In this document: positions 1 to 64,000 of the stretch, piece by piece
Layout of the letters: every line of letters begins with the position of its first letter
Position numbering within the stretch: position 1 is the stretch's first letter
Notes under the pieces: model-generated
The model's input: only the letters and a program-made list of their open reading frames with translations
The model's database searches: none
Told to the model about the DNA's origin: nothing
Origin: Haloarchaeobius salinus
Lineage (GTDB): Archaea > Halobacteriota > Halobacteria > Halobacteriales > Natrialbaceae
NCBI RefSeq assembly: GCF_024464185.1
Contig: NZ_JANHAU010000001.1
Coordinates: 930,001-994,000 of the forward strand
DNA: 64,000 nucleotides
Reading direction: 5' to 3'
Translations under genes and position numbers: made by a program

Positions 1-210
1 CCGTTCCGCACGGGCGGCGACCTGTTCGACGCCGACGCGGACCGCGTCGCGGACGGACCGGGTGGTCCCGTTCCAGCCGAACCGGGCGTCGGGGTGGACG
101 GCGACGGCGAGCCGTGGCGTCGGCTGTCGCGTCGGTCGGCCCGACGCGAGCCCGCCGATGGCGGCGGTGCCGACGGCCGCGAGGAGCCGTCGTCTGGAGA
201 GCGACTGCAC
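1..210 (-). CDS. Tat-exported protein, N-terminal part only
   Basis: The gene runs off the left edge, so only the first 70 codons are visible. It starts with GTG; no ATG lies upstream in frame. The N-terminus carries a twin-arginine signal (SRRRLL followed by an alanine/glycine-rich hydrophobic stretch), so the protein is probably exported folded by the Tat pathway, as is common in haloarchaea. No lipobox cysteine follows the hydrophobic stretch, so it need not be a lipoprotein. The mature part begins in a threonine/proline-rich spacer and then reads as ordinary folded protein (AVAVHPDARFGWNG). The family cannot be recognised from this fragment. Confidence 0.6.
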   Translation of the reverse strand, partial: MQSLSRRRLLAAVGTAAIGGLASGRPTRQPTPRLAVAVHPDARFGWNGTTRSVRDAVRVGVEQVAARAER

Positions 211-351
211 GTGCGGACCGTCGACGGTTCGAGCCGTAATCTTTGGGGCGGTGTCGACTGGCGAATGGGTGGATACAACGTCCCGTCAGGTCGACGGCGG
301 GGCGTCCCCTTCCCCCCAACGATTATCCCGACGCCCGCCAATGGCTCGGGT

Positions 352-627
352 ATGGCAGACGTGCTGTCCGACGACGAGGTCGACGAGCAGCTCCCCGAGG
401 GCTGGGACCGGGACGGCGACGAGATCGTCCGGGTGTTCGAGTTCGACGACTACATGAAAGGCGTCAACTTCGCGCAGCTGACGGGCGAGATCGCCGAGGC
501 ACAGTTCCACCATCCGGAGCTGATAATCCGGTACGAGGAGGTCGAGGTCCGCTTCACCAGCCACGAGGCGGGTGGTATCACCGAACAGGACATCGAGATG
601 GCCGATATCCTCAACGCGGAAGTGTAG
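352..627 (+). CDS. Pterin-4a-carbinolamine dehydratase
   Basis: This 91-residue cytosolic enzyme dehydrates 4a-hydroxy-tetrahydropterin in pterin recycling. The family motif with the paired histidines is present (EAQFHHPEL), followed by the conserved beta strand and the segment HEAGGITEQDIEMA with the third family histidine. The length matches the usual 90-110 residues. The start is the ATG just before MADVLSDDEVDEQ, where the acidic N-terminus typical of halophiles begins. No aromatic amino acid hydroxylase is visible here, so the substrate pathway is not given by context. The LWR-salt gene follows after two bases, suggesting co-transcription. Confidence 0.88.
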   Translation: MADVLSDDEVDEQLPEGWDRDGDEIVRVFEFDDYMKGVNFAQLTGEIAEAQFHHPELIIRYEEVEVRFTSHEAGGITEQDIEMADILNAEV

Positions 628-629
628 CG

Positions 630-1007
630 GTGCAGGCGGCGTACGTCGTCCGGGTGCGCTTCCGACTCGCCCCGACCGAGGGACGGGTGTCGGTCGACCC
701 GTCGACGTTCGAGACCACCGTTCGCTGGTCGGCACCCGAGCCCGGCAGCGACGGCTGGCTGTTCTTCCGCGACCACTGCTGGCACGGCGAGTTCAACGAC
801 CCGGCCCACGCGAGGGAGCTCGTCGCCGACGCACTCGGCGTGCCGGTCGAGGACGCCTCCTTCAGCGAACTGCGGACCGACGGGGCGTACCTCGACGCAC
901 TGAAGGCCGAGGTCGGTGCCGACCTGACGCTGTTCAACGCCGAGTCGACGAGCGAGGCGCTCTCGAAGTACCTCGGGAGCTCCATCCACGTCGTCGACGA
1001 GCTGTGA
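630..1007 (+). CDS. LWR-salt family protein (haloarchaeal)
   Basis: A 125-residue protein starting at a GTG two bases after the dehydratase stop. The segment GWLFFRDHCWHGEFND resembles the signature region of the halophile-specific LWR-salt family, where the named residues Leu-Trp-Arg lie after FRD. Here they read Cys-Trp-His, so this is a divergent member or a close relative. There is no signal peptide or membrane segment. The function of the family is unknown. The tight spacing to the pterin dehydratase indicates one transcription unit. Confidence 0.6.
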   Translation: MQAAYVVRVRFRLAPTEGRVSVDPSTFETTVRWSAPEPGSDGWLFFRDHCWHGEFNDPAHARELVADALGVPVEDASFSELRTDGAYLDALKAEVGADLTLFNAESTSEALSKYLGSSIHVVDEL

Positions 1008-1025
1008 GCACCGCCCTCTCCTGTC

Positions 1026-1643
1026 TCAGTCCCGGAGGCGGGCGATGCGCGCCGACCCCGACGTGGCGTCGATGTGGACCTGGACCGTGCGGTCGCCGGC
1101 CTTCGCGGGAACGATCCACGAGCCGGTGGTCCGGTACGGCTCCTCGGTGACCGTCGGGTCGTCGTAGCCGTGGGCGCTCAGCTCCGCTATCGCGAGTTCC
1201 TCGGCCTCGTCGGCGTCGTGGATGGTCGGCTCGTCGGTCATCCGGATGGTGACGACGGGCACGTCGGCGGTGCGGACGACGCGCTCGGTGACGCTCCCGA
1301 TGATGGCCCGGTCGACGCCGGTGCGGCCGTGGGTCCCCATGACGATCATGTCGGCGGCGGCCTCGTCGGCGTAGTCGAGGACGGCCTCGTGGGGGACGCC
1401 CTGCCGGACGGCGGTCGTCACGTCGACGCCGTCCTCCCGGGCGGCGTTCGCGACGGTCTCGACGGTCCGCTCGGCCTCCTCGCTCGCCCGCTCCGCCGCG
1501 GTCTCGTCGCGGTAGGGGTCCTCGGTGACGACGGAGAGCACGTGCAGGGTCGCGTCGTACTGTCTCGCGAGGTCGATGGCGTGGCGTCGCGCCCGGTTCG
1601 TCGCGTCACTCCCGTCGGTGGGAAACAGCACCGTGTCGTACAT
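1026..1643 (-). CDS. Universal stress protein with C-terminal extension
   Basis: A 205-residue protein. Residues 1-140 are a UspA domain: the N-terminal strand MYDTVLFPTDGSD and the nucleotide-binding pattern GTHGRTGVDRAIIGSVTE (Gly-x2-Gly-x9-Gly-Ser) are intact, so it should bind ATP. About 65 residues follow the Usp domain, ending in VQVHIDATSGSARIARLRD, which reads like a small PepSY-type beta-hairpin domain. Ordinary haloarchaeal Usp proteins stop near 140-150 residues. The gene is convergent with the LWR-salt gene. A stress or signalling role follows from the family only. Confidence 0.85.
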   Translation of the reverse strand: MYDTVLFPTDGSDATNRARRHAIDLARQYDATLHVLSVVTEDPYRDETAAERASEEAERTVETVANAAREDGVDVTTAVRQGVPHEAVLDYADEAAADMIVMGTHGRTGVDRAIIGSVTERVVRTADVPVVTIRMTDEPTIHDADEAEELAIAELSAHGYDDPTVTEEPYRTTGSWIVPAKAGDRTVQVHIDATSGSARIARLRD

Positions 1644-1691
1644 ACGTGACCCTTCAGCGTCGTGTGACTTAAACGCGGGCGACGGTTCCCG

Positions 1692-2666
1692 TCAGCTGGT
1701 GTCCCGGAGCGTCTCGATGCGCTCCGCAGTCGGTGGGTGCGAGTCGGGCAGTCGGTTCTTCACCTCGATGAACCGGCGGCGGACCGTCCAGCCGTAGGGT
1801 TCGCGGTCGCCGTCGGGACCGAGCAGCACGGGTGGGTCGGGGTTCTCGGGTGGCGGCGGGACGATGGAGAAGGCCTCGACACCGTCGGCCGCACGGAGGT
1901 CGGTCACCGGCGAGCCGTCGAACCGGCCGTCGAGCGCCGTCAGCGCACTGGCGAGTGCGGCGGGGTCCCCGGTCAGCGCGACGGCGGCACGGTCGGCGGC
2001 GCGCTCGCGCTGGCGGGTGAACAGCACGAGCAGCCCCCTCCCGACCGCGAGGAAGGCACCACCGACGGCGAGACTGAACAGCAACGCGACGGCGCTGAGG
2101 GGGTGTGCAGCCGTTCCGGGCTCGTCCCCGAGCGTCGAGAGCCCCCAGCCGAACAGGTCGTCCGCGACGAACACCGGCACCGCGCAGGCGCTCGTCACCG
2201 CCACGTCGCGGTTGGCGACGTGGGCGAGTTCGTGGGCGACGACGGCGCGGAGCTCGTCGTCGTCGAGCGCGTCGAGCGTTCCCGTCGAGACGACGAGCGT
2301 CGTCGACGACGGTCGGAGCCCCGTCACCAGCGCGACCGGCGCATCGGTGTCGAGCAGGCGGACTGCCGGCGTCGGCACGGCGAGCTGCGAGCTGGTACGG
2401 GACACGAGCGCGTCGACCTCCGGTGGCGAGTCGGTGACGGGCGCGTCGAACGTCGACAGCGGCGACGACCGGAGTTCGGTGCCGACGGCGTACGCCGCCG
2501 GGGCGAGCACGAGGATGGCCGCGAGCGTGCCGGACGCGACGGGCGCGACGCCGACCAGCCGGAGGACGGCGAAGACGGCCGCGAACAGCGTCGCACAGAG
2601 CGCGAGCGTCGTGACCGCGAGCCCGGTCGCCGCGACGACCATCCGGAGGCGGAGCTGGAGGGACAC
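1692..2666 (-). CDS. M48 family membrane metalloprotease (HtpX-like)
   Basis: A 324-residue membrane protease. Two hydrophobic segments occupy residues 8-38 and 45-63, the zinc motif HELAH is at 145-149, and another membrane hairpin follows near 185-215. The third zinc ligand is probably the glutamate of RERAADRAAV. HtpX-type enzymes degrade damaged membrane proteins. I chose the GTG start (MSLQLRLRM) because the longer in-frame extension is arginine/proline-rich non-coding sequence containing the AT-rich promoter of this gene (cgattttgctcc on the coding strand). A second M48 gene lies at 62.4 kb. Confidence 0.85.
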   Translation of the reverse strand: MSLQLRLRMVVAATGLAVTTLALCATLFAAVFAVLRLVGVAPVASGTLAAILVLAPAAYAVGTELRSSPLSTFDAPVTDSPPEVDALVSRTSSQLAVPTPAVRLLDTDAPVALVTGLRPSSTTLVVSTGTLDALDDDELRAVVAHELAHVANRDVAVTSACAVPVFVADDLFGWGLSTLGDEPGTAAHPLSAVALLFSLAVGGAFLAVGRGLLVLFTRQRERAADRAAVALTGDPAALASALTALDGRFDGSPVTDLRAADGVEAFSIVPPPPENPDPPVLLGPDGDREPYGWTVRRRFIEVKNRLPDSHPPTAERIETLRDTS

Positions 2667-2803
2667 GCCCGAACCTGTCGGGTCCTGGAGCAAAATCGTT
2701 GTGGAACGCGGCCGGCCGGCCCGGGTCGACGGTCGTCGGTCCCGACACACCGTCACACATCCCCGGAAGACACTTACGGCGAACCGTCCTAGTTCTGAGT
2801 CCG

Positions 2804-3478
2804 ATGCCGCCCGAGTACGACTACTGGCTGCTGGACCTCGACGGGACCCTCGTCGACGTGGACTGGTCCTACACCCGCGAGGTGTTCGACCGCGTCGGCG
2901 ACCGTCTCGGCCGCCGGTTCACCGACCAGGAGGCCCATACCCTCTGGCACGGCCTCACCGGCAAGCGCGACGACCAGCTCCGCGCGTGGGGCGTCGACCC
3001 CGCCGAGTTCTGGCCCGCCTTCCACGCCGTCGAGGACCCCCAGGTCCGCGCCGAGAACACATTCCTCCACCCCGACGCAGCGTTCGTTGGCGACCTCGAC
3101 TGTCCAGTCGGGCTCGTCACGCACTGCCAGCAGTTCCTCGCCGACCCCGTCATCGACCACGTCGGCATCCGCGACTGGTTCGATTCCATCGTCTGCTGCA
3201 CCGACGACACCGGCTGGAAGCCCGACCCGACACCCGTCTACCACGCGCTCCGGGACATGGGCGTCGCGAGGCCGCCGGTCGCCACCGACGGTGGCGTCGC
3301 GACCGGGGGCAGGGGCGTCCTCGCCGGCGACGGCAGCGGCGACGTCGGCGCGGCCTGGAACGCCGGCCTCGACGCCATCCACGTCGAGCGCCACGGCCAC
3401 GAGTTCCGCGGCCACTGCGTGATGGGCGACCACCGCGTCGAGACGTTCGCCGAGCTGTGGACCGACGACCGGTACTGA
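2804..3478 (+). CDS. HAD-superfamily hydrolase (phosphatase-like)
   Basis: A 224-residue soluble protein. HAD motif I is DLDGTLVD with the nucleophile Asp11 and general acid Asp13. Motif II is the Thr of GLVTHCQQF, the motif III lysine is GWKPDP, and the terminal GDGSGDVGAAWNAGL supplies the acidic pair. This fits the phosphoglycolate phosphatase-like branch with a helical cap. A glycine-rich insertion (VATDGGVATGGRG) sits just before the last motif and is unusual. The substrate cannot be told. The ATG is preceded by the divergent promoter shared with the M48 gene. Confidence 0.85.
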   Translation: MPPEYDYWLLDLDGTLVDVDWSYTREVFDRVGDRLGRRFTDQEAHTLWHGLTGKRDDQLRAWGVDPAEFWPAFHAVEDPQVRAENTFLHPDAAFVGDLDCPVGLVTHCQQFLADPVIDHVGIRDWFDSIVCCTDDTGWKPDPTPVYHALRDMGVARPPVATDGGVATGGRGVLAGDGSGDVGAAWNAGLDAIHVERHGHEFRGHCVMGDHRVETFAELWTDDRY

Positions 3479-3494
3479 GCGACCGCGCGCAGAA

Positions 3495-3821
3495 TCAGTC
3501 CTCCTCCTCTTCGCCGTCCGGGAGCCGTTGCACCGCCCGCAGCCACCGCTCCTTGGCCCGCTGCCCGGGGAACGCGTACGGGTCGTCCGTGATGTCCCAG
3601 GGCGTCCCCATCACCGGGCCGACAGCCCTGCCGGTCAGGCTCAGCCAGACGCCGACTGCCACCACGGTCGCGAGCATCGAGAGGAGGACAGCGACCGCGA
3701 CGCCGACGAGACCGCCGACCTGGAGCGCCGGAAGGACCACGACCAGGAAGAGCCCTCCCACGGTGACCGCGAACAGGACACGTCTGACCCAGTCGCCGGA
3801 GATGTCGAACGAGTCGGCCAT
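3495..3821 (-). CDS. Small two-helix membrane protein
   Basis: A 108-residue protein with a short soluble N-terminus (MADSFDISGDWVRR), two transmembrane helices at about 15-33 and 36-62, and a cytosolic tail ending in an acidic stretch (PDGEEEED). The tail contains DITDDPYAFPGQRAKERWLRA, apparently conserved soluble structure. I do not recognise the family and assign no function. The gene is divergent from the FilR1-like regulator downstream. Confidence 0.7.
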   Translation of the reverse strand: MADSFDISGDWVRRVLFAVTVGGLFLVVVLPALQVGGLVGVAVAVLLSMLATVVAVGVWLSLTGRAVGPVMGTPWDITDDPYAFPGQRAKERWLRAVQRLPDGEEEED

Positions 3822-3952
3822 CGTCCTGTCGGTGATTCGTCTCGGGAAGTGATAATGTTTTACCAGCTGTGGGTTCGGTCGTCGGACTCCCGGACACGGA
3901 CCAATCGTGCCGGTCAGGCTGGTCGCGCCGGCGCACGGGACGACGTCAGTAC

Positions 3953-3965
3953 TGATTATTATAGT
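3953..3965 (+). promoter_or_regulatory. TATA-like promoter of the FilR1-like regulator
   Basis: The AT-rich run gattattatagtt lies about 20-32 bases upstream of the regulator's ATG, where an archaeal TATA box sits for a leaderless transcript. It stands out in otherwise GC-rich DNA. Confidence 0.45.
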
Positions 3966-3984
3966 TCGACACTGAACAAGGTGT

Positions 3985-4806
3985 ATGGAGGGCGACGAAA
4001 CCGTCGACCGCGAGTTCCTCCTCGAAGTCGTCAAACGAGCGCCGATGCTCGCAGCTCTCAGGGAGGGATCGATGACTCCCCGTGACCTCGAGCACCGCCT
4101 CGGGATCTCGAGATCGACGAGACACCGGAACACGACCTCACTCACTGACCGGGGGGTCCTCGAGAAGTCAGATGGCGAATACAGGCTGACCGAGTTCGGG
4201 CGGGCACTCGCGGATGTCGTCGCAACGTTCGAGACGGACATGCAGACGACCGTTCGGCTCGCCCCGGTGTTCGACGCCGTTTCCGACAGCCTACCCACGT
4301 GCCCAACCGACATCTTCGCCGACGCAACCGTCACGACGACCGACCAGGGCGACCCGTTCGGGCCGCTGGCGCGGTTCGTCTCACTGGTCCGGGAGACCGA
4401 CTCGTTGCGCATGATGGATTCGTACGCAGTCGCGCCGACGTACATCGACGAGGTCCACGGGAGGATTCTCGATGGTCTGCATACGGAGGTCATCGAGCGT
4501 CCGGACGTCGCGAACGACATCATGGAACACTATCCGAGGAGGTGTGTGGAGCTCTGTGCGAGTGAGCACCTCACGATGAAGCTGTTCGACGATCTCCCGT
4601 TCGGACTCGCCATCCTCGACAACCGGGTCGGAATCGGTGTTCGGGACGATGAGACGAACGTCCCCCGTGCGTTCGTCGACACCGACGCCAGCGAAGCGCG
4701 CGACTGGGCTGAAACGCTCTTCGAGACCTACTGGGACGAGTCGGTTCCGTTGCGACGGTTCAACCCGAAGGCACTGCAGGAGGCAATCGAACGCCACGAC
4801 CTGTAA
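3985..4806 (+). CDS. Winged-helix regulator, FilR1-like
   Basis: A 273-residue transcription factor. Residues 8-75 form a winged helix (MTPRDLEHRLGISRSTRHRN is the recognition region, then RGVLEKSDGEYRLTEFG as the wing). The rest matches the FilR1 middle domain found in many archaeal regulators (RFVSLVRETDSLRMMDSY, then DLPFGLAILDNRVGIGVRDD). Such proteins are thought to sense a small ligand through the C-terminal domain. Nearby targets are not evident; it may regulate its own divergent promoter. Codon use is slightly less GC-rich than its neighbours. Confidence 0.85.
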   Translation: MEGDETVDREFLLEVVKRAPMLAALREGSMTPRDLEHRLGISRSTRHRNTTSLTDRGVLEKSDGEYRLTEFGRALADVVATFETDMQTTVRLAPVFDAVSDSLPTCPTDIFADATVTTTDQGDPFGPLARFVSLVRETDSLRMMDSYAVAPTYIDEVHGRILDGLHTEVIERPDVANDIMEHYPRRCVELCASEHLTMKLFDDLPFGLAILDNRVGIGVRDDETNVPRAFVDTDASEARDWAETLFETYWDESVPLRRFNPKALQEAIERHDL

Positions 4807-4865
4807 TCAGTGAGCTGCGTGCCGTGGGTCACCAGTCGAAAGCGCCTGTCGACGATGGCGGCCGT

Positions 4866-5174
4866 TCAGCTCTGCTGTGGCCCGTCGACCGGCTGGCCTC
4901 GTCGTTCGATTCGGGTTACCGGGAGCCCGGCGCAGTCCGCGTGCTCGTAGATTGCGTCCTCCGTTTCGGCCCTGAAATGACAGAGGGTGCCAGTGACTTC
5001 GTCGTCCTCGTTCGTCATTATCTCCGACCGGACCCAGTCGATGGCGGTGCCCTCGTCCCGTGCGGTCTCGACTGCCGCGACCGACCGTTCGCTCGCCCGT
5101 TCGCGTTCGGCGTGGGTGACCGGTTCGTCCAGGATGCGCAGGATGAGGAAGTCGGCCAGCTCCGGGTCGGTCAT
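4866..5174 (-). CDS. DUF4242 family small protein
   Basis: A 102-residue soluble protein resembling the DUF4242 (SCO4226-like nickel-binding) family. The ferredoxin-like pattern is visible: a first strand and helix (LADFLILRILDEPVTHAERE), a central strand VRSEIMTNEDDEVTGTLCHF, and the closing helix IYEHADCAGLPVTRIERR. Proteins of this family are small dimeric beta-barrels of uncertain role. The gene is convergent with the FilR1-like regulator. A TATA-like run (gtaaaagtacc on the coding strand, near 5247-5257) lies about 75 bases upstream. Confidence 0.6.
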   Translation of the reverse strand: MTDPELADFLILRILDEPVTHAERERASERSVAAVETARDEGTAIDWVRSEIMTNEDDEVTGTLCHFRAETEDAIYEHADCAGLPVTRIERRGQPVDGPQQS

Positions 5175-5425
5175 GACGCCCCTCCCTGTTCCGCTGTCGA
5201 TCTCGACACGTCGCCGTCGACCGTCGTCTGGTCTCGAGGAGACATGGTACTTTTACGACGGGGGTGGAGTTGTACCTACTCGTCGGGATTCTCCCACAGA
5301 CTGGAACAGTTCCACGCGGTGAGACGCGTCAGACTCATCGCCTGAACGTACGCAATCTCTCCATCCGCCGGCGAGACATCGATGTATCCGTCGAAGGCGG
5401 GAGTACGTTGCTCGGGTGCCGGTCA

Positions 5426-5632
5426 CTAGGGCCCGTGATCGCTCCCGCTCCCGGGTTTCCCGAACAGGACGAAGAACAGGATCGACAGTCCGAATCCCGC
5501 AGCGAGGAGCGGGTTCCCCGCCGCCAACTCCCCCGCTCGCTGCACCGTGAGTTGTCCGGAGAAATGCAACGCACCGCCGATTACGCTGAACAACGCGATT
5601 ACCGGGAGCATCTCCTTCGGACTGTTGACCAT
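5426..5632 (-). CDS. Small two-helix membrane protein
   Basis: A 68-residue protein with two predicted membrane helices (about residues 9-25 and 43-60) joined by a loop containing QRAGELAAGN, and a short C-terminal tail KPGSGSDHGP. I chose this reading because its codons show the GC-rich third positions of local genes and it has a clear hydrophobic pattern. Function and family are unknown. Upstream there are AT-rich stretches near 5640-5670 that could hold its promoter. Confidence 0.55.
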   Translation of the reverse strand: MVNSPKEMLPVIALFSVIGGALHFSGQLTVQRAGELAAGNPLLAAGFGLSILFFVLFGKPGSGSDHGP

Positions 5633-5731
5633 CTCACATCAGTACAACACAATCGATACCCGATGCGTAAATAGCTAGCTCGGCGACATCTCAGCTCCGG
5701 AGAGCCGGCTGAACGGTCCGGAACGGATACG

Positions 5732-7639
5732 CTACTGCGAGTACCCCGCCAACCCATCGGCCAGCCCGGCCTCCGAATCCAGTGCCGCCACGAGCGTCCG
5801 CACGCCCTGCTTCTCGACTCTGTCGGGGTTCCCGAGCAGGCGCACCCGCTCGTGCCCACAGGAGACGAACCCCATATCGAGTGTCTCCGCGGTCGCCCGG
5901 AGCCCGAGCGCCACGTCAGCGTCGCCCGACCTGACCACCCGCGCCGGGCTCTCGTGCGCCCGCCGGCCGGCGTCGAAGCCGTCGATGGACTCGACGAGGT
6001 CGTGGCGTTCGACGCCGCGCTCGTCGGCCAGTTCCGCGAGGGCGTTCGCCAGCGTCGTCCGCAGTCCCGACGCCGTGGTCCGGTTGACGAACCGGAGGTC
6101 GTGGTCGGCGAGATCGGCGAGCCCGGACACGTCGTCGGGGTTCCCGTGCGGGACGACGAGTCCCCACTCGCGCCGCCAGTCGGCGAGAAGTTCGGGGTCG
6201 TCCTCTTCGCCGTCGTGGTCGATGTCCACGGGACCGGAGACGACGGCCACGTCCGGCACGTCGGCCCGGAGCCGTCGGAGCCCCGGCCGGGTGCCGACGC
6301 CGAGGTAGCGGGCCGTCGGGACGCGGTCGAGGGCGAGCGACAGCAGCGGGTCGTCCTCGCCGACGCCGAAGACGGCCGGGGGTCGCACGTCCGGCGAGAA
6401 CAGTTGCACTGTCACCGTCTCGCCCGCGTCGAGGTAGGTCACGTCGGCGGGCATCTCGACGACGCCGTCGGCCTCCGCGAGGCTGGTCGTCGCGCCGGAG
6501 CCCTTGTCGACGGGGTAGACGAGCGTCCGGCCGTCGCCCGTCTCGACGAGGCCGACGGAGACGAACCGGTGGCGACCCTCGGCGTGGCGCTCGCGTTCGG
6601 CGAGTTCGCCGGTCGTCGTCGCCGCCGCGGACTCGGGGAGCCCGGCGGCCCGGCGGATGGCCGGCGCGACGAACGTCCGGAAGATAGTGAGCGCGGAGAC
6701 GGGGTAGCCCGGGAGCCCGACGTACGCGCTGTCTTCGAGCTTCCCGACGAGCATCGGCTTGCCCGGCTTGACGGCGACGCCGTGGACGAGGAGTTCGCCG
6801 CGCTCCTCGACGACCCGGTACACCACGTCGACCGCGCTCGCGCTGGTGCTGCCCGAGGAGAGCACGAGGTCGCACTCGTCCGCTGCTTCGGAGAGCACGC
6901 GCTCCATCTCGTCGTAGTCGTCGCCGGTGTGGGGGTAGAGCCGTGGCTCGCCACCCGCGTCCGCCACCCCGGCGGCGACGCTGTAGCTGTTCACGTCGTA
7001 GATCTGCCCGCGCTCGTCGTGGAGCTCCTCGCCGGGCCGGACCAGCTCCTCGCCGGTCGAGACGATGCCGACCGTCGGCCTCCCCTTCACCGGCACCCCG
7101 TCGACGCCGAGCGCCGACAGCAGGCCGACCTCGCGGGGCGTGATTCGCGTTCCAGGGCCGAGCGCGCGCTCGCCCGCCGCGACGTCGGTGCCCGCGAAGG
7201 CGACGTTCCCGCCGGGCGTGACGCTGGTCCTGACCGCCACGTGCTCGTTCCCGTCGCCGTTCTCGACCAGGTCCGTCTCCTCGACCATCACCATCGCGTC
7301 CGCGCCGTCGGGCATCACCGCGCCCGTCGATATCTCGACGCACTCGCCGACGTCGACGGTCACGTCGGGTTCGGTGCCCGCATCCACGCGGCCGACGAGG
7401 TCCAGCGTCGCGGGGTCGGTCTCGCTCGCGCCGAAGGTGTCCTTCGCCCGGAGCGCGTAGCCGTCCAGTTTCGCCCGGTCGAAGCCGGGCACGTCGCGTT
7501 CTGCGTCGATTCGCTCGGCGAGGACCCGACCGCGAGCCTCACCCAGCGGCACCGTCTCGGGTTCGGGTTCGAGGTCGAGGCTGGCGATGGCCTCGTGGGC
7601 CGCCTCGGGGGGTGCCAGCTCGCGGAACTCCTTCCTCAC
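5732..7639 (-). CDS. moeA: MoeA-type molybdopterin protein with PBP-like tail
   Basis: A 635-residue two-domain protein. Residues 1-400 are MoeA (molybdate insertion into adenylated molybdopterin): PGFDRAKLDGYALRA near the N-terminus and the molybdopterin motif SSGSTSASAVDVVY. The C-terminal 210 residues read as a substrate-binding-protein domain of the LysR/PBP type (VVSGPVDIDHDG, then LRFVNRTTASGLRTTL and DVALGLRATAETLDM). This fusion is known in archaea and is thought to sense molybdate or a related ligand. The GTG start overlaps the stop of the upstream moeA homologue (GTGA), which fixes it and shows translational coupling. Confidence 0.88.
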   Translation of the reverse strand: MRKEFRELAPPEAAHEAIASLDLEPEPETVPLGEARGRVLAERIDAERDVPGFDRAKLDGYALRAKDTFGASETDPATLDLVGRVDAGTEPDVTVDVGECVEISTGAVMPDGADAMVMVEETDLVENGDGNEHVAVRTSVTPGGNVAFAGTDVAAGERALGPGTRITPREVGLLSALGVDGVPVKGRPTVGIVSTGEELVRPGEELHDERGQIYDVNSYSVAAGVADAGGEPRLYPHTGDDYDEMERVLSEAADECDLVLSSGSTSASAVDVVYRVVEERGELLVHGVAVKPGKPMLVGKLEDSAYVGLPGYPVSALTIFRTFVAPAIRRAAGLPESAAATTTGELAERERHAEGRHRFVSVGLVETGDGRTLVYPVDKGSGATTSLAEADGVVEMPADVTYLDAGETVTVQLFSPDVRPPAVFGVGEDDPLLSLALDRVPTARYLGVGTRPGLRRLRADVPDVAVVSGPVDIDHDGEEDDPELLADWRREWGLVVPHGNPDDVSGLADLADHDLRFVNRTTASGLRTTLANALAELADERGVERHDLVESIDGFDAGRRAHESPARVVRSGDADVALGLRATAETLDMGFVSCGHERVRLLGNPDRVEKQGVRTLVAALDSEAGLADGLAGYSQ

Positions 7640-8865
7640 GGCGACCACCCCCAGCGCTGGACGGCGACGAGGTCGCCCTCCGGCAGGCCCTCGATGCCCT
7701 CGCGGATCTCGATCCAGCCGTCGGCGAGACCGACCGACGAGTGCGACAGCGGGCCGTCGGTTCTGATTGGAACCGCGACGCGCTGGCCACCCTCCGCGTC
7801 GAACCGCACCCGGACGTACGTCCTGACGCCCGGCTCGGAGGGGACCTTCCGTGCGAGCATCGCGGGCCCGGTCGGCGGCTCCTCGTACTCGCGCCCATCG
7901 GCCCACGTCGCGGCGGGCCGGAGGAACTGCATCGCACCGACGACGCACGCTGCGGGGCCGCCCGGGAGGACCACGACGGGCGTGTCGTCGACCGAGCCGA
8001 GTCCCAGCGACTCGCCGGGCGTCGCCGCGATGCCGTGGACGAACAGCGAGCCGGCACTCGCCAGGGCGTCGGGCACGCGGTCGGACTCGCCGAGCCCCGA
8101 GCCGCCGGTCGTCGCGACGATGTCCGCGTCGGTGGCTGCATCACGGAGCGCGCCGGCGATGGCCGCCGCGTCGTCGGCGACCGGCCCGTGTCGCTCGGCG
8201 ACGCCGCCCCACCGTTCGACCAGCCGGATGACGGTCAGGGAGTCCGTCTCGACGCTCTCGCCGGGACCGGGCTCGTCGTCGACGAGGTCGTCCCCGACCG
8301 GGACGACCGCGACCCGTGGCCGCTCCCTGACGGTCACCGTCTCCACGCCCGCGGCACGTAGCAGTCCGAGATCCGGCGGTCGGAGCCGGCGTCCCGGCTC
8401 GTACAGCGACTGGTCGGCGGCCACGTCCGAGCCGACGGCCGCGACGCCGTCACAGACCGCGACGGGGTCGAACACCTCGACGGTGTCGTCGACCAGCGCC
8501 GCACCGCCGACCGGGACGACGGCGTCCGCGCCCGATGGGAGCGGGTCGCCGGCGTCCACACGGCGTGCGCCCCCCGTGGGTCCGCCGTCACCGACGTCGC
8601 CGTCGGCATCCAGCAGCGCGGGCGACCGGTCGCTCGCGCCGAACGTCGTGCTCGCGGCCACCGCGAACCCGTCGACCGAGGCCCGCGACTCCCCCGGAAC
8701 CGCCCGGCGAGCGGTCACGGCGGCGGCCAGCGTCCGCCCGTCCGCGTCGGCCACCGGGACCGTCTCCGTCCGCTCGACCGTCGACACCCGCCCGCGGAGG
8801 CGCTCCCTCGCGTCGTCGATGCGAGTCCGCTCGCGGAACCCGGACTCGCGCCTGCGTTCGTCCAT
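7636..8865 (-). CDS. moeA: MoeA homologue (molybdopterin biosynthesis)
   Basis: A 409-residue MoeA-like protein acting in molybdenum cofactor maturation. Seen are the N-terminal segment PGESRASVDGFAVAA and the MogA-like fold with the binding motif TTGGSGLGESDRVPDAL, followed by FVHGIAATPGESLGLG. It lacks the binding-protein tail of its downstream partner. Several residues in the first conserved block differ from the canonical DGYA context (DGFAVAAS), so the two paralogues may have split roles. It is first in the two-gene operon, with a four-base overlap to the next gene. Confidence 0.85.
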   Translation of the reverse strand: MDERRRESGFRERTRIDDARERLRGRVSTVERTETVPVADADGRTLAAAVTARRAVPGESRASVDGFAVAASTTFGASDRSPALLDADGDVGDGGPTGGARRVDAGDPLPSGADAVVPVGGAALVDDTVEVFDPVAVCDGVAAVGSDVAADQSLYEPGRRLRPPDLGLLRAAGVETVTVRERPRVAVVPVGDDLVDDEPGPGESVETDSLTVIRLVERWGGVAERHGPVADDAAAIAGALRDAATDADIVATTGGSGLGESDRVPDALASAGSLFVHGIAATPGESLGLGSVDDTPVVVLPGGPAACVVGAMQFLRPAATWADGREYEEPPTGPAMLARKVPSEPGVRTYVRVRFDAEGGQRVAVPIRTDGPLSHSSVGLADGWIEIREGIEGLPEGDLVAVQRWGWSP

Positions 8866-8937
8866 GTTCGCAGAGTCCGTGGGCGGAGGCAAAAACGTGC
8901 GGGACGGCCCCACACCGCGCCGGCCCGGAACTATCAA

Positions 8938-8946
8938 TCCTTATAC
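8938..8946 (+). promoter_or_regulatory. TATA-like promoter of the GIDE-like gene
   Basis: The run tccttatac ends 24 bases before the ATG of the GIDE-like gene and follows a purine/A-rich BRE-like context (aactatcaat). The spacing fits a leaderless haloarchaeal transcript. Confidence 0.45.
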
Positions 8947-8969
8947 GGTACGGCGCGAACCCCCGGACG

Positions 8970-9752
8970 ATGACGGTGACGCCGTTCCACCAGCTGTCCA
9001 TCCTCGCGGGGCTCCTCGCGCTCGGCTACGGGGCGGTCGTCGGCGCGAAGGTCTACCGCATCTCCCGCGACGAACCCATCCCGACGTACCGGCTCCGCCA
9101 CGGCGGGACCTGCGAGGTCGAGGGCGTCGCCGGGGTCCACGAGGAGACGGTGTCCGCGCCGTTCACCGGGACCGACTGCCTCGTCTGCCGCTGGACCGTC
9201 GAGGAGTACCAGCAGTCCGGCAAGCACAGCCACTGGAAGACGGTCGACTCCGGCGTCTGGTCGCGGCCGTTCGTCCTCGCGGACGACACCGGCCGGGTGC
9301 TCGTCGAGCCCGACGGCGCGGCGTTCTCGCTCGCGGAGGACGACACCGTCGAGGTCGACGGTGGCGACGCACCACCCCGGCGTGTCCAGCAGTTCATCGG
9401 CGCGAACGACCGCGTGGACGACGAGGACCGCGAGCTCGACCTCGGCATCGTCACGCTCTCGACGGGGAACGACCGACGCTACGTCGAGGAGCGACTCGAC
9501 CCGGGCGACAGCGCGTACGTGTTCGGCTACGCACGGGCGAACCGCCGGCCCGGGAGCGGCGTCGAGGGCGTCGTCGCCGGACCGCCGGCGGACCGAGGCG
9601 GCTCCCACCTCGACCGGCTGTTCGGCCCGCTCTTTCTCGTCTCCGATACGACGGAGCGTGGCGTGCTGCGTCGGCTCCGCTGGAAGGTGTTCGTCCCGGG
9701 ACTGCTCGGTGTCGCGCTGGTCGCAGTCGGGCTCTCGCCGCTCGCGCTCTGA
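8970..9752 (+). CDS. Membrane protein with GIDE-like domain
   Basis: A 260-residue protein with a membrane helix at residues 5-25 and another near 238-257, so both ends are membrane-anchored. The middle resembles the GIDE/BAM domain of eukaryotic mitochondrial E3 ligase MUL1 and its prokaryotic relatives: LRHGGTCEVEGVAG, then FTGTDCLVCRWTVEEYQ, WKTVDSGVWSRPFVLADDTG and ERLDPGDSAYVFGYA. No RING finger is present, so ligase activity is not implied. The function in archaea is unknown. A TATA box sits just upstream. Confidence 0.75.
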   Translation: MTVTPFHQLSILAGLLALGYGAVVGAKVYRISRDEPIPTYRLRHGGTCEVEGVAGVHEETVSAPFTGTDCLVCRWTVEEYQQSGKHSHWKTVDSGVWSRPFVLADDTGRVLVEPDGAAFSLAEDDTVEVDGGDAPPRRVQQFIGANDRVDDEDRELDLGIVTLSTGNDRRYVEERLDPGDSAYVFGYARANRRPGSGVEGVVAGPPADRGGSHLDRLFGPLFLVSDTTERGVLRRLRWKVFVPGLLGVALVAVGLSPLAL

Positions 9753-9864
9753 GTCGAGTGGTCGTGCGCCGAGTCAGGCCACCCGCGAGTCGGGCGTGCG
9801 GGTCAGTGACACGCGGGGTTCCGTCTCCGCGGCCTTTTTCGTTCCAGACTCCCAAGGGACTGGC

Positions 9865-10221
9865 ATGTCAGCGCTGCGTGACGCGTTGCGGGACCTGCCC
9901 GACGCCGTGTTCGCCGACTTCCTCGAGTCCGAGGAGGCGTACCTCCTCGTCGTCGACCTGCCGGGCGTGTCCGCCGAGACGCTCGACATCGTCGTGAGCG
10001 ACGGTCGGGTCCGTCTCGAAGCGCGCCGCGAGAAGGACGTGCCCCCCGAGTTCCGCTACGAGCGCGAGGACCGGTCGATGTTCCTCGACGCCGAGTTACC
10101 CCTCCCCCCGGACGCGACCGCCGAGGGAGCCGCGGCCTCGGTCGACCGCGGCGTCCTCGAGCTCCGCCTCCCGAAGCGCCGCGCGGAGGAGACCCGTATC
10201 GAGATCAGCGACGACGAGTAA
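9865..10221 (+). CDS. Hsp20/alpha-crystallin small heat-shock protein
   Basis: A 118-residue small chaperone. The alpha-crystallin pattern is visible: LVVDLPGVSAETLDIVVSDG at the start, RVRLEARREKD, and the closing VDRGVLELRLPKR with the A-x-x-x-(n)-G-V-L signature. The C-terminal tail RIEISDDE has a minimal I-x-I motif used for oligomer assembly. Such proteins hold unfolding proteins in soluble form. The ABC1 kinase gene starts six bases after the stop, so the two are probably co-transcribed. Confidence 0.88.
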   Translation: MSALRDALRDLPDAVFADFLESEEAYLLVVDLPGVSAETLDIVVSDGRVRLEARREKDVPPEFRYEREDRSMFLDAELPLPPDATAEGAAASVDRGVLELRLPKRRAEETRIEISDDE

Positions 10222-10227
10222 GCCGGG

Positions 10228-11898
10228 GTGGTCACGCTGGTCAACCTTCGCGCGTACTGGCGCTTCTTCGTCGTCGCGAGACAGTTCCTCCCGCTGCTGC
10301 TCGCCTACGCCCGTGACCGCCGCCGGTACCTGCTGTTCGGCGGCCGCCGCCAGGTCGACCGCGAGACGCAGGTCAGACGCGCCGAGCACCTGCTCTCGTC
10401 GCTGCTTACGCTCGGCCCGACGTTCATCAAGCTCGGCCAGCTGCTCTCGACCAGGCCCGACGTCCTCCCGACGGCGTACATCGAGGTGCTCTCGTCGCTG
10501 CAGGACGACGTGCCGCCGGCCGACTGGGCGGACGCACGGGTGGTCCTCGAGGAGGAGCTCGGCCCCGTCGAGGAGGCGTTCGACGAGTTCGACACCGAGC
10601 CGATCAGCGGCGCGAGCCTCGGCCAGGTGTACCGCGCGAGCGTCCGGGGACAGGACGTCGCGGTGAAGGTGCGTCGCCCCGGCGTCGAGTCGCTCGTCGA
10701 GGCCGACCTCCGGGTCATCAAGTGGTCGCTGCCCGTCCTGATGCGCTTCGTCGGGGAGGCACGAGCGTTCTCGCTGGAGAACCTCGCCGACGAGTTCGCG
10801 AAGACCATCCGCGAGGAGATGGACTACGACCGCGAGGCGCGGATGCTCACCGAGATCCGCGCGAACTTCGCCGACTTCGACGGAGTCCGCATCCCGGCGG
10901 TCATCGAGGAGTACTCAGACTCGCGCGTGCTCACCATGGAGTACGTCGCGGGGACGAAGATCAACGACGTCGACCGCCTCGACGAGCTCGGCATCGACCG
11001 CAGCCAGGTCGCCGAGACGCTCCAGGAGACGTACCTCCAGATGATAATCGAGGACGGCGTCTTCCACGCCGACCCCCACCCGGGCAACCTCGCCGTGACC
11101 GACGACGGCACCATCGTCTTCTACGACTTCGGCATGTCCGGCCGGGTCGACGAGTACATCCAGGACCGCATCGTCGAGTTCTACATCGCCGTCGCGAACC
11201 AGGACATCGACGGCATCCTCGACTCGCTCATCGCCATCGGCACGCTCTCGCCGGAGGCCGACCGCGACGTGATGGGCGACGTGATGGAGCTCGCCATCGC
11301 GGACGCCCGCGGCGACGACATCGAGCAGTACCGCGTGAACCAGATCATCAGCCAGATCGAGGACTCCATCTACGAGTTCCCGTTCCGGCTCCCCGAGAAC
11401 CTCGCACTCGTGCTCCGCGTCGCGACCGTCGTCGAGGGGGTCTGTGTGACGCTCGACGAGGACTTCGACTTCATCGAGACCGCGACCACGTACCTCACCG
11501 CACAGGGCTACCGCGAGGAGTCCATCAAGCAGTACGTCGAGGAGACCGGCGAGCAGGCCTGGGAGTCCGCCCAGTCGATGCTCCGCGTGCCGCCGAAGCT
11601 GGAGAACACGCTCGACCGCGCCCAGCGCGGCAACCTCACCGTGCAGGTCGAGCTGAACGACGGGAAGGGCGTCATCGACCGGCTCGCCAAGCGCATCGTC
11701 TACGGGCTGGTGTTCTCCTTCTCCATCCTCGCGACCGCGTACCTCTACCAGGGTGCGTCGCTGTACGCCGCCGCGGTTTCCGGCGCAATCGGCGTCATCG
11801 GCGGCGTGCTGCTGTGGCTCTCCTTCCGCGAGAAGAAGGGCATCCGCGCCCAGCCGCAGTTCACCCGCCAGAACATGCGGAAACGGCGCGACGACTGA
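10228..11898 (+). CDS. ABC1/AarF/UbiB family atypical kinase
   Basis: A 556-residue membrane-associated protein kinase-like protein. The family KxGQ signature is FIKLGQLLSTR at about 68-78, the alanine-rich nucleotide loop is PISGASLGQVY, and the kinase lysine is in DVAVKVRRP. The catalytic loop reads GVFHADPHPGNLAV and the metal-binding motif is YDFGMSG. Two transmembrane helices lie near the C-terminus (about 490-535). In bacteria and eukaryotes UbiB proteins support quinone biosynthesis; in haloarchaea that use menaquinone the substrate is unclear. The start is GTG six bases after hsp20. Confidence 0.92.
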   Translation: MVTLVNLRAYWRFFVVARQFLPLLLAYARDRRRYLLFGGRRQVDRETQVRRAEHLLSSLLTLGPTFIKLGQLLSTRPDVLPTAYIEVLSSLQDDVPPADWADARVVLEEELGPVEEAFDEFDTEPISGASLGQVYRASVRGQDVAVKVRRPGVESLVEADLRVIKWSLPVLMRFVGEARAFSLENLADEFAKTIREEMDYDREARMLTEIRANFADFDGVRIPAVIEEYSDSRVLTMEYVAGTKINDVDRLDELGIDRSQVAETLQETYLQMIIEDGVFHADPHPGNLAVTDDGTIVFYDFGMSGRVDEYIQDRIVEFYIAVANQDIDGILDSLIAIGTLSPEADRDVMGDVMELAIADARGDDIEQYRVNQIISQIEDSIYEFPFRLPENLALVLRVATVVEGVCVTLDEDFDFIETATTYLTAQGYREESIKQYVEETGEQAWESAQSMLRVPPKLENTLDRAQRGNLTVQVELNDGKGVIDRLAKRIVYGLVFSFSILATAYLYQGASLYAAAVSGAIGVIGGVLLWLSFREKKGIRAQPQFTRQNMRKRRDD

Positions 11899-11952
11899 CT
11901 CCCGGACCGCCGGTGCCGGTACACGTTTCTCGTCTCCGAACGCACGTCGGGT

Positions 11953-13020
11953 ATGGACATCGCCGAGTTCGGACTGGAGCGGTGGTTCGGTGAGTACGAA
12001 CACGGGGCCGACATCATGCTCGCGGAGTCGGGCATCCGGCCACTGGACTCCGCACGATTCGACACCGACCCGGGCGAACTGAACTACGTCATCCCGACCG
12101 ACGGCGACCCCGAGTTCCGGGCCGAGGTCGGCGAGCGATACGACCGCGGGGCCGACGAGGTGTGTTTCACCTGCGGGACACAGGAGGCGAACTTGCTCGT
12201 GTTCTGCTCGCTGCTCGACGCCGAGGACCACGCGGTCGTCGTGACGCCCACGTACCAGGCGTTGCAGGCGGTTCCGGAGGCCATCTGCGACGTGACGACG
12301 GTCGACCTCCAGGAGCCGGCGTGGACGCTCGACGTGGACGCCGTCGCGGACGCGATGCGTCCGGAGACGAAGCTGGTCGTGCTGAACAACCCGAACAACC
12401 CGACCGGGCGCTACCACGACGAGGCCGTCGTCGGCGAGCTGTACGACGTGGCCGCCGCCAACGACGCCTACCTGCTCTGTGACGAGGTGTACCGGCTGCT
12501 CGACGACGAACCCATCCCGCCGGTGGCGAGCATGGGTGACCACGGTATCTCCACGACCAGCCTCACGAAGGCGTACGGACTGGCCGGCCTGCGCTTCGGC
12601 TGGATCGCCGGGCCGGAGGACGTGGTGGGGGACGCGGTGCGCTGGAAGGACTACACGACCATCTCGCCGCCCATCTTCGGCCAGCACGTCGCCCGGCAGG
12701 CGCTCGGCGAGCAGGAGGACGACATCCTGCGGGAGAACCGCGAGCTGGCCGCCACCAATCGAGGAATCGTCCGCGAGTTCGTCCACGAGCACGGGCTCGA
12801 CTGGTACGACCCCGTCGGCGTCAACGGCTTCGTCACCGTCCCCGACGGGTTCGACGACGCCCGCGAGTTCTGCGTGCGGGTCGTCGAGGAGGAGAGCGTC
12901 GTCCTCGCGCCCGGCGACCTCTTTGGCTTCCCAGACTACTGGCGGCTCGGCTTCGGCCTCCCGACCGACGAGCTGGAGGCGGGACTCGACCGCGTCTCGC
13001 GTGTCATCGAGGGCGTCTGA
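11953..13020 (+). CDS. Class I/II pyridoxal-phosphate aminotransferase
   Basis: A 355-residue fold-type I aminotransferase. The cofactor residues are in place: the NNPNNPTG segment, Asp/Tyr in CDEVYRLL, and the Schiff-base lysine in STTSLTKAYGLAGLRFGW. The final substrate arginine is probably in YWRLGFGLP. The N-terminus (EFGLERWFGEYEHGADIML) is that of a subgroup used by archaea for several amino acids, so the substrate is uncertain. The ATG follows the ABC1 kinase by about 54 bases. Confidence 0.88.
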   Translation: MDIAEFGLERWFGEYEHGADIMLAESGIRPLDSARFDTDPGELNYVIPTDGDPEFRAEVGERYDRGADEVCFTCGTQEANLLVFCSLLDAEDHAVVVTPTYQALQAVPEAICDVTTVDLQEPAWTLDVDAVADAMRPETKLVVLNNPNNPTGRYHDEAVVGELYDVAAANDAYLLCDEVYRLLDDEPIPPVASMGDHGISTTSLTKAYGLAGLRFGWIAGPEDVVGDAVRWKDYTTISPPIFGQHVARQALGEQEDDILRENRELAATNRGIVREFVHEHGLDWYDPVGVNGFVTVPDGFDDAREFCVRVVEEESVVLAPGDLFGFPDYWRLGFGLPTDELEAGLDRVSRVIEGV

Positions 13021-13115
13021 GGCCCCTCGCGGTGGCCTGACCGATGCTTCGGCATGGCGCGTGCCGCTGCTCGTGTCGCTACGCCCATAGACCACCTCGT
13101 TGACGCCGTTCCAAG

Positions 13116-13126
13116 AGGTTTATACA
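13116..13126 (+). promoter_or_regulatory. TATA box of the aIF5A-agmatinase unit
   Basis: The sequence gaggtttatac places a strong TATA core about 25-30 bases upstream of the aIF5A ATG, with no room for a Shine-Dalgarno leader. This is the clearest promoter in the region and fits a highly expressed leaderless gene. Confidence 0.6.
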
Positions 13127-13148
13127 CTCCCGGGCAGAATCCCGCCAC

Positions 13149-13526
13149 ATGGCTAAACAGCAGAAGGAAGTGCGTGACCTTCAGGAGGGTAGCTACGTGA
13201 TGATCGACGACGTCGCCTGCAAGATCAACGGCTACTCCACCGCGAAACCGGGCAAGCACGGCAGCGCGAAGGCTCGCGTCGAGGCCGTCGGCGTCTTCGA
13301 CGGCAAGAAGCGCTCCATGTCACAGCCCGTCGACGCGAAGTGCTGGGTCCCCATCATCGAGCGGAAGGGCGGGCAGGTCGTCTCCGTCGAGTCCGCCACC
13401 GTCGCACAGGTCATGGACCTCGACACCTACGAGACGTTCTCGATGTCCATCCCGGAGGACATGGACCTCGAGCCCGACGACGAGATAGAGTACCTCGAGC
13501 TCGACGAACAGCGAAAGATCGTCTGA
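13149..13526 (+). CDS. eif5a: Translation factor aIF5A
   Basis: A 125-residue two-domain factor that binds stalled ribosomes and helps peptide bond formation. The hypusination loop is [12 protein letters not shown], where Lys36 is the expected modified residue; the canonical loop reads T-G-K-H-G-H, so Pro34 and Ser39 are local variants. The C-terminal OB domain follows ([18 protein letters not shown]). The length is standard for archaeal aIF5A. It is followed five bases later by an agmatinase gene, and the pairing ties both to hypusine formation. Confidence 0.97.
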
Positions 13527-13531
13527 CGCCG

Positions 13532-14335
13532 ATGTTCCCCGGAGCCATCGCCGACCGCGACGACGCAGACTACGTGGTCGTCGGGGCTCCGCTCGACGTC
13601 TCGACGACCTTCCAGCCGGGCACGCGGTTCGGTCCCGACCGTGTCCGGCGCTTCTCCGAAACATTCGACGACTACGACCACCAGACCCGGAGTCACTTCT
13701 CCGACCTCGGCGTCGCGGACCACGGCGACGTGCGCGCCTGGGACGACGCCGCCGAGTACCTCGACTACCTCGAGGGCGTCTGCACCGACGTGGTGTGGGA
13801 CGACGCGGTCCCGCTGGTCCTCGGCGGCGAGCACACCGTCACGCTGGCGAACGTCCGCGCGACCGACCCCGACGTGTTCGTCTGCCTCGACGCCCACCTC
13901 GATCTGCGAGCCGAGTACGACGGCAACGAGCTCAGCCACGCGACCGTCACCCGGCACGTGCTCGACGTGGCGGACGAAGCGGTGATACTCGGCGCGAGAA
14001 CCGGCAACGAGGCCGAGTGGGACCGGGCGAGCGAGGCCGACGTGACCGTCGTGCCCCCCGAGGACGTCGCGGACTGGGAGCCCGACTTCGGCGACCGAGA
14101 CGTCTACTGCTCGGTGGATATCGACGGGGCCGACCCCGGGTTCGCCCCCGGCACCGGAACAATGGAGCCGTTCGGACTGACGCCCCGCGAGATGCGCGAC
14201 GTGGTTCGGGCTGTTGGAGCGACGGGCGACGTCGTGGGCTTCGACGTCGTCGAGGTGAACGACCGCGACGACGGGCAATCCGCTTCGTTGGCCGGGAAAC
14301 TGCTCCGTGAGTTCGTGTTTGCTGATTCGGCCTGA
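13532..14335 (+). CDS. speB: Agmatinase/arginase family ureohydrolase
   Basis: A 267-residue binuclear manganese hydrolase. All metal ligands are present: His101 in LGGEHT, the DAHLD motif at 120-124, and Asp196 and Asp198 in SVDIDGADP. The loop GNELSHAT occupies the substrate position. Agmatinases release urea and putrescine from agmatine. Its position five bases after aIF5A agrees with published proposals that haloarchaea build deoxyhypusine from an agmatine-derived group and trim it with an agmatinase-like enzyme; that specific role is inference here. The translated start lies immediately after the aIF5A stop, so the two are coupled. Confidence 0.9.
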   Translation: MFPGAIADRDDADYVVVGAPLDVSTTFQPGTRFGPDRVRRFSETFDDYDHQTRSHFSDLGVADHGDVRAWDDAAEYLDYLEGVCTDVVWDDAVPLVLGGEHTVTLANVRATDPDVFVCLDAHLDLRAEYDGNELSHATVTRHVLDVADEAVILGARTGNEAEWDRASEADVTVVPPEDVADWEPDFGDRDVYCSVDIDGADPGFAPGTGTMEPFGLTPREMRDVVRAVGATGDVVGFDVVEVNDRDDGQSASLAGKLLREFVFADSA

Positions 14336-14426
14336 AACTCGTCGGTTCCGGGCGTCGTTTTCTGAATTCTGGTTGTTCGCGTTGCAGTCGTGGGAATTGC
14401 AGGAGTCGACAACAACCAGAAAGCCC

Positions 14427-14507
14427 CGAAGTTCTCGACTCGGGAGGTTCGCTGCGCTCCTCACTCCGTTCCGGTGCTTGCATCGCCTGCCTTCGTCGAG
14501 AACTTCG
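14427..14507. repeat. Inverted repeat, 13-base arms
   Basis: The arm cgaagttctcgac at 14427-14439 is exactly complementary to gtcgagaacttcg at 14495-14507, with about 55 bases between. The flanks (aaagcccc and gcccctttc) extend the similarity imperfectly. It could fold into a long stem in RNA or a cruciform. Confidence 0.65.
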
Positions 14508-14571
14508 CCCCTTTCAGTCCCACCCGCCCGCCACCGCACCGCACCTCACGCCTCCCCAGCCTCCTGCATCT

Positions 14572-14592
14572 CCGGAAATCAGAGATTTCCGG
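14572..14592. repeat. Perfect hairpin, 9-base arms
   Basis: The arm ccggaaatc is followed by the loop aga and the exact complement gatttccgg. It is the first of four compact hairpins in this spacer. Confidence 0.7.
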
Positions 14593-14597
14593 TGGGC

Positions 14598-14621
14598 TCA
14601 CGAAACGCAAGCGTTTCGTGA
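14598..14621. repeat. Perfect hairpin, 11-base arms
   Basis: The arms tcacgaaacgc and gcgtttcgtga are exact complements separated by only two bases (aa). This almost continuous 24-base palindrome could equally be a protein-binding site. Confidence 0.7.
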
Positions 14622-14643
14622 CCGATGCTCGCTGCGCTGTCGC

Positions 14644-14664
14644 CCGAAAATCGCAGATTTCTGG
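14644..14664. repeat. Imperfect hairpin related to the first
   Basis: The arm ccgaaaatc, loop gca and arm gatttctgg form a nine-base stem with two mismatches. The arms resemble those of 14572-14592, suggesting the hairpins are copies of one element. Confidence 0.5.
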
Positions 14665-14671
14665 CTGCCTG

Positions 14672-14686
14672 CCGGACGTAGTCCGG
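14672..14686. repeat. Short hairpin, 6-base arms
   Basis: The arms ccggac and gtccgg flank the loop gta. It closes the hairpin cluster. Confidence 0.5.
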
Positions 14687-14780
14687 TACTGACGAGAGAG
14701 CTTGCTCTTTCGAACCACGCTTCTCGTCCCTCGCGCGGAATGGCTCGACACGCTCGCTGTCGCTCACGGGTCGCACGCTC

Positions 14781-14814
14781 CCCGTTCGCAGTCGCGGTTC
14801 TCACTCGCTAGCGC
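14781..14814. repeat. Dispersed intergenic repeat, copy 1
   Basis: This 34-base segment matches 46791-46823 with one deletion and one substitution. Shared blocks are cccgttcgca, tcgcgg and ctcactcgctagcgc. Both copies lie in non-coding DNA at gene ends. Confidence 0.55.
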
Positions 14815-14944
14815 TCGCTCCGAACCGCGCACCGCTCGCGCAGTCTCGCCAGCCGCGCGCCACGTGGAAAATCCGGTCGTCGGAGCAAGTCAGAGCGAAC
14901 CAGTCGCTACGCGAGTCTGGAGAGAGACGGAAAGAGAGAACTGC

Positions 14945-15319
14945 TTACTCGTCGACGGCGACGGCGTTGACCTGTCCGGTCTGGCCGGGACGGGAGGTGA
15001 CGCGGGCGGTGCCGGCGTCGGTCTCGATGAGCGCGCCCTTCGTGATGATGTTCCGGCGCACGTAGTTCGGGTTGGCGTCGTTCTCGACGACGTCCTCGAT
15101 GGTGGCCTCGACGGTCTCGCCGCCCTTGTTCACGTTGGCGACGTCGGTCGCGAGCGCACGGGTCTTCGTCGTGTTGCCGCGCGTGTCGACGACACGGAAG
15201 CGGGGCTCACCGACCTGGGTCTCCGTGGGGAGACGGCCGAGCTGGTGCTTCTTTCGGTTGCGGATCGGGCGCAGTCGCCCACCGGTGCGCTTGCGAATGG
15301 AGCGTCCCTGGTCTTGCAT
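14945..15319 (-). CDS. rps8e: 30S ribosomal protein S8e
   Basis: A 124-residue ribosomal protein of the small subunit, archaeal and eukaryotic type. The start MQDQGRSIRKRTGGRLRP and the segment KKHQLGRLPTETQVG are diagnostic, and the closing ITKGALIETDAGTARVTSRP is conserved. I chose the second ATG; an upstream ATG three codons earlier would add only MPG. It stands alone rather than in a ribosomal operon, as in other haloarchaea. Confidence 0.96.
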   Translation of the reverse strand: MQDQGRSIRKRTGGRLRPIRNRKKHQLGRLPTETQVGEPRFRVVDTRGNTTKTRALATDVANVNKGGETVEATIEDVVENDANPNYVRRNIITKGALIETDAGTARVTSRPGQTGQVNAVAVDE

Positions 15320-15411
15320 ACCCGGCAAGAGTCCCAGGAGCTACTTGAATCGCTCGACTTGGCACGGGGCGAATCGCAGGGTTTAGGCCGTCCTCGGCCG
15401 ACCGGCGAGAC

Positions 15412-15876
15412 ATGAGTCTTCGCGTCGCCGTGGCCGCGCCGTTCCGCCAGCGCGGCAAGGACGAACTCGCCGAGAACGAGTTCGTGGTCGCGCTGTCGCT
15501 CGACCGCGACTGGTTCTCGCCGGACCAGGCGAAGCGACTGGTCGACGTGGCGACGGGCGAGGGGCTGTTAGAGCGCGACGACACCGGGCTACGGCCGACG
15601 TTCGACCCCGGCGGGGTCACGGTGCCGGAGGGGTTCGTCCCGGACGAGCATATCCTCCGCTCCCGCTCGGCGTTCGAGCAGGTGCTCGACGACCTCGTCG
15701 CCGACGGACACGAGAAGCACGAGGCCGTCGGCGAGATCAACCAGCTGCAGGGCGAGCTGGACGTGACCATCGAGGCCGCCGCGGTGGTCTACGCTCGCCG
15801 GAACGGGCTGGACGTGAGCGGCGTGCGCGAGAAGGCCGTCGCCGAGCTGGCTGGAGACGACGGGGAGGCGAGGTAG
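15412..15876 (+). CDS. DUF2240 family protein
   Basis: A 154-residue soluble archaeal protein matching DUF2240. It begins with a winged-helix-like part (MSLRVAVAAPFRQRGKDELA, then SPDQAKRLVDVATGEGLLER) and ends in a helical segment (INQLQGELDVTIEAAAVVYA). The family is conserved in haloarchaea without a known role; a nucleic acid link is only a guess from the helix-turn-helix-like start. The next gene begins one base after the stop. Confidence 0.75.
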   Translation: MSLRVAVAAPFRQRGKDELAENEFVVALSLDRDWFSPDQAKRLVDVATGEGLLERDDTGLRPTFDPGGVTVPEGFVPDEHILRSRSAFEQVLDDLVADGHEKHEAVGEINQLQGELDVTIEAAAVVYARRNGLDVSGVREKAVAELAGDDGEAR

Positions 15877-15877
15877 G

Positions 15878-16282
15878 ATGGTCGAGGACCGCGTCACCGA
15901 CGGCGTCCGCATCGCCCAGCTGCTCTCCTCGGAGCTCGACGGCCGCGAGGACGGCACGTTCGACCGCTTCGCCGTGGTCGATGCCGACCGGGACGTGGAG
16001 CCGACGGTCGACGGCGCGCTCGCGTACCGGGTGACCTGCGACGACGAGCGCGTCGCGGAGGTGTTCGTCCAGCCGGACCGCGCCCGTGTCGAACTCCGGG
16101 CCGGGCTCGACGTGGCGGTCGAGCGGGCCGAGGAGCTGGCGACGGCGGCCGACGGGACCGTCGACCTGCGGGTCCGTCCGAAGGCGGTCGAGCCGCCCCG
16201 CGTCGTGCTGTTCGTCGAGTCCGGCGCGGCGGTGAAACGGGCGGCCGACGTGCTCGCTGCGGCGGTCGAGTCCGGCTCCTGA
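15878..16282 (+). CDS. Hypothetical protein co-transcribed with DUF2240 gene
   Basis: A 134-residue soluble acidic protein starting one base after the DUF2240 stop. Visible elements are two helical parts around a beta-rich middle (LAYRVTCDDERVAEVFVQPD, then RARVELRAGLDVAVERAEE) and a final VVLFVESGAAVKRAADVLA helix. I do not recognise the family. The spacing makes it a partner of the DUF2240 gene. Confidence 0.7.
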   Translation: MVEDRVTDGVRIAQLLSSELDGREDGTFDRFAVVDADRDVEPTVDGALAYRVTCDDERVAEVFVQPDRARVELRAGLDVAVERAEELATAADGTVDLRVRPKAVEPPRVVLFVESGAAVKRAADVLAAAVESGS

Positions 16283-16292
16283 CCGTGCCGTC

Positions 16293-17492
16293 TCAGGTGG
16301 ACTCCGTGGTCCGTTCCTCCAGGTACCGTTCCAGCCGTGGCGCTGCCTTCATCAACGTCGTCCCGAGCACGCTCATCGCGAGCACGTAGCCGACGGCGAA
16401 CGCGGGGATGACGTCGGCGAGTGCACCCGTGCCGACGTCCAGCGCGAGCGCGGCGAGCACCAGGGAGAACTCCCCGCGGGCGACCAGTGCGATGCCGGCG
16501 CGGCGGGCACGGCGCTCGCTCAGCCCGTAGCGCAGGCCGCTCCAGTAGCCGCTGGCGAGCTTGCTGGCGGACGTGAGGACGACCGCGACGGCGAGCAGCG
16601 CCAGCGCCGTGCCGGAGAGCGCGCCGAGGTCGGTCTGGAACCCGATGGCGAGGAAGAAGATGGCGGCGAACAGGTCCCGGGCGGGCGAGAGCAGCTTCTC
16701 GACGCGGTGGACCTCGTCGGTCGCGCTGACGGCCGTCCCGACGAAGAACGCAGCGACGGCCTCGCTGACGCCGAGCTGGAGGGCCAGTCCGCCGACGAGC
16801 GCGACGACACCCAGCGTCGTGAGCACGAACAGCTCGTCGGAATCGACCGAGAGCACGCGCTGGACGACGGGTGTGCCGACGCGGGCGACGACGACGAGCA
16901 CGGCGATGAACCCCAGCGCGACGGCGACGGCCGAGAGCGCCGCACCGCCGCCACCGCCGAGGACGAGCGCAGAGAGCACCGCGAGGTAGACCGCGATGAC
17001 GAGGTCCTCGACGACGAGCGTGCCGAGGACGACCTCGGCCTCGGGGTCGGCCACCCAGCCGAGGTCGATGAGCGACTTCGTGACGATGGCGCTCGAGGAG
17101 ATGTAGACGATGCCGGTCAGGAACGCAACCTCGACCGGGCTGAACCCGAACGCCAGCCCGATGGCGACGCCGACCGCGGCGTTGACGACGAGGTCGATGC
17201 CGCCGATCACCGCGAGCCGGTCGCGGTTCGCGAGCAGCTGGTCGATGCTGAACTCCACGCCGATGAAGAAGAGCAGGAGCACGACGCCGAGTTCGGCGAG
17301 CAGGTCGACGAACTCGTGGCGCTCCAGTACCGCGAAGGAGATTCCCGCAACCTCCGGGGCGTTCGGTCCGACGAACAGCCCGATGACGATGTACGCCGGG
17401 ATGACCGACTGGCCCAGCCGGTACGCGAGCGTCCCGGCGACAGCGAGCACGGTGATGGCGAGCCCGGCCTCCAGCAGCAGTCCCGAGGCCAT
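16293..17492 (-). CDS. CPA2-type cation/proton antiporter
   Basis: A 399-residue polytopic membrane protein with about twelve helices. The CPA2 (KefB/GerN-like) pattern is visible in FFIGVEFSIDQLLANRD, IVYISSSAIVTKSLIDLGW and VVEDLVIAVYLAVLSAL, where the acidic residue of the VVED loop is expected in the transport site. It lacks its own RCK domain; the TrkA-C protein one base upstream supplies it, as in KhtTU-type systems. The likely job is K+ or Na+ efflux coupled to protons. Confidence 0.88.
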   Translation of the reverse strand: MASGLLLEAGLAITVLAVAGTLAYRLGQSVIPAYIVIGLFVGPNAPEVAGISFAVLERHEFVDLLAELGVVLLLFFIGVEFSIDQLLANRDRLAVIGGIDLVVNAAVGVAIGLAFGFSPVEVAFLTGIVYISSSAIVTKSLIDLGWVADPEAEVVLGTLVVEDLVIAVYLAVLSALVLGGGGGAALSAVAVALGFIAVLVVVARVGTPVVQRVLSVDSDELFVLTTLGVVALVGGLALQLGVSEAVAAFFVGTAVSATDEVHRVEKLLSPARDLFAAIFFLAIGFQTDLGALSGTALALLAVAVVLTSASKLASGYWSGLRYGLSERRARRAGIALVARGEFSLVLAALALDVGTGALADVIPAFAVGYVLAMSVLGTTLMKAAPRLERYLEERTTEST

Positions 17493-17493
17493 C

Positions 17494-17973
17494 CTAGCGC
17501 TCGACGAACTCCTGGAGCGCCTGCTGTTCCTCCCTGGTCCCGAGGACGACGAGGATGTCGCCCGCCGCGATGGTCTCGTCGGGGTCCGGGTTCGGGAGCG
17601 TCTCGTCCCCCCGCTGGATCGCGACGACGGAGACGCCGGTCTGGTTGCGCACGTCACAGCCCGAGAGGGTCTGGCCCACGACGGCCGCCCCCTCGTCGAT
17701 ATCGACCCACTCCAGGATGGCCTCGCCGAGTGGCACCTGCGTCCGGTCGAGCTCGATCGGCTGGAAGTACGCCCCGGTCAGGATGGCCCCGAGCTGGCGT
17801 GCGGTCTCGCCGTCCATGTCGGCGATGCGCTGGCTGTCGGCGTCGGGGTCCGGCCGGTGGAACAGCTCCCGGCGGCCGTCGTGGTGCATGAGCACGACCA
17901 GCCGTGCGCCGTCGTCGACCTCGAGCTCGAACTTCCGGCCGACGCCCGGCACGTCGGTCTCGTAGACGGTCAT
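17494..17973 (-). CDS. TrkA-C (RCK_C) regulator of the antiporter
   Basis: A 159-residue cytosolic subunit. Residues 1-75 form a separate N-terminal domain (VPGVGRKFELEVDDGARLVVL), and residues 80-158 are an RCK_C ligand-binding domain (LGEAILEWVDIDEGAAVVGQTL through DETIAAGDILVVLGTREE). The layout matches KhtT-like regulators that gate the adjacent CPA2 transporter in response to a small ligand. It ends one base before the antiporter start, so both are made together. Confidence 0.87.
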   Translation of the reverse strand: MTVYETDVPGVGRKFELEVDDGARLVVLMHHDGRRELFHRPDPDADSQRIADMDGETARQLGAILTGAYFQPIELDRTQVPLGEAILEWVDIDEGAAVVGQTLSGCDVRNQTGVSVVAIQRGDETLPNPDPDETIAAGDILVVLGTREEQQALQEFVER

Positions 17974-18072
17974 GTCCGACGTGATGACCGCCTATGACTT
18001 AAAGAACGATGACGGCGAGTACGGCGGTTCTCACGATTCGGGCACCCGCTCACACCACGGACGCTCACAAGC

Positions 18073-18078
18073 CTTAAT
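18073..18078 (+). promoter_or_regulatory. TATA-like box of the DUF5830 gene
   Basis: The hexamer cttaat lies 26-31 bases upstream of the ATG at 18104 in a GC-rich context, the typical position for a leaderless haloarchaeal promoter. Confidence 0.4.
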
Positions 18079-18103
18079 CACACCACGATACCACATCAGG
18101 ACG

Positions 18104-18463
18104 ATGGCAGACGAGCGGGTCGAACTCGGCGTGGAACTCCTCTCGAAGCTCGAGGACGACGAACTCGCGCTCGCCGAGGCCATGGACCGCATCGAGACGG
18201 TGACACGGGACCCGGCCACGGTCAGGGAGATCCTCGATACGGCGGTGATGCGCGGGGTCATCGAGCGCGAGGACGGCGTCGTCCAGACGACGGGCAGCGG
18301 CGGCTTCGTCAGCCAGACCGCGGACGTGGTCCGACGGGAGGGCGACTTCGAGTGCCGTCGCTGTGGCGCGTCGATCTCCACGGGGCACTTCGTCCAGCTC
18401 GAGTCGGGCGAACTCGGTCCGTTCGGTCCGGAGTGCGTGCGGAAGGTGACCGGCCGGGACTGA
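18104..18463 (+). CDS. DUF5830-like zinc-binding protein
   Basis: A 119-residue protein. The N-terminal 70 residues form a winged-helix-like unit (LLSKLEDDELALAEAMDRIETV, then VREILDTAVMRGVIEREDG). The C-terminal part is a zinc site with two cysteines in FECRRCGASI, a histidine in TGHFVQLESG and a last cysteine in GPECVRKV. The family is common in haloarchaea and probably binds nucleic acid, but the role is not known. Confidence 0.7.
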   Translation: MADERVELGVELLSKLEDDELALAEAMDRIETVTRDPATVREILDTAVMRGVIEREDGVVQTTGSGGFVSQTADVVRREGDFECRRCGASISTGHFVQLESGELGPFGPECVRKVTGRD

Positions 18464-18474
18464 GTCCCGACCGA

Positions 18475-19845
18475 CTACCGACCGCGGCTGAGCTCGTCGA
18501 CGAGCTGCTGGAGGAGGTCGTGCTGGCGCTGGAGGAGCTCGTTCTGGTGTTCGACCTTCGACTCGAGCGCCTCGATGCGTTCGCGTAGCTCCTCGTCGCC
18601 GGCGGCGGTCGCGGGCTGGAAGCCGGCTTCGGCGAACTTCGAGTCCGAGAGCGACTCGTCGTCCTCGTCCGTGTCCGGCTCCTCGTCCGTCGCGTCGTCC
18701 TCGGCCGCTGTCTCGTCGGTCTGGGTCGCCCCGGTCTGCTGTGTCGTCGACTCCGCACTCCCCGCGGCATCCTGTCCGTCACCGACCGTCTCCTCGACCA
18801 TCGATGCGAGCTCCTCCTGCGAGGTTTCGTCGACGGTTTCGGTCACCTCGTCGACGTCGTCGCGCTGCTGTCCGGTCTGCTCCTCGTGGGACGGCTCGGT
18901 CCGCTGTGGCGGCTGGGACCGTCGTGTCGATTGTGCCTGCCCCGGTTGCTCGACCGGCTCCTCGGTCTGGTCGACCGCCGGCTGGTCTGCCCGCGTCTGC
19001 GTCTGTCCCGCCGGTGGCTGGACGGGCTCGTTCCCCTGTGCCGTCCCGGCGTCGGCGGGCTGGTCCTCGACGGGCTGTTCGGCCGGCGGGCCCGGCTCGA
19101 CCGGCTCCTCGCCCTCGTCGGGCTGGACGGTGTTCCCGGCGTCCAGCGGGTCCACACCCTCGCCGAAGTCGACGGCGGCGGGCTCGTCGGCCTCCTCGTC
19201 CTCCTCGGGGGCGACGGCCTCGTTCAGTGCGTCCAGCGAGTTCACGCCGTAGTACGAGAACAGCGAGCGCTGGAGGTACTCCTTCACCTCGGCGGCACGG
19301 TCGTTCGAGACCTTCATCCGCTCGGGCCGGCCGTCGACCGTCAGCACGAGCTGGGTGGCGACGCTGCCGTCCTCGAAGTCGAGGCCGGTCACGTCCGCGA
19401 AGTGGTACTCCTCGTAGTCCTCGTCCCAGACTGCGCTGCCGACGTGCTTGACGAGCCGTGCGGAGGTGATGACGAGGGTCAGCTCGTCGAGGCGGAACGT
19501 GCGCGTGACGGTCTCGTCGGCGTCGGTGACGCCGCTGGCGTTCAACACGCCGGCCAGCACGGGGTGTAGCACGTCGTCGGTGGCGTTCGAGGGGACGGTG
19601 AACTCCTCGGTGCCGTCCAGCGAGTACTCGAGGCTGATGCGGGTCTTGCGGCGGCCCTCCTTGACGGTCATCCGCTGTGCGTCGTGGGGATACTCGTCGA
19701 CTGACTCGTCGCTGAGGAACCCCTCGGACTGGTAGATGAGTGTTCGGGTCGGCGTCACGTAGAGGGCGTTCTCGCCGCCCAGCGAGACCTCGGCGGCGAT
19801 CTCCTCGCCCGAGAGCGCCGATTCCACGATACCCGGGACGTCCAT
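18475..19845 (-). CDS. Acidic protein with PH-like head and coiled-coil tail
   Basis: A 456-residue protein with three parts. Residues 1-210 form a folded PH-like duplication (ENALYVTPTRTLIYQSEG, and later RTFRLDELTLVITSARLVKHV). Residues 225-400 are a low-complexity linker rich in Glu, Gln, Pro and Thr. The last 45 residues form a coiled coil (LRERIEALESKVEHQNELLQ) suited to oligomerisation. The ATG is chosen because an AT-rich promoter (ggtataaatc orientation) interrupts the longer frame. The family is halophile-restricted and of unknown function. Confidence 0.75.
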   Translation of the reverse strand: MDVPGIVESALSGEEIAAEVSLGGENALYVTPTRTLIYQSEGFLSDESVDEYPHDAQRMTVKEGRRKTRISLEYSLDGTEEFTVPSNATDDVLHPVLAGVLNASGVTDADETVTRTFRLDELTLVITSARLVKHVGSAVWDEDYEEYHFADVTGLDFEDGSVATQLVLTVDGRPERMKVSNDRAAEVKEYLQRSLFSYYGVNSLDALNEAVAPEEDEEADEPAAVDFGEGVDPLDAGNTVQPDEGEEPVEPGPPAEQPVEDQPADAGTAQGNEPVQPPAGQTQTRADQPAVDQTEEPVEQPGQAQSTRRSQPPQRTEPSHEEQTGQQRDDVDEVTETVDETSQEELASMVEETVGDGQDAAGSAESTTQQTGATQTDETAAEDDATDEEPDTDEDDESLSDSKFAEAGFQPATAAGDEELRERIEALESKVEHQNELLQRQHDLLQQLVDELSRGR

Positions 19846-19945
19846 GCCCTCTGATTTACCACCCCGCGGTATAAATCCGTGGGGCTGTGTAACCACGCGC
19901 TATCGGGCATGCGACCGCAGGACAGCCCGGGGAACAGTTGAGAAG

Positions 19946-19952
19946 GCTTAAG
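19946..19952 (+). promoter_or_regulatory. TATA-like box of tRNA-Met
   Basis: The word gcttaag ends 26 bases upstream of the first tRNA base, matching the usual archaeal tRNA promoter spacing. Confidence 0.4.
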
Positions 19953-19978
19953 TCGTCCACCCGGTAACGAGGGAGTGA

Positions 19979-20135
19979 GGCCGGGTGGCTTAGCTGGACA
20001 TAGCGCCGCACTCATAGGGTTTCAGAGATTCGGTGCGGTACCACAGCCTTGGAAGGCTTACGCGTGACCTCGGGGCCCGCCGAGCCTCGAACCTGGGTCA
20101 TGCGGAGATCGCGGGTTCGGAGCCCGCCCCGGCCA
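19979..20135 (+). tRNA. Elongator tRNA-Met (CAT) with an 83-base intron
   Basis: The acceptor strands GGCCGGG (19979-19985) and CCCGGCC (20128-20134) pair perfectly, with discriminator A at 20135 and no encoded CCA. The anticodon stem CCGCA pairs with TGCGG at 20101-20105, and the loop C-T-CAT-A gives anticodon CAT at 20013-20015. The T arm is GCGGG-TTCGGAG-CCCGC. An intron at 20017-20099 interrupts between positions 37 and 38, the canonical archaeal site processed by the splicing endonuclease. An intron in tRNA-Met is known in haloarchaea. The intron holds no recognisable C/D box RNA. Confidence 0.95.
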
Positions 20136-20196
20136 CTTGCGTTTTCGACGAGTCACGAACGCCAGTGAGTGACGAGTCCGAACGCAAGTGGCCGGG
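20128..20196. repeat. 16-base inverted repeat spanning the tRNA-Met 3' end
   Basis: The acceptor 3' strand plus eight flanking bases (20128-20143) is exactly complementary to 20181-20196. The arm begins cccggccacttg and its partner ends caagtggccggg. It could fold as a 16-base-pair stem competing with the tRNA acceptor, act as a transcription stop, or be a rearranged copy of the tRNA end. Confidence 0.65.
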
Positions 20197-20315
20197 CTGG
20201 GCGGAGAACCCGTGGACGGTTCCCGCGAGCAGTGCGCGGTTCGGAGCGAGTCCTGCGAGCGAGAACCGCGACGCGAGCTGGAGGTCGAGAGACGAGCGAA
20301 GCGAGTCTTTCGGTA

Positions 20316-20336
20316 GTTCGGAGCCCGCCCCGGCCA
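20316..20336 (+). repeat. Direct partial copy of the tRNA-Met 3' end
   Basis: These 21 bases are identical to 20115-20135, which are the last T-stem base, T loop, T stem, acceptor strand and discriminator of tRNA-Met. The match stops exactly at the discriminator base. The copy lies 201 bases downstream. This is the pattern of an attachment-site duplication left by an integrated element, but no integrase is present. Confidence 0.7.
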
Positions 20337-20403
20337 TGGTTTCACACGGGTCGCGAGACGACCGTCCCGTGACTGGAGGAACCGGAGGACAGAGCGCGGG
20401 CGG

Positions 20404-21195
20404 CTACTCCGTCGGGTCGACGAGCTGCGAGCCTTCCTGTGCGACGAGCCCCTTGTCGATGGCGGCGTCGATGACCGCACGGCACTCCTCGACGTCGACG
20501 TCGTAGGCACCCACCGCAACGTCCTCGATCTCGCCCCGCTCGATCGGGAAGTCGCGGTTCTGGAGCAGTCGCACGACCTTGTTGTACGTCTGGGGCGAGG
20601 GGTTCGCCGTGCGCTGCTGGCCGCCGGCGGGTTTCGATGCGGAGTCGTCCGCGCCGGAGGTACCTGCGGTGCGACAGTCGACCGCGTCACCGAGCGGACG
20701 GCCGTCCTCCGCGGTCTTGGCGTCGCCGGGCTGGCCGGCGTTCGAGTCTGGCTCCTCGAACCTGACGGCGTCGTCCGGCGTCGAGAAGACGGAGTCGGTC
20801 CCCGCGGCCTCGTCCGGATCGCCGAACACCGACGTCCGGTCGTCCGCCTCGTCGCCGTCCTCGCCGGGCTTCCGGAACGTGATCTCGTCCGCACCGTCGA
20901 CGGCCTGTTCCGCTGTGGGCTCGTCGGCCGTCTCGGCGTCGTCTATCGGGGGTGACGGCGTGTCGTCCGCCGGTGCGGTGATCGCCGTGGGGTCGGTGAA
21001 ACCGGCATCCACGGCCGTCTGCTCGTCGGCATCGTCGGTCGTCGCCGACTCGTCGGCCTCGGCTTTCGACTCGTACTCCAGTTCGAGCCGGACCGACGTG
21101 ATCTGGGAGAACTCGACGGGGGCCGCCTCGAGCATCGCGCGGAGGTTCTCGTAGGCGTCCTCGGGGTCGTCCACCTCGATTGTCAGCGAGCTCAT
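20404..21195 (-). CDS. Acidic protein with C-terminal winged-helix-like domain
   Basis: A 263-residue protein. The first 45 residues are folded (SSLTIEVDDPEDAYENLRAM, then FSQITSVRLELEYE), the middle 150 residues are a highly acidic low-complexity linker, and the last 65 residues look like a small winged helix (YNKVVRLLQNRDFPIERGEI, then CRAVIDAAIDKGLVAQEG). I do not recognise the family. Its head-linker-tail plan resembles the protein on the other side of tRNA-Met. Confidence 0.7.
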   Translation of the reverse strand: MSSLTIEVDDPEDAYENLRAMLEAAPVEFSQITSVRLELEYESKAEADESATTDDADEQTAVDAGFTDPTAITAPADDTPSPPIDDAETADEPTAEQAVDGADEITFRKPGEDGDEADDRTSVFGDPDEAAGTDSVFSTPDDAVRFEEPDSNAGQPGDAKTAEDGRPLGDAVDCRTAGTSGADDSASKPAGGQQRTANPSPQTYNKVVRLLQNRDFPIERGEIEDVAVGAYDVDVEECRAVIDAAIDKGLVAQEGSQLVDPTE

Positions 21196-21329
21196 AGAAT
21201 ATCACCCGCCAGCGCGGGACACCATCCACGACCGCATGTCAGGTCCGTCATCGGGATAAATCACGACATCACCCTATCTAAAACTTAGGCTATCCAGCTG
21301 ACACACCCGTTTATTGTCGGCACCACGTG

Positions 21330-21343
21330 GGAAAAAATAATAT
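21330..21343 (+). promoter_or_regulatory. AT-rich promoter of the helix-turn-helix protein
   Basis: The run ggaaaaaataatat lies 24-37 bases upstream of the ATG and is the most AT-rich segment nearby, as expected for a TATA box of a leaderless transcript. Confidence 0.45.
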
Positions 21344-21366
21344 GGTTCGGTTGCGTGGGAGGACGT

Positions 21367-21903
21367 ATGAGCCAGAACGAACGCGGGACCGCTGGTGGGG
21401 CATCGGTCCAGCCCACACCGGAGCGTGTGCTTGCGGCGTTCGATGGGCACGCACCCGAGACGACGGGGTCGCTCGCCGAGGAGCTGAACGTCGCGGCCGA
21501 GCGCGTCGGCGAGACCTGTCGCACCCTGTGCGACCGGGACGCCCTCGGCAGGCGGGAGCTGAACTGCGGGCACGGCACCGTGACGGCGTGGTACCGACCG
21601 GCCGACGCCGAGGCAGACCTCGAGGAACGGGCCGAACAGGCGCTCGCGACGCTGTCGGTCCCGGGCACCAGCGAGATGATGCGCGACTGGCGGCGCGACG
21701 CCGTCCGTGCGGCGTTCGAGTTCGTCGTCGAGGAGGGGCCGGTCGTCGAACCGGAGTTCACCGACCACGTCTTTCCCACCCAGAACGCGGGCTACGACGA
21801 CCCCGAGCGGTGGTGGGAGATGGTGGCACCGCGGCTGGCGGAGGTTCCGGGTGTCTCGCCGCCCGCCGAAGGAGAGGTGTGGACCAGCGACGTGAGCCGC
21901 TGA
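21367..21903 (+). CDS. Helix-turn-helix protein, unknown role
   Basis: A 178-residue protein. Residues 15-75 read as a winged helix (ERVLAAFDGHAPETTGSLAE, then ERVGETCRTLCDRDALGRRE). The C-terminal half (PGTSEMMRDWRRDAVRAAFE, ending WWEMVAPRLAEVPGVSP) is helical and unassigned. The ATG at MSQNERGT is taken since the TATA box ends only about ten bases before the upstream ATG. The stop is one base from the convergent phoU stop. A link to phosphate control is only positional. Confidence 0.7.
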   Translation: MSQNERGTAGGASVQPTPERVLAAFDGHAPETTGSLAEELNVAAERVGETCRTLCDRDALGRRELNCGHGTVTAWYRPADAEADLEERAEQALATLSVPGTSEMMRDWRRDAVRAAFEFVVEEGPVVEPEFTDHVFPTQNAGYDDPERWWEMVAPRLAEVPGVSPPAEGEVWTSDVSR

Positions 21904-21904
21904 G

Positions 21905-22576
21905 TCAGTAGATCAGTTCGTCGTCGTTCTCGACCATGTACAACGTCCGCGCGGCGATGTTGACCGCGTGGTCGCCGATACGTTCGAGGTCACGAACGGT
22001 GAGCAGCAGCCGCGAGACGTCCTCGAGCACGGTCTCGACCTCGGTGCCGTCGTCGAGCTCGCTCTCGATGAGGTCGCGGACGACGGACTGGCTGGCGTGC
22101 TCGCACATCGCGTCGAGCTCGTCGTCGCTCTCGTTGATCTCGAAGCAGGCCTCGGTGTCCTGATCGGCGTAGGCCTGCATCGCCTTCTCGACCATCGCGA
22201 CGGTCTGGTCGCCGATGGCCTGCACGTCGACCTCCGGGAAGACGTCCTGTCGGGCGTCGAGCGTGTACTCGCCGAGGTTCGTCGCGAGGTCGCCGATGCG
22301 CTCCAGGTCGGTGATGATCTTGAACGACGCGGCGATGAAGCGGAGGTCGCCCGCGACGGGCTGCTGGAGGGCCAGCAGGTCGACGCACTGCTGTTCGATG
22401 TCGAGGTAGAGCGAGTTGACCTCGCTGTCGCCGTCGATGACCTCCCACGCCGCGTCGTCGTCCTTGTTCTCGAGGGCGGTGAGCGCGGTTCGCAGTCGGT
22501 CGACGACGACCTCGCTCATGTAGAGGATGTCCTCTTCGAGACTATCCAGTTTCTCCTGGTAGTTTTCTCTGGCCAT
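21905..22576 (-). CDS. phoU: Phosphate signalling protein PhoU
   Basis: A 223-residue all-helical protein made of two three-helix bundles. Both repeats carry the metal-binding signature: DLERIGDLATNLGEYTLD in the first and DLERIGDHAVNIAARTLY in the second. PhoU links the Pst transporter to phosphate-responsive control and limits phosphate uptake. It is last in the pstS-C-A-B-phoU order and starts 41 bases after pstB. Confidence 0.95.
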   Translation of the reverse strand: MARENYQEKLDSLEEDILYMSEVVVDRLRTALTALENKDDDAAWEVIDGDSEVNSLYLDIEQQCVDLLALQQPVAGDLRFIAASFKIITDLERIGDLATNLGEYTLDARQDVFPEVDVQAIGDQTVAMVEKAMQAYADQDTEACFEINESDDELDAMCEHASQSVVRDLIESELDDGTEVETVLEDVSRLLLTVRDLERIGDHAVNIAARTLYMVENDDELIY

Positions 22577-22617
22577 TGTGGATCAGAAAGTGGTGTTGGT
22601 GATGTGCGTTCCGTTGC

Positions 22618-23502
22618 TCATCCGAACTTGCCGGTGATGTAGTCCTCGACGCGTTCGTTGTCGGGGTTCTCGAATATCTTCTTCGTGTCGTCGAACTCGA
22701 CGAGCTCGCCACCGGTGAGGAAGACGGCGGTCTTGTCGGAGATGCGCGCCGCCTGCTGCATGTTGTGGGTGACGATGATGACGGTGTAGTCCTCGGCGAG
22801 CTCGTCGATGAGGTCCTCGATCTTCGAGGTCGCCACGGGGTCGAGCGCGCTCGCGGGCTCGTCCATCAGGATGACCTCCGGGTCTGGCGCGATTGCCCGG
22901 GCGATACAGAGCCGCTGCTGCTGTCCGCCGGAGAGGTCGAGGCCGGACTCGTGGAGCTGGTCCTTCACCTCGTCCCAGAGCGCGGCGCGCTTCAGCGACT
23001 CCTCGACGATGGCGTCGTGGTCGCCGCCGATGTCCTGGATCTTCAGCCCGTAGGCGACGTTGTCGTAGATGCTCTTGGGGAACGGGTTGGGCTTCTGGAA
23101 CACCATGCCGACCCGGCGGCGCAGCGCGACGGGGTCGACGTCGGCGTCGTAGACGTTCTTCTCGCCGAGGTAGAGCTCGCCCTCGACGCGGGCGGCGTCT
23201 ATCATGTCGTTCATCCGGTTGATGCAGCGCAGGAACGTCGACTTCCCACAGCCCGAGGGGCCGATCATCGCGGTGACCTTGTTCTCGGGGACGGACATGG
23301 TGATGTCCCGGAGCGCCTGATCGTCGTTGTACCAGACGTTGACGTTCTTGGCCTCGACGATGGTCCGCTCGTGTGTCGTCCGCGGGCCCTGACTGCCCTC
23401 TTCGAGCCCGGACGTCACGTCGGTCTCGAGGAGCATGTCGTCGTCCGTCGGGTCCTCTGTCGCCGATTCCACCTTGTCGTTACTCATGTTCTCTTGGGTC
23501 AT
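22618..23502 (-). CDS. pstB: Phosphate ABC transporter ATPase PstB
   Basis: A 294-residue ATPase. Walker A is GPSGCGKS at 81-88, the ABC signature is [16 protein letters not shown], and Walker B runs into [13 protein letters not shown]. The first 45 residues form an acidic extension not found in bacterial PstB, typical of halophiles. It powers phosphate import through PstC and PstA. The gene begins three bases after pstA. Confidence 0.97.
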
Positions 23503-23505
23503 TGG

Positions 23506-25164
23506 TCACGTTTCTCGCTCATACCTGTTGCGCAAGACGATCGCGATGGAGTTCATCGCCAGCAGGACGGTGACGAGCACGACGACACCGGCCGGCACGG
23601 CCTGCTGGTAGAAGTCCGACGTCGCGAAGTAGCTCGCCCAGCTGTACACCTGCAGCGGCATCGCGCTCACCTTCGAGGAGAGCTCGGAAGGGAACGAGAA
23701 CAGCACGTTCGGCGCGCCGATCATGATGAGCGGTGCGGTCTCGCCGATGGCACGCCCGAGCGCGAGGATGGTCCCGGTCAGGATACCGGGGAACGCACGC
23801 GGCAGGATAACGTTCTTCATCGTCTGCCAGCGCGTCGCACCCATCCCGTAGGACGCCTGGCGCATCTCCTCGGGCACGCTCCGGATGGCCTCCCGCGCCG
23901 AGATGATGACGATGGGGAGGATGAGCAGCGCGAGCGTCGCACCGCCGACGAGGATGGTCCCCGTGGGCTGTCCGAGGCGGGTCACGAACAGACCGAGTCC
24001 GAGCAGGCCGTAGACGACCGACGGCACACCCGCGAGGTTCGAGATGTTCACGTCGATGAACCGGGTGTAGCGGTTGTCGGGGGCGTACTCCTCCAGGTAC
24101 AGCGCCGCGCCGACCCCGATGGGGAACGAGAGCGCGGCGACGGTCAGCATCAGGAGGATGGAGCCCGCGATGGCCGGGTAGAGACCCGCGTTGGCAGCGG
24201 TCCCGCTGTGGTCGCTGGTGAGGAACTGCCAGTCGACCCACGACTGCGGGCCCGCGTAGCCGAGCGTGTCGACGAGCACCTCCCCCGCCAGCGCGCCGAC
24301 GACGATGACCGCCGGCAGGGCGAGTCCGATCCGTGCCTGCTCGCGGGTGACGGCCGCGCCACCGACGTAGGCCGCCGTCGGGACGACCGCGACCGACGCC
24401 AGGATGACCGAGGGAATCGGTCCGATCCCGAAGACGGCCGGCCCGACGACCGCCGCGGCGGCGACCGTGCCGACTGCGAGGGCACCCATCGCGAGTCCGG
24501 CCCGTCGGTCGCTGATGTTGGACGCGTAGAGGGCGACGGGCGTCGCGGCGAACACGCCGACCGTCAGCGTGAGCTGTATCCAGTCGAGCGGGACGATGGG
24601 CGCGAACAGGATGAGGCTGGCGACGCTCGGGACGAGCTGGGGCAGTCCGACGTAGCCCCCGATGATACCCGGGAACCCGAACAGCGAGAGGTAGAACGCG
24701 AACATGGCGATGGCGAACCGGGGCAGGAACGGGATCTGTCGGCTCCGTTGCTGGAGAGCGACCGTGACCAGGACGGCGATGGCGAACGCGATCACGTACG
24801 CGAACCAGACCAGCGGTGCAAGCACCTCGATGAAGATGATGGCGACGCCGCCACTGAACAGCAGGCCGACGACGAACAGCCCGAGCGTCGTCGCGCCGAG
24901 CTTGAGCGCGTCGACGTTGGACCACGCGAGGTAGCCGCCGGTCGCGAGCGTCGGGAGCACGAGCGTCAGGAAGAACGTCAGGTGCCAGCCGGCGTCGGCG
25001 GTGAGCGGCTGGATGGCGTCGTTCGCGACGTACACCAGCAGTATCGACAGCACGACGAGGCCGAACAGCGTCGAGGCGAGCAGCAGGTACCGGAAGATGG
25101 TCCCGACGGTCCGGCTGACCTGTCCGAACCCTTCTGCGTAGCTGGAGCGGTCCTGTGTCGCCAT
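23506..25164 (-). CDS. pstA: Phosphate ABC transporter permease PstA, extended
   Basis: A 552-residue membrane protein, nearly twice the usual PstA length. The C-terminal 270 residues are the transporter permease domain with the EAA loop VPEEMRQASYGMGATRWQTM. The N-terminal half holds about eight extra hydrophobic helices, a known arrangement in haloarchaeal PstA. It pairs with PstC to form the phosphate channel. I start at the ATG of MATQDRSSYAEGF, one base after the pstC stop. Confidence 0.93.
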   Translation of the reverse strand: MATQDRSSYAEGFGQVSRTVGTIFRYLLLASTLFGLVVLSILLVYVANDAIQPLTADAGWHLTFFLTLVLPTLATGGYLAWSNVDALKLGATTLGLFVVGLLFSGGVAIIFIEVLAPLVWFAYVIAFAIAVLVTVALQQRSRQIPFLPRFAIAMFAFYLSLFGFPGIIGGYVGLPQLVPSVASLILFAPIVPLDWIQLTLTVGVFAATPVALYASNISDRRAGLAMGALAVGTVAAAAVVGPAVFGIGPIPSVILASVAVVPTAAYVGGAAVTREQARIGLALPAVIVVGALAGEVLVDTLGYAGPQSWVDWQFLTSDHSGTAANAGLYPAIAGSILLMLTVAALSFPIGVGAALYLEEYAPDNRYTRFIDVNISNLAGVPSVVYGLLGLGLFVTRLGQPTGTILVGGATLALLILPIVIISAREAIRSVPEEMRQASYGMGATRWQTMKNVILPRAFPGILTGTILALGRAIGETAPLIMIGAPNVLFSFPSELSSKVSAMPLQVYSWASYFATSDFYQQAVPAGVVVLVTVLLAMNSIAIVLRNRYERET

Positions 25165-25165
25165 C

Positions 25166-26125
25166 TCAGTACTCCTCCCTGTACCGCTGTGCGACCCATT
25201 CACTGATGACGTTCATGGCGAAGGTGATGACGAAGAGGGTGAGTCCGATGGCGAACAGGCTGCGGTAGGCGAGCCCGCCGCCGGTGATGTCGCCGGTCAA
25301 CAGGTTGACCATCGTCGCGGTCATCGGCGAGCCGCCGTCCAGATAGGCCGCCGGATTGAGCGGGTTGTGGAACTTCGCCTGTGCGCCCGCGGCGACGGTG
25401 ACGGCCATCGTCTCACCGATGGCCCGCGAGAGCGCGAGGATGAACGACGAGAGGATGCCCGAGAGCGCGGCCGGGACGACGATGCCGGTCGACACCTCGA
25501 ACTTCGTCGCGCCCATCCCGTAGCCGGCCTGCCGGAGGTCGTCCGGCACGGCCGACATCGCGTCTTCGCTGATCGACGCGACCATCGGGATGATCATGAT
25601 GCCGACGACGATGCTCGCCGACAGCAGGTTGAACGTGCCGATGCTCGGGAAGACGACGCGCAAGGCGGGCGTGATGTAGATGAGCGCGAAGAAGCCGTAG
25701 ACGACGGTCGGGATGCCCGCGAGGATCTCGAGTGCGGGCTTCAGCACCGCCCGAATCTGCGGGTCGGCGTACTCGCTGAGGTAGATGGCGGTGGCGACGC
25801 CCAGCGGGAGCGCGATGATGGCCGAGCCGAGCGTCACCATGATGGTCGAGGTGACGAGTGCGAGGACGCCGAACTTGCCCTCGTTGATTATCCACTCTGT
25901 ACCGGTGAGGAACTCGACGACCGACGCGGTCTCCCCTTCGATTCCCACGAGGGGTGCGGTGACTGTGAAGAACTTCGCCGCCTCCGTCACGAGCAGCACG
26001 ATGATCGCGAGCGTCGTGAAGATGGAGAGGACGGCACAGAGGAAGAAGAAGGAGCGCGTCAGGAGCTCCGGGGGCGCGTTGGCCGTGTTCCGTGTGAGGT
26101 CTTCGGTGAGGTCGTCCGTGCTCAT
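25166..26125 (-). CDS. pstC: Phosphate ABC transporter permease PstC
   Basis: A 319-residue membrane protein with six helices. The EAA loop for contact with PstB reads VPDDLRQAGYGMGATKFEVS, followed by ILALSRAIGETMAVTVAAG. The length is normal for PstC. The gene starts 62 bases after the pstS stop and its stop precedes the pstA start by one base, so the transporter is one operon. Confidence 0.96.
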   Translation of the reverse strand: MSTDDLTEDLTRNTANAPPELLTRSFFFLCAVLSIFTTLAIIVLLVTEAAKFFTVTAPLVGIEGETASVVEFLTGTEWIINEGKFGVLALVTSTIMVTLGSAIIALPLGVATAIYLSEYADPQIRAVLKPALEILAGIPTVVYGFFALIYITPALRVVFPSIGTFNLLSASIVVGIMIIPMVASISEDAMSAVPDDLRQAGYGMGATKFEVSTGIVVPAALSGILSSFILALSRAIGETMAVTVAAGAQAKFHNPLNPAAYLDGGSPMTATMVNLLTGDITGGGLAYRSLFAIGLTLFVITFAMNVISEWVAQRYREEY

Positions 26126-26187
26126 TGAGTGTCGTTCGTGTTTTCGTGGGTGGTGATAAAGCGATCCGTTCGCCGCTCAGCGGTCGA

Positions 26188-27186
26188 TTACCCGGTGTTT
26201 GCCTCCAGTATCGCCGCCTCCAGCGTCGCCAGCTGTTCGGCCTGCTGTTCGGCGTCGAGCGGGACGTAGCCGACCTCGTCGGCGACTATCTCCCGGTTCG
26301 TCGCGTTCGCGAGCCAGAAGCGCGCGAACGACGCGACGTGTTCCTTCGCGAGCGACCCCTTCGCCGGGTAGGTGAACAGCGGTCGCGAGAGCGGACTGTA
26401 CTCGCCGGACTTGGCGGTCTCCAGCGACGGTTCGACCGGGCCGTCGCCGTCGTCGACGGGGAGTGCCGTCACGCGCTCGGTGTTCTCGCTGTAGTAGGCG
26501 TAGCCCATGTAGCCTATCGCGAACTCGGAGCCCTCGACACCCTGGATGATGGTGCGGTCCTGTTCGGTCGCGGAGTAGTCCTGGCGGTGAGTCAGTTCGC
26601 TCTCGCCGCCGTGGAGGATGGCCTCGATGAAGTAGTCGTACGTTCCCGAGGCGTCGGAGGGACCGTACAGTTCGATGGGCTCGTCGGGCCAGTCGGCGTT
26701 CACGTCGGACCACCGCTGGGGCTGCTCCTCGCCGGACCAGATGGTCGCGAGCTCCTCGACGGTCACCGACTCGATCCAGTCGGCGTCGTTGTTGACGATG
26801 ACGGTCAGCGCGTCGGTCGCGACGGTCAGCTCGACCGGTTCGACGCCGTTCGACGTGCAGGTCTCCTGCTCCTGTGACTTGATGGGACGCGAAGCGTTGT
26901 TGAAGTCGGTCCGTCCCGGGCAGAAGTGGTTCGCGAAGCCGCCACCGGAGCCGGTGGACTGGAGGTTGAAATCGACGCCGTCGTGGGTTAGCTTGAACCG
27001 CTCGGACATCGCCGTCGCGAGGGGGAAGACGGTCGAGGAGCCGGCGATGTCGATGGTGCCGGCGAGTCCGCCGCCTCCACCCGCGCGGACACGGTCGTTC
27101 TCGACGCAACCGGCGAGGCCGAGTGCACCGAGCGTGCTCCCCGCGGCCGCCACGAACTCCCGTCGGTTGATTCGGTCCTCTGCCAT
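26188..27186 (-). CDS. pstS: Phosphate-binding lipoprotein PstS
   Basis: A 332-residue extracellular phosphate-binding protein. The N-terminus carries a Tat signal (NRREFVAAAG) ending in a lipobox LAGC, so it is exported folded and lipid-anchored. The phosphate-binding loops include AGSSTVFPL, QSTGSGGG and PSDASGTYD. It hands phosphate to PstC/PstA. It is the first gene of the operon and has a TATA-like box (gggtatttat on its strand, 27211-27220) 25-34 bases upstream. Confidence 0.96.
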   Translation of the reverse strand: MAEDRINRREFVAAAGSTLGALGLAGCVENDRVRAGGGGGLAGTIDIAGSSTVFPLATAMSERFKLTHDGVDFNLQSTGSGGGFANHFCPGRTDFNNASRPIKSQEQETCTSNGVEPVELTVATDALTVIVNNDADWIESVTVEELATIWSGEEQPQRWSDVNADWPDEPIELYGPSDASGTYDYFIEAILHGGESELTHRQDYSATEQDRTIIQGVEGSEFAIGYMGYAYYSENTERVTALPVDDGDGPVEPSLETAKSGEYSPLSRPLFTYPAKGSLAKEHVASFARFWLANATNREIVADEVGYVPLDAEQQAEQLATLEAAILEANTG

Positions 27187-27517
27187 TACCGGGAAGAGGG
27201 CGACATCCGGATAAATACCCTGCTATGATAATTATATAGATGTATGTAGCACAATGGAGTCCTGTGTAATTCGGCGGGCGAGGGGCGGTGTAGCTGGACG
27301 AGTTGACGCCGGATACAGGGGACCAGTACAGCTGACACCGCAATACGGGGCCGACTCGGGCCGTCTGGAAGTCTGAGGGGCTGTTGACCGTTCCATCCGT
27401 GTAGTGTCACGGTACCAGCGTATAGGTGCCCCATAGCACTCGGGTCTAGCACCGCCTACCGAGGCCGGATATATAGGAACAGGCAGTTTTATTTTGCACC
27501 CCCACCGACGACTCCAC
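27187..27517. promoter_or_regulatory. Divergent pstS / AbrB-PhoU control region
   Basis: This 331-base gap has no gene. It is far more AT-rich than its surroundings near both ends. On the pstS side is ataaata at 27211-27217 and a run of ttatata-type sequence up to 27245. On the other side are gatatatagg near 27468 and a tttta run near 27488. These are the expected TATA boxes of the two divergent units. The position makes it the likely site of phosphate-responsive control. I could not define an operator. Confidence 0.55.
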
Positions 27518-28513
27518 ATGGAGACCCGCAAGGTCCAGGTGACGGGGGGTTCGACGTTCACCGTCTCGCTACCGAAGTCGTGGGCGACGGACAACGGGGT
27601 CTCGGCCGGGACGACGGTCGAGTTCTACCCCGAGGACGACTCGCTGCTGCTGACGCCCCAGAGCGAGGTCCAGCGGACGAAGGGCCACCTCGACGTGTCC
27701 GACCTCGACGGCGACCGACTCACGCGCGCGGTGATGACGATGTACGTCTCCGGCTTCGACATCATCTCGCTGGAGGCCAGCCGCATCACCACCGACCAAC
27801 GGCGCGCCATCCGCGAGGCCACGCAGAGCCTCGTCGGCGTCGAGGTGCTGGAGGAGACCGGCGACAAGGTCGTCATCCAGGACCTGCTCGACTCCTCCGA
27901 GCTGAGCATCCACAACGCGGTCACCCGGATGCGCCTCATCGCCGAGTCGATGCTCCACGACGCCGTCGTCGCCCTCGTCGAGGACGACGACGACATGGCC
28001 CGCGACGTGCGCGAACGCGACGACGACGTGGACCGCCTCTGGTTCGTCGTCTCCCGCATCTTCCGGGCCACCCTGCGCTCGCCGCGTGCCGCCGAGGAAC
28101 TGGGCCTGCCCCGCGAGACCTGCTTCGACTACCACTCCAGCGCCCGCCAGCTCGAACGCATCGGCGACCACGCCGCCAAGATCGCCTCCCACGCGCTCAA
28201 CATGGACGAGATCGACGGCGAACTCGGCGAGGCCCTCCTCGCACTCCACGACGACTCCGCGGAGGTGCTCGAACACGCGATGGACGCCCTGTTCGCCGAC
28301 GAGAGCGACGAGGCGACCCGGCTCGCCAACACCGCTCGCGAGAGCATCCTCGACATCGACGAGCACACCCGGGGTATCGACGAACTCCTCCGCGAGCGCG
28401 ACCCCCACACCGCCCAGTCCATCGGGCTCGTCGTCGACTCGCTGTCGCGCTCCGCGGACTACGCCGGCAACATCGCCGAGACCGCACTCCAGAAGGCCGC
28501 GCCGCGTCCCTGA
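27518..28513 (+). CDS. AbrB-PhoU phosphate regulator
   Basis: A 331-residue protein. Residues 1-45 are a SpoVT/AbrB-type DNA-binding fold (VQVTGGSTFTVSLPKSWATD, then VEFYPEDDSLLLTP). The rest is PhoU-like and carries one clear PhoU signature (QLERIGDHAAKIASHAL). Haloarchaea encode such proteins next to pst genes, and they are proposed transcription regulators of phosphate uptake. The start is ATG before METRKVQV; an eight-codon-longer TTG start would overlap the promoter. Confidence 0.88.
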   Translation: METRKVQVTGGSTFTVSLPKSWATDNGVSAGTTVEFYPEDDSLLLTPQSEVQRTKGHLDVSDLDGDRLTRAVMTMYVSGFDIISLEASRITTDQRRAIREATQSLVGVEVLEETGDKVVIQDLLDSSELSIHNAVTRMRLIAESMLHDAVVALVEDDDDMARDVRERDDDVDRLWFVVSRIFRATLRSPRAAEELGLPRETCFDYHSSARQLERIGDHAAKIASHALNMDEIDGELGEALLALHDDSAEVLEHAMDALFADESDEATRLANTARESILDIDEHTRGIDELLRERDPHTAQSIGLVVDSLSRSADYAGNIAETALQKAAPRP

Positions 28514-28595
28514 GAAGCCGACGTATCCGTTCCACCGAACGCATCGACTGATAGGACCGAAACAGGGTAGGCCGTGGAAAGCCGACGGGGACACG

Positions 28596-29270
28596 ATGCG
28601 AGTGGAGTTCGGCCGGCGAGCGCTGGCGGGCGCGGTCGTCGCCTGTGTCGTCGCTGCGAGCCTCCTCACCTCGCCGGATGCGGCGATGGGCTACGTCGCC
28701 ACGATAGCGAACGACCCGGTCGCCTTCGCGGCCGTCCTCGTTGGCCTCTACGCCGTGCGGCCGTTCCTCGCGTGGCCGGCGACGTTGCTCGCGGTCGTGG
28801 TGGGCTACGGCTACGGCGTGGTCATCGGGGTGCCGGTCGCGCTGGCGTTCGTGGTCGGCACCTCCCTGATCCCGTTCTACGCGACGCGGTGGTTCGACGG
28901 GGGGACGCTGGAGCCGACCGATACGCCTGACGAGCCGGACGGCCGTCTCCGGGGTCACGTCGAGAGCTACTTCGGCGCGACGGGCGACGTGCGCGGGGTG
29001 ATGGCGGCGAGACTCGTGCCCATCCCGGCCGACATCGTCTCCTGTACGGCGGCGGTCAGCGGCGTCTCGACGTCGGCGTTCGTCGCGGGGACGCTGCTCG
29101 GCGAGCTGCCGTGGACCGTCGCGGCGGTCGTCGTCGGCAGTTCGGCGAAGGAGCTCTCGACCGGGGGCCTGGGCTCGGTGGGGCTGCCGCTCGGCACGGT
29201 GACAGTCGCTGCCGCGCTCGCGTTGCTCGCGGGCCCGGCGTATCGGAGCTACGCCCAGTCCTCGGAGTAG
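28596..29270 (+). CDS. TVP38/TMEM64 (DedA-like) membrane protein
   Basis: A 224-residue membrane protein with a SNARE-associated/VTT domain. Typical elements are FLAWPATLLAVVVGYGYGVVIG, followed by the loop FGATGDVRGVMAARLVPIP and ADIVSCTAAVSGVSTSAFVAG with a re-entrant hairpin. Members move lipids or ions across membranes; the substrate here is unknown. It follows the AbrB-PhoU gene by 82 bases, so a phosphate-related role is possible but not shown. Confidence 0.8.
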   Translation: MRVEFGRRALAGAVVACVVAASLLTSPDAAMGYVATIANDPVAFAAVLVGLYAVRPFLAWPATLLAVVVGYGYGVVIGVPVALAFVVGTSLIPFYATRWFDGGTLEPTDTPDEPDGRLRGHVESYFGATGDVRGVMAARLVPIPADIVSCTAAVSGVSTSAFVAGTLLGELPWTVAAVVVGSSAKELSTGGLGSVGLPLGTVTVAAALALLAGPAYRSYAQSSE

Positions 29271-29274
29271 TGCG

Positions 29275-29412
29275 TCAGAAGGTGAAGGGGTCCGAGCAGT
29301 CGACGACGACGCCGTGTTGCGGACAGACGTACTTGCAGTGACGCTTGAACAGCCGCTCGTCGCACATCGGACAGGTCCGGTCGGCGCGGGCGTCGTCGGC
29401 CGTCACGTCCAC
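29275..29412 (-). CDS. HVO_2523-type zinc finger microprotein
   Basis: A 45-residue protein with a GTG start. It has a two-pair zinc site: CPMC at residues 14-17, then HCKYVCPQHG with Cys26, Cys30 and His33, and a final Cys39. The pattern LFKRHCKYVCPQHGVV matches a haloarchaeal family of tiny zinc fingers known by the H. volcanii name HVO_2523. Single-protein zinc modules of this kind may mediate protein contacts. The gene is convergent with the TVP38-like gene and is too short to be found by common length cutoffs. Confidence 0.75.
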   Translation of the reverse strand: MDVTADDARADRTCPMCDERLFKRHCKYVCPQHGVVVDCSDPFTF

Positions 29413-29451
29413 AGGTTGGTGTGACCGGATGCTAAAACTGTCGTCCGACCC

Positions 29452-32400
29452 TCAGCACTCCGACCAGCCGCAGGACTCGCAGGTCTTGCAGCCCTCGGAG
29501 TAGTACAGCGTCATCGACCCGCAGTCGGGGCACTCGGGGCTCTCCCCGGCGTCGATGAGCGACTGCGTGTCGTCGCTGGTGTCGTCCGTGCCGGCGTCGG
29601 CGACGGCCGCGCCGCCGTCGGTCTCGCGGGACTCCGCGGCCGCTGCCTCGCGCTCGGCCTCCTCGGCGGCGGTCTCGTCGAGCGTGGCCTGCTGCGGGTA
29701 GTGGGCCTTCTCGATGTCGCCGTCGAGGTAGCGCCGCATCGCGGTGCCGATGGCGTCCGGGATGGACTGGATCTGCTCGCCCTTGTCCCAGGCGACCTTC
29801 GGGCTGCGGATGCCCTCCAGCTCGTTGGCGATCTCCTCGGGGTCGACGCCCGAGCGGAGCGCCGTCGAGATGGTCTTCGCCAGCGCCTCGGTGAAGGAGG
29901 CGGTGAAGCCACCGGAGTTGCCGATGTTGGCGAACAGCTCGAACGGCCGGCCCTGCTCGTCCTCGTTGATGTTGACGTAGAGCTTGCCGTAGCCGGTGTC
30001 GATGCGCTGGGTCACGCCGTGGAGTACGTCCGGGCGTGGGCGCTTGTCGGCGTAGGCGACGCCCTCGTCGGCGGCTTCGAGCAGTCCTGCGACCTCGCGG
30101 TCGAGTGCGGCCTGCACGTCGTCGTTGTCGAGGAAGCCCTCGATGCCGCCGAAGATCTCCTCGATCTGGGCGACGAGCTGCTCCGCGGCCTCGTCCTCGT
30201 CGGCGAAGTCGGCGTTGTCCGCACGCGTGGTGAGGACCTGCTTCGAGCGGGTGCCGTCGCGGTAGACGGTGACGCCCTTGCCGCCGTTGCGGTAGATGTA
30301 GCGGTACACCTCGTCCATGTCCTCGACGGAGGCGTCGTTCGGGAAGTTGCAGGTCTTCGAGATGGCGGAGTCGACGCCCTCCTGGCAGGCACACTGCACG
30401 GCGGCGTGCTCCTTGCCGGCGAGGTCCTGCGTGGTGACGAACAGCTCCGTGATGGCGTTCGGCACGGCTTCGAGGCCCTCGACGCCGTCGAACTCGTTCT
30501 CGGCCATCTGCTCCTCGGCCTCTGCCTTGACGGCGTCGACGTCGATGTCGTTGGCCTCCAGCACGCGGAGGAAGTAGTCGTCGAACTCGACGAGCATCTC
30601 GTCGCCCTGCACGTCGTCGGAGACGTTCTTGTAGTAGGCGACGTTGTAGATGGGCTCACAGCCACCGGTCGTGTTGCCGACCATCGAGGTCGTCCCGGTC
30701 GGTGCGATGGTCGTCGTGTTGTGGTTCCGGATGGGGAAGCCGTCGGCCCACTCCTCGGCGTCGAGGCCGGTGTGGTGCTCGAACCAGTCGGCGTACTCCG
30801 TGGGGTTCGCGTACTTCGAGTCGCCCCAGTCGTCGAAGGAACCGCGCTCCTCGGCGAGTTCGTGCGAGGCCCACTTCGAGCCGTGGTTGATGTGGCGCAT
30901 GAGCTGGCGGGCGACCTCGTTGCCGGGCTCGGAGCCGTACTCGATGCCGAGCTGGACGTAGAGCTGTGCCAGCCCCATCACGCCGAGGCCGATCTTGCGC
31001 ATCGCGCGGACCTTCTCCTCGATCTTCTTTACGGGGAAGTCCGACATCGTGACGACGTTCTCCAAAAAGCGCGTCCCCATCTCGATGCGGCGGTCGAACT
31101 CCTCGACGTCGATGGCCTCCTCGAGGAAGGCGTCGATGGCCGCCGCCATGTCGTCGTACTCGTCGGCGTGCTGTTCGGACCAGACGCGCCAGTCGGGTGC
31201 GTCGAGGTCCGCCAGCGTCGAGAGGTTGATGTGCCCGAGGTTGCAGGCCTCGTACTCCTCGAGGGGCTGCTCGCCGCAGGGGTTCGTCGCGAGGATGCGG
31301 TGGTCCGGGTGCTCCTCGACGTCGAAGCTGTGCATCTTGTTGACGCGCTCTAAGTAGATGACGCCGGGCTCGCCGTTCTCGTGTGCGCCCTCGACGATGT
31401 CCTCCCAGATGACCTCGGCGGGCATCGAGAGGACCTCGCCGACCTCGACGTACTCGCCGAGGCCGAACATCTCGTAGAGCTCCTTGGTCTCGGGCGTCGC
31501 GACGTGGGGTTCCTCGGTGCGCGGGTTGGTGAACGTGAACTCCTCGCCCGCTTCGAGGGCCTCCATGAAGTCGTCGGTGACGCCGACGGAGATGTTGAAG
31601 TTCGAGAGGTGGCCCTCGACGGCGTTGCGGAGGTGCTTCGGGACGCGGCCCTCGTCGTCGATGAGCTCGCGGGCCTCCTCCAGTGCGTCCGCGAAGGAGG
31701 TGTGCGTGTAGTCGTCGGGGTCGTTCAGACGGAGGGTCTGGGCGAGCGAGACGTCCTTGTTCTTCGAGTGGATGAACTGGATGACGTCGGGGTGCGAGAT
31801 GCGCATCACGCCCATCTGTGCGCCGCGTCGTGCGCCGCCCTGCGCGATGGTCTCGCACATCTGGTCGAACGTCCGCATGAAGGTGATCGGGCCGGAGGCG
31901 ATACCGCCGGTCGAACCGACCGCGTCACCGTAGGGGCGGAGCCGCCAGAAGGCATAGCCCATGCCACCGCCGGACTGGAACACCTGGGCCGCCTCCTTGG
32001 CGGTCTGGTGGATGTCGTCGATGTCGTCGTCGGGCGAGTCGACGAAGCAGGCCGAGAGCTGCTGGAGCTCGTCGCCCGCGTTCATGAGCGTCGGCGAGTT
32101 CGGCATGAAGTCGAGCTTCGACATCATCTCCTGGAACTCCTCGGAGACGTCCTCGACGTGCGTGCGGACGTCCGCGGGCAGCTCCGGGACGACGGTGTCG
32201 TAGGCGAACTTGTTGACGTTGTAGACGCTGAGCTCGGTCTCCGCCTCGTCCTCGGCAGTGACTCCCGTGCCGAAGACCTCGGCGGCCAGCTCGTCCCGTC
32301 GCGGGTGGTCCGGCTTGAGCTGGTCCGGCGTCACCGTGATGGTCTCGTCCTGCTTCTCGGCCTCGTAGACGGCCTCCGCGAGCGCGATGTTCTTCCCGAC

Positions 32401-32577
32401 ACGCTCGAAGAGGTCCTCCTGCTGCTCGATGAGCTCGCCGTCGGCGTCCTTCCGGAGGTAGCGTGCCGGCAGGATGTTCTGGTACGCGTTGTCGGTCAGG
32501 CGCTCCGCGAGGGTGTCGCCCGCGGTGCGCTTGACCGGCAGCTCGAGTTCGTCGGCGGACAGCTCCGACCGACTCAT
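29452..32577 (-). CDS. nrdJ: Adenosylcobalamin-dependent ribonucleotide reductase
   Basis: A 1041-residue class II enzyme that makes deoxyribonucleotides in a B12-dependent way. The active site block is NPCGEQPLEEYEACNLG near 430-447, and the finger-loop region continues with NLSTLAD. An ATP-cone-like N-terminal region precedes it. The last 26 residues form a zinc ribbon (CPDCG, then CKTCESCG), typical of class II enzymes. No intein is present, although this gene often hosts one in haloarchaea. The start MSRSELSADE is chosen because the upstream sequence is an untranslated AT-rich leader. Confidence 0.96.
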   Translation of the reverse strand: MSRSELSADELELPVKRTAGDTLAERLTDNAYQNILPARYLRKDADGELIEQQEDLFERVGKNIALAEAVYEAEKQDETITVTPDQLKPDHPRRDELAAEVFGTGVTAEDEAETELSVYNVNKFAYDTVVPELPADVRTHVEDVSEEFQEMMSKLDFMPNSPTLMNAGDELQQLSACFVDSPDDDIDDIHQTAKEAAQVFQSGGGMGYAFWRLRPYGDAVGSTGGIASGPITFMRTFDQMCETIAQGGARRGAQMGVMRISHPDVIQFIHSKNKDVSLAQTLRLNDPDDYTHTSFADALEEARELIDDEGRVPKHLRNAVEGHLSNFNISVGVTDDFMEALEAGEEFTFTNPRTEEPHVATPETKELYEMFGLGEYVEVGEVLSMPAEVIWEDIVEGAHENGEPGVIYLERVNKMHSFDVEEHPDHRILATNPCGEQPLEEYEACNLGHINLSTLADLDAPDWRVWSEQHADEYDDMAAAIDAFLEEAIDVEEFDRRIEMGTRFLENVVTMSDFPVKKIEEKVRAMRKIGLGVMGLAQLYVQLGIEYGSEPGNEVARQLMRHINHGSKWASHELAEERGSFDDWGDSKYANPTEYADWFEHHTGLDAEEWADGFPIRNHNTTTIAPTGTTSMVGNTTGGCEPIYNVAYYKNVSDDVQGDEMLVEFDDYFLRVLEANDIDVDAVKAEAEEQMAENEFDGVEGLEAVPNAITELFVTTQDLAGKEHAAVQCACQEGVDSAISKTCNFPNDASVEDMDEVYRYIYRNGGKGVTVYRDGTRSKQVLTTRADNADFADEDEAAEQLVAQIEEIFGGIEGFLDNDDVQAALDREVAGLLEAADEGVAYADKRPRPDVLHGVTQRIDTGYGKLYVNINEDEQGRPFELFANIGNSGGFTASFTEALAKTISTALRSGVDPEEIANELEGIRSPKVAWDKGEQIQSIPDAIGTAMRRYLDGDIEKAHYPQQATLDETAAEEAEREAAAAESRETDGGAAVADAGTDDTSDDTQSLIDAGESPECPDCGSMTLYYSEGCKTCESCGWSEC

Positions 32578-32938
32578 TCGTGTCCCTCCCCACCGGCAGC
32601 AGTCCGCTGCCGACCGTTTCCGTGTGTCGCGTTTGATATCGTTTGCATCGTTCGTAGACGAAGTTTCGTTACCGTTCGACCCATCATAAATGGACAGGTT
32701 ACGGTTCGTTTGTCCTATTGCAAGCTCGGTTGTGTTCGGAGCGTCGCCACTGTGCCAGGATGCTCCGATGGCCCGAGCCACGGCTGTCTGTGGCTACCGA
32801 GAGTTATGTAGGGGCCCATCAATAACCTCACGGAAACCGGAGTGAAAGTGAAAACGCGACGGAACGACGAGGGGTGTTGGTTGCAGACCAATTAGTTTCG
32901 CCCGCATCCTTATGCCCCCTCGTGGTGTCGGTCGGTGT
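32578..32938. promoter_or_regulatory. Divergent leader of nrdJ and a small membrane protein
   Basis: This 361-base gap contains no supported gene. Near nrdJ (32629-32677) there is a run of related words in + orientation: cgtttgatat, cgtttgcat, cgttcgtag, cgttac. A TATA-like segment cccatcataaatgg (32680-32693) lies about 110 bases upstream of nrdJ. Near the other gene a ccttatgc box sits 25-32 bases upstream of its ATG. The long nrdJ leader may be regulated, but no riboswitch fold is evident. Confidence 0.4.
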
Positions 32939-33178
32939 ATGGTAGACCTACCCGTCCTCCTTCCGTTGCAGACGACGGTGGAACTCGTCGGTGCGGCCGT
33001 GTTGCTAGTCGCCGCGCTCGCGATCATCCTCAAGGTCATCCGCGTGGCCTACAGCATCGCGGTGAAGATAATCGTCATCGCCATCGCGGCGCTCATCGTG
33101 CTCTACGCGCTCGCGGTGGTCGGCGTCAATCCGCTCGGGCTGCCGGCGTCGGTCGCACCCGCGCTCGTCGGGTTCTGA
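32939..33178 (+). CDS. Small two-helix membrane protein
   Basis: A 79-residue protein almost entirely hydrophobic. Two membrane helices cover residues 14-32 and 36-60 with a short positive loop (KVIRVAY) between, so the loop probably faces the cytosol. The end PLGLPASVAPALVGF is also hydrophobic. The family is common in haloarchaea but unnamed. The gene is convergent with trpG. Confidence 0.65.
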   Translation: MVDLPVLLPLQTTVELVGAAVLLVAALAIILKVIRVAYSIAVKIIVIAIAALIVLYALAVVGVNPLGLPASVAPALVGF

Positions 33179-33200
33179 CGCGGAGTGTGGACCGACGACC

Positions 33201-33830
33201 TCACGCGGTCCGGGCGCGGGGGAGCGAGCCGAGGAAGTTGTCGACCACGTCGTGCCCTCGCCCCGTGAGCACCGACTCCGGGTGGAACTGCACGCACTCG
33301 ATGGGGTGCTCGCGGTGGCGCACGCCCATGACGAGCTGTTCGGTGCCGTCCGCGCCGGCGTGGTCGGCCGTCGCGGTCACCGCAAAGCAGTCCGGCACGG
33401 ACTCGGCGACCAGCGAGTGGTAGCGGCCCGCCGAGAAGCCCTGCTCGATGCCGGCGAACACGCCCGACCCGTCGTGGTCGATGGGCCAGGCCTTCCCGTG
33501 GACCGGCTCGGGTGCGCGCCCGACGGTCCCGCCGTAGGCGTAGACGGCGGCCTCGAGGCCGAGGCAGACGCCGAAGGTCGGCACGTCGGGACTCACCTCG
33601 CGGAACACCTCGGGGGTGACGCCCACGTCGCGCTCGTTCTCCGGGTGGCCGGGGCCGGGCGAGACGACGATGGCGTCGGGGTCGAACTCGCGGACCTCGT
33701 CGAGCGTCGCCGTGTTCCGCAGGACGAGCGTCTCCGGTGCCACGCCCGAGTCGAGCAGCGACGACTCGACGTACTCCACGAGGTTGTAGGTGAACGAGTC
33801 GAAGTTGTCGACGAACAGCACACGGGTCAT
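33201..33830 (-). CDS. trpG: Anthranilate synthase component II (glutaminase)
   Basis: A 209-residue class I amidotransferase that supplies ammonia to TrpE. The triad is complete: Cys89 in GVCLG, His183 and Glu185 in FHPES. One deviation is visible: the usual GHQ after the nucleophile elbow reads GLEA here. The start ATG overlaps the trpE stop by four bases (ATGA), as elsewhere in this operon, so the two subunits are translationally coupled. Confidence 0.92.
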   Translation of the reverse strand: MTRVLFVDNFDSFTYNLVEYVESSLLDSGVAPETLVLRNTATLDEVREFDPDAIVVSPGPGHPENERDVGVTPEVFREVSPDVPTFGVCLGLEAAVYAYGGTVGRAPEPVHGKAWPIDHDGSGVFAGIEQGFSAGRYHSLVAESVPDCFAVTATADHAGADGTEQLVMGVRHREHPIECVQFHPESVLTGRGHDVVDNFLGSLPRARTA

Positions 33831-35452
33831 CGCGGCACCTCCGGGACGGGTTCCTCGGGTTCGCGCTCGATGCGCCGGAGCGCCGTCAGCACGCCGTCCA
33901 TCTTCGACTCGGTCTCCTCGAACTCCGCCGTGGGGTCGCTGTCGGCGACGATGCCAGCGCCCGCACGGACGCGAACGCGGTCCCGCGCCTCGCCGTCCTG
34001 CCCGTCGGCTGCCGCGCCGCGCTCGACCGTCGCCGTGCGGATGACGATGGCCACGTCGGCGTCGCCGGTCCACGAGTAGTAGCCGACGCCGCCGCCGTAG
34101 AGGCCGCGCGGCTCGTCCTCCAGTTCGTCGAGGATCTCCATCGCGCGGACCTTCGGTGCGCCGGTGAGCGTCCCGGCGGGGAAGGCGGCGCGCGTCGCGT
34201 CGAAGGCATCACTGTTCCCGGACAGCGCGCCCGTCACGGTGGACTCGATGTGCTGGACGTGGCTGTACTTCAGGACGTTCATGAACTCCTCGACGCGGAC
34301 CGTCCCTGGCTCGGAGACCCGGCGGACGTCGTTGCGCGCCAGGTCGACCAGCATCGTGTGCTCGGCGCGCTCCTTGTCGTCGGCGAGCATCTCGCCCGCC
34401 AGCCGGCGGTCCTCGACGGGGCTGTCCCCGCGCCGGCAGGTGCCAGCGATGGGGTTCGAGGTGACCCGTCCCCCACCGACGGAGACGAGCGTCTCGGGGC
34501 TCGCGCCGACGACGTGGCGGTCGCCGTGGGCGAGCAGGTACATGTACGGCGACGGGTTCACGTCCCGGAGCGCGGCGTACAGCCCGAGCGGGTCGCAGTC
34601 GCCGACGAGTTCCCGGGTCCGCGAGACCACGCCCTGGTAGATGTCGCCGTCGAGGACGTGCTCCTTCGCGTGCCCGACCGCGCGCTCGTACGCCTCGCGC
34701 GACCCGGCCGTCTCGCCGGTCCGGACGAAGCCACCGGGGTCCGGGTCGGCAGCGGCCGCGAGCACGCCCGCGACGTACTCCGCTTCCGAGACGAGCGAGT
34801 CGTAGACCGAACCGGTATCCTCGTCGTCGCGGACGACCGGCGTGACGACCAGCGACACCTCGTCGGCGTGGTGGTCGAAGACGAGCGTCTTCGTCGTCAG
34901 CACGAACTCGGCGTCGGGCACGTCCGACGCCGGTCTGTCGAGGCCCACCTCGTCCAGGAACAGGTCGTAGACCGATTCGTACCCCAGAAACCCGACGAGA
35001 CCCCCACCGAGCTGCTGGCGTGCCGTGTCGGGGAAGCCGACGGGTTCGGCGTCGGGCATCGCCGACCGGAGGGTGTCGAGCGTGTCGTCGCCGTCGGGCG
35101 CGACGAGCCCGTCGTAGCGCTCGTCACAGATGTCGACAGTCGCCTCGTTGTCCGTGACGGTGACGACCGCAGCGGGGTCGTAGCCGACGAACGAGTAGCG
35201 CGCGTGTCGGTCGCCGTCGTCGGGTCGGAACGCGCCGTCCGGGTCGCTGGAGGCGGTCTTCTCCGCGCTCTCCAGCAGGAACGAGTGCTCGGCCTCGCCG
35301 GACAGGGCGGCGTACGCCCCGAGCGGCGAGCTGTCCACGTCGAGCGTCGTCTCCGCGCGTACGACCGCCGGCCGGTCGGCGGTGGCGGTCGCGTCGACGA
35401 GGTCGCAGAAGGTGTCGCGGTCCGGTACCAGGCTAAAACCGGCGTCGTTCAT
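33827..35452 (-). CDS. trpE: Anthranilate synthase component I
   Basis: A 541-residue chorismate-using subunit. The feedback site motif for tryptophan is intact (FLLESAEK). C-terminal catalytic blocks include DLARNDVRRVSEPGTVRVEE and FPAGTLTGAPKVRAMEI. The N-terminal part is longer than in bacterial TrpE, with acidic insertions. It is the third gene of trpDFEG and overlaps both neighbours by four bases. Confidence 0.95.
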   Translation of the reverse strand: MNDAGFSLVPDRDTFCDLVDATATADRPAVVRAETTLDVDSSPLGAYAALSGEAEHSFLLESAEKTASSDPDGAFRPDDGDRHARYSFVGYDPAAVVTVTDNEATVDICDERYDGLVAPDGDDTLDTLRSAMPDAEPVGFPDTARQQLGGGLVGFLGYESVYDLFLDEVGLDRPASDVPDAEFVLTTKTLVFDHHADEVSLVVTPVVRDDEDTGSVYDSLVSEAEYVAGVLAAAADPDPGGFVRTGETAGSREAYERAVGHAKEHVLDGDIYQGVVSRTRELVGDCDPLGLYAALRDVNPSPYMYLLAHGDRHVVGASPETLVSVGGGRVTSNPIAGTCRRGDSPVEDRRLAGEMLADDKERAEHTMLVDLARNDVRRVSEPGTVRVEEFMNVLKYSHVQHIESTVTGALSGNSDAFDATRAAFPAGTLTGAPKVRAMEILDELEDEPRGLYGGGVGYYSWTGDADVAIVIRTATVERGAAADGQDGEARDRVRVRAGAGIVADSDPTAEFEETESKMDGVLTALRRIEREPEEPVPEVPR

Positions 35453-36126
35453 GGCTCCACCGTCGGCCGCTCCGCGGCCGCTCCGCGGTCGGTCGTCGCC
35501 TCCCGTGCGGCGGCGACGAACGCGGCGAGTGCGTCGTGGTCCTTCACGCCGCCGCGCGCCTCGACACCGCTTGCCACGTCGACCGCGAACGGATCGACCG
35601 TCGCGACGGCCTCCCCGACGTTCTCCGGCGTGAGCCCACCCGCCAGGATGACCGGCACGTCGAGGTCGGCGGTCGCCGCACGGGTGCGCGTCCAGTCGTG
35701 CGTCTCGCCGGTGCCGCCGCCACCGTCCTCGCCGATGGAGTCCACGAGGAGCGCGTCGACCACGTCCACGTAGCGCGTCGCGGTCTCGGGCGCGGCCGCG
35801 TCGACGTGCTTGACGACCTGTGCATCGACTCTGGACCGGAGGTACGCCACGTCGCCCGGCGGGAGGTCGCTGTGTATCTGGACCGCGTCGGGTTCGACCT
35901 GTTCGGTGAGGGCGACAGTGCGCTCCGGGGCGTCGGGCATCGTCACGAGCACGGTCGTCACGAACGGCGGGGCGTGGGCGACGAGCTCGGCGGCGCGCTC
36001 GGCCGGGATCTCGCGGGGGGAGTCCACCGGGATGTCGACGACGAAGCCGAGAGCGTCCGCGCCGGCGTCGACCGCGGCGTCCACGTCTTCCTCGCGGGTG
36101 AGCCCGCAGACCTTCACGCGGGTCAT
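35449..36126 (-). CDS. trpF: Phosphoribosylanthranilate isomerase
   Basis: A 225-residue TIM-barrel enzyme for the third tryptophan step. The catalytic cysteine is in RVKVCGLTRE, and the acid Asp is expected in the DALLVDS segment. The phosphate loop is ILAGGLTPENVGEA followed by DVASGVE. It overlaps trpD and trpE by four bases each. Confidence 0.95.
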   Translation of the reverse strand: MTRVKVCGLTREEDVDAAVDAGADALGFVVDIPVDSPREIPAERAAELVAHAPPFVTTVLVTMPDAPERTVALTEQVEPDAVQIHSDLPPGDVAYLRSRVDAQVVKHVDAAAPETATRYVDVVDALLVDSIGEDGGGGTGETHDWTRTRAATADLDVPVILAGGLTPENVGEAVATVDPFAVDVASGVEARGGVKDHDALAAFVAAAREATTDRGAAAERPTVEP

Positions 36127-37127
36127 CGCGCCACGGCCGACTGGAGGTCCGCCAGTCGGTCGGCGGCGTCGCCCGACTCGATGGCCTCGCGTGCCCGGTC
36201 GATGCCCGCCTCGATGGTGTCGACCTCGCCCGCGACGTAGATCGCCGCGCCCGCGTTGGCGAGGATGATGTCGCGCTTCGGACCGGTCACGTCGCCCCGG
36301 AGGATTCCCTTGAGGTCGGCGGCGTTCTCCTCGGGCGAGCCGCCGGCGACCGCGGCGACGGGTGCACGGTCGATCCCGAGGTATTCGGGAGCGACCGTGT
36401 ACTCCGCGACCTCGCTGCCGGTGACCTCGGCGACGACCGTCTCGTCGTGGATGGCGATCTCGTCCATGCCGGAGCCGTGGACGACCAGCGCGCGCTCGAC
36501 GTCCATCCGGGCGAGCGCGCGGCCGAGCACGGGGACGAGGTCGGGGTCGTAGACGCCGACGACCTGCGCCTCCGCGCCGGCGGGGTTCGTCAGCGGGCCG
36601 AGCACGTTGAACACCGTCCGCATCCCGAGCTCCTGACGCGGGCCGATGACGGCCTTCATCGCGGGGTGGAACACCGTCGCGAGCATGAAGCCGATACCGT
36701 CGTCCTCGATCTGGGCCTCGACGGCGGCGGGCTCTGCGGCCACGTCGACGCCCGCGACCTCGAGCACGTCCGCGCTCCCCGACGACGAGGAGACGGAGTA
36801 GTTGCCGTGCTTGGCGACGGGAACGCCCGCGCCGCTGGCGACGAGCGCGCTCGTCGTGGAGACGTTGATGGTGTCGTAGTCGTCACCGCCGGTGCCGCAG
36901 GTGTCGACCATCGGCGTCCGGTTCGGCGAGATGGTCCGCGCCGCCGCGCGCATCCCCTCGGCGAAGCCGGCGATCTCGGCCTCCGTCTCGCCCTTCGCAC
37001 GGAGTGCCGACAGCATCGCCCCGATCTGGGCGTCGGTCGCGTCCTCGAAGACGTGGCCCGCGACCTCGCGGGCCTCGGTCTGTGTCAGGTCCTCCCCCTC
37101 GGCCACACGTTCGATGTAGTCCTGCAT
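36123..37127 (-). CDS. trpD: Anthranilate phosphoribosyltransferase
   Basis: A 334-residue enzyme joining anthranilate with PRPP. The PRPP motif is VDTCGTGGDDYDTINVSTTS, and AKHGNYSVSSSSGSADVLE provides the substrate loop. It is the first gene of the trpDFEG operon. The ATG follows a promoter region with a strong dyad symmetry (37159-37178). It overlaps trpF by four bases. Confidence 0.96.
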   Translation of the reverse strand: MQDYIERVAEGEDLTQTEAREVAGHVFEDATDAQIGAMLSALRAKGETEAEIAGFAEGMRAAARTISPNRTPMVDTCGTGGDDYDTINVSTTSALVASGAGVPVAKHGNYSVSSSSGSADVLEVAGVDVAAEPAAVEAQIEDDGIGFMLATVFHPAMKAVIGPRQELGMRTVFNVLGPLTNPAGAEAQVVGVYDPDLVPVLGRALARMDVERALVVHGSGMDEIAIHDETVVAEVTGSEVAEYTVAPEYLGIDRAPVAAVAGGSPEENAADLKGILRGDVTGPKRDIILANAGAAIYVAGEVDTIEAGIDRAREAIESGDAADRLADLQSAVAR

Positions 37128-37158
37128 TGAAAGTCACCAATGTATGGTTTCGTCTTAC

Positions 37159-37178
37159 GATGTACAAAATCGTACATC
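37159..37178. promoter_or_regulatory. Palindrome at the trpDFEG promoter
   Basis: The 7-base arms gatgtac and gtacatc flank six bases (aaaatc). The element lies 32-51 bases upstream of the trpD start, overlapping the position expected for the BRE/TATA region. A dimeric repressor bound here would block transcription factor B loading. It is the only strong dyad in this spacer. Confidence 0.55.
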
Positions 37179-37240
37179 CTCTTAAACGTGTCGTCACGGG
37201 CGAGGGTTCGAGTACGGGAACGGGGGCACTCCGGGGTACG

Positions 37241-37500
37241 ATGTCGCCAGACCACAGCCGACGACACGTGCTGCAGACGGCCACCAGTGCCCTCGCCACG
37301 GGTGGTCTCGCCAGTGCCGTCCTCGCCGCGGCGACCGCTACCGTACCACCGTCGGGTGCGAGGTCCGGTTCGCACTCGCCGGGGTGACGACGATGGTCGT
37401 CCGGCCGGGCGGCCCGCGCGTCAGCGAGTGCACCTGGACCGCCGACGGCGCGACGGCGTAGACGGGGCTGTTCGTCTACGCCGAGCGCCCCGACCGCTGA
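37241..37500 (+). pseudogene. Decayed Tat-exported protein gene
   Basis: An ATG opens a 48-codon frame with a complete Tat signal (SRRHVLQTATSALATGG, then an alanine-rich core) but stops at 37387 directly after the signal. A different frame then continues with protein-like sequence (CEVRFALAGVTTMVV, SECTWTADGATA), is broken by a TAG near 37460, resumes as TGLFVYAERPDR and ends at 37500. This suggests a small secreted protein inactivated by a frameshift and a nonsense change. It might instead be chance coding bias. Confidence 0.4.
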
Positions 37501-37610
37501 CCCGCCGCCGTCGCCCTGTCTCGGACCACCACACGCCGCCCCAATCGAAACCCTTTTTTATACCAGCGGTGAACGATTGAGTGCACACAGCGGAGAACCA
37601 GTGCGCCACC

Positions 37611-37685
37611 GGGTTGGTGGTCTAGTCTGGTTATGACACCTCCTTGACATGGAGGAGGCCGGCAGTTCAAATCTGCCCCAACCCA
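37611..37685 (+). tRNA. tRNA-Val (GAC)
   Basis: The acceptor strands GGGTTGG (37611-37617) and CCAACCC (37678-37684) pair perfectly, with discriminator A at 37685. The anticodon stem is CCTCC/GGAGG with loop TTGACAT, giving anticodon GAC. The T arm is GGCAG-TTCAAAT-CTGCC. There is no intron and no encoded CCA. A run of T (cttttg) follows directly and may end transcription. An AT-rich box (tttttata) lies near 37553-37560. Confidence 0.96.
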
Positions 37686-37727
37686 CTTTTGACGACGCCA
37701 CGACGAGGAGTGTAGCGACGAGTCTGC

Positions 37728-37755
37728 GTCGTCCAAGTGGACGGCAGATTTGAAC
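37728..37755 (-). repeat. Inverted partial copy of the tRNA-Val 3' end
   Basis: The last 13 bases (37743-37755) are exactly complementary to the tRNA-Val T arm (37665-37677). Read on the minus strand the similarity continues, with gaps, through the acceptor and into the flank (acttggacgac against acttttgacgac). It is a degenerate inverted copy of the tRNA end with its 3' flank. Confidence 0.6.
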
Positions 37756-37784
37756 CAGGGAGCGGAACGGAGTGGAGCGACCGT

Positions 37785-37812
37785 GGTTCAACATCTGCCC
37801 CAACCCACTTTT
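37785..37812 (+). repeat. Direct partial copy of the tRNA-Val 3' end
   Basis: This segment repeats the T loop, T stem, acceptor strand, discriminator and following ctttt of tRNA-Val, with one inserted base (aacatct for aaatct). It lies 122 bases downstream of the tRNA end. It parallels the copy found after tRNA-Met. Confidence 0.7.
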
Positions 37813-37961
37813 CTGCGACTCACGCGACGAGCGAAGCGAGCACCGCCGGGTATCGCTCGAACCTGCCTCACCGCTCTGACGCCCACCACGACTGTGCCAT
37901 CATCCCTACGTATCTCGACAAGAACCCTTTTGCCGGCTGGTGTCCACCATCGAGTGAACGA

Positions 37962-39362
37962 ATGTGCCCGGCCACCGGCCCAGAACAACCGACCACGCTG
38001 GCGGTCTACGGTGACGACGACGGCGTGTTCGACGGGCGACTGGCCGGATTCACCGACGCGACGGTCGTGGAGGTGGCCACGGTGGCGGCGCTGCTCGACC
38101 GCGTTGACGAGGGTCTCGACTGCGTGCTCTGCACCGGTTCGGACGCGACTGCCGTGCTCGACGGCGTCCGCGCCGAGCATCGGACACCGGTTGTGGTGGT
38201 CGACGGGGCGGGTGACGTCACGCGTGCGAGTCGCGTCTCCGAGCACAGGCACACGCTGTACGTGCCGACCGAGCGGCTCGACGACACCGACTACGACCTG
38301 GAGGCAGTGACTCGCGAGCTGGTCGCCGACTGGTGGGCGGTGACCGACAGCCGACGGCGGCTCGCCGCGCTGGAGTCCGCCCGGGAAGGTATCGGTATCC
38401 TCGACGCGAACGGGGAGTACGTGTACGCGAACCGGGCCTACGCGGCGAAGTACGGCTACGAGACGGCGGACCTCCTCGGCGAACACTGGCGGGGACTCTA
38501 CCCGAGCGAGGAGGTGAGCCGGTTCGAGGAGGAGATTCTGCCGACGCTGGAACGCGAGGGCACGTGGACGGGGACGGCCATCGGTCGCCGGGTCGACGGC
38601 GAGGAGTTCCCCGAGGAGCTCTCGCTCGCGATGCTCGACGACGGGGGGCACGTCTGCGTGCTCCGGGATATCACGGACCGACAGCAGCGCGAGGAGCGAC
38701 TGCAGGTGCTCGACCGGGTCCTCCGGCACAACCTCCGCAACAAGATGTCCATCATCCAGGGCTACGTCGGCGACGCGCTGGAAGAGACGACGGACCCGGC
38801 GGTGCGCGAACCGCTCGAGACCGCACGGCTGGAGGGTGCCGAGCTGCTGGGGCTCGCCCGGAAGGCACGGACGTTCCACCGGCTGCTCGACCGCGCGGCG
38901 CTCGACCCCGCGCCGGTCGACCTGAACCAGTTCATGGCGGACGCCGTCGCGTCGATAGCGGCGAGCGGCGTCCCCACCGAGTTCCAGGAGGGTCCCGACG
39001 CCGTCGCGGTCGAGGCTGACCCGGCGCTGCTCGACAGCGTCCTCGCCGAGGTCGTCGAGGTGCTCGTCGAGGCGGCCGACGCCGAAACGACGGTCACGGT
39101 GACCGTCGCGGCCGACGACGCGAGCGTCGATATCTGGGTGGTCGCCGACGACGCGTCGCTCCCGTCGTACGAGTTCGCCGTCGTCGACCGTGGGGAGGAG
39201 ACGCCGCTGTACCACGGCGAGGGGATCGGCCTCTGGTTCGTCCGCTGGGCGACCGTGCTGATGGGTGGCCGTGTCGACCTCGATACGGACGAGGACGGCG
39301 TATGCCTCTCGTTCCCGCGTGTCGACACCACGGACGACGGGACCGTCCTTCACGAAGCCTGA
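37962..39362 (+). CDS. PAS sensor histidine kinase, degenerate ATPase
   Basis: A 466-residue protein. Residues 1-115 are receiver-like (VDEGLDCVLCTGSDATAVLDG). A PAS domain covers about 135-245 (REGIGILDANGEYVYANRAY). The phosphorylated histidine is His256 in RVLRHNLRNKMS, typical of haloarchaea. In the ATPase domain the N-box asparagine is missing (VVEVLVEAAD) and the DxGxG box reads DDASLP, while GEETPLYHGEGIGLWFVRW remains. It may no longer hydrolyse ATP and could act as a partner of another kinase. No membrane helix is present. Confidence 0.85.
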   Translation: MCPATGPEQPTTLAVYGDDDGVFDGRLAGFTDATVVEVATVAALLDRVDEGLDCVLCTGSDATAVLDGVRAEHRTPVVVVDGAGDVTRASRVSEHRHTLYVPTERLDDTDYDLEAVTRELVADWWAVTDSRRRLAALESAREGIGILDANGEYVYANRAYAAKYGYETADLLGEHWRGLYPSEEVSRFEEEILPTLEREGTWTGTAIGRRVDGEEFPEELSLAMLDDGGHVCVLRDITDRQQREERLQVLDRVLRHNLRNKMSIIQGYVGDALEETTDPAVREPLETARLEGAELLGLARKARTFHRLLDRAALDPAPVDLNQFMADAVASIAASGVPTEFQEGPDAVAVEADPALLDSVLAEVVEVLVEAADAETTVTVTVAADDASVDIWVVADDASLPSYEFAVVDRGEETPLYHGEGIGLWFVRWATVLMGGRVDLDTDEDGVCLSFPRVDTTDDGTVLHEA

Positions 39363-39374
39363 CGCCGACGACCG

Positions 39375-39902
39375 CTACAGCCCGTCCTCGTCGATGTACG
39401 GCTCCTCGATCGCGCCCTCGCCCCCGATGGCGGCGCTGAGACGACGCGTCGCCAGGTCGAAGACGACGACGAGCGGCAGCAACAGCAGCTCGACCGCACG
39501 GAGCGGCCGCGCCACCCGGAGCGCCCACGCAAGCGCGTTCCCCAGCCCGTAGGATTTCGGGACGATCTCGCCGAACACGAGCACGGTGGCGCTCGCGACG
39601 ACGGTCGCCAGGACCACCGCGACCCCCGTCGAGAACGACTCCACGAGTAGCGCGGTCGTGATGCTCGATATCGCGACGTTCACCACGTTGTTGCCGACGA
39701 GCAGCGTGACGAGCAGCCGGTGCGGGTCCTCCCGGAGCTCGGCGAGCTGGGCGGCCCGGCCGTCGCCCGACGCGGCGTGCTCGGTCAGCTGTTCGACCGG
39801 GAGCGAGAAGATGGCGGTCTCGCTGGAGGAGAAGAACGCACTCAGACAGACCAGTACGAGCACCGCGGCGACACCGAGCGGGACGAGGGGAAGCGCGACC
39901 AT
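39375..39902 (-). CDS. Stand-alone DUF21 (CNNM-like) membrane protein
   Basis: A 175-residue membrane protein. The DUF21 pattern is clear: VCLSAFFSSSETAIFSLP, then LLVTLLVGNNVVNVAISS and FGEIVPKSYGLGNA, with four hydrophobic segments. In CNNM/CorC transporters this domain is followed by paired CBS domains and a CorC domain; here the protein ends right after DUF21 with an acidic tail. Magnesium or other cation transport is known for the family, but regulation by CBS would be absent. The second ATG (MVALPLVPLG) is used. Confidence 0.8.
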   Translation of the reverse strand: MVALPLVPLGVAAVLVLVCLSAFFSSSETAIFSLPVEQLTEHAASGDGRAAQLAELREDPHRLLVTLLVGNNVVNVAISSITTALLVESFSTGVAVVLATVVASATVLVFGEIVPKSYGLGNALAWALRVARPLRAVELLLLPLVVVFDLATRRLSAAIGGEGAIEEPYIDEDGL

Positions 39903-39966
39903 ACCACCCTGTCCCGCCACACCGGGAAGAAACCCCGGTCGCCTGGGGTCGTCGACTCGCCCGTGT

Positions 39967-40503
39967 TCAGTCCACGATGTCGACGCCGTCGTCGCTCACG
40001 CGCACGTCGAGCAGGCTCTTGACCTCGTGGGCCATCGGCACCGGCTCGGACTCCACCCGCCGGATGACAGTCACCACGTCGACGACGTTCGCGCCGACCT
40101 CCGAAAGTGCCTCCGTGATGGCCGCGACGAACGCCCCCGTGTTCGTCAGGTCGTCGAGCACCAGCACGTCGTCGCCCGCCTCCACGTCGTTCAGGTAGAG
40201 CCGGTCGTCGCCCGCGTCGAAGCCGTACTCGCCGTCGAAGCCGTACTGCCGGTCGCGGATGACCACCAGCGGGATGTCCGAGACGAGCGACACCGCCGTC
40301 GAGACGTGCACGCCCATCGTCACCGGCGTCGCGATAACGTCAGCGTCGGCGAGGTCCGCCACCTGGCAGATGCCGTTGACGACCTCGCGGACGAGCTGCG
40401 GGTCGAGCGTCGGGATGCCGTTGCTGATGGGGTGGACCAGGTACGGGCGTCCGTCCTGTTCGATGACCGGGGCCTCGTGGACCGAGCGTTCGAGGGCGTC
40501 CAT
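39967..40503 (-). CDS. Archaeal purine phosphoribosyltransferase (HGPRTase-like)
   Basis: A 178-residue type I phosphoribosyltransferase. The PRPP loop is VLVLDDLTNTGAF, and the substrate loop region is PLVVIRDRQYGFDGE. The N-terminus LVHPISNGIPTLDP is that of the archaeal hypoxanthine/guanine type sometimes annotated as HGPRTase-like. It salvages a purine base with PRPP; which base is not certain. The start ATG lies in an AT-rich promoter zone near 40503-40540. Confidence 0.85.
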   Translation of the reverse strand: MDALERSVHEAPVIEQDGRPYLVHPISNGIPTLDPQLVREVVNGICQVADLADADVIATPVTMGVHVSTAVSLVSDIPLVVIRDRQYGFDGEYGFDAGDDRLYLNDVEAGDDVLVLDDLTNTGAFVAAITEALSEVGANVVDVVTVIRRVESEPVPMAHEVKSLLDVRVSDDGVDIVD

Positions 40504-40597
40504 GTTGGTGGGTTGTCTGTCGGTAGCGGGTAAAACTGCGTGGATTTCCGTTCGTGGCTGTGCTCGTTGGTAGCTGAATGGAACACGTCGCACACCG

Positions 40598-40912
40598 TCA
40601 CGCCCGTCGTTCGTCCCGCAGCCGCAGGTTCTCGTGGATGCCGAGGACGAAGGCGGGGACGACGACGATGAAGATGTGCTCTTCGAGGGGAATCCAGAGC
40701 AGTTCGACGCCGGTGCGCATGGGGATGGAGAAGACGCCGACCTCGAGGGTGTACCAGTCCCAGACGTACGCGACCGGGTAGAGCACCGCGATGGTCCGGC
40801 CGGCACGGGCGAGGGCGTCCGCACGGAACAGGAGGAGGAACGCGGCGGTGCCGAAGACGACCTCGGTCGCGAGGTAGGTCCACGGGCCGAGGACGGTGAT
40901 ATCCGGGAGCAT
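40598..40912 (-). CDS. Lycopene cyclase domain protein (single half)
   Basis: A 104-residue membrane protein with three helices. The signature WIPLEEHIFIVVVPAFVLG is that of the lycopene cyclase domain found twice in haloarchaeal CrtY and as separate CarR/CrtYc subunits elsewhere. Here only one half is present. Carotenoid ring closure would need a partner, so the protein may be a subunit or have another role. A longer start (MSFRPQAPV) nine codons upstream is possible. Confidence 0.7.
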   Translation of the reverse strand: MLPDITVLGPWTYLATEVVFGTAAFLLLFRADALARAGRTIAVLYPVAYVWDWYTLEVGVFSIPMRTGVELLWIPLEEHIFIVVVPAFVLGIHENLRLRDERRA

Positions 40913-41047
40913 GACAGGGGCTTGGGGCCGGAACGACATGGTTCCCATGGCGGTCGTAGCGGGTGTTCGGGACCGGGGGGCTGCGCACGAACCGGTGAGA
41001 ATTGGCGGTATCTTCAAGACCGGTCGGGCGGAAATTACAGATGTACT

Positions 41048-42205
41048 ATGGATATTTCTGATATTGCGACCGAGGAGTACATCGAAGTCGACGTGAAGAC
41101 CCGGCTGGGGAAGGTCCGCTCCCTGTTCGAGCGGGAGAACCCGAAGGGCATCATCGTCACCCGGGATGGCGAGTACGACGCGGTTCTCACCGAGCGAGAG
41201 ATAATCCAGTCCCACGTCGAGGACGACGCCAAGGTCGCGGCGCTGGTCAAGCCGAGCCGGAACGCACCGGCACCGAAGGTCGACCGCTACGAGGACATTC
41301 GGGAGACGGCACGTGTCCTCGTCGAGGGTGGTGTGAAGGTCGCGCCCGTGTTCGAGGGCGACAACCTCTGGGGTATCGTCACCGCGGACGCGATCCTCGA
41401 GGCGGTGCTCGACAACCTCGACGCGCTGGACGTCGAGCAGATCTACTCGGACGACCCCGTCACCATTCGGGAGGACGACGGGCTCGGGAAGGTCGTCAAC
41501 CTCCTGCGCGAGCACGGCATCTCGCGACTGCCGGTGCTCGACGACACTGGCGGTCTGGCCGGCGTCGTCACGACCCACGACGTCGCCGATGTCGTCATCC
41601 GCGGAATGACCAAGTCGACCCGGGGCGAGCGCGCCGGCGACACCGACCGGATGCTCGACATCCCGGTCTACGACATCATGACCAGTCCGGTCCAGACGAC
41701 GACGCTCGGCGAGTCCGTCGAGGATGCCGTCTCGCGGATGCTCGAGGACGACCTCGGTGGGCTGGTCGTCGTCGACGCCGAGTCCGACGACCGGGTCGTC
41801 GGCGTCGTCACCAAGACCGACGTGCTGCGCGCGCTGACGTTCACCGAGGAGGAGCACATGGACGTCCAGATCACCAACATCTCGCTGCTGGACACGCTCT
41901 CCCGCGAGGAGATCCGCGACTCGCTGACGGACGTGCTCGACAAGTACCAGAAGATGCAGGTGATGCACGTCCACGTCCGCTTCCAGCAGCACAAGGAGAA
42001 GCTCCGTGGCACGCCGCTGATCTACTCCCAGATCCGGGTGCGCACGAGCAACGGTCAGGTCGCCGGCTCCGGCGAGGGCTACGGTGCCGAGAGCGCGTTC
42101 CGCGTCGCACTCGACAAGCTCGAGCGTAACGTACTGGAGATGAAGAACTACCGGTCCGACGAGGAGTACCGCGGCCAGCTCGCCCGGAAGCTCAACGAGC
42201 TGTAG
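41048..42205 (+). CDS. Four-CBS protein with ribosome-hibernation-like tail
   Basis: A 385-residue protein. Four CBS modules fill residues 1-275 (for example GIIVTRDGEYDAVLTEREI, KVAPVFEGDNLWGIVTADAI, SRLPVLDDTGGLAGVVTTHD, GGLVVVDAESDDRVVGVVT). The C-terminal 85 residues resemble the HPF/RaiA fold (MHVHVRFQQHKEKLRGTPL, then SAFRVALDKLERNVLEMK). This suggests a protein that senses adenine nucleotides and parks ribosomes. It is known that archaea use CBS proteins for ribosome dormancy, but the role of this one is inferred. Confidence 0.8.
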   Translation: MDISDIATEEYIEVDVKTRLGKVRSLFERENPKGIIVTRDGEYDAVLTEREIIQSHVEDDAKVAALVKPSRNAPAPKVDRYEDIRETARVLVEGGVKVAPVFEGDNLWGIVTADAILEAVLDNLDALDVEQIYSDDPVTIREDDGLGKVVNLLREHGISRLPVLDDTGGLAGVVTTHDVADVVIRGMTKSTRGERAGDTDRMLDIPVYDIMTSPVQTTTLGESVEDAVSRMLEDDLGGLVVVDAESDDRVVGVVTKTDVLRALTFTEEEHMDVQITNISLLDTLSREEIRDSLTDVLDKYQKMQVMHVHVRFQQHKEKLRGTPLIYSQIRVRTSNGQVAGSGEGYGAESAFRVALDKLERNVLEMKNYRSDEEYRGQLARKLNEL

Positions 42206-42242
42206 GGCGGCCCGTGCGGGGCTGACCGCCCCACTTCGACAG

Positions 42243-42941
42243 TTACAGCTCGGTCGCCGCGATCCCGGAATCCGTTATCTCGAACTGTATCGACTCACCG
42301 GCGGGTTTGGCTCGATGTTTCTCGAGCGTCGCACGTCGGTTCCCGCCGCGGAACCGGTCGATGCGGACGACGGTCCCCATCCAGTGCTCGAGCGTGTTGC
42401 CGCCCAGCGCGCGCGTTCGGTCGCTGTCGGGGTCGCTGAACACCTGGTTCGTCAGGAGCACGGCGAACTCGTGCCGGCGCGCGAGCGACAGCAGGTGGGT
42501 CACCTGCCGGCCGACCTTCCGGAGCGCGTCGCCGGCCTCGCCGTCCTCGCCGCGCTTGAGTCGGTAGAAGCCGGTCGCGGAGTCCACCACCACGAGGTCG
42601 GCGCGTTCGGCGAACCCATCCACGTCGCGGACGGCCTCCTCCTGCTCCTCGAAGTCGAGCGCCTCCTCGACGACGATGCGGTCCGTGATGTCTCCGAGTT
42701 CCTCGTCGGAGCGCTCGGCGCGGGCGCTCGCGACCTGCTCGAACCGGTCGAGCGACAGCCCCTCGGTGTCGACGTAGACGACGGTGCCGCCCCGTGCGGC
42801 CGTCTCGACGGCGGTCACCAGCGCGACGTTGGTCTTGCCGGCCGCGGGCGGGCCGTACACCTGCGAGACGGTGCCGCGCTCGAAGCCGCCCCCGAGGAGT
42901 TCGTCGAGCGGCTCGTACCCGGTGGTGATGCTCTCGGTCAC
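42243..42941 (-). CDS. radB: DNA repair and recombination protein RadB
   Basis: A 232-residue RecA-family protein, the archaeal RadA paralogue. Walker A is GPPAAGKT at 30-37, and Walker B is in DLVVVDSATGFYRL. The C-terminal basic segment (GGNRRATLEKHRAKPAGES) suits DNA binding. It lacks the N-terminal helix-hairpin-helix of RadA, as expected for RadB. It starts with GTG and has a TATA-like box (ataaaag, 42964-42970) about 25 bases upstream, shared with a divergent gene. Confidence 0.95.
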   Translation of the reverse strand: MTESITTGYEPLDELLGGGFERGTVSQVYGPPAAGKTNVALVTAVETAARGGTVVYVDTEGLSLDRFEQVASARAERSDEELGDITDRIVVEEALDFEEQEEAVRDVDGFAERADLVVVDSATGFYRLKRGEDGEAGDALRKVGRQVTHLLSLARRHEFAVLLTNQVFSDPDSDRTRALGGNTLEHWMGTVVRIDRFRGGNRRATLEKHRAKPAGESIQFEITDSGIAATEL

Positions 42942-43013
42942 GTCTCCCCCTGGGTCGGCTCCGGATAAAAGTCCACGGAAGGGATTAAGCCCGCCCGCAC
43001 GGAAGTTCGGACA
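42942..43013. promoter_or_regulatory. Bidirectional promoter between radB and an RNase H-fold gene
   Basis: This 72-base gap holds two AT-rich boxes. The word ataaaag (42964-42970) serves radB on the minus strand, and gggattaag (42981-42989) sits 25-33 bases before the GTG of the plus-strand gene. The short shared region implies coordinated expression. Confidence 0.5.
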
Positions 43014-43778
43014 GTGATAGTGGTCGCGACGGCGGACTTCGAGCTGTACCACGAGGTCGTCACGGAACTGCGGGACCGCGGGGTGACGTTCACGACCGTC
43101 GAGCCGGGCGACCCGCTCCCCGAGGGGACCGACGTGGTCCTCGTCGGCGACGACGAGGAGTTCGAGGTGGCTGCCACAGCGGCCGACGAGCCCGTCCCGA
43201 GCGTGCACGTCGTCCACGCCTCGCCCGACGAGCCGCGACGCGCGGTCGACGCAGCACTCGCGTACCTGCGGGGCGGCGAGGGACGGACCGTCGTCGGCGT
43301 CGACCCCGGACGCAAGCCAGGTATCGCGGTGCTGGCCGGCGACACGGTCGTCGCGGCGTTCCAGGTGCCACGCGACGACGCGGTGGCGGTCGTCGAGGCC
43401 GAGGTGGCCGACGCGGCGGACCCCGTCGTCCGGGTCGGCGACGGCGCGCGGCTCGACGGCGCGGCCATCGTGAACGAGCTGGAGGACGTGCGCGTCGAAC
43501 TCGTCGACGAGACGGGAACGACGCCGTACCTCGGGACCGGTGCGCGCGGGATGGGTGACGTGCTCGCGGCGGTGAACATCGCCCGGATGGAGGGGGAGGT
43601 CGTCGAGGAACGGGCGGTCGAGCCGACGGCCGGCGAGCTGCAGGTCATCAAGGACCGCTCGCGCGAGCAGTCCGCGGAGAACCGGGCCATCGACGAGGTG
43701 CTCGCGCGCCGGGTCGCCGCTGGCGAGTTGAGCATCGCGGAGGCGCTGGAACGGCACGGCGAGTCGGACGAGGAGTGA
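43014..43778 (+). CDS. RNase H/RuvC-fold protein, putative nuclease
   Basis: A 254-residue protein. The N-terminal 85 residues form a small alpha/beta domain (TADFELYHEVVTELRDRGVT). The second part begins with an RNase H strand (VVGVDPGRKPGIAVLAGD). It continues with VELVDETGTTPY and ends in a RuvC-like acidic helix (GMGDVLAAVNIARM). The three acidic positions expected for metal binding are thus present. Nuclease activity in repair is plausible because the gene is divergent from radB. I do not know an experimental study. Confidence 0.7.
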   Translation: MIVVATADFELYHEVVTELRDRGVTFTTVEPGDPLPEGTDVVLVGDDEEFEVAATAADEPVPSVHVVHASPDEPRRAVDAALAYLRGGEGRTVVGVDPGRKPGIAVLAGDTVVAAFQVPRDDAVAVVEAEVADAADPVVRVGDGARLDGAAIVNELEDVRVELVDETGTTPYLGTGARGMGDVLAAVNIARMEGEVVEERAVEPTAGELQVIKDRSREQSAENRAIDEVLARRVAAGELSIAEALERHGESDEE

Positions 43779-43873
43779 GAGCGGTCGTCGGAGCAGGTAG
43801 CAGGAGGGCCGGTCCTCGTGGAGCCCCCCAGCTCCACGGTGCCGGCGGTCGTTTCGCGGCGTGGTGGAACTCG

Positions 43874-44116
43874 TTACCGGGCGGTCCAGTCGCAGTCCGA
43901 GCAGGCCGGCACGCCCTGGACGTTGACGAGGTCGCCGGTGCAGGACGGGCAGTCGGTGGTCACGGCGACGCCGCCGTCGGCGACGGCGGTCGGCGTCCCG
44001 TCGGTCGTCTCGGGCGTGTCCTCGACGGGCTCTGCGTCCCGCCACATGCCGAAGTTGAACGGGTGGTGGTCGTAGATTGTCTCCCTCTCCCCGGTGGTGT
44101 CGTTCTCGGTGGGCAT
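43874..44116 (-). CDS. Small zinc-ribbon protein
   Basis: An 80-residue soluble acidic protein. The C-terminal 30 residues form a zinc ribbon with two cysteine pairs: CPSC and CSDC (DCPSCTGDLVNVQGVPACSDC). The N-terminus HHPFNFGMWRDAEP is short and likely unfolded. A TATA-like box (ccttatatgg on its strand, around 44149-44158) lies upstream. Function is unknown; such modules often mediate protein contacts in haloarchaea. Confidence 0.65.
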   Translation of the reverse strand: MPTENDTTGERETIYDHHPFNFGMWRDAEPVEDTPETTDGTPTAVADGGVAVTTDCPSCTGDLVNVQGVPACSDCDWTAR

Positions 44117-44425
44117 GGTCTCGTGCCTATCAGGAAAACGTGCGCGCATCCCATATAAGGTTAGCTGACTCAATGTATATACGGCTAAAGAGTATTAATA
44201 CAGGATAAGGCTCGAGACGATATGCCTATGTGTGCCACATATTTTCACGGGAGGGAGGTCGACGGCGCGGAGCCCCGGGAGGTCGGGAGGGTTTAGGGGC
44301 AAGTGGCACGAATCCAGACGTGCTAGCATGGAACATGTCGTGTCGCCGACGGGCGCACAGCCCCCGGTAGCAAAAGACATATCGGGCCACGAACCGGAGT
44401 GGTCACCATCCCCGTAGCCTGAATC
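44117..44425. promoter_or_regulatory. Divergent spacer upstream of cdc48
   Basis: This 309-base gap separates the zinc-ribbon gene and cdc48. Its left half (44150-44245) is strongly AT-rich, with words such as catataagg, gtatatacgg and gtattaatac, and likely carries the zinc-ribbon promoter. A weak dyad (atatg with catat, 44221-44243) is present. The right half is GC-rich, so cdc48 may have a long leader or a weak TATA (gcaaaagacatat near 44372-44384). Confidence 0.4.
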
Positions 44426-46651
44426 ATGAACGAAGTTCAACTGGAGGTTGCCAAGGCGTACCCGAACGACTCGGGGCGCGGTATCGCCAGGCTCGACCCG
44501 GATACGCTGTTACATCTGAAGTTGAGCCCCGGCGACATCATCGAGATCGAGGGTGCAGACACCACCGCGGCCAAGGTGTGGCGTGCGGACCGGCAGGACT
44601 GGAACACCGACACGGTGCGCATCGACGGGTTCACCCGTCAGAACGCTGACGTTGGAATCGGCGAACGGGTGACGATCCGGAAGGCGGAGGCGACGAAGGC
44701 GGAGACGCTCGTGCTCGCCCCGCCCGAGGAGGCGTCGGTGCAGTTCGGCTCCGACGCGGCCGGCATGGTCAAGCGGCAGATACTGAAGCGGCCGGTCGTC
44801 GAGCGCGACATCGTCCCGGTGATGTCGAGCACGAACCACCCCTTCATGCGCTCGCCCGGACAGGCCATCCCGCTCATCGCCGTCGAGACGGAGCCCGAGG
44901 GCGTCGTCCTCATCACCGAGGACACCGAGGTCGAGCTGCGCGAGGAGCCCATCTCGGGCTTCGAGAAGACCGGCGGCGGCATCACGTACGAGGACATCGG
45001 CGGACTCCAGGGCGAGATACAGCGGGTCCGCGAGATGGTCGAGCTGCCGATGAAGCACCCCCAGATCTTCAAGAAGCTCGGCATCGAGCCGCCCCAGGGG
45101 GTGCTGCTCCACGGGCCGCCCGGCACGGGCAAGACGCTGCTCGCGAAGGCGGTCGCCAACGAGACCTCCGCCAGCTTCTTCTCCATCGCCGGCCCGGAGA
45201 TCATCTCGAAGTACTACGGCGAGTCCGAGCAACAGCTCCGCGAGATATTCGAGGACGCGAGCGAGGAGTCGCCCTCCATCATCTTCATCGACGAGCTCGA
45301 CTCCATCGCGCCCAAGCGCGAGGACGTGACCGGCGAGGTCGAGCGCCGCGTCGTCGCCCAGCTGCTGACGATGATGGACGGCCTCGAGGCCCGCGGACAG
45401 GTCATCGTCATCGCGGCGACGAACCGCGTCGACTCCGTCGACCCCGCCCTCCGTCGCCCCGGCCGGTTCGACCGCGAGATAGAGATCGGCGTCCCCGACG
45501 AGGTGGGCCGCGAGGAGATCCTCCAGATCCACACGCGCGGCATGCCGCTGTCGGACGACGTGAACCTCTCCCACCTCGCCGACGAGACCCACGGCTTCGT
45601 CGGTGCGGACATCGAGAGCCTGACGAAGGAGGCCGCGATGAAGGCCCTGCGCCGGTACCTCCCCGAGATCGACCTCGACGAGGAGGACATCCCGCCGAGC
45701 CTCATCGACCGGATGATAGTCAAGCGCCAGGACTTCCGCGGCGCGCTCAACGAGGTCGAGCCGAGCGCGATGCGCGAGGTGCTCGTCGAGCTCCCGAAGA
45801 TCACCTGGGACGACGTCGGCGGCCTGCAGGACGCCAAGGACAACATCGAGGAGTCCATCGAGTGGCCGCTGAACCAGGCCGAGAAGTTCCAGCGGATGGG
45901 CATCGACCCGCCGAAGGGCGTCCTGCTGTACGGCCCGCCCGGCACCGGGAAGACGCTGATGGCGAAGGCGGTCGCCAACGAGACGAACGCGAACTTCATC
46001 AGCGTCCGTGGCCCGCAGCTGCTCTCGAAGTGGGTCGGCGAGTCCGAGAAGGCCATCCGGCAGACGTTCCGGAAGGCCCGGCAGGTCGCCCCGACGGTCA
46101 TCTTCTTCGACGAGCTCGACTCGCTCGCGCCCGGCCGGGGCGGCGAGATGGGGTCGAACGTCTCCGAGCGCGTCGTCAACCAGCTCCTGACCGAGCTCGA
46201 CGGGCTGGAGGAGATGGGTGACGTGATGGTCATCGGCGCGACCAACCGCCCGGACATGATCGACCCGGCGCTCATCCGCTCGGGCCGGTTCGACCGCCTC
46301 GTGATGGTGGGCCAGCCCGACGTGGAGGGTCGCGAGCAGATCCTCAAGATCCACACGGAGGACACGCCGCTCGCGACCGACGTGAGCCTGCGCGAGCTCG
46401 CCGAGCTCACCGACGGCTACGTCGGCTCCGACCTGGAGTCCATCGCCCGCGAGGCCGCCATCGAGGCGCTGCGCGAGGACGAGGACGCCGAGGCCGTCGA
46501 CATGCGCCACTTCCGCTCGGCCATGGAGAACGTCCGCCCGACCATCACCGAGGACATCCTCGACTACTACGAGCAGATGGAGGACGAGTTCAAGGGCGGC
46601 ACCGCCGACGTCGGCCAGGACCGCCGCGGCGGCCGCATCGGCTTCCAGTAG
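44426..46651 (+). CDS. cdc48: AAA+ ATPase Cdc48/VCP
   Basis: A 741-residue unfoldase. Residues 1-180 are the N domain (double-psi barrel and Cdc48-2). The D1 ring has Walker A GPPGTGKT at 229-236 and Walker [10 protein letters not shown]. The D2 ring has Walker A at 503-510 and [15 protein letters not shown]. Arginine fingers lie in [10 protein letters not shown] and [10 protein letters not shown]. It extracts or unfolds proteins for the proteasome. No intein interrupts it. The C-terminus is short and basic ([12 protein letters not shown]). Confidence 0.97.
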
Positions 46652-46790
46652 TCCCGGTCCGGGTTTCCATCTCGTCCTTTGGTGTGTCCCCGTCAGTGAC
46701 ACGGGTGTCGACACTCGGAAGCCCTGGATCTCTCGGTTCCCGGTCCTCGTTCCTGCGGTCCCTGGCTCCCAACCGCGGTCGTCCCGCGTT

Positions 46791-46823
46791 CCCGTTCGCA
46801 TCGCGGCTCTCACTCGCTAGCGC
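46791..46823. repeat. Dispersed intergenic repeat, copy 2
   Basis: This 33-base segment matches 14781-14814 with one base missing and one changed. It lies in the 212-base gap between the convergent cdc48 and polB2 genes. Confidence 0.55.
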
Positions 46824-46863
46824 GCGTCGAGCCAGGCGGCGGACCACATCGCCGAGCGAACAG

Positions 46864-48990
46864 TCACAGATACGCCGACAGCGCGGCGTCCCGCCGCTCT
46901 CCGAGGTACCGGTCGACACGGTCGTGGTCCCAGCCGAGCGGGGAGACGACGCTGACGGCGGCCCGGGTCGCGAGGTCGGCGTAGAAGTCGGCGTCGTAGC
47001 TCTCGGGCGACTCGAGCGCGAGGCGAACGCGCTCTGTGGTCCGGCCGGCGTCGTCGTCGACCACGACGAACCTGACGGGCTGGCCGGGGTGGCGGTCGAC
47101 GCCGTGCTGTTCGTACCGCCGGAGCGCGCCGACGGTGCGGGTCTCCTGGGTGTACTCGCCGGGGCGCTTGCCCACCCGTTTCGTGACGACGAGGTCGGCG
47201 GGGGCGACCCGGTCCGCGTGGAGGTCGAGCAGGTGCGTCCGCAGGCGGTCGACGACCGGTTCGGGCGCGCGCTCGGTGTCGAGGACCTCGAGCAGGTCGC
47301 GCTGGCAGTCGGCGACCCACTCGGGCGTCGACCGCTGGCGGGCCTCGATGCCCCGCAGTTTGAACGAGCCGTCGTCGGCCCGGCCGACGTAGCGGGTGAG
47401 CGCGCCGGCCTGGGTCCCCCGGCGGGGGACGAACGCCACCCAGTCGTAGTGGGCCTCGTGTTCGAGCCGGATGCCGGCGTCGTCGGTGATCCGCGCGGCC
47501 ACCGTGTCCAGCGGTTCCTGCTCGGCACCCTCCCGTGGGGTCACCCACAGCGAGTCGACGATGGCGTGGGCGACGTGCCAGCCAGCCCGCTCCAGTTCGG
47601 CCTTGGCGTCGAGCAGCACCTCGCGTGCGAACGCGTTGATGGTCTCGTGGCACTCGATGCGGCCGAACTTGGCGTTCCGGTAGCCCTGGTAGCCGAAGCA
47701 GGAGACGAGCACCCACTTGATGGCGGCCGACCTGGCGGCGAGCCCGTCGTCGTCCACGTCGCCGGCGTCGTCACCGACGGACAGGGCGGCGAGCCGTTCC
47801 TTGAAATCGGCCCGGTCGTCGAGCAGCGGCGCGAGCACGTCCGGGAGGAACCCCGGCTCGTCGCAGACGGCGTAGCCGAGACCGGGCACGTCGTCGCGGT
47901 CGCCGTGGCAGTCGCAGCCGACCGTCTCGGGGCTGACGTTGTGCTCGCGGATGACGTTCGGGTACAGCGACGCGAAGTCCAGCTCGTGGACGTCCTCGTG
48001 GAGCCCCACCTCGGGCGAGAGGGTGACGCCGCCGCGGTCGGCGGCATGGAGCGTCCGCGCGGGCTTGAACGACTCGGGCTCCCACTTGTTCCAGGGGACG
48101 AGTACCCCGCGTGCCAGGGCCTCCCGGCTCTGCATCGCGGTGAGGACGGTGCCGATGCTCGCCCACGCGGTCTCCTGCAGCGGTCGCCACGAGCGCTCGA
48201 CCATGTAGCGCAGGCCCGCGAGGCTGGACTCGTTCCAGAGGAAGCTGGAGCCGGTGACGACGATGGCCCGTCCGGGGACCGCGTACCGGGCGGGCGAGTG
48301 CCCGACCCGCCCGTAGCTCTCGTAGGTGTTCTCGCCCGCCAGCCGGGTCCAGCCCGGTCGCCGTCCGAGCTCGAGGTCGACGCCGTGCTCGTCGGCGGCC
48401 GCAGCCAGCGTCGGGACGAGGTCGGCGTGCGAGAGGAGGAGTACGTCGGGGTCGACGTGGGCGAGCCGGCGGGCGAGCGTCCGCAGGGCTGCACCGGGCG
48501 TTCCGCCCGCCGGCTCGCCGTCGACACGGATCTCCGCCACGCGGCCGTGGGCCAGCGCCGCCTCGTCGATGTCGATGCGGAGTGTTCGAAGGGGGTCGGT
48601 CGGCACCGGCGAGGTGTCCGTCTCGACGCAGTACCGGAACCCGGGCGCGAAGTCCACGTCGAACAGCCGGAACGTCCCCGGCGCGTGGCTGCCGCGCTCG
48701 TGGTGGTGGCGGATCTCGTTCGCGAGCGTGCGGACCTCGGAGACGCGCTCGCAGTCCACCCGGAGCACCGGCTCGGGCGCGTCGGCGTGGAGGTCGAGCC
48801 GCCACTCCGCCGTCGCCGTCCCGACGACCTTCGGGTCGGCTTCGAGGGCGGCCGCCAGGTCTGCCCGGGCGTCATCGGGACCGGCGACGTACAGCGTCGG
48901 GTGGTAGTCGGTGTTCTCGACGGCCACCACCCCGTCGCCGTCGCGGTGCCACTCGACGACGCGGTCCGCCTGGAAGTCGAGCGCGAACAT
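46864..48990 (-). CDS. polB2: PolB2-like family B DNA polymerase
   Basis: A 708-residue polymerase, shorter than replicative PolB. Motif A is intact: DFASLYPNVIREHN with Asp338. In motif B Lys425 remains but the usual Asn-Ser-x-Tyr-Gly reads VSCFGY. In motif C the canonical DTD reads Ile477-Val-Asp479, so the first Asp is lost and the second, which is the key metal ligand in family B enzymes, remains. The exonuclease motifs are degenerate (IDIDEAAL, then SHADLVP). It may be an error-prone enzyme without proofreading. It overlaps the upstream gene by one base. Confidence 0.88.
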   Translation of the reverse strand: MFALDFQADRVVEWHRDGDGVVAVENTDYHPTLYVAGPDDARADLAAALEADPKVVGTATAEWRLDLHADAPEPVLRVDCERVSEVRTLANEIRHHHERGSHAPGTFRLFDVDFAPGFRYCVETDTSPVPTDPLRTLRIDIDEAALAHGRVAEIRVDGEPAGGTPGAALRTLARRLAHVDPDVLLLSHADLVPTLAAAADEHGVDLELGRRPGWTRLAGENTYESYGRVGHSPARYAVPGRAIVVTGSSFLWNESSLAGLRYMVERSWRPLQETAWASIGTVLTAMQSREALARGVLVPWNKWEPESFKPARTLHAADRGGVTLSPEVGLHEDVHELDFASLYPNVIREHNVSPETVGCDCHGDRDDVPGLGYAVCDEPGFLPDVLAPLLDDRADFKERLAALSVGDDAGDVDDDGLAARSAAIKWVLVSCFGYQGYRNAKFGRIECHETINAFAREVLLDAKAELERAGWHVAHAIVDSLWVTPREGAEQEPLDTVAARITDDAGIRLEHEAHYDWVAFVPRRGTQAGALTRYVGRADDGSFKLRGIEARQRSTPEWVADCQRDLLEVLDTERAPEPVVDRLRTHLLDLHADRVAPADLVVTKRVGKRPGEYTQETRTVGALRRYEQHGVDRHPGQPVRFVVVDDDAGRTTERVRLALESPESYDADFYADLATRAAVSVVSPLGWDHDRVDRYLGERRDAALSAYL

Positions 48991-49349
48991 CAGTCGTCCG
49001 CCCCGTTGCAGTCGTCGGTTTCCTCGGCAGCGGCGGCGGCAGTCTCCTCGGCGGCGTCGCCGTCGTCCGGGTCGTCGGACACGGCGACCACCTCGTGGCC
49101 CTCCGCGGCCGCCAGCCGCTCGTTTAGCTCCCGGATCTCGGCCTCGTGGGCGAGCAGCATCGACAGCAGCGTCGCGACCGCGGGGTCGGTCGCGTTCCGG
49201 TAGCTGGCGGCGTGGGCGGTGGCGTCGGCGCGCTCGAACAGCCGGTCGAAGTCGAGCTGGTGCTCGTACCGGAGCGCCCGCCGGAACGGGTGGTACCGCT
49301 GCTCGAAGTCGCGGAGCTGGTCGCGGTAGGTGGGGTTCGTCCGCCCCAT
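48990..49349 (-). CDS. Small charged protein between RecA-like gene and polB2
   Basis: A 119-residue soluble protein. Residues 1-75 are helical and aromatic-rich (YRDQLRDFEQRYHPFRRALR, then TDPAVATLLSMLLAHEAEIR), and the last 35 residues are an acidic tail (DDPDDGDAAEE). It has no recognised domain. It starts one base after the RecA-like gene and its stop overlaps the polymerase start (TGATG), so it is part of the same unit. In bacterial mutagenesis cassettes a small or inactive subunit takes such a place. Confidence 0.75.
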   Translation of the reverse strand: MGRTNPTYRDQLRDFEQRYHPFRRALRYEHQLDFDRLFERADATAHAASYRNATDPAVATLLSMLLAHEAEIRELNERLAAAEGHEVVAVSDDPDDGDAAEETAAAAAEETDDCNGADD

Positions 49350-49350
49350 C

Positions 49351-50013
49351 TCAGACACCCCCGAAGGCGGCGAGGGTCGCGTCCGGGGCGACCACGTCGG
49401 TGAGTTCGACGGCCGGCCTGTCGGCGACCGCGCCGCAGCGGTCGACCCAGTACGGCACCGTGGTCTGCCAGCCACCGTCGACGGGGTACACGGTCGTCTC
49501 GAACGACTCGCCCTCGTAGCGCAGTCCGAAGTCGGTCCGGGTGCAGTCGAGCTCGCGGTCGGCCACGGCGGCGACCGCGTCGCGGGCCTCGCCGCGGGCG
49601 GTCACGAGCACCGGTACGTCGCCGGCGCCGGCGAGGTCGGCCAGCACGGCCACCGTCGCGGCGCGCAGGTCCGCTGCCTCCTGCTCGGGCACGTCGCCGT
49701 CGCGGTAGAGCGAGCCGAGGTTCGGGCAGACGACGAGGCCGGTCCGGCCGTCGACGCGCCCGACCAGCTCGCGGACGAGCTCGTGGTGCTGGTAGGCGGT
49801 GAACGCGCGGGCGACGTGCACCCGGTCGAGAAGCCGGTCGGTCCGTGCGACCTCGGCGAGCGCGTACGTCGTCGCCGTGTTCCGGGCGTCGACCCAGTAC
49901 GCGGGCCGGCCGTCCGTGAGCGTGCGTGCGACGAGGTGATGCAGCGCGGTCGAGCGAGTGTCGGGCGTTGCGAGCAGCGTCAGTCCGGGGTCGAGCGTCG
50001 GTTCGTGCGCCAT
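49351..50013 (-). CDS. RecA/RadB-fold protein without Walker motifs
   Basis: A 220-residue protein whose order of strands follows RadB. The position of Walker A reads ATPDTRST (residues 15-22) in place of GPPxxGKT. The Walker B segment reads LVVCPNLGSLYRD where RadB has LVVVDSATGFYR, so the acidic residue is gone. ATP hydrolysis is therefore unlikely. Such inactive RecA relatives (ImuA, SulA-like) can recruit a polymerase. It heads the operon with the small protein and polB2. A TATA-like ctttagta lies about 25 bases upstream on its strand. Confidence 0.7.
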   Translation of the reverse strand: MAHEPTLDPGLTLLATPDTRSTALHHLVARTLTDGRPAYWVDARNTATTYALAEVARTDRLLDRVHVARAFTAYQHHELVRELVGRVDGRTGLVVCPNLGSLYRDGDVPEQEAADLRAATVAVLADLAGAGDVPVLVTARGEARDAVAAVADRELDCTRTDFGLRYEGESFETTVYPVDGGWQTTVPYWVDRCGAVADRPAVELTDVVAPDATLAAFGGV

Positions 50014-50056
50014 ACGAGAGGGGACGGACACGTGTTACTAAAGAGACAGAGTGGTC

Positions 50057-50075
50057 GTTCCGGAAGTTCCGGGAA
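50057..50075. promoter_or_regulatory. Motif cluster upstream of the polB2 operon, proximal
   Basis: Two abutting nine-base units, gttccggaa (50057-50065) and gttccggga (50066-50074), lie about 45-60 bases upstream of the first gene and just upstream of its TATA-like box. The core TTCCGGAA is self-complementary. Confidence 0.6.
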
Positions 50076-50086
50076 TCGACTATTCC

Positions 50087-50102
50087 GCCGATTTCGGCGG
50101 CC
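50087..50102. terminator. Hairpin between acetyltransferase and polB2 operon
   Basis: The arms ccgccga and tcggcgg flank two bases (tt) and could form a seven-base-pair GC-rich stem between the two motif clusters. It could end transcription of the acetyltransferase gene, or separate two operator groups. No T run follows. Confidence 0.3.
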
Positions 50103-50119
50103 TCGGACTTTATACGGGA

Positions 50120-50150
50120 GTTCCGGGAGCGTTCCGGAAACGTTCCGGAA
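50120..50150. promoter_or_regulatory. Motif cluster upstream of the polB2 operon, distal
   Basis: Three nine-base units, gttccggga (50120-50128), gttccggaa (50131-50139) and gttccggaa (50142-50150), are spaced exactly 11 bases apart, about one helical turn. They match the proximal cluster. The arrangement places the units on one face of the DNA, as in cooperative operators. Confidence 0.6.
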
Positions 50151-50165
50151 GTCGTGCGCGGGCCG

Positions 50166-51335
50166 TCAGCGCAGCCGCAGTCGCCAGTTCGAGCCGTCCA
50201 GCAGGTCGACCCCCTCGGCGTCGTGGACGCGGGCCACGGTGTCGTCGAGCGGGAGGGTAAACGCGGTGTCGTCGGGGGGCGTCACCCGGGATAGCGGTGG
50301 GCGGCCGTCCGACCGGAAGCCGAAGCGCGACAGCAGGTCGGCCGGGAGCAGCCGCTCGCGGTGGACGAGTCCGTACGTCGAGACGTTCGCCGCGTCACGG
50401 TTGTCCGCGAGGACGGCGCGAAGCAGCGTCGCGAACGCCGGCCGCGTCGACGGCGTGCACGCCGGGACCGCGTCGGCGAGGACCACCGTCGAGTCGTCGC
50501 CCGGGCGGCGCTTGACCAGGAGTGCGGCGACCGACCGTGGGCCGTCCCAGGCGACGTACGTCTCGTACGTCCAGCCGGGGTTGTCGGCGAGCCAGCGGTA
50601 GAACGTCGGTTCGCGCCGCGTGTGGAGGCCGTCCGGCGGGTCGCGCTCGTAGAGCCTCGCCAGCAGCCCGGGGGCGAGGCGGTCGCGACGGTCGACCCCC
50701 AGTCCCGAAGCGGCCACCAGTGCAGGCAGGTCGACCGCGAGCCCGTCCCTGACCGCCCGGTAGCCCCGTCCCATCCCGTTCGCCACCGCGTGGGCGACCT
50801 CGTCGGCCGGGGCCGGGAGATGGCTGTCGACGAACCGGCCGGGCCGCTGGACGCGAACGTGCTTCCCCGGGCCGGTTCCGAGGCGTTCGGCCCCGAGCTG
50901 CCGGTAGCCGGGGGCCGACAGCTCGTTGCTGTAGTTGAAACAGAGCGAGACCCCGGCGTCGGCGAAGTGCTCGAACCCGTGGGCCATCATCCGGGTGAAC
51001 AGCCCGCGTCGGCGGTGCTCGGGGTGGACCATGACACTCACGAGGAACAGCCCGGCCAGGTCGGTGTCGCCGACCCGCATCGGCACCGGGACCGCCGGGC
51101 GGGCACCGACGACGGTGTCGTCGGTCTCGGCGACCAGCATCGACGTGCCGTCGAAGTACGGGTTCTTCACGTACTTGTAGGCGAGCCAGTCGGCGTCGTG
51201 CTCGCTCCCCCAGACGGTCCGGTAGAGGTCGAGGACGTCGGCCGCGTCGTCCCGCTCGTACGGCCGGACCGTGTACCGGTCGTTGCCCTGGTCCTCCGTC
51301 CGCTCCGTGGTCCGAACCGACGACGACTGCGCCAT
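50166..51335 (-). CDS. GNAT-family N-acetyltransferase
   Basis: A 389-residue protein. The first GNAT fold covers residues 20-150, with the acetyl-CoA loop VMVHPEHRRRGLFTRMM. The second half is a further domain with GNAT-like elements (YETYVAWDGPRSVAALLVKR). The substrate is unknown. It lies between orc1/cdc6 and the polB2 operon on the same strand, about 95 bases after the first and 150 before the second. Confidence 0.82.
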   Translation of the reverse strand: MAQSSSVRTTERTEDQGNDRYTVRPYERDDAADVLDLYRTVWGSEHDADWLAYKYVKNPYFDGTSMLVAETDDTVVGARPAVPVPMRVGDTDLAGLFLVSVMVHPEHRRRGLFTRMMAHGFEHFADAGVSLCFNYSNELSAPGYRQLGAERLGTGPGKHVRVQRPGRFVDSHLPAPADEVAHAVANGMGRGYRAVRDGLAVDLPALVAASGLGVDRRDRLAPGLLARLYERDPPDGLHTRREPTFYRWLADNPGWTYETYVAWDGPRSVAALLVKRRPGDDSTVVLADAVPACTPSTRPAFATLLRAVLADNRDAANVSTYGLVHRERLLPADLLSRFGFRSDGRPPLSRVTPPDDTAFTLPLDDTVARVHDAEGVDLLDGSNWRLRLR

Positions 51336-51430
51336 CGACCATGAAACCACCGGCTACGGGTATTGTTATCCGATTGCTGCGGCGGCGTAGCGGGCCGCTA
51401 CCGACCGACGGCACACCCCCCGGGACGCGG

Positions 51431-52447
51431 TCAGGGCGCGGGTGCGGGCTCGACGAGACGGTACGTCCGCCCCCGGCCATCGCCGGTCTTCTCCAGCAGG
51501 TCGTACTCGCAGAGCTTGTTCAGGTGCTTCCGGCGGGTGCGCCTGACGTGTGGGTCGTCCACCCGGACCTCGTAGCGCTCGTGTAGCGTCGCCGAGCCGA
51601 GTTCGCCGGCGTCCCGGACGACCTCGTACAGCACGCGCTGGTGGGCGGTGAGCTTCGAGAGGGTCTTCCGACGCACGTCGTGCTCGGCCTCGGGGATGGC
51701 CGCGGTGACGTGCTCGGGCTCGAGGCGTCCCGAACCGGCGTCCTCGGCGTTCCGGGCGGCGGCACGGAGCACGTTGATGGCGAGGCGTGCGTCGCCGGCG
51801 GCGGCGTCGGCGATGCGCTCGAGCTGGGCGTCGTCGACGGTGCCGGGCTCGAACCCCATGCGCACCCGGTCGACGAGGATGGCGGCCAGCTGGTCGGTCG
51901 TGTACGGCTGCATCCGGATGGAGGCGCAGGTCCGCAGCCGGCTCTGGAGGCGCGGGTCGAGCTCCGCGAGGAACGTCTCCTCCTGGTTGGCGACGAGGAC
52001 GACCGCGACGTGGGGGATCTGGTAGAGGTCGTACAGCACGGCGGTGTCCTGGAGCACGTCGACCTCGTCGAGGATGGCGATGTACGGCTCGCGGTGGTCG
52101 CGCAGTCGGCGGACCAGCTCGTCGACGGGCGTCGACGACCGGTGGACGTCCGCTCCCGCGTCGACGTTCACGAGCAGCCGTTCGAGCACGGCAAAGCGTG
52201 TCGAGTCCGTCCAGCAGTTGACGTACTCGTGGGCCACGTCGCGCACCTCGCGGCAGAACTGCGAGACGATGTACTGCGCACAGCAGGTCTTGCCCGTGCC
52301 CGGCGGCCCGTGGAGGAAGACGTTGCCCGGCCGGTCGTCGTCGGCGACGGGCGCGAGTGCGGTCGAGAGCTGGTTGCACTCGGCGTTCCGGTGGCGCACC
52401 TCGGAGGGGACCCACTCGTCGCGCAGCACCCGGGGGTCCGTGATCAT
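51431..52447 (-). CDS. orc: Orc1/Cdc6 replication initiator family protein
   Basis: A 338-residue AAA+ protein with C-terminal winged helix. Walker A is GPPGTGKT at 47-54, Walker B is AILDEVD at 124-130, and the sensor region reads VVLVANQEETFLAELDPRLQSRL. The winged helix covers about 255-335 (LYEVVRDAGELGSATLHERY). Haloarchaea have many paralogues; this one is shorter than main origin initiators (about 400 residues). No clear origin recognition box repeats are visible nearby, so an origin role is not supported. Confidence 0.9.
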   Translation of the reverse strand: MITDPRVLRDEWVPSEVRHRNAECNQLSTALAPVADDDRPGNVFLHGPPGTGKTCCAQYIVSQFCREVRDVAHEYVNCWTDSTRFAVLERLLVNVDAGADVHRSSTPVDELVRRLRDHREPYIAILDEVDVLQDTAVLYDLYQIPHVAVVLVANQEETFLAELDPRLQSRLRTCASIRMQPYTTDQLAAILVDRVRMGFEPGTVDDAQLERIADAAAGDARLAINVLRAAARNAEDAGSGRLEPEHVTAAIPEAEHDVRRKTLSKLTAHQRVLYEVVRDAGELGSATLHERYEVRVDDPHVRRTRRKHLNKLCEYDLLEKTGDGRGRTYRLVEPAPAP

Positions 52448-52573
52448 CGCCCGGTGGTTCGTCGGCGAGGACCGTAAGTCGACGGAGACCGGAGTGGAAG
52501 TGGTCCGGGACCCCGACGACCGACAACGATAAGTCACTGAGCCGCCGTCTTTCGGTAGCTTCGACGGGTAGTC

Positions 52574-53260
52574 ATGACGCAGACGTACCGCTTCGAGGAG
52601 GTCCTCACCGACGCCGTGCTCTCGCGCCACCGGGACCTGCTGGTCGCGGGCCCGAGCCGCGAGACGGTCCGGCCGGTCCCGACGCGCATCCTCGCGAGGG
52701 CGGCCGGCCCCGCCGACGGCGCGGCGCTGGTGACGACCCGCGACGCCGCCCGCACACTCCTCGACCGGGTCACCCGCGAGGTGCCCGACTTCGAGCGCGG
52801 CCGACTCGGCGTCGTCGACTGCACGCCCACCCACGACGTGGTCCGTGCGAACCCGAGTGAACGGCACTGGAGCGTGCCCTCGCCGACGGACCTCACCGGC
52901 GCGAGCATGGCCATCGACGAGTGTCTGGAGACGCTCCGGGAACTCGGGACCGACCGCCAGCATCTCCTGTTCGACTCGCTGTCGACGCTGCTGCTCTCGA
53001 CCGACGCCGAGACGGTGTTCCGGTACGCCCACCAGGTGCTCCTGTCCGGCGGCGCGACCGGGCTGTCGCTCTTTCCGGTGTACACGAACGTCACCGACGG
53101 GACGGACTTCGAGCGCCTGAAGCACCTGTTCGACGGGATGGTGCGGGTGCGCCGCCGCGGGGGCGGCCGCGAGGTCCGGTTCGTCGGGATGGCGGGGACG
53201 CCGGCGGGCTGGGTCCGACTCGAACCGGACGCGACATCGACCGACACCGGCGACAGGTGA
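52574..53260 (+). CDS. KaiC/RecA-like fold protein without P-loop
   Basis: A 228-residue soluble protein resembling haloarchaeal RecA-superfamily proteins of the DUF7504/DUF835 type. It has a Rossmann-like start (RHRDLLVAGPSRETVRP), a core segment QHLLFDSLSTLLLSTDAETV that aligns with the Walker B region of KaiC (FDSLS), and SLFPVYTNVTDGTDFERLKH. The N-terminal P-loop is absent. Such proteins occur beside signalling genes. The role is unknown. The gene is divergent from orc1/cdc6. Confidence 0.65.
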   Translation: MTQTYRFEEVLTDAVLSRHRDLLVAGPSRETVRPVPTRILARAAGPADGAALVTTRDAARTLLDRVTREVPDFERGRLGVVDCTPTHDVVRANPSERHWSVPSPTDLTGASMAIDECLETLRELGTDRQHLLFDSLSTLLLSTDAETVFRYAHQVLLSGGATGLSLFPVYTNVTDGTDFERLKHLFDGMVRVRRRGGGREVRFVGMAGTPAGWVRLEPDATSTDTGDR

Positions 53261-53343
53261 GCCCCCTCCGTCGGCAGCGGCCGGACCAGCACGTCCGGTA
53301 ACACACAGGTACTATTGTGTGTCCGGTTCGACGGCACGTTCGA

Positions 53344-53499
53344 ATGTCCATCGAGCCGGTCCAGTGCCCGCTCTGTGACGCGATGCTGGACGAATCGGAC
53401 GACCTCGACACGCACCTCGTCGAGGCGCACTCGAAGACGGAGCTCGCGGAGTTCGTCGTCGAAGCGTGGGAACAGGAACAGGGGCCCAGCCTGACGTAG
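53344..53499 (+). CDS. C2H2-type zinc finger microprotein
   Basis: A 51-residue protein with one zinc finger: CPLC at residues 8-11, then THLVEAH with two histidines. The spacing (C-x2-C-x15-H-x4-H) is near classical C2H2. The remaining 20 residues form an acidic helix (ELAEFVVEAWEQEQG). It may bind nucleic acid or protein. It is one of several tiny zinc proteins in the window and is convergent with ilvD. Confidence 0.75.
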   Translation: MSIEPVQCPLCDAMLDESDDLDTHLVEAHSKTELAEFVVEAWEQEQGPSLT

Positions 53500-53505
53500 G
53501 CCCGA

Positions 53506-55227
53506 CTACTCCCGCTTCGCGCCGGGGTTCGACACCGCGCCGTTGGCGGCCGAGCCGAAGTCGCGCCCGTACTTGGCGAGCACGCCCGAGGTGTACGCCG
53601 GCTCGGGCTCCTCGCGCGCGTCGAGCCGGGACTCGACCTCCGCGTCGCTCAGGTCGACCGACAGCTCCCGGTTCGGGATGTCGACGGTGACGACGTCGCC
53701 GTCCTCCAGCGCACCGATGGGGCCGCCGACGTAGGACTCGGGGGCGACGTGACCGACCATCGGCCCCCGCGTCGCGCCCGAGAACCGGCCGTCCGTGAGC
53801 AGTGCGACGTCGTCCTCGTGGCCCGCGCCGACGACCGCGGCGGTGACGCCGAGCATCTCGCGCATCCCCGGGCCGCCGCACGGCCCCTCGTTCCGGATGG
53901 CGAGCACGTCGCCGCTCTCGATGCGGTCCTCCTGGACGTACTTCATCGCGGCCTCCTCGCTCTCGAAGACGCGGACGGGGCCCTCGTGGTGGAAGTTGTC
54001 CTCGCCGGTGACCTTGAGAACCGCGCCGTCGGGCGCGAGATTCCCCGTCAGGATCTTGATGGCCCCCTCCTCGTGGAGCGGCTCGTCGGTCGTGTAGAGG
54101 AAGTCCGCGTCGACCTCGTCGTCCGGGGGCAGCTCGCCCTCGCGCTCGAGGTGGGCCAGCTCCTCGGCCATCGTCCGGCCCGTGATGGTCGCGGCGTCGC
54201 CGTGGAGGTAGCCGCCGTCGAGCAGCCGCCGGAGGACGACGGGCACGCCGCCGAGCTCGTGCAGGTCGTTCATCACCCGGGTACCGCCGGGCTGGAGGTC
54301 GGCGATCTTGGGCGTCCGGTGGCTGATCTCGTCGAACTCCTCGATAGCGAGGTCGATGCCCGCCTCGGCGGCCAGTGCGAGCAGGTGCAGCACCGCGTTC
54401 GTGGAGCCGCCGATGGCGACCTGCAGGGCGATGGCGTTCTCGAAGCTCTCCTTCGAGAGGATGTCCGACGGCTTGCGGTCCGCCTCGACGGCCTCCAGCG
54501 CGAGCTCGCCCGCGCGGTGGGCGACCTCGTAGCGGGAGTCCTCCTCCGCGGGCGGGCTTGCGCTGCCCAGCGGTGCCATCCCGAGCGCCTCGGAGATGGA
54601 CGCCATCGTGTTCGCGGTGAACATCCCACCGCAGGAGCCCGCGCCGGGGCAGGCGTGGCGCTCCAGGTCGTCCAGTTCGTCCTCGGTCATGTCGCCCGAG
54701 GCGACCGCGCCGACACCCTCGAACACGTTCTGGACGGTGACCTCGCGGCCGTCGTGCTCGCCGGGCATGATGGACCCGCCGTAGAGGAAGACGCTCGGGA
54801 GGTCTGTGCGGATGGACGCCATCAGCATCCCGGGGAGGTTCTTGTCACAGCCCGCGACCGTGACGAGCGCGTCGACGCGCTCGCCGAACGCCACGAGTTC
54901 GACGCTGTCCGCGATGACCTCGCGCGAGATGAGCGAGGCACGCATCCCCTCGGTCCCCATCGAGATGGCGTCCGAGATGGTGATGGTGCCGAACTCGATG
55001 GGCATCCCCTCGGCGGCCTCGACGCCCTCGATGGCCGACGCGGCCACGTCGTCGAGGTGGACGTTGCAGGGCGTCACGTCCGCCGCCGGGTTCGCGACCC
55101 CGACCATCGGGGAGGAGAGGTCGGCGTCGTCGTAGCCCATCGCGCGGAACATCGCCCGGTGTGGTGCCCGTTCCGGCCCTTCGGTGACCTCGCGGCTGCG
55201 CAGGCCCTCGGGCTTCTGGTCGTGCAT
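53506..55227 (-). CDS. ilvD: Dihydroxy-acid dehydratase
   Basis: A 573-residue iron-sulfur enzyme for the third common step in isoleucine and valine synthesis. The cluster cysteines are in [12 protein letters not shown] and [18 protein letters not shown], and the early loop is [10 protein letters not shown]. Near the C-terminus the conserved [16 protein letters not shown] is present. The length is as expected. It stands alone, away from other ilv genes. Confidence 0.97.
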
Positions 55228-55303
55228 GGTCGGTGGTAGCGGTGCCGGGGCTTAAGTCCCGTCGCTGGGACAGATGTTGCTGCCGGATTCACACGACCCG
55301 AAC

Positions 55304-56044
55304 TCAGTCCGAGACGCCGGTGTCGGCAGCCGCACGCCGTGGCTTCCGGGCGACGTAGTACGGCCGGGGGTCGAGCAGTGTCGGGCGACGGTCGTCGGCA
55401 CTCGGGACCATCCCGACCAGCTCGAACCCGACGTCCGTCAGCTGGCGACGCTGTGCCGGCGGGACGATGGCGTACGTCCGGTCGATGCCGTTCGCGTACT
55501 CGACGAAGGCGTAGCGGGACCGGAGCGTCCCGGCCCGGAGGTTCCGGGCGAGGAAGCGTGCGGTGTCCGCCACGGCCGAGCGGTCGGTCGGATCGACGAC
55601 GAACCGGCTGAGCTGGTTGTTCGCGTCGAAGGCGAACAGGCCACCCGGCTTCAGGACCCGCCACGACTCGAGGATCGCCCGCATCCGGCTGGCGGCCGGC
55701 CGGACGTCGTCGATGCCACGGTCCGCGAACAGCACGTAGTCGAACGACCCGTCCGGGAAGGAGAGCGCGGTGGCGTCGCCGACACGGAACTCGACGTCGG
55801 GGTGGAGCTCCCGCGCGACCTGGACCATCGTCTCGCTCACGTTGACGCCGACCACGTCGAAGCCGCGTTCGGCGAGCGGGGCCGTGACCCGACCGGAGCC
55901 ACAGCCGAGGTCGAGGACGCGGCCGTCGGGGTCCGTGACGTACTCGTCGAGCAGGACGCGTTCGTTGGGACGCAGGCCCGCCCGCCCGACCGCGGCGTAC
56001 TTCTCGACGACTTCGTCGGCCTCGTAGTACTCCAGCCGGTCCAT
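55304..56044 (-). CDS. SAM-dependent methyltransferase (class I)
   Basis: A 246-residue enzyme. The SAM-binding motif I is VLDLGCGSGRVTAPL, motif II is in VGVNVSETMVQVAREL, and motif III is FRVGDATALSFPDGSFDYVLF. The C-terminal part carries LKPGGLFAFDAN. It belongs to the large Methyltransf_11/25 group, so the substrate cannot be told. It is convergent with nothing and divergent from the glycosyltransferase gene. Confidence 0.88.
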   Translation of the reverse strand: MDRLEYYEADEVVEKYAAVGRAGLRPNERVLLDEYVTDPDGRVLDLGCGSGRVTAPLAERGFDVVGVNVSETMVQVARELHPDVEFRVGDATALSFPDGSFDYVLFADRGIDDVRPAASRMRAILESWRVLKPGGLFAFDANNQLSRFVVDPTDRSAVADTARFLARNLRAGTLRSRYAFVEYANGIDRTYAIVPPAQRRQLTDVGFELVGMVPSADDRRPTLLDPRPYYVARKPRRAAADTGVSD

Positions 56045-56228
56045 AGAACAGACAGCGACCCCGGGCCGTTTGTATTGGGCCAGTTACCCCTCGACGCACG
56101 AATGCGGCCGTCTCGGGCCCCGTACGCAGGGTAACGTCGGCTTTGGGGAGTACGACCGCCATACCTCGTCACGGGCGAAGCGTGGCCCTTTCAAAAGCTT
56201 CTTGCGCGGACGCGGCAGACGGGACGAC

Positions 56229-57185
56229 ATGGAGCCCGAGGTCGCCGTCGCCCACTATCCGGAAGGTGCCGGCCACGCGACGCGGATGCTCGCCGTGGCG
56301 AAGGCGCTCGAAGACCGCGGCGCGACCGTCCGCCTCGCCGGCGGCGGCCCGGGGAAGCGGTTCGTCGAACTCAACGGCTACGAGGAGTACGTCCCAGCGG
56401 TCGTCGACTACATCGGCGACTACCAGGACGGCGGGAACCTCCTCCGGGTCATCACCCACAGCGTCCCGATGAGCGGCAAGCGCGTCTACGACTACGTGCA
56501 GTGGCTCGGCCGGACCGAGCCCGACGCGCTCGTCACCGACGACATGTTCGCCGCGATGGCGGCCACGCTGACCGGGACGCCGCTGCACGTGCTCACGCAC
56601 AACTCGCCGTACTTCTACGACGCCGTCGTCGAGGAGGTGTTCACCTGGCTGCTGACGAAGCAGCAGCTCCACGCCTGCGAGCAGTTCCTCTACCCCACGG
56701 TCTGGCCGCCCTGCGACGACGACCCCGGGGGAATCACCCGGGTCCCGCCCGTCGCGCTGGCGTGCGACGAGGACCGCACGGTCGAGCCGTTCGACGTGCT
56801 CGTCGTCCCGAGTCACTACTCCGACTCCTTCGACGAACTCGTCGCCGCGCTCCGCGAGGACGGCCACAGCGTCACCCAGGTCGGGGGCGACGACTGGGAG
56901 CCGGTCCCGGCGATGCTCCCCCACCTGGAGGCCGCCGACGTGGTCGTCTGCTCGGGCTACTCGACCGTGATGGAGGCCGCCGTCGCCGGCACCCCGTGTG
57001 TCATCTGGCCGTTCACCGACGAGCAACACGGCGTCGCCAGCGTCATCGAGCGGGGCGGCGTCACCGGCTTCCAGGTCGAGCACTCCATCCCGCACCTCCG
57101 TCGTGCGGTCCGCAAGCCGCCGGAGCCCCCCGAGTTCGAGAACGGGGCCGGGGTGGCAGCCGACGCCATCGTCGACGCGCTGTAG
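56229..57185 (+). CDS. GT-B glycosyltransferase, MurG-like
   Basis: A 318-residue protein. The N-terminal lobe begins AVAHYPEGAGHATRMLAVAK, as in UDP-sugar transferases of GT28 type. The C-terminal lobe holds the nucleotide-sugar site: LEAADVVVCSGYSTVMEAAVAGTPCVIWPF with the EQ/EH pair near TDEQHGVASVIE. A missing Gly-rich loop variation makes the donor uncertain. In archaea such enzymes can act on lipids or surface glycans. The start is the ATG after the AT-rich segment near 56190. Confidence 0.82.
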   Translation: MEPEVAVAHYPEGAGHATRMLAVAKALEDRGATVRLAGGGPGKRFVELNGYEEYVPAVVDYIGDYQDGGNLLRVITHSVPMSGKRVYDYVQWLGRTEPDALVTDDMFAAMAATLTGTPLHVLTHNSPYFYDAVVEEVFTWLLTKQQLHACEQFLYPTVWPPCDDDPGGITRVPPVALACDEDRTVEPFDVLVVPSHYSDSFDELVAALREDGHSVTQVGGDDWEPVPAMLPHLEAADVVVCSGYSTVMEAAVAGTPCVIWPFTDEQHGVASVIERGGVTGFQVEHSIPHLRRAVRKPPEPPEFENGAGVAADAIVDAL

Positions 57186-57375
57186 GTCGGTCGAACAGGT
57201 AGCCGGTGGCGACTGCTCCCCGACCCAACCGACTGGCGTGCGGCTGGCGAGACTTTCTGGCTGTTTGAAACGGTTCCGTTGATCGCCGGAACGGGACACG
57301 CTGCTCCTCCGTTCGACACCGGATACGGTTGCCACCGCCGTAACCGGTTCCCAAGCACGACACCATGAGCCGGTA

Positions 57376-58338
57376 ATGGCAACGGTCGGCGTCGGCGCGC
57401 GCCTCCACTTCGGCTTCCAGAACCTCTCGCTGGCGCACGCCAGGCTCTACGGCGGGCTCGGGGTTGCGCTCGCGGAGCCGCGGGTCCGGGTCACCGCCGA
57501 GCGGGCCGATGGCGTGGACTGCCCCGACGGGACCGTCCGCGGGTACGTCGAGCGCGCGACCGAGCTGCTCGACGTGCCCGGCGCGACCGTCTCGGTCGAG
57601 GAGACGCTCCCCAGACACGTCGGGCTCGGGAGCGGCACCCAGCTCGCGCTGGCGACGCTCGTCGCGGTCGCACACGCCCACGACCGGGAACCGCGGCTCC
57701 GCGAGCACGCCCCCGACCTCGGCCGGGGCGGCCGCTCGGGCGTCGGCGTCGCGGCGTTCGAGGACGGTGGCTTCGTCGTCGACGGCGGACATCCGACCGC
57801 GCGGTTCACCACGGAGCCGCCCGCGGAGGGCGAGTGGACCGTCCCGCCGGTGGTCGCCCGGCACGACCTGCCCGCAGAGTGGCGGTTCGTGCTCGCGATT
57901 CCGGACACCGCGCGGGGGCGCAACGGCGACCGCGAGGAGGCGAGCATGCGCGCGGTCGTCGAGCGCGCCGAGCCCGGTATCGCCGACGAGGTCGCGGGCG
58001 TCGTGAACCGCAGACTGCTCCCCGCGGCAGCGGAGGGTCGTCTGGACGACTTCGGCGACGCCGTCGCCGAAGTCGGCCGGCTCAACGGCGCGTGGTACGT
58101 CGACGAGCAGGGCGGGGTGTTCCGCCCGCCGGTCGGGACCGTCGTCGACGAGCTCGCCGGCGACCCCGCGGTCACCGGCGTCGGGCAGTCCTCCTGGGGC
58201 CCGACGGTGTACGGGCTGACCGACGTGGACCGGCAGGAAGCCGCGGTCGCGGCCGCCGAGGACGCACTCCGGGCCGCCGACGTGGACGGCGAGGTGCTCG
58301 TCGTCGGAGCCGCGAGCCGTGGTGCGCTGGTCGAGTGA
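57376..58338 (+). CDS. Beta-ribofuranosylaminobenzene 5'-phosphate synthase
   Basis: A 320-residue GHMP-kinase superfamily member that condenses p-aminobenzoate (or a relative) with PRPP, the first committed step of methanopterin-type cofactor synthesis. The N-terminal strand GVGARLHFGFQNLS, the GHMP glycine-rich loop HVGLGSGTQLALA and the closing GVGQSSWGPTVYGL are typical. Haloarchaea are known to carry this gene. It is followed by pyrF after 80 bases. Confidence 0.88.
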   Translation: MATVGVGARLHFGFQNLSLAHARLYGGLGVALAEPRVRVTAERADGVDCPDGTVRGYVERATELLDVPGATVSVEETLPRHVGLGSGTQLALATLVAVAHAHDREPRLREHAPDLGRGGRSGVGVAAFEDGGFVVDGGHPTARFTTEPPAEGEWTVPPVVARHDLPAEWRFVLAIPDTARGRNGDREEASMRAVVERAEPGIADEVAGVVNRRLLPAAAEGRLDDFGDAVAEVGRLNGAWYVDEQGGVFRPPVGTVVDELAGDPAVTGVGQSSWGPTVYGLTDVDRQEAAVAAAEDALRAADVDGEVLVVGAASRGALVE

Positions 58339-58418
58339 GGCGGGTGCCGAAGCGCGGCGTCGCGACGACCGGCGTGGCTTCGACAGGTCCAAGACGACCC
58401 CCCGCACACACCGATGCA

Positions 58419-59258
58419 ATGCGCTTCTTCGACCGACTCGCGGCCCGCATCGACGACCGGGACACGGTCGTCTCCGTCGGGCTGGACCCCGACCCGGACC
58501 GAATCCCCGACTTCCTCGCGGACTACGACCTGCCGCGCTGGGCGTTCAACCGCCGCATCATCGACGCGACCCACGAGCACGCCGCCTGCTTCAAGCCCAA
58601 CGCGGCGTTCTACGAGGACGCGGACGGCTGGCGTGCCCTGCGGGAGACGGTCGCCTACGCCCACGGGAAGGACGTGCCGGTGCTGCTGGACGCCAAGCGC
58701 GCCGACATCGGGAACACGACGCGACAGTACGCGAAGCTGCTCGACGTGGTCGACGGCATCACCGTGAACCCGTACCTGGGCCGTGACTCGCTCGCCCCGT
58801 TCCTCGCCCGCGAGGAGTCGGGTGTCTTCGTCCTCGCCCGCACCTCGAACCCCGGCGGCTCGGACTTCCAGGACCTCGAACTCGCCACGGGGGAGCCGCT
58901 GTACGAGCGCGTCGCGACCCGCGCCTCGGAGTGGAACGAACACGGCAACGTCGCGCTGGTCGTCGGTGCGACCACGCCGGACGAACTTGCGGACGTCCGC
59001 GAGCGCGTCCCCCACCTCCCGTTCCTCGTCCCGGGCGTCGGCGCACAGGGCGGCGACGCCGAGGCCGCCGTCGAGCACGGTCTCACCGAGCTCCCCGAGG
59101 GGACCGAGTCCGCGGCCCGCGGCGTCGAGGTCGGGCTCGTGAACTCCTCGCGGGGTATCATCTTCGCCGGCGAGAACGCCCGCGGCGAGGGCGAGTTCTT
59201 CGCCGCCGCTGGCGACGCCGCCCGGCGGCTCAAGCGCCGGCTGAACCAGTATCGCTGA
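58419..59258 (+). CDS. pyrF: Orotidine 5'-phosphate decarboxylase
   Basis: A 279-residue enzyme for the last step of UMP synthesis. The catalytic motif LLDAKRADIGNT holds Asp91 and Lys93 with the following Asp96. The C-terminal phosphate loop is GLVNSSRGIIFAG, and the end reads as in the type 2 (PyrF subfamily 2, about 270 residues) enzymes. The start ATG (MRFFDRLAARID) fits the family. It follows the RFAP synthase gene on the same strand. Confidence 0.96.
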   Translation: MRFFDRLAARIDDRDTVVSVGLDPDPDRIPDFLADYDLPRWAFNRRIIDATHEHAACFKPNAAFYEDADGWRALRETVAYAHGKDVPVLLDAKRADIGNTTRQYAKLLDVVDGITVNPYLGRDSLAPFLAREESGVFVLARTSNPGGSDFQDLELATGEPLYERVATRASEWNEHGNVALVVGATTPDELADVRERVPHLPFLVPGVGAQGGDAEAAVEHGLTELPEGTESAARGVEVGLVNSSRGIIFAGENARGEGEFFAAAGDAARRLKRRLNQYR

Positions 59259-59259
59259 C

Positions 59260-59433
59260 TCAGTACTGGTACGTGTCGCCGTCGGTGTCGGTCGGACCAG
59301 CACGCGACGAACAGTCGAGGCACAGCCCGTGCTCGCGCTCGTAGTGCCGGTCGCAGACCATCGCGCCACAGTGGTTGCACTGCTGGGTCGCACGGGCGTC
59401 CTCGCAGAGCTGGCAGAGGGTCTCGACGCTCAT
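59260..59433 (-). CDS. Small treble-clef/HIT-like zinc protein
   Basis: A 57-residue protein with three cysteine pairs: CQLC, CNHC and CLDC, plus CDRHYEREH between them. The arrangement resembles a HIT or B-box type zinc finger. The last residues form a short acidic tail (SRAGPTDTDGDTYQY). It ends one base from the convergent pyrF stop. Function is unknown. Confidence 0.7.
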   Translation of the reverse strand: MSVETLCQLCEDARATQQCNHCGAMVCDRHYEREHGLCLDCSSRAGPTDTDGDTYQY

Positions 59434-59555
59434 GCGAGAGCATAGCACGCCACGGGCCTTGAGTGTGTGCCAGCGCCGACGTCGAACCGGAACACCCGCG
59501 ACCAACAACGGGTCCACCGAGAGATATTAGGCCGGGTAGTCCCTACCCCCGATTC

Positions 59556-60140
59556 GTGCGAGACTCACCGCTGTTGTTCGGTCTGGCGGCGGTGTTCGCG
59601 GGGCTGACGACGGTGCTGTTCGTCGTCGCCATCGTCACCCGCGAGCTGTTCGTCCTCGGGATCGCGGCCCCGTTAGCCCTGACCACGTACCTGTTCTGGT
59701 TCCAGGCGAGCGGGAAGCTGCGCGAACGGGTCGACGCGGGGACGTACCGCGACGCGTTCGGGCAGCGGCGACGGGCGGCCGAGCAGAAGGCGGCGGAGGG
59801 GCCACGCGGTCCCCGGAGCCGGTTCGGGCGGGAGGCGCGCCGGGCGGCCGAGGAGCGCCGCCGTCGTGCCCGGACGCGTGCAACGGCGGCGGGCGCGGGG
59901 GCGGGCGGTCGCAGGCAGCGGAGCCAGGGCGAGCGTCGACGGCGCGCCCCACGCACCACCGAGGGACCCACCCGGGGGGAGGCGCTGGACCGGCTGGACC
60001 TCGACGCCGGCGCGGACCCGGCCGACGTGCGGGAGGCGTACCGCGAGAAGGTCAAGGAGGTCCACCCGGACACGGCGGGCGGCGACGAGGAGGCGTTCAA
60101 GCGGGTGACCGCGGCGTACGACCGGCTGTCCGAGGAGTAG
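59556..60140 (+). CDS. Membrane-anchored J-domain protein
   Basis: A 194-residue protein. Two hydrophobic helices cover about residues 5-25 and 30-50, followed by a long arginine/alanine-rich linker. The last 50 residues form a J domain (LDLDAGADPADVREAYREKV) with the HPD motif in EVHPDTAGGDEEA. It probably recruits DnaK to the membrane. The GTG start is chosen as it directly precedes the hydrophobic stretch. Confidence 0.8.
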   Translation: MRDSPLLFGLAAVFAGLTTVLFVVAIVTRELFVLGIAAPLALTTYLFWFQASGKLRERVDAGTYRDAFGQRRRAAEQKAAEGPRGPRSRFGREARRAAEERRRRARTRATAAGAGAGGRRQRSQGERRRRAPRTTEGPTRGEALDRLDLDAGADPADVREAYREKVKEVHPDTAGGDEEAFKRVTAAYDRLSEE

Positions 60141-60211
60141 CGGCGGTCCCGACCAGCCGCGTCCTGTCGCCGGGGTGTGCGCTTTTGGGGCCGGGTGTCG
60201 ATTGGGCAGGT

Positions 60212-60583
60212 ATGGTCCCCGAGACGGTCGACCGGCGGCGGAGTCGGACCGCCGTGGTGCTGGCCATCGTACTCACCGGCATCGTCTACCTCGAGTTCTG
60301 GGACGGGACGGTGCCGCCGCTACCCGGGGCGGGGACGCTCGTCCTGGCGATCGGCGTCGGTATCGCGGCGGCGGTGCTCCAGCTGGCGTTCGAGGATGCA
60401 CTGGACCCGCCGACGGTGCTCGACAACACGCTGGCGTTCCTGCTGCTGCTGGGGGCGGCGCTCGTCGTCGGGCTCTGGCTGTTCCCGCGGGGGTTGCCGG
60501 TCGCCGTCGAGTTCGGGATGCTCGCCTGGTTCTGGGCGACGGCCGTCGGCCGGCTCGTGCTGTACTACGGGAAGCGGGACTGA
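60212..60583 (+). CDS. Four-helix membrane protein, unknown
   Basis: A 123-residue hydrophobic protein with four membrane helices at about 12-28, 38-57, 68-88 and 93-115 separated by short loops. The N-terminus ETVDRRRSR is positive and likely cytosolic. It has no recognised family. It follows the J-domain gene by 71 bases on the same strand. Confidence 0.65.
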   Translation: MVPETVDRRRSRTAVVLAIVLTGIVYLEFWDGTVPPLPGAGTLVLAIGVGIAAAVLQLAFEDALDPPTVLDNTLAFLLLLGAALVVGLWLFPRGLPVAVEFGMLAWFWATAVGRLVLYYGKRD

Positions 60584-60664
60584 GCCGGTCTCTCGAGGGC
60601 TCCCGTGTGAACAGTACCCAAAAACACGGGAAGGCTTTTCCGTACTGTATGCTAACGCGAACCT

Positions 60665-62278
60665 ATGAGCCCCGACAGGGCCGTGCTGGAACGGGCCCTC
60701 GAACGCGGCGAGCAGGAAGGCGGGAACGTCGAATTCAAGGAACGGCTCAGCAAGGACGTCCACCTCGCGGACGGCCGGCGCGAGAGTCTGGCGGCGCAGC
60801 TCCGTCACCGCGTGCTCTCCGGCGACGGGGAGGCGCTGTACGTGGTCGGCGTCACGGACGACGGCGGCCTCGCGGGTATCGAGCCCGGCACCTTCTCCGA
60901 GTCCATGGACGTGCTGAGCCTGCTGGCCGAGGAGGCCGGCGCACACCTCGATGACGTCCAGACGTGGGGCGTCGGCGAGGACGACGAGCGCGGCATCGTC
61001 GGCGTCGCGGTGGTACGCGAGGGGGCCGTATTGGAGACGGACGACACGCACATCGTCGTCGGCACGGCGGGGCACGTCGACCACGGCAAGTCCACGCTCG
61101 TCGGCTCGCTCGTCACCGGGCAGGCGGACGACGGCGACGGCTCCACGCGGGGCTACCTCGACGTGAAGCCACACGAGGTCGAGCGCGGGCTCTCCGCGGA
61201 CCTCTCCTACGCCGTCTACGGCTTCGACGACGAGACGGGGCCGGTCCACATGGACAACCCGCACCGCAAACAGGACCGCGCCCGGGTCGTCGAGGAGGCC
61301 GACCGCCTCGTCTCGTTCGTCGACACGGTCGGCCACGAGCCGTGGCTCCGCACGACGATTCGCGGGCTCGTGGGACAGAAGCTCGACTACGGCCTGCTGA
61401 CGGTCGCGGCCGACGACGGCCCGACGAAGACCACCCGCGAGCACCTCGGCGTGCTGCTCGCGACCGAGCTCCCGACGATGGTCGCCATCACGAAGGCCGA
61501 CCTCGTCGACGAGGAGCGCCTGCGCGAGGTCGAACGCGAGGTCGAGCGCCTGCTCCGCGAGGTCGACAAGACGCCGCTGCGGGTCGAGCGCCACGGCGTC
61601 GACGCCGCCGTCGAGGAGATCGGCGAGACGGTCGTCCCCATCGTCACGACCAGCGCGGTGACGATGGACGGGCTCGGCACGCTCGACGAGCTGTTCGAGC
61701 GCCTGCCCAAGACCGCCGGCGACGACGGCGACTTCCGGATGTACGTCGACCGGACCTACTCCGTCACCGGCGTCGGCGCGGTCGCCTCCGGCACCATCAT
61801 GGCCGGCGAGGTCGAGGCCGGCGACGAGCTCCTGCTCGGCCCGATGCCCGGCGGCGACTGGCGCGAGGTCGAGGTGCGCTCCATCGAGATGCACTACCAC
61901 CGGGTCGACGAGGCACGGGCGGGTCGTATCGTCGGCATCGCGCTCAAGGGCGTCAGCGAGTCCGAGATCTCCCGCGGGATGGCGCTCGTCCCCCGCGGGA
62001 GCGGCCCCGCGACGGTGCGGGAGTTCGAGGCGGAAGTGATGGTACTCAACCACCCGACGCGCATCGACGACGGCTACGAGCCCGTCGTCCACCTCGAGAC
62101 CATCAGCGAGGCCGCCGTCTTCCACCCGGACGACGGCCAGTTGCTCCCCGGCGACACCGGCCACGCGACGGTCCGGTTCAAGTTCCAGCCCTACCTCGTC
62201 GAGGAGGGCCAGCGGTTCGTCTTCCGCGAGGGCCAGTCCAAGGGCGTCGGCACCGTCACCGGAGTCCACCGGGAGTAG
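60665..62278 (+). CDS. GTPBP1-like translational GTPase
   Basis: A 537-residue EF-Tu-family GTPase. The G1 loop is GHVDHGKST at 136-144, G3 is DTVGHE, and G4 is TKAD. Beta-barrel domains 2 and 3 follow ([20 protein letters not shown], then HPTRIDDGYEPVVHLETI). The first 125 residues form a separate domain (NVEFKERLSKDVHLADGRRE) with similarity to AlbA-type or GTPBP1 N-terminal folds. Eukaryotic GTPBP1/2 act in ribosome rescue; the archaeal role is unclear. It has an AT-containing upstream region near 60633-60650. Confidence 0.9.
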   Translation: MSPDRAVLERALERGEQEGGNVEFKERLSKDVHLADGRRESLAAQLRHRVLSGDGEALYVVGVTDDGGLAGIEPGTFSESMDVLSLLAEEAGAHLDDVQTWGVGEDDERGIVGVAVVREGAVLETDDTHIVVGTAGHVDHGKSTLVGSLVTGQADDGDGSTRGYLDVKPHEVERGLSADLSYAVYGFDDETGPVHMDNPHRKQDRARVVEEADRLVSFVDTVGHEPWLRTTIRGLVGQKLDYGLLTVAADDGPTKTTREHLGVLLATELPTMVAITKADLVDEERLREVEREVERLLREVDKTPLRVERHGVDAAVEEIGETVVPIVTTSAVTMDGLGTLDELFERLPKTAGDDGDFRMYVDRTYSVTGVGAVASGTIMAGEVEAGDELLLGPMPGGDWREVEVRSIEMHYHRVDEARAGRIVGIALKGVSESEISRGMALVPRGSGPATVREFEAEVMVLNHPTRIDDGYEPVVHLETISEAAVFHPDDGQLLPGDTGHATVRFKFQPYLVEEGQRFVFREGQSKGVGTVTGVHRE

Positions 62279-62367
62279 ACACGACACCCGTTCTCGCGAC
62301 CGCCCTGACCACGCAGGCCCCGTTCCCCGATAACGGTTTCAGACCCCCCGTCGTACCCCTACCTCCG

Positions 62368-63321
62368 ATGGATCCGGACGCCCTGGCCACCCGTCTCCTC
62401 ACCGCCGCCACCGGGCTGGTCCTCCTCGTGCTGTACCTGCTGCTCGGTGCCCTGTTCGCCGGCGTGTTCGCCGTCCTCTGGGCGGGCACCCCCGACCCCG
62501 TCTGGCTCGCCGTCGCGTTGCTCGCCTCCGCGCTGCTGTTCGGCTACGCGAGCTACCGTGGCGGCACCGCCCGCATCCTCTCCTCGCTCGAGGCGACGGA
62601 GCTCCCCCGGGACCGCGCCCCGGAGCTCCACGCCCGCGTCGAGCGCCTCGCCGACCGGATGGACGTCGGGTCGCCGACGCTGCTCGTCGGCCGGATGCCC
62701 ATGCCCAACGCGCTCGCCATCGGCGGGCGCGCCGACGGCAGCGTTGTCGTCCTCGACGCCGGGCTGTTCCGCCTGCTCACGCTGGACGAGCTGGAGACCA
62801 TCGTCGCCCACGAGCTCGCCCACATCGAGAGCCGCGACAGCCTCGTCCAGACGCTCGGCTACAGCGTCCTCGAGACGTTCAGCGGCTTGCTGTTCCTCCT
62901 GCTGTTGCCCGTGGGCCTCCTCGTCGTCGGGGTGCGACGTGCGGTCCGACTCCTGCTCGGCCGTCCCGTCGAGCCGCTCGTCAAGCACGTCGAGCGTGCG
63001 TACGTCGTCGTCGCCGGTGTCGTCGTCGCCTCGACCGTCGTCGCGACGCTGCTGCTGCGGGCGCACTCCCGTCGGCGCGAGCTCTTCGCCGACGACCGTG
63101 CCGCCGACGTGACCGGTCGCCCCGCCGACCTCGCCCGCGCGCTGACCCGCATCGAGCGCGCGTCGACCCCCGACCGTGGCCTGCTCTCCTCGCTGTACAT
63201 CCACGGCGAGGACGAGGGCGGCCTCACGCGACTGTTCGCGACGCACCCGCCGATGCGCGAGCGCGTCGAGCGCCTGCTCGACCGCGCGGACGAGGCCTGG
63301 ACACCCATCGAGGTCCAGTAG
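62368..63321 (+). CDS. htpX: M48 family membrane metalloprotease (HtpX-like)
   Basis: A 317-residue integral membrane protease. Two helices at 10-38 and 44-61, the zinc motif HELAH at 148-152, and two further helices near 168-188 and 212-230. The third zinc ligand is the Glu in RRELFADDRAADVTG. C-terminal TRLFATHPPMRERVERL is typical of HtpX. It removes damaged membrane proteins. It is a more regular HtpX than the 1.7 kb gene. Confidence 0.9.
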   Translation: MDPDALATRLLTAATGLVLLVLYLLLGALFAGVFAVLWAGTPDPVWLAVALLASALLFGYASYRGGTARILSSLEATELPRDRAPELHARVERLADRMDVGSPTLLVGRMPMPNALAIGGRADGSVVVLDAGLFRLLTLDELETIVAHELAHIESRDSLVQTLGYSVLETFSGLLFLLLLPVGLLVVGVRRAVRLLLGRPVEPLVKHVERAYVVVAGVVVASTVVATLLLRAHSRRRELFADDRAADVTGRPADLARALTRIERASTPDRGLLSSLYIHGEDEGGLTRLFATHPPMRERVERLLDRADEAWTPIEVQ

Positions 63322-63354
63322 CCGGCGCGTCGGGGGACCGTCGAGCGGGCGACG

Positions 63355-64000
63355 CTACCGCCAGGGCGGCTCGACCAGCTCGTCCAGTCGCTCGACCGCG
63401 TACGTCGGCGTCGGCTCCGGCGTCGACCCGTCGCCGAGCCACACCGAGCGCAGGCCGGCCGCGTGGGCCCCCTGCACGTCGGAGGTGAGCGAGTTCCCCA
63501 CGTGGACCGCGCGGTCCGCGTCGGCGTCGAGCAGGTCCAGCACGTGGTGGAACGGCTCCGGAGCCGGTTTCGCCGCGGTGTCGTAGCCCGCGTGGACGAC
63601 GTGCTCGAACCGGTCCGTGAACGGGAGCGCGCCCAGCTTCGCGGTCTGCATCGCCGGTGCGCCGTTCGTGACGATGGCGAGCCGGTGGTCGGCGGCGAGG
63701 GCGTCGACGGCCGCAGCCGCGCCCGGCAGCGGGTCGACCGCCGTCTGGTCCCGTGTCTCGGTGTAGGCGTCGGCGACCGCGTGGCCGTCCTCGGGGTCGA
63801 GCCCGCGGTCGCTGGCGAGATCGGCGAAGCAGAGCCGACGGAGGTGGCCGATGTCGTCGGCTTCCTCGGCGTAGTCGTCGTAGACCCCCACGTAGTCGCT
63901 GGCGTCGAACACCGGCTCGACGCCCGCGGCCTCGAACGACAGCGAGAGCACCTCGCCGACGCTCCGCCGGTACCGACAGAGCGTGTCGTCGAGGTCGAAC
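63355..64000 (-). CDS. HAD-superfamily hydrolase, 5' end outside window
   Basis: Only the last 215 codons are visible because the start lies beyond the right edge. HAD motif I (FDLDDTLC) is encoded at the very end, so little is missing. Motif II is the Thr of AIVTNGAPAMQ, motif III is TAAKPAPEPF, and motif IV is HVGNSLTSDVQGAHAAG. This fits HAD-type phosphatases with a helical cap. The substrate is unknown. Confidence 0.88.
   Translation of the reverse strand, partial: FDLDDTLCRYRRSVGEVLSLSFEAAGVEPVFDASDYVGVYDDYAEEADDIGHLRRLCFADLASDRGLDPEDGHAVADAYTETRDQTAVDPLPGAAAAVDALAADHRLAIVTNGAPAMQTAKLGALPFTDRFEHVVHAGYDTAAKPAPEPFHHVLDLLDADADRAVHVGNSLTSDVQGAHAAGLRSVWLGDGSTPEPTPTYAVERLDELVEPPWR

Follow-up and report, generated by a model that had tools for sequence, protein, structure and literature searches.

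In 2014, PolB2, an inactivated RadA and an arCOG07300 protein were described as encoded by one predicted archaeal operon, in whose vicinity an orc gene lies (Makarova et al. 2014, PMC4104785). The complex was later modelled by Timinskas et al. (2025, PMC11791011), who named its smaller members PPB2 and iRadA, called the assembly the PolB2 mutasome and compared it with Pol V. A PCNA-binding motif in PolB2 or iRadA is a feature of part of this family. The experimental work that we found on the family comes from Sulfolobus. Its Dpo2, which lacks the first motif-C Asp, equals the replicase in activity and was shown by Feng and colleagues to be an extender polymerase that elongates mismatched and lesion-paired primers (PMC8764526); it is also needed for damage-induced, targeted mutagenesis (PMC7390963). 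Papers on Sulfolobus also describe its PolB2-type polymerase as damage-inducible. Among haloarchaea, polB2 of Haloferax volcanii (HVO_A0065) is deletable according to an unpublished statement in PMC7776575, and our literature search found no measured activity or assay of any haloarchaeal PolB2 or PolB2 complex.

The window analysed here is a stretch of 64,000 nucleotides of the Haloarchaeobius salinus genome (contig NZ_JANHAU010000001.1, positions 930,001 to 994,000). It contains a complete haloarchaeal PolB2 mutasome operon, an ordinary member of the known family (Table 1). An initial annotation of this DNA had proposed an archaeal mutasome made of a RecA-like protein, a small protein and an altered PolB. 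The proposal agrees with the published PolB2 mutasome, whose defining features tested at the sequence level are all found here, and the idea is already known: the operon dates from 2014, its name and model from 2025. The three proteins, the gene order, the PolB2 residues, the MGRT arm, the inactive RadA and the orc1/cdc6 neighbour are common to the locus and to the published family (PMC4104785, PMC11791011). The locus does not differ in kind from that family; its promoter sites (see below) are an addition that we did not find in the family's papers. Chance is excluded as an explanation because the NCBIfam PolB2-type subfamily model NF004418 gives PolB2 a score of 910.6 bits (cut-off 692) and because the genes are jointly conserved. 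All three genes had been said to touch or overlap: the PPB2 TGA and the PolB2 ATG do overlap by 1 nt, but iRadA and PPB2 are separated by a gap of 1 nt. The GNAT acetyltransferase gene between orc and iRadA is missing at the corresponding place in a same-genus relative (G002) and may be a recent insertion.

Table 1. Features of the mutasome locus and of linked or related genes. Coordinates are those of the window unless a locus number precedes them.
Feature	Coordinates	Strand	Remarks
PolB2 polymerase	46864..48990	(-)	708 aa; ATG at 48990, stop ends 46864
PPB2 (arCOG07300-like)	48990..49349	(-)	119 aa, helical, MGRT start, Arg3 and Arg9; ATG at 49349, TGA 48992-48990
iRadA	49351..50013	(-)	220 aa, RadA/Rad51 fold; ATG at 50013, TGA 49353-49351
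TATA-like TTTAGTAA	50035..50042	(-)	~25-30 bp ahead of the iRadA ATG
Proposed operator, downstream block	50057..50074	(-)	two (T/C)TCCGGAAC sites, 9 bp apart, immediately 5' of the TATA-like box
Proposed operator, upstream block	50120..50150	(-)	three (T/C)TCCGGAAC sites, 11 bp apart: 50142-50150, 50131-50139, 50120-50128
GNAT acetyltransferase gene	50166..51350	(-)	between orc and iRadA
Short Orc1/Cdc6 paralogue	51431..52447	(-)	338 aa with an intact Walker A; its linkage is conserved and it is the proposed regulator
CCACTTCCACTCCGG in the orc promoter	52489..52503	(-)	degenerate copy of the haloarchaeal UV motif TTTCACTTTCA
Stand-alone exonuclease genes	L025:2878-3522; L045:1586-2230; L055:3988-4635; L017:8115-8759; others

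PolB2 retains both Asp338 of motif A (DFASLYP) and Asp479 of motif C, as had been noted initially together with the loss of the first motif-C Asp. The latter motif reads H475-A-I477-V-D479, as compared to Y-x-D-T-D in active relatives, an Ile replacing the first Asp. It fits the HxxxD pattern published for PolB2, and the D(K/R) motif, Asp318-Arg319, is likewise as published (PMC8764526, PMC11791011). The loss of the first Asp is typical of PolB2 and does not abolish activity in Dpo2. The exonuclease motifs had been reported as lost. An ExoI remnant, D140-x-D142, remains, while ExoII and ExoIII are unmatched in an alignment that is weak in this region (2-4 bits); the active site of the proofreading exonuclease thus appears to be lost, the ExoII/III part of this reading resting on that weak alignment. 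The C-terminus, ...DAALSAYL, contains an L-x-x-(F/Y) pattern found in 15/15 sequences compared, the canonical PCNA-box Gln being missing. Sulfolobus Dpo2 (PMC7390963, PMC8764526) has in common with this protein the polymerase subfamily, the HxxxD motif C and the lack of a working exonuclease; it is experimentally active, whereas the haloarchaeal PolB2 is known here from sequence alone.

iRadA has lost both Walker motifs, as the initial annotation stated: the GKT/S of Walker A is missing and a Pro occupies the Walker B Asp position in the alignment. The N-terminal domain is also absent. When its alignment profile is compared with solved structures, RadA and Rad51 are matched by sequence (best E 2.7e-9), and its AlphaFold2 model (pLDDT 87) superimposes on the ATPase domains of Rad51, Dmc1 and RadA with Z values of 15-17 and ~3 Å over 170-180 residues. 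Its tail, DATLAAFG, was looked at as a PCNA box and is not conserved in the alignment. The possibility that iRadA is an active RadA recombinase was rejected, as it lacks the Walker A GxxxxGK(T/S) and the Walker B Asp; the true RadA of the window genome is encoded elsewhere (L096). No extra copies of PPB2 or iRadA were found in this genome. Another genome (G015) harbors extra iRadA genes at C1:564425-565030 and 604450-605049, with no PolB2 nearby, in keeping with the copies made up of iRadA and PPB2 alone that PMC4104785 mentions.

PPB2 begins with M1, G2, R3 and T4, which together with R9 are invariant in 18 haloarchaeal sequences. Its monomer is modelled as helical with modest confidence (pLDDT 76). 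A fold search returned 25 of 31 chains at Z values of only 2-4.5, a sigma factor among them, which is too weak for use; profile comparison with solved structures gave matches at chance level only, and no match to a Y-family polymerase was obtained.

Conservation of the three genes together, on which the initial annotation had in part staked its proposal, is found in a gene-order survey of 80 haloarchaeal loci (L numbers). The loci fall into two types. Those of the chromosomal type share 51-61% identity with the window and have the order iRadA-PPB2-PolB2, PPB2 and PolB2 abutting; those of the second type, ~46-50% identical and often plasmid-borne, can have PolB2 1.6-4.4 kb away from iRadA-PPB2. 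iRadA and PolB2 are both present in 29 of 51 related genomes and both missing in the other 22, the two sets being identical; the spacing between them, counted from coordinates, is about one PPB2 length in 22 of the 29. In the plasmid-type operons L025 to L083, the PPB2-PolB2 interval is highly variable (0 to 4.4 kb), and PolB2 has its own promoter of a like type. In Haloarchaeobius iranensis (L063:5185 onwards), the reading frame of the N-terminal part of orc continues directly into PolB2 at motif A and is followed by a stop. This reads as an apparent single deletion of everything between orc and PolB2 motif A, which would have destroyed the mutasome locus. The system is dispensable, since 22 of the 51 related genomes lack it and this species has a broken locus.

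We consider it very probable that the locus is a PolB2 mutasome devoted to damage-induced lesion bypass with attendant mutations, its induction probably passing through the Orc paralogue at the promoter repeats. DNA damage would induce the operon; a PPB2 trimer and iRadA would assemble on PolB2 in the predicted complex, iRadA docking at a Rad51-oligomerisation-like motif of PolB2 (published model, PMC11791011) and one PPB2 extending its MGRT arm toward the primer-template. PolB2, having no working proofreading, would then extend distorted or mismatched primer ends beyond lesions, favoring survival at the cost of mutations. Polymerase activity, the extender role, mutagenesis and damage induction are carried over from Sulfolobus, and the haloarchaeal proteins are presumed to behave likewise. 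According to an older view (2008/2014), the PolB2-iRadA-PPB2 complex is instead a catalytically dead scaffold that regulates replication or clears stalled forks without synthesis. The missing first motif-C Asp and the degraded proofreading domain are compatible with it, as is the orc neighbour, which suggested a replication role (PMC4104785). Yet Asp338 and Asp479 are retained, and Dpo2, with the same Asp loss, matches the replicase in activity (PMC8764526) and is required for targeted mutagenesis (PMC7390963), so that we regard a dead scaffold as improbable.

The initial annotation had also likened the layout to the bacterial imuA-imuB-dnaE2 cassette. The analogy holds for the layout, a RecA-like protein followed by a second protein and an error-prone polymerase, and extends to how such systems work, ImuA-ImuB-DnaE2 and E. 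coli Pol V (UmuD'2C-RecA) both combining a RecA-family partner and a small subunit with a damage-bypass polymerase. It does not reach homology. The bacterial polymerases belong to other families, the RecA-family partner is inactive here, and a UmuD or ImuB homologue is absent. Descent from a bacterial imuA-imuB-dnaE2 or umuDC cassette that archaea acquired by transfer is scarcely tenable, as the polymerase is of family B and not C or Y, the small protein is a helical one of 119 residues without Y-family match, iRadA matches RadA/Rad51, and bacterial PolB2 operons are thought to be archaeal in origin and not the reverse (PMC11791011). Membership of the locus in the imuA-imuB-dnaE2 group was rejected on the polymerase family, which is that of neither the C-family DnaE2 nor the Y-family ImuB.

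The mutasome operon is preceded by an array of repeats. The 152 bp upstream of iRadA hold five (T/C)TCCGGAAC sites (TTCCGGAAC-like), at -137, -126, -115, -61 and -52, and the spacing of the TATA-like box makes a leaderless iRadA transcript likely. Dinucleotide shuffles contain a mean of 0.10 such sites and a maximum of 3, 0 of 5000 reaching five. The tandem arrangement is unique in the 3.85-Mb genome at up to two mismatches, one further site appearing at three. Within the genus, G001 (PolB2 74% identical) carries TTCCGGAAC sites in both blocks with the positions of the downstream pair unchanged, and in G002 (PolB2 92% identical) both blocks hold altered sites, TTCGG(C/A)A(C/T). Related sites are TTTCGGAAA in Natrialbaceae relatives, TTCCGTGAA in L014 and L017, and TTCTGGAAAC and TTCCCTGAAACGCGGAAGCGACACGCC in plasmid-type loci, and a split-off PolB2 has the same element in its own promoter. 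The downstream block, written as a regular expression without use of the orc promoters, matches 52 times in 2.16 million positions; almost every match precedes iRadA or PolB2, and one precedes the orc of L022. A broader pattern occurs before iRadA in 34/49 loci and before split polB2 in 20/28, counts that are partly by construction, both patterns having been drawn from iRadA and PolB2 promoters, and that come from related, non-independent loci. It also occurs before orc in 22/28 loci, these promoters having been seen before this count. By comparison, it is present at 0.84% of random positions and at the starts of 4 of 320 other genes, one of these being an iRadA gene and two the exonuclease gene after PPB2. 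Repeated promoter sites common, in many relatives, to the mutasome and its linked orc look new, as we found no description of them in the PolB2 literature.

The orc promoter of the window itself does not carry TTCCGGAAC. The UV motif TTTCACTTTCA, known from ~50 bp upstream of radA1 and of other UV-B-induced genes (Boubriak et al. 2008, PMC2556686), is absent from the window's iRadA promoter and occurs just as a degenerate copy before its orc (Table 1), the counterpart in L063 being CCACTTTCACTCCGG. In the window genome, radA, RPA (replication factor A) and nrdJ each have an exact copy of TTTCACTTTCA in front, and hef has one with a single mismatch. The copy before nrdJ, an adenosylcobalamin-dependent ribonucleotide reductase gene, lies within the window, at 32843-32853 (-). 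Among the surveyed loci, TTTCACTTTCA is found exactly before iRadA in L005 and before orc in L013; TTTCAC sites resembling it are found before iRadA in L015, L016, L018 and L084, and before orc in L014, L017 and L063. In chromosomal-type loci whose iRadA promoter could be classified, TTTCAC sites coincide with the lack of a linked orc in the stretch examined (5/5), and TTC-GAA sites with its presence (11/12), a difference whose Fisher p of 0.001 is descriptive only, the classes having been set after viewing the sequences and the loci being related.

The Orc proteins of the window and G002 are 95% identical over residues 1-270, and identical at only 27/38 positions across the last 38. The wing of the winged helix reads TGDGRGRTYR in the window, EGETSSRVYR in G002 and EGEGRARTYR in G001, where TTCCGGAAC is kept. 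The operator changed only in G002, together with the Orc wing, a single event that is no more than suggestive.

The Orc paralogue probably acts on these sites, a link much less certain than the identity of the mutasome: damage would induce the paralogue, which would act at the TTCCGGAAC-like repeats of the operon promoter. A two-step relay can tentatively be drawn from the sequence comparisons, with slightly less than an even chance of being right. In it, a general UV-responsive motif of the TTTCACTTTCA type would turn on a dedicated Orc1/Cdc6 paralogue, which would bind a fast-evolving two-block TTCCGGAA-type operator in front of the mutasome genes and, in many cases, of the orc gene itself; in lineages without a linked orc, the mutasome would be directly under the UV motif. 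The Sulfolobus Orc1-2 damage regulon (site ANTTTC, PMC9738581) likewise comprises a Walker A-intact Orc1/Cdc6 paralogue linked to damage-response genes, with apparent self-control, but the sites here are repeats of the TTC-GAA type and Orc binding to them is presumed. The repeats may instead be the site of another factor or a promoter-strength element, orc being linked for a different reason such as local replication, which is a serious possibility if not quite a probable one. The window's orc promoter is without TTCCGGAAC, linkage by itself does not show regulation, and the sites are putative. Such a view has to accommodate the like sites at equal distance before orc itself in most loci, the joint change of operator and Orc wing in G002, and the role of an Orc paralogue as damage-response regulator in Sulfolobus (PMC9738581). 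If true, the two-step relay would provide an archaeal mutasome operator outside Sulfolobus and an Orc-type damage regulator common to distant archaea, and the promoter pattern would tie the UV motif of 2008, the long-noted orc neighbour and the mutasome into one circuit. The pattern also lets one ask whether Orc1/Cdc6 proteins are damage regulators beyond Sulfolobales, and the locus adds one more example of the family in haloarchaea, which are genetically easy.

Many split plasmid-type operons encode, directly 3' of PPB2, a stand-alone RNase H-like exonuclease of ~215 residues (FDIETTGF motif, PF13482; Table 1), and in Salinibaculum a stand-alone exonuclease gene directly follows PolB2. This enzyme could possibly provide proofreading in trans or be an unrelated nuclease. 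It may be a general nuclease, because the copy of the window genome sits away from the operon, near probable DndC-type and RAMP-like genes as read from the sequence. Another contig holds the remains of a second PolB2 gene, one of the plasmid type (L094; G000 C7:161172-161816 and 156669-156848). They are 84% identical to the Halorubrum type across the C-terminal part and would represent a decayed second mutasome.
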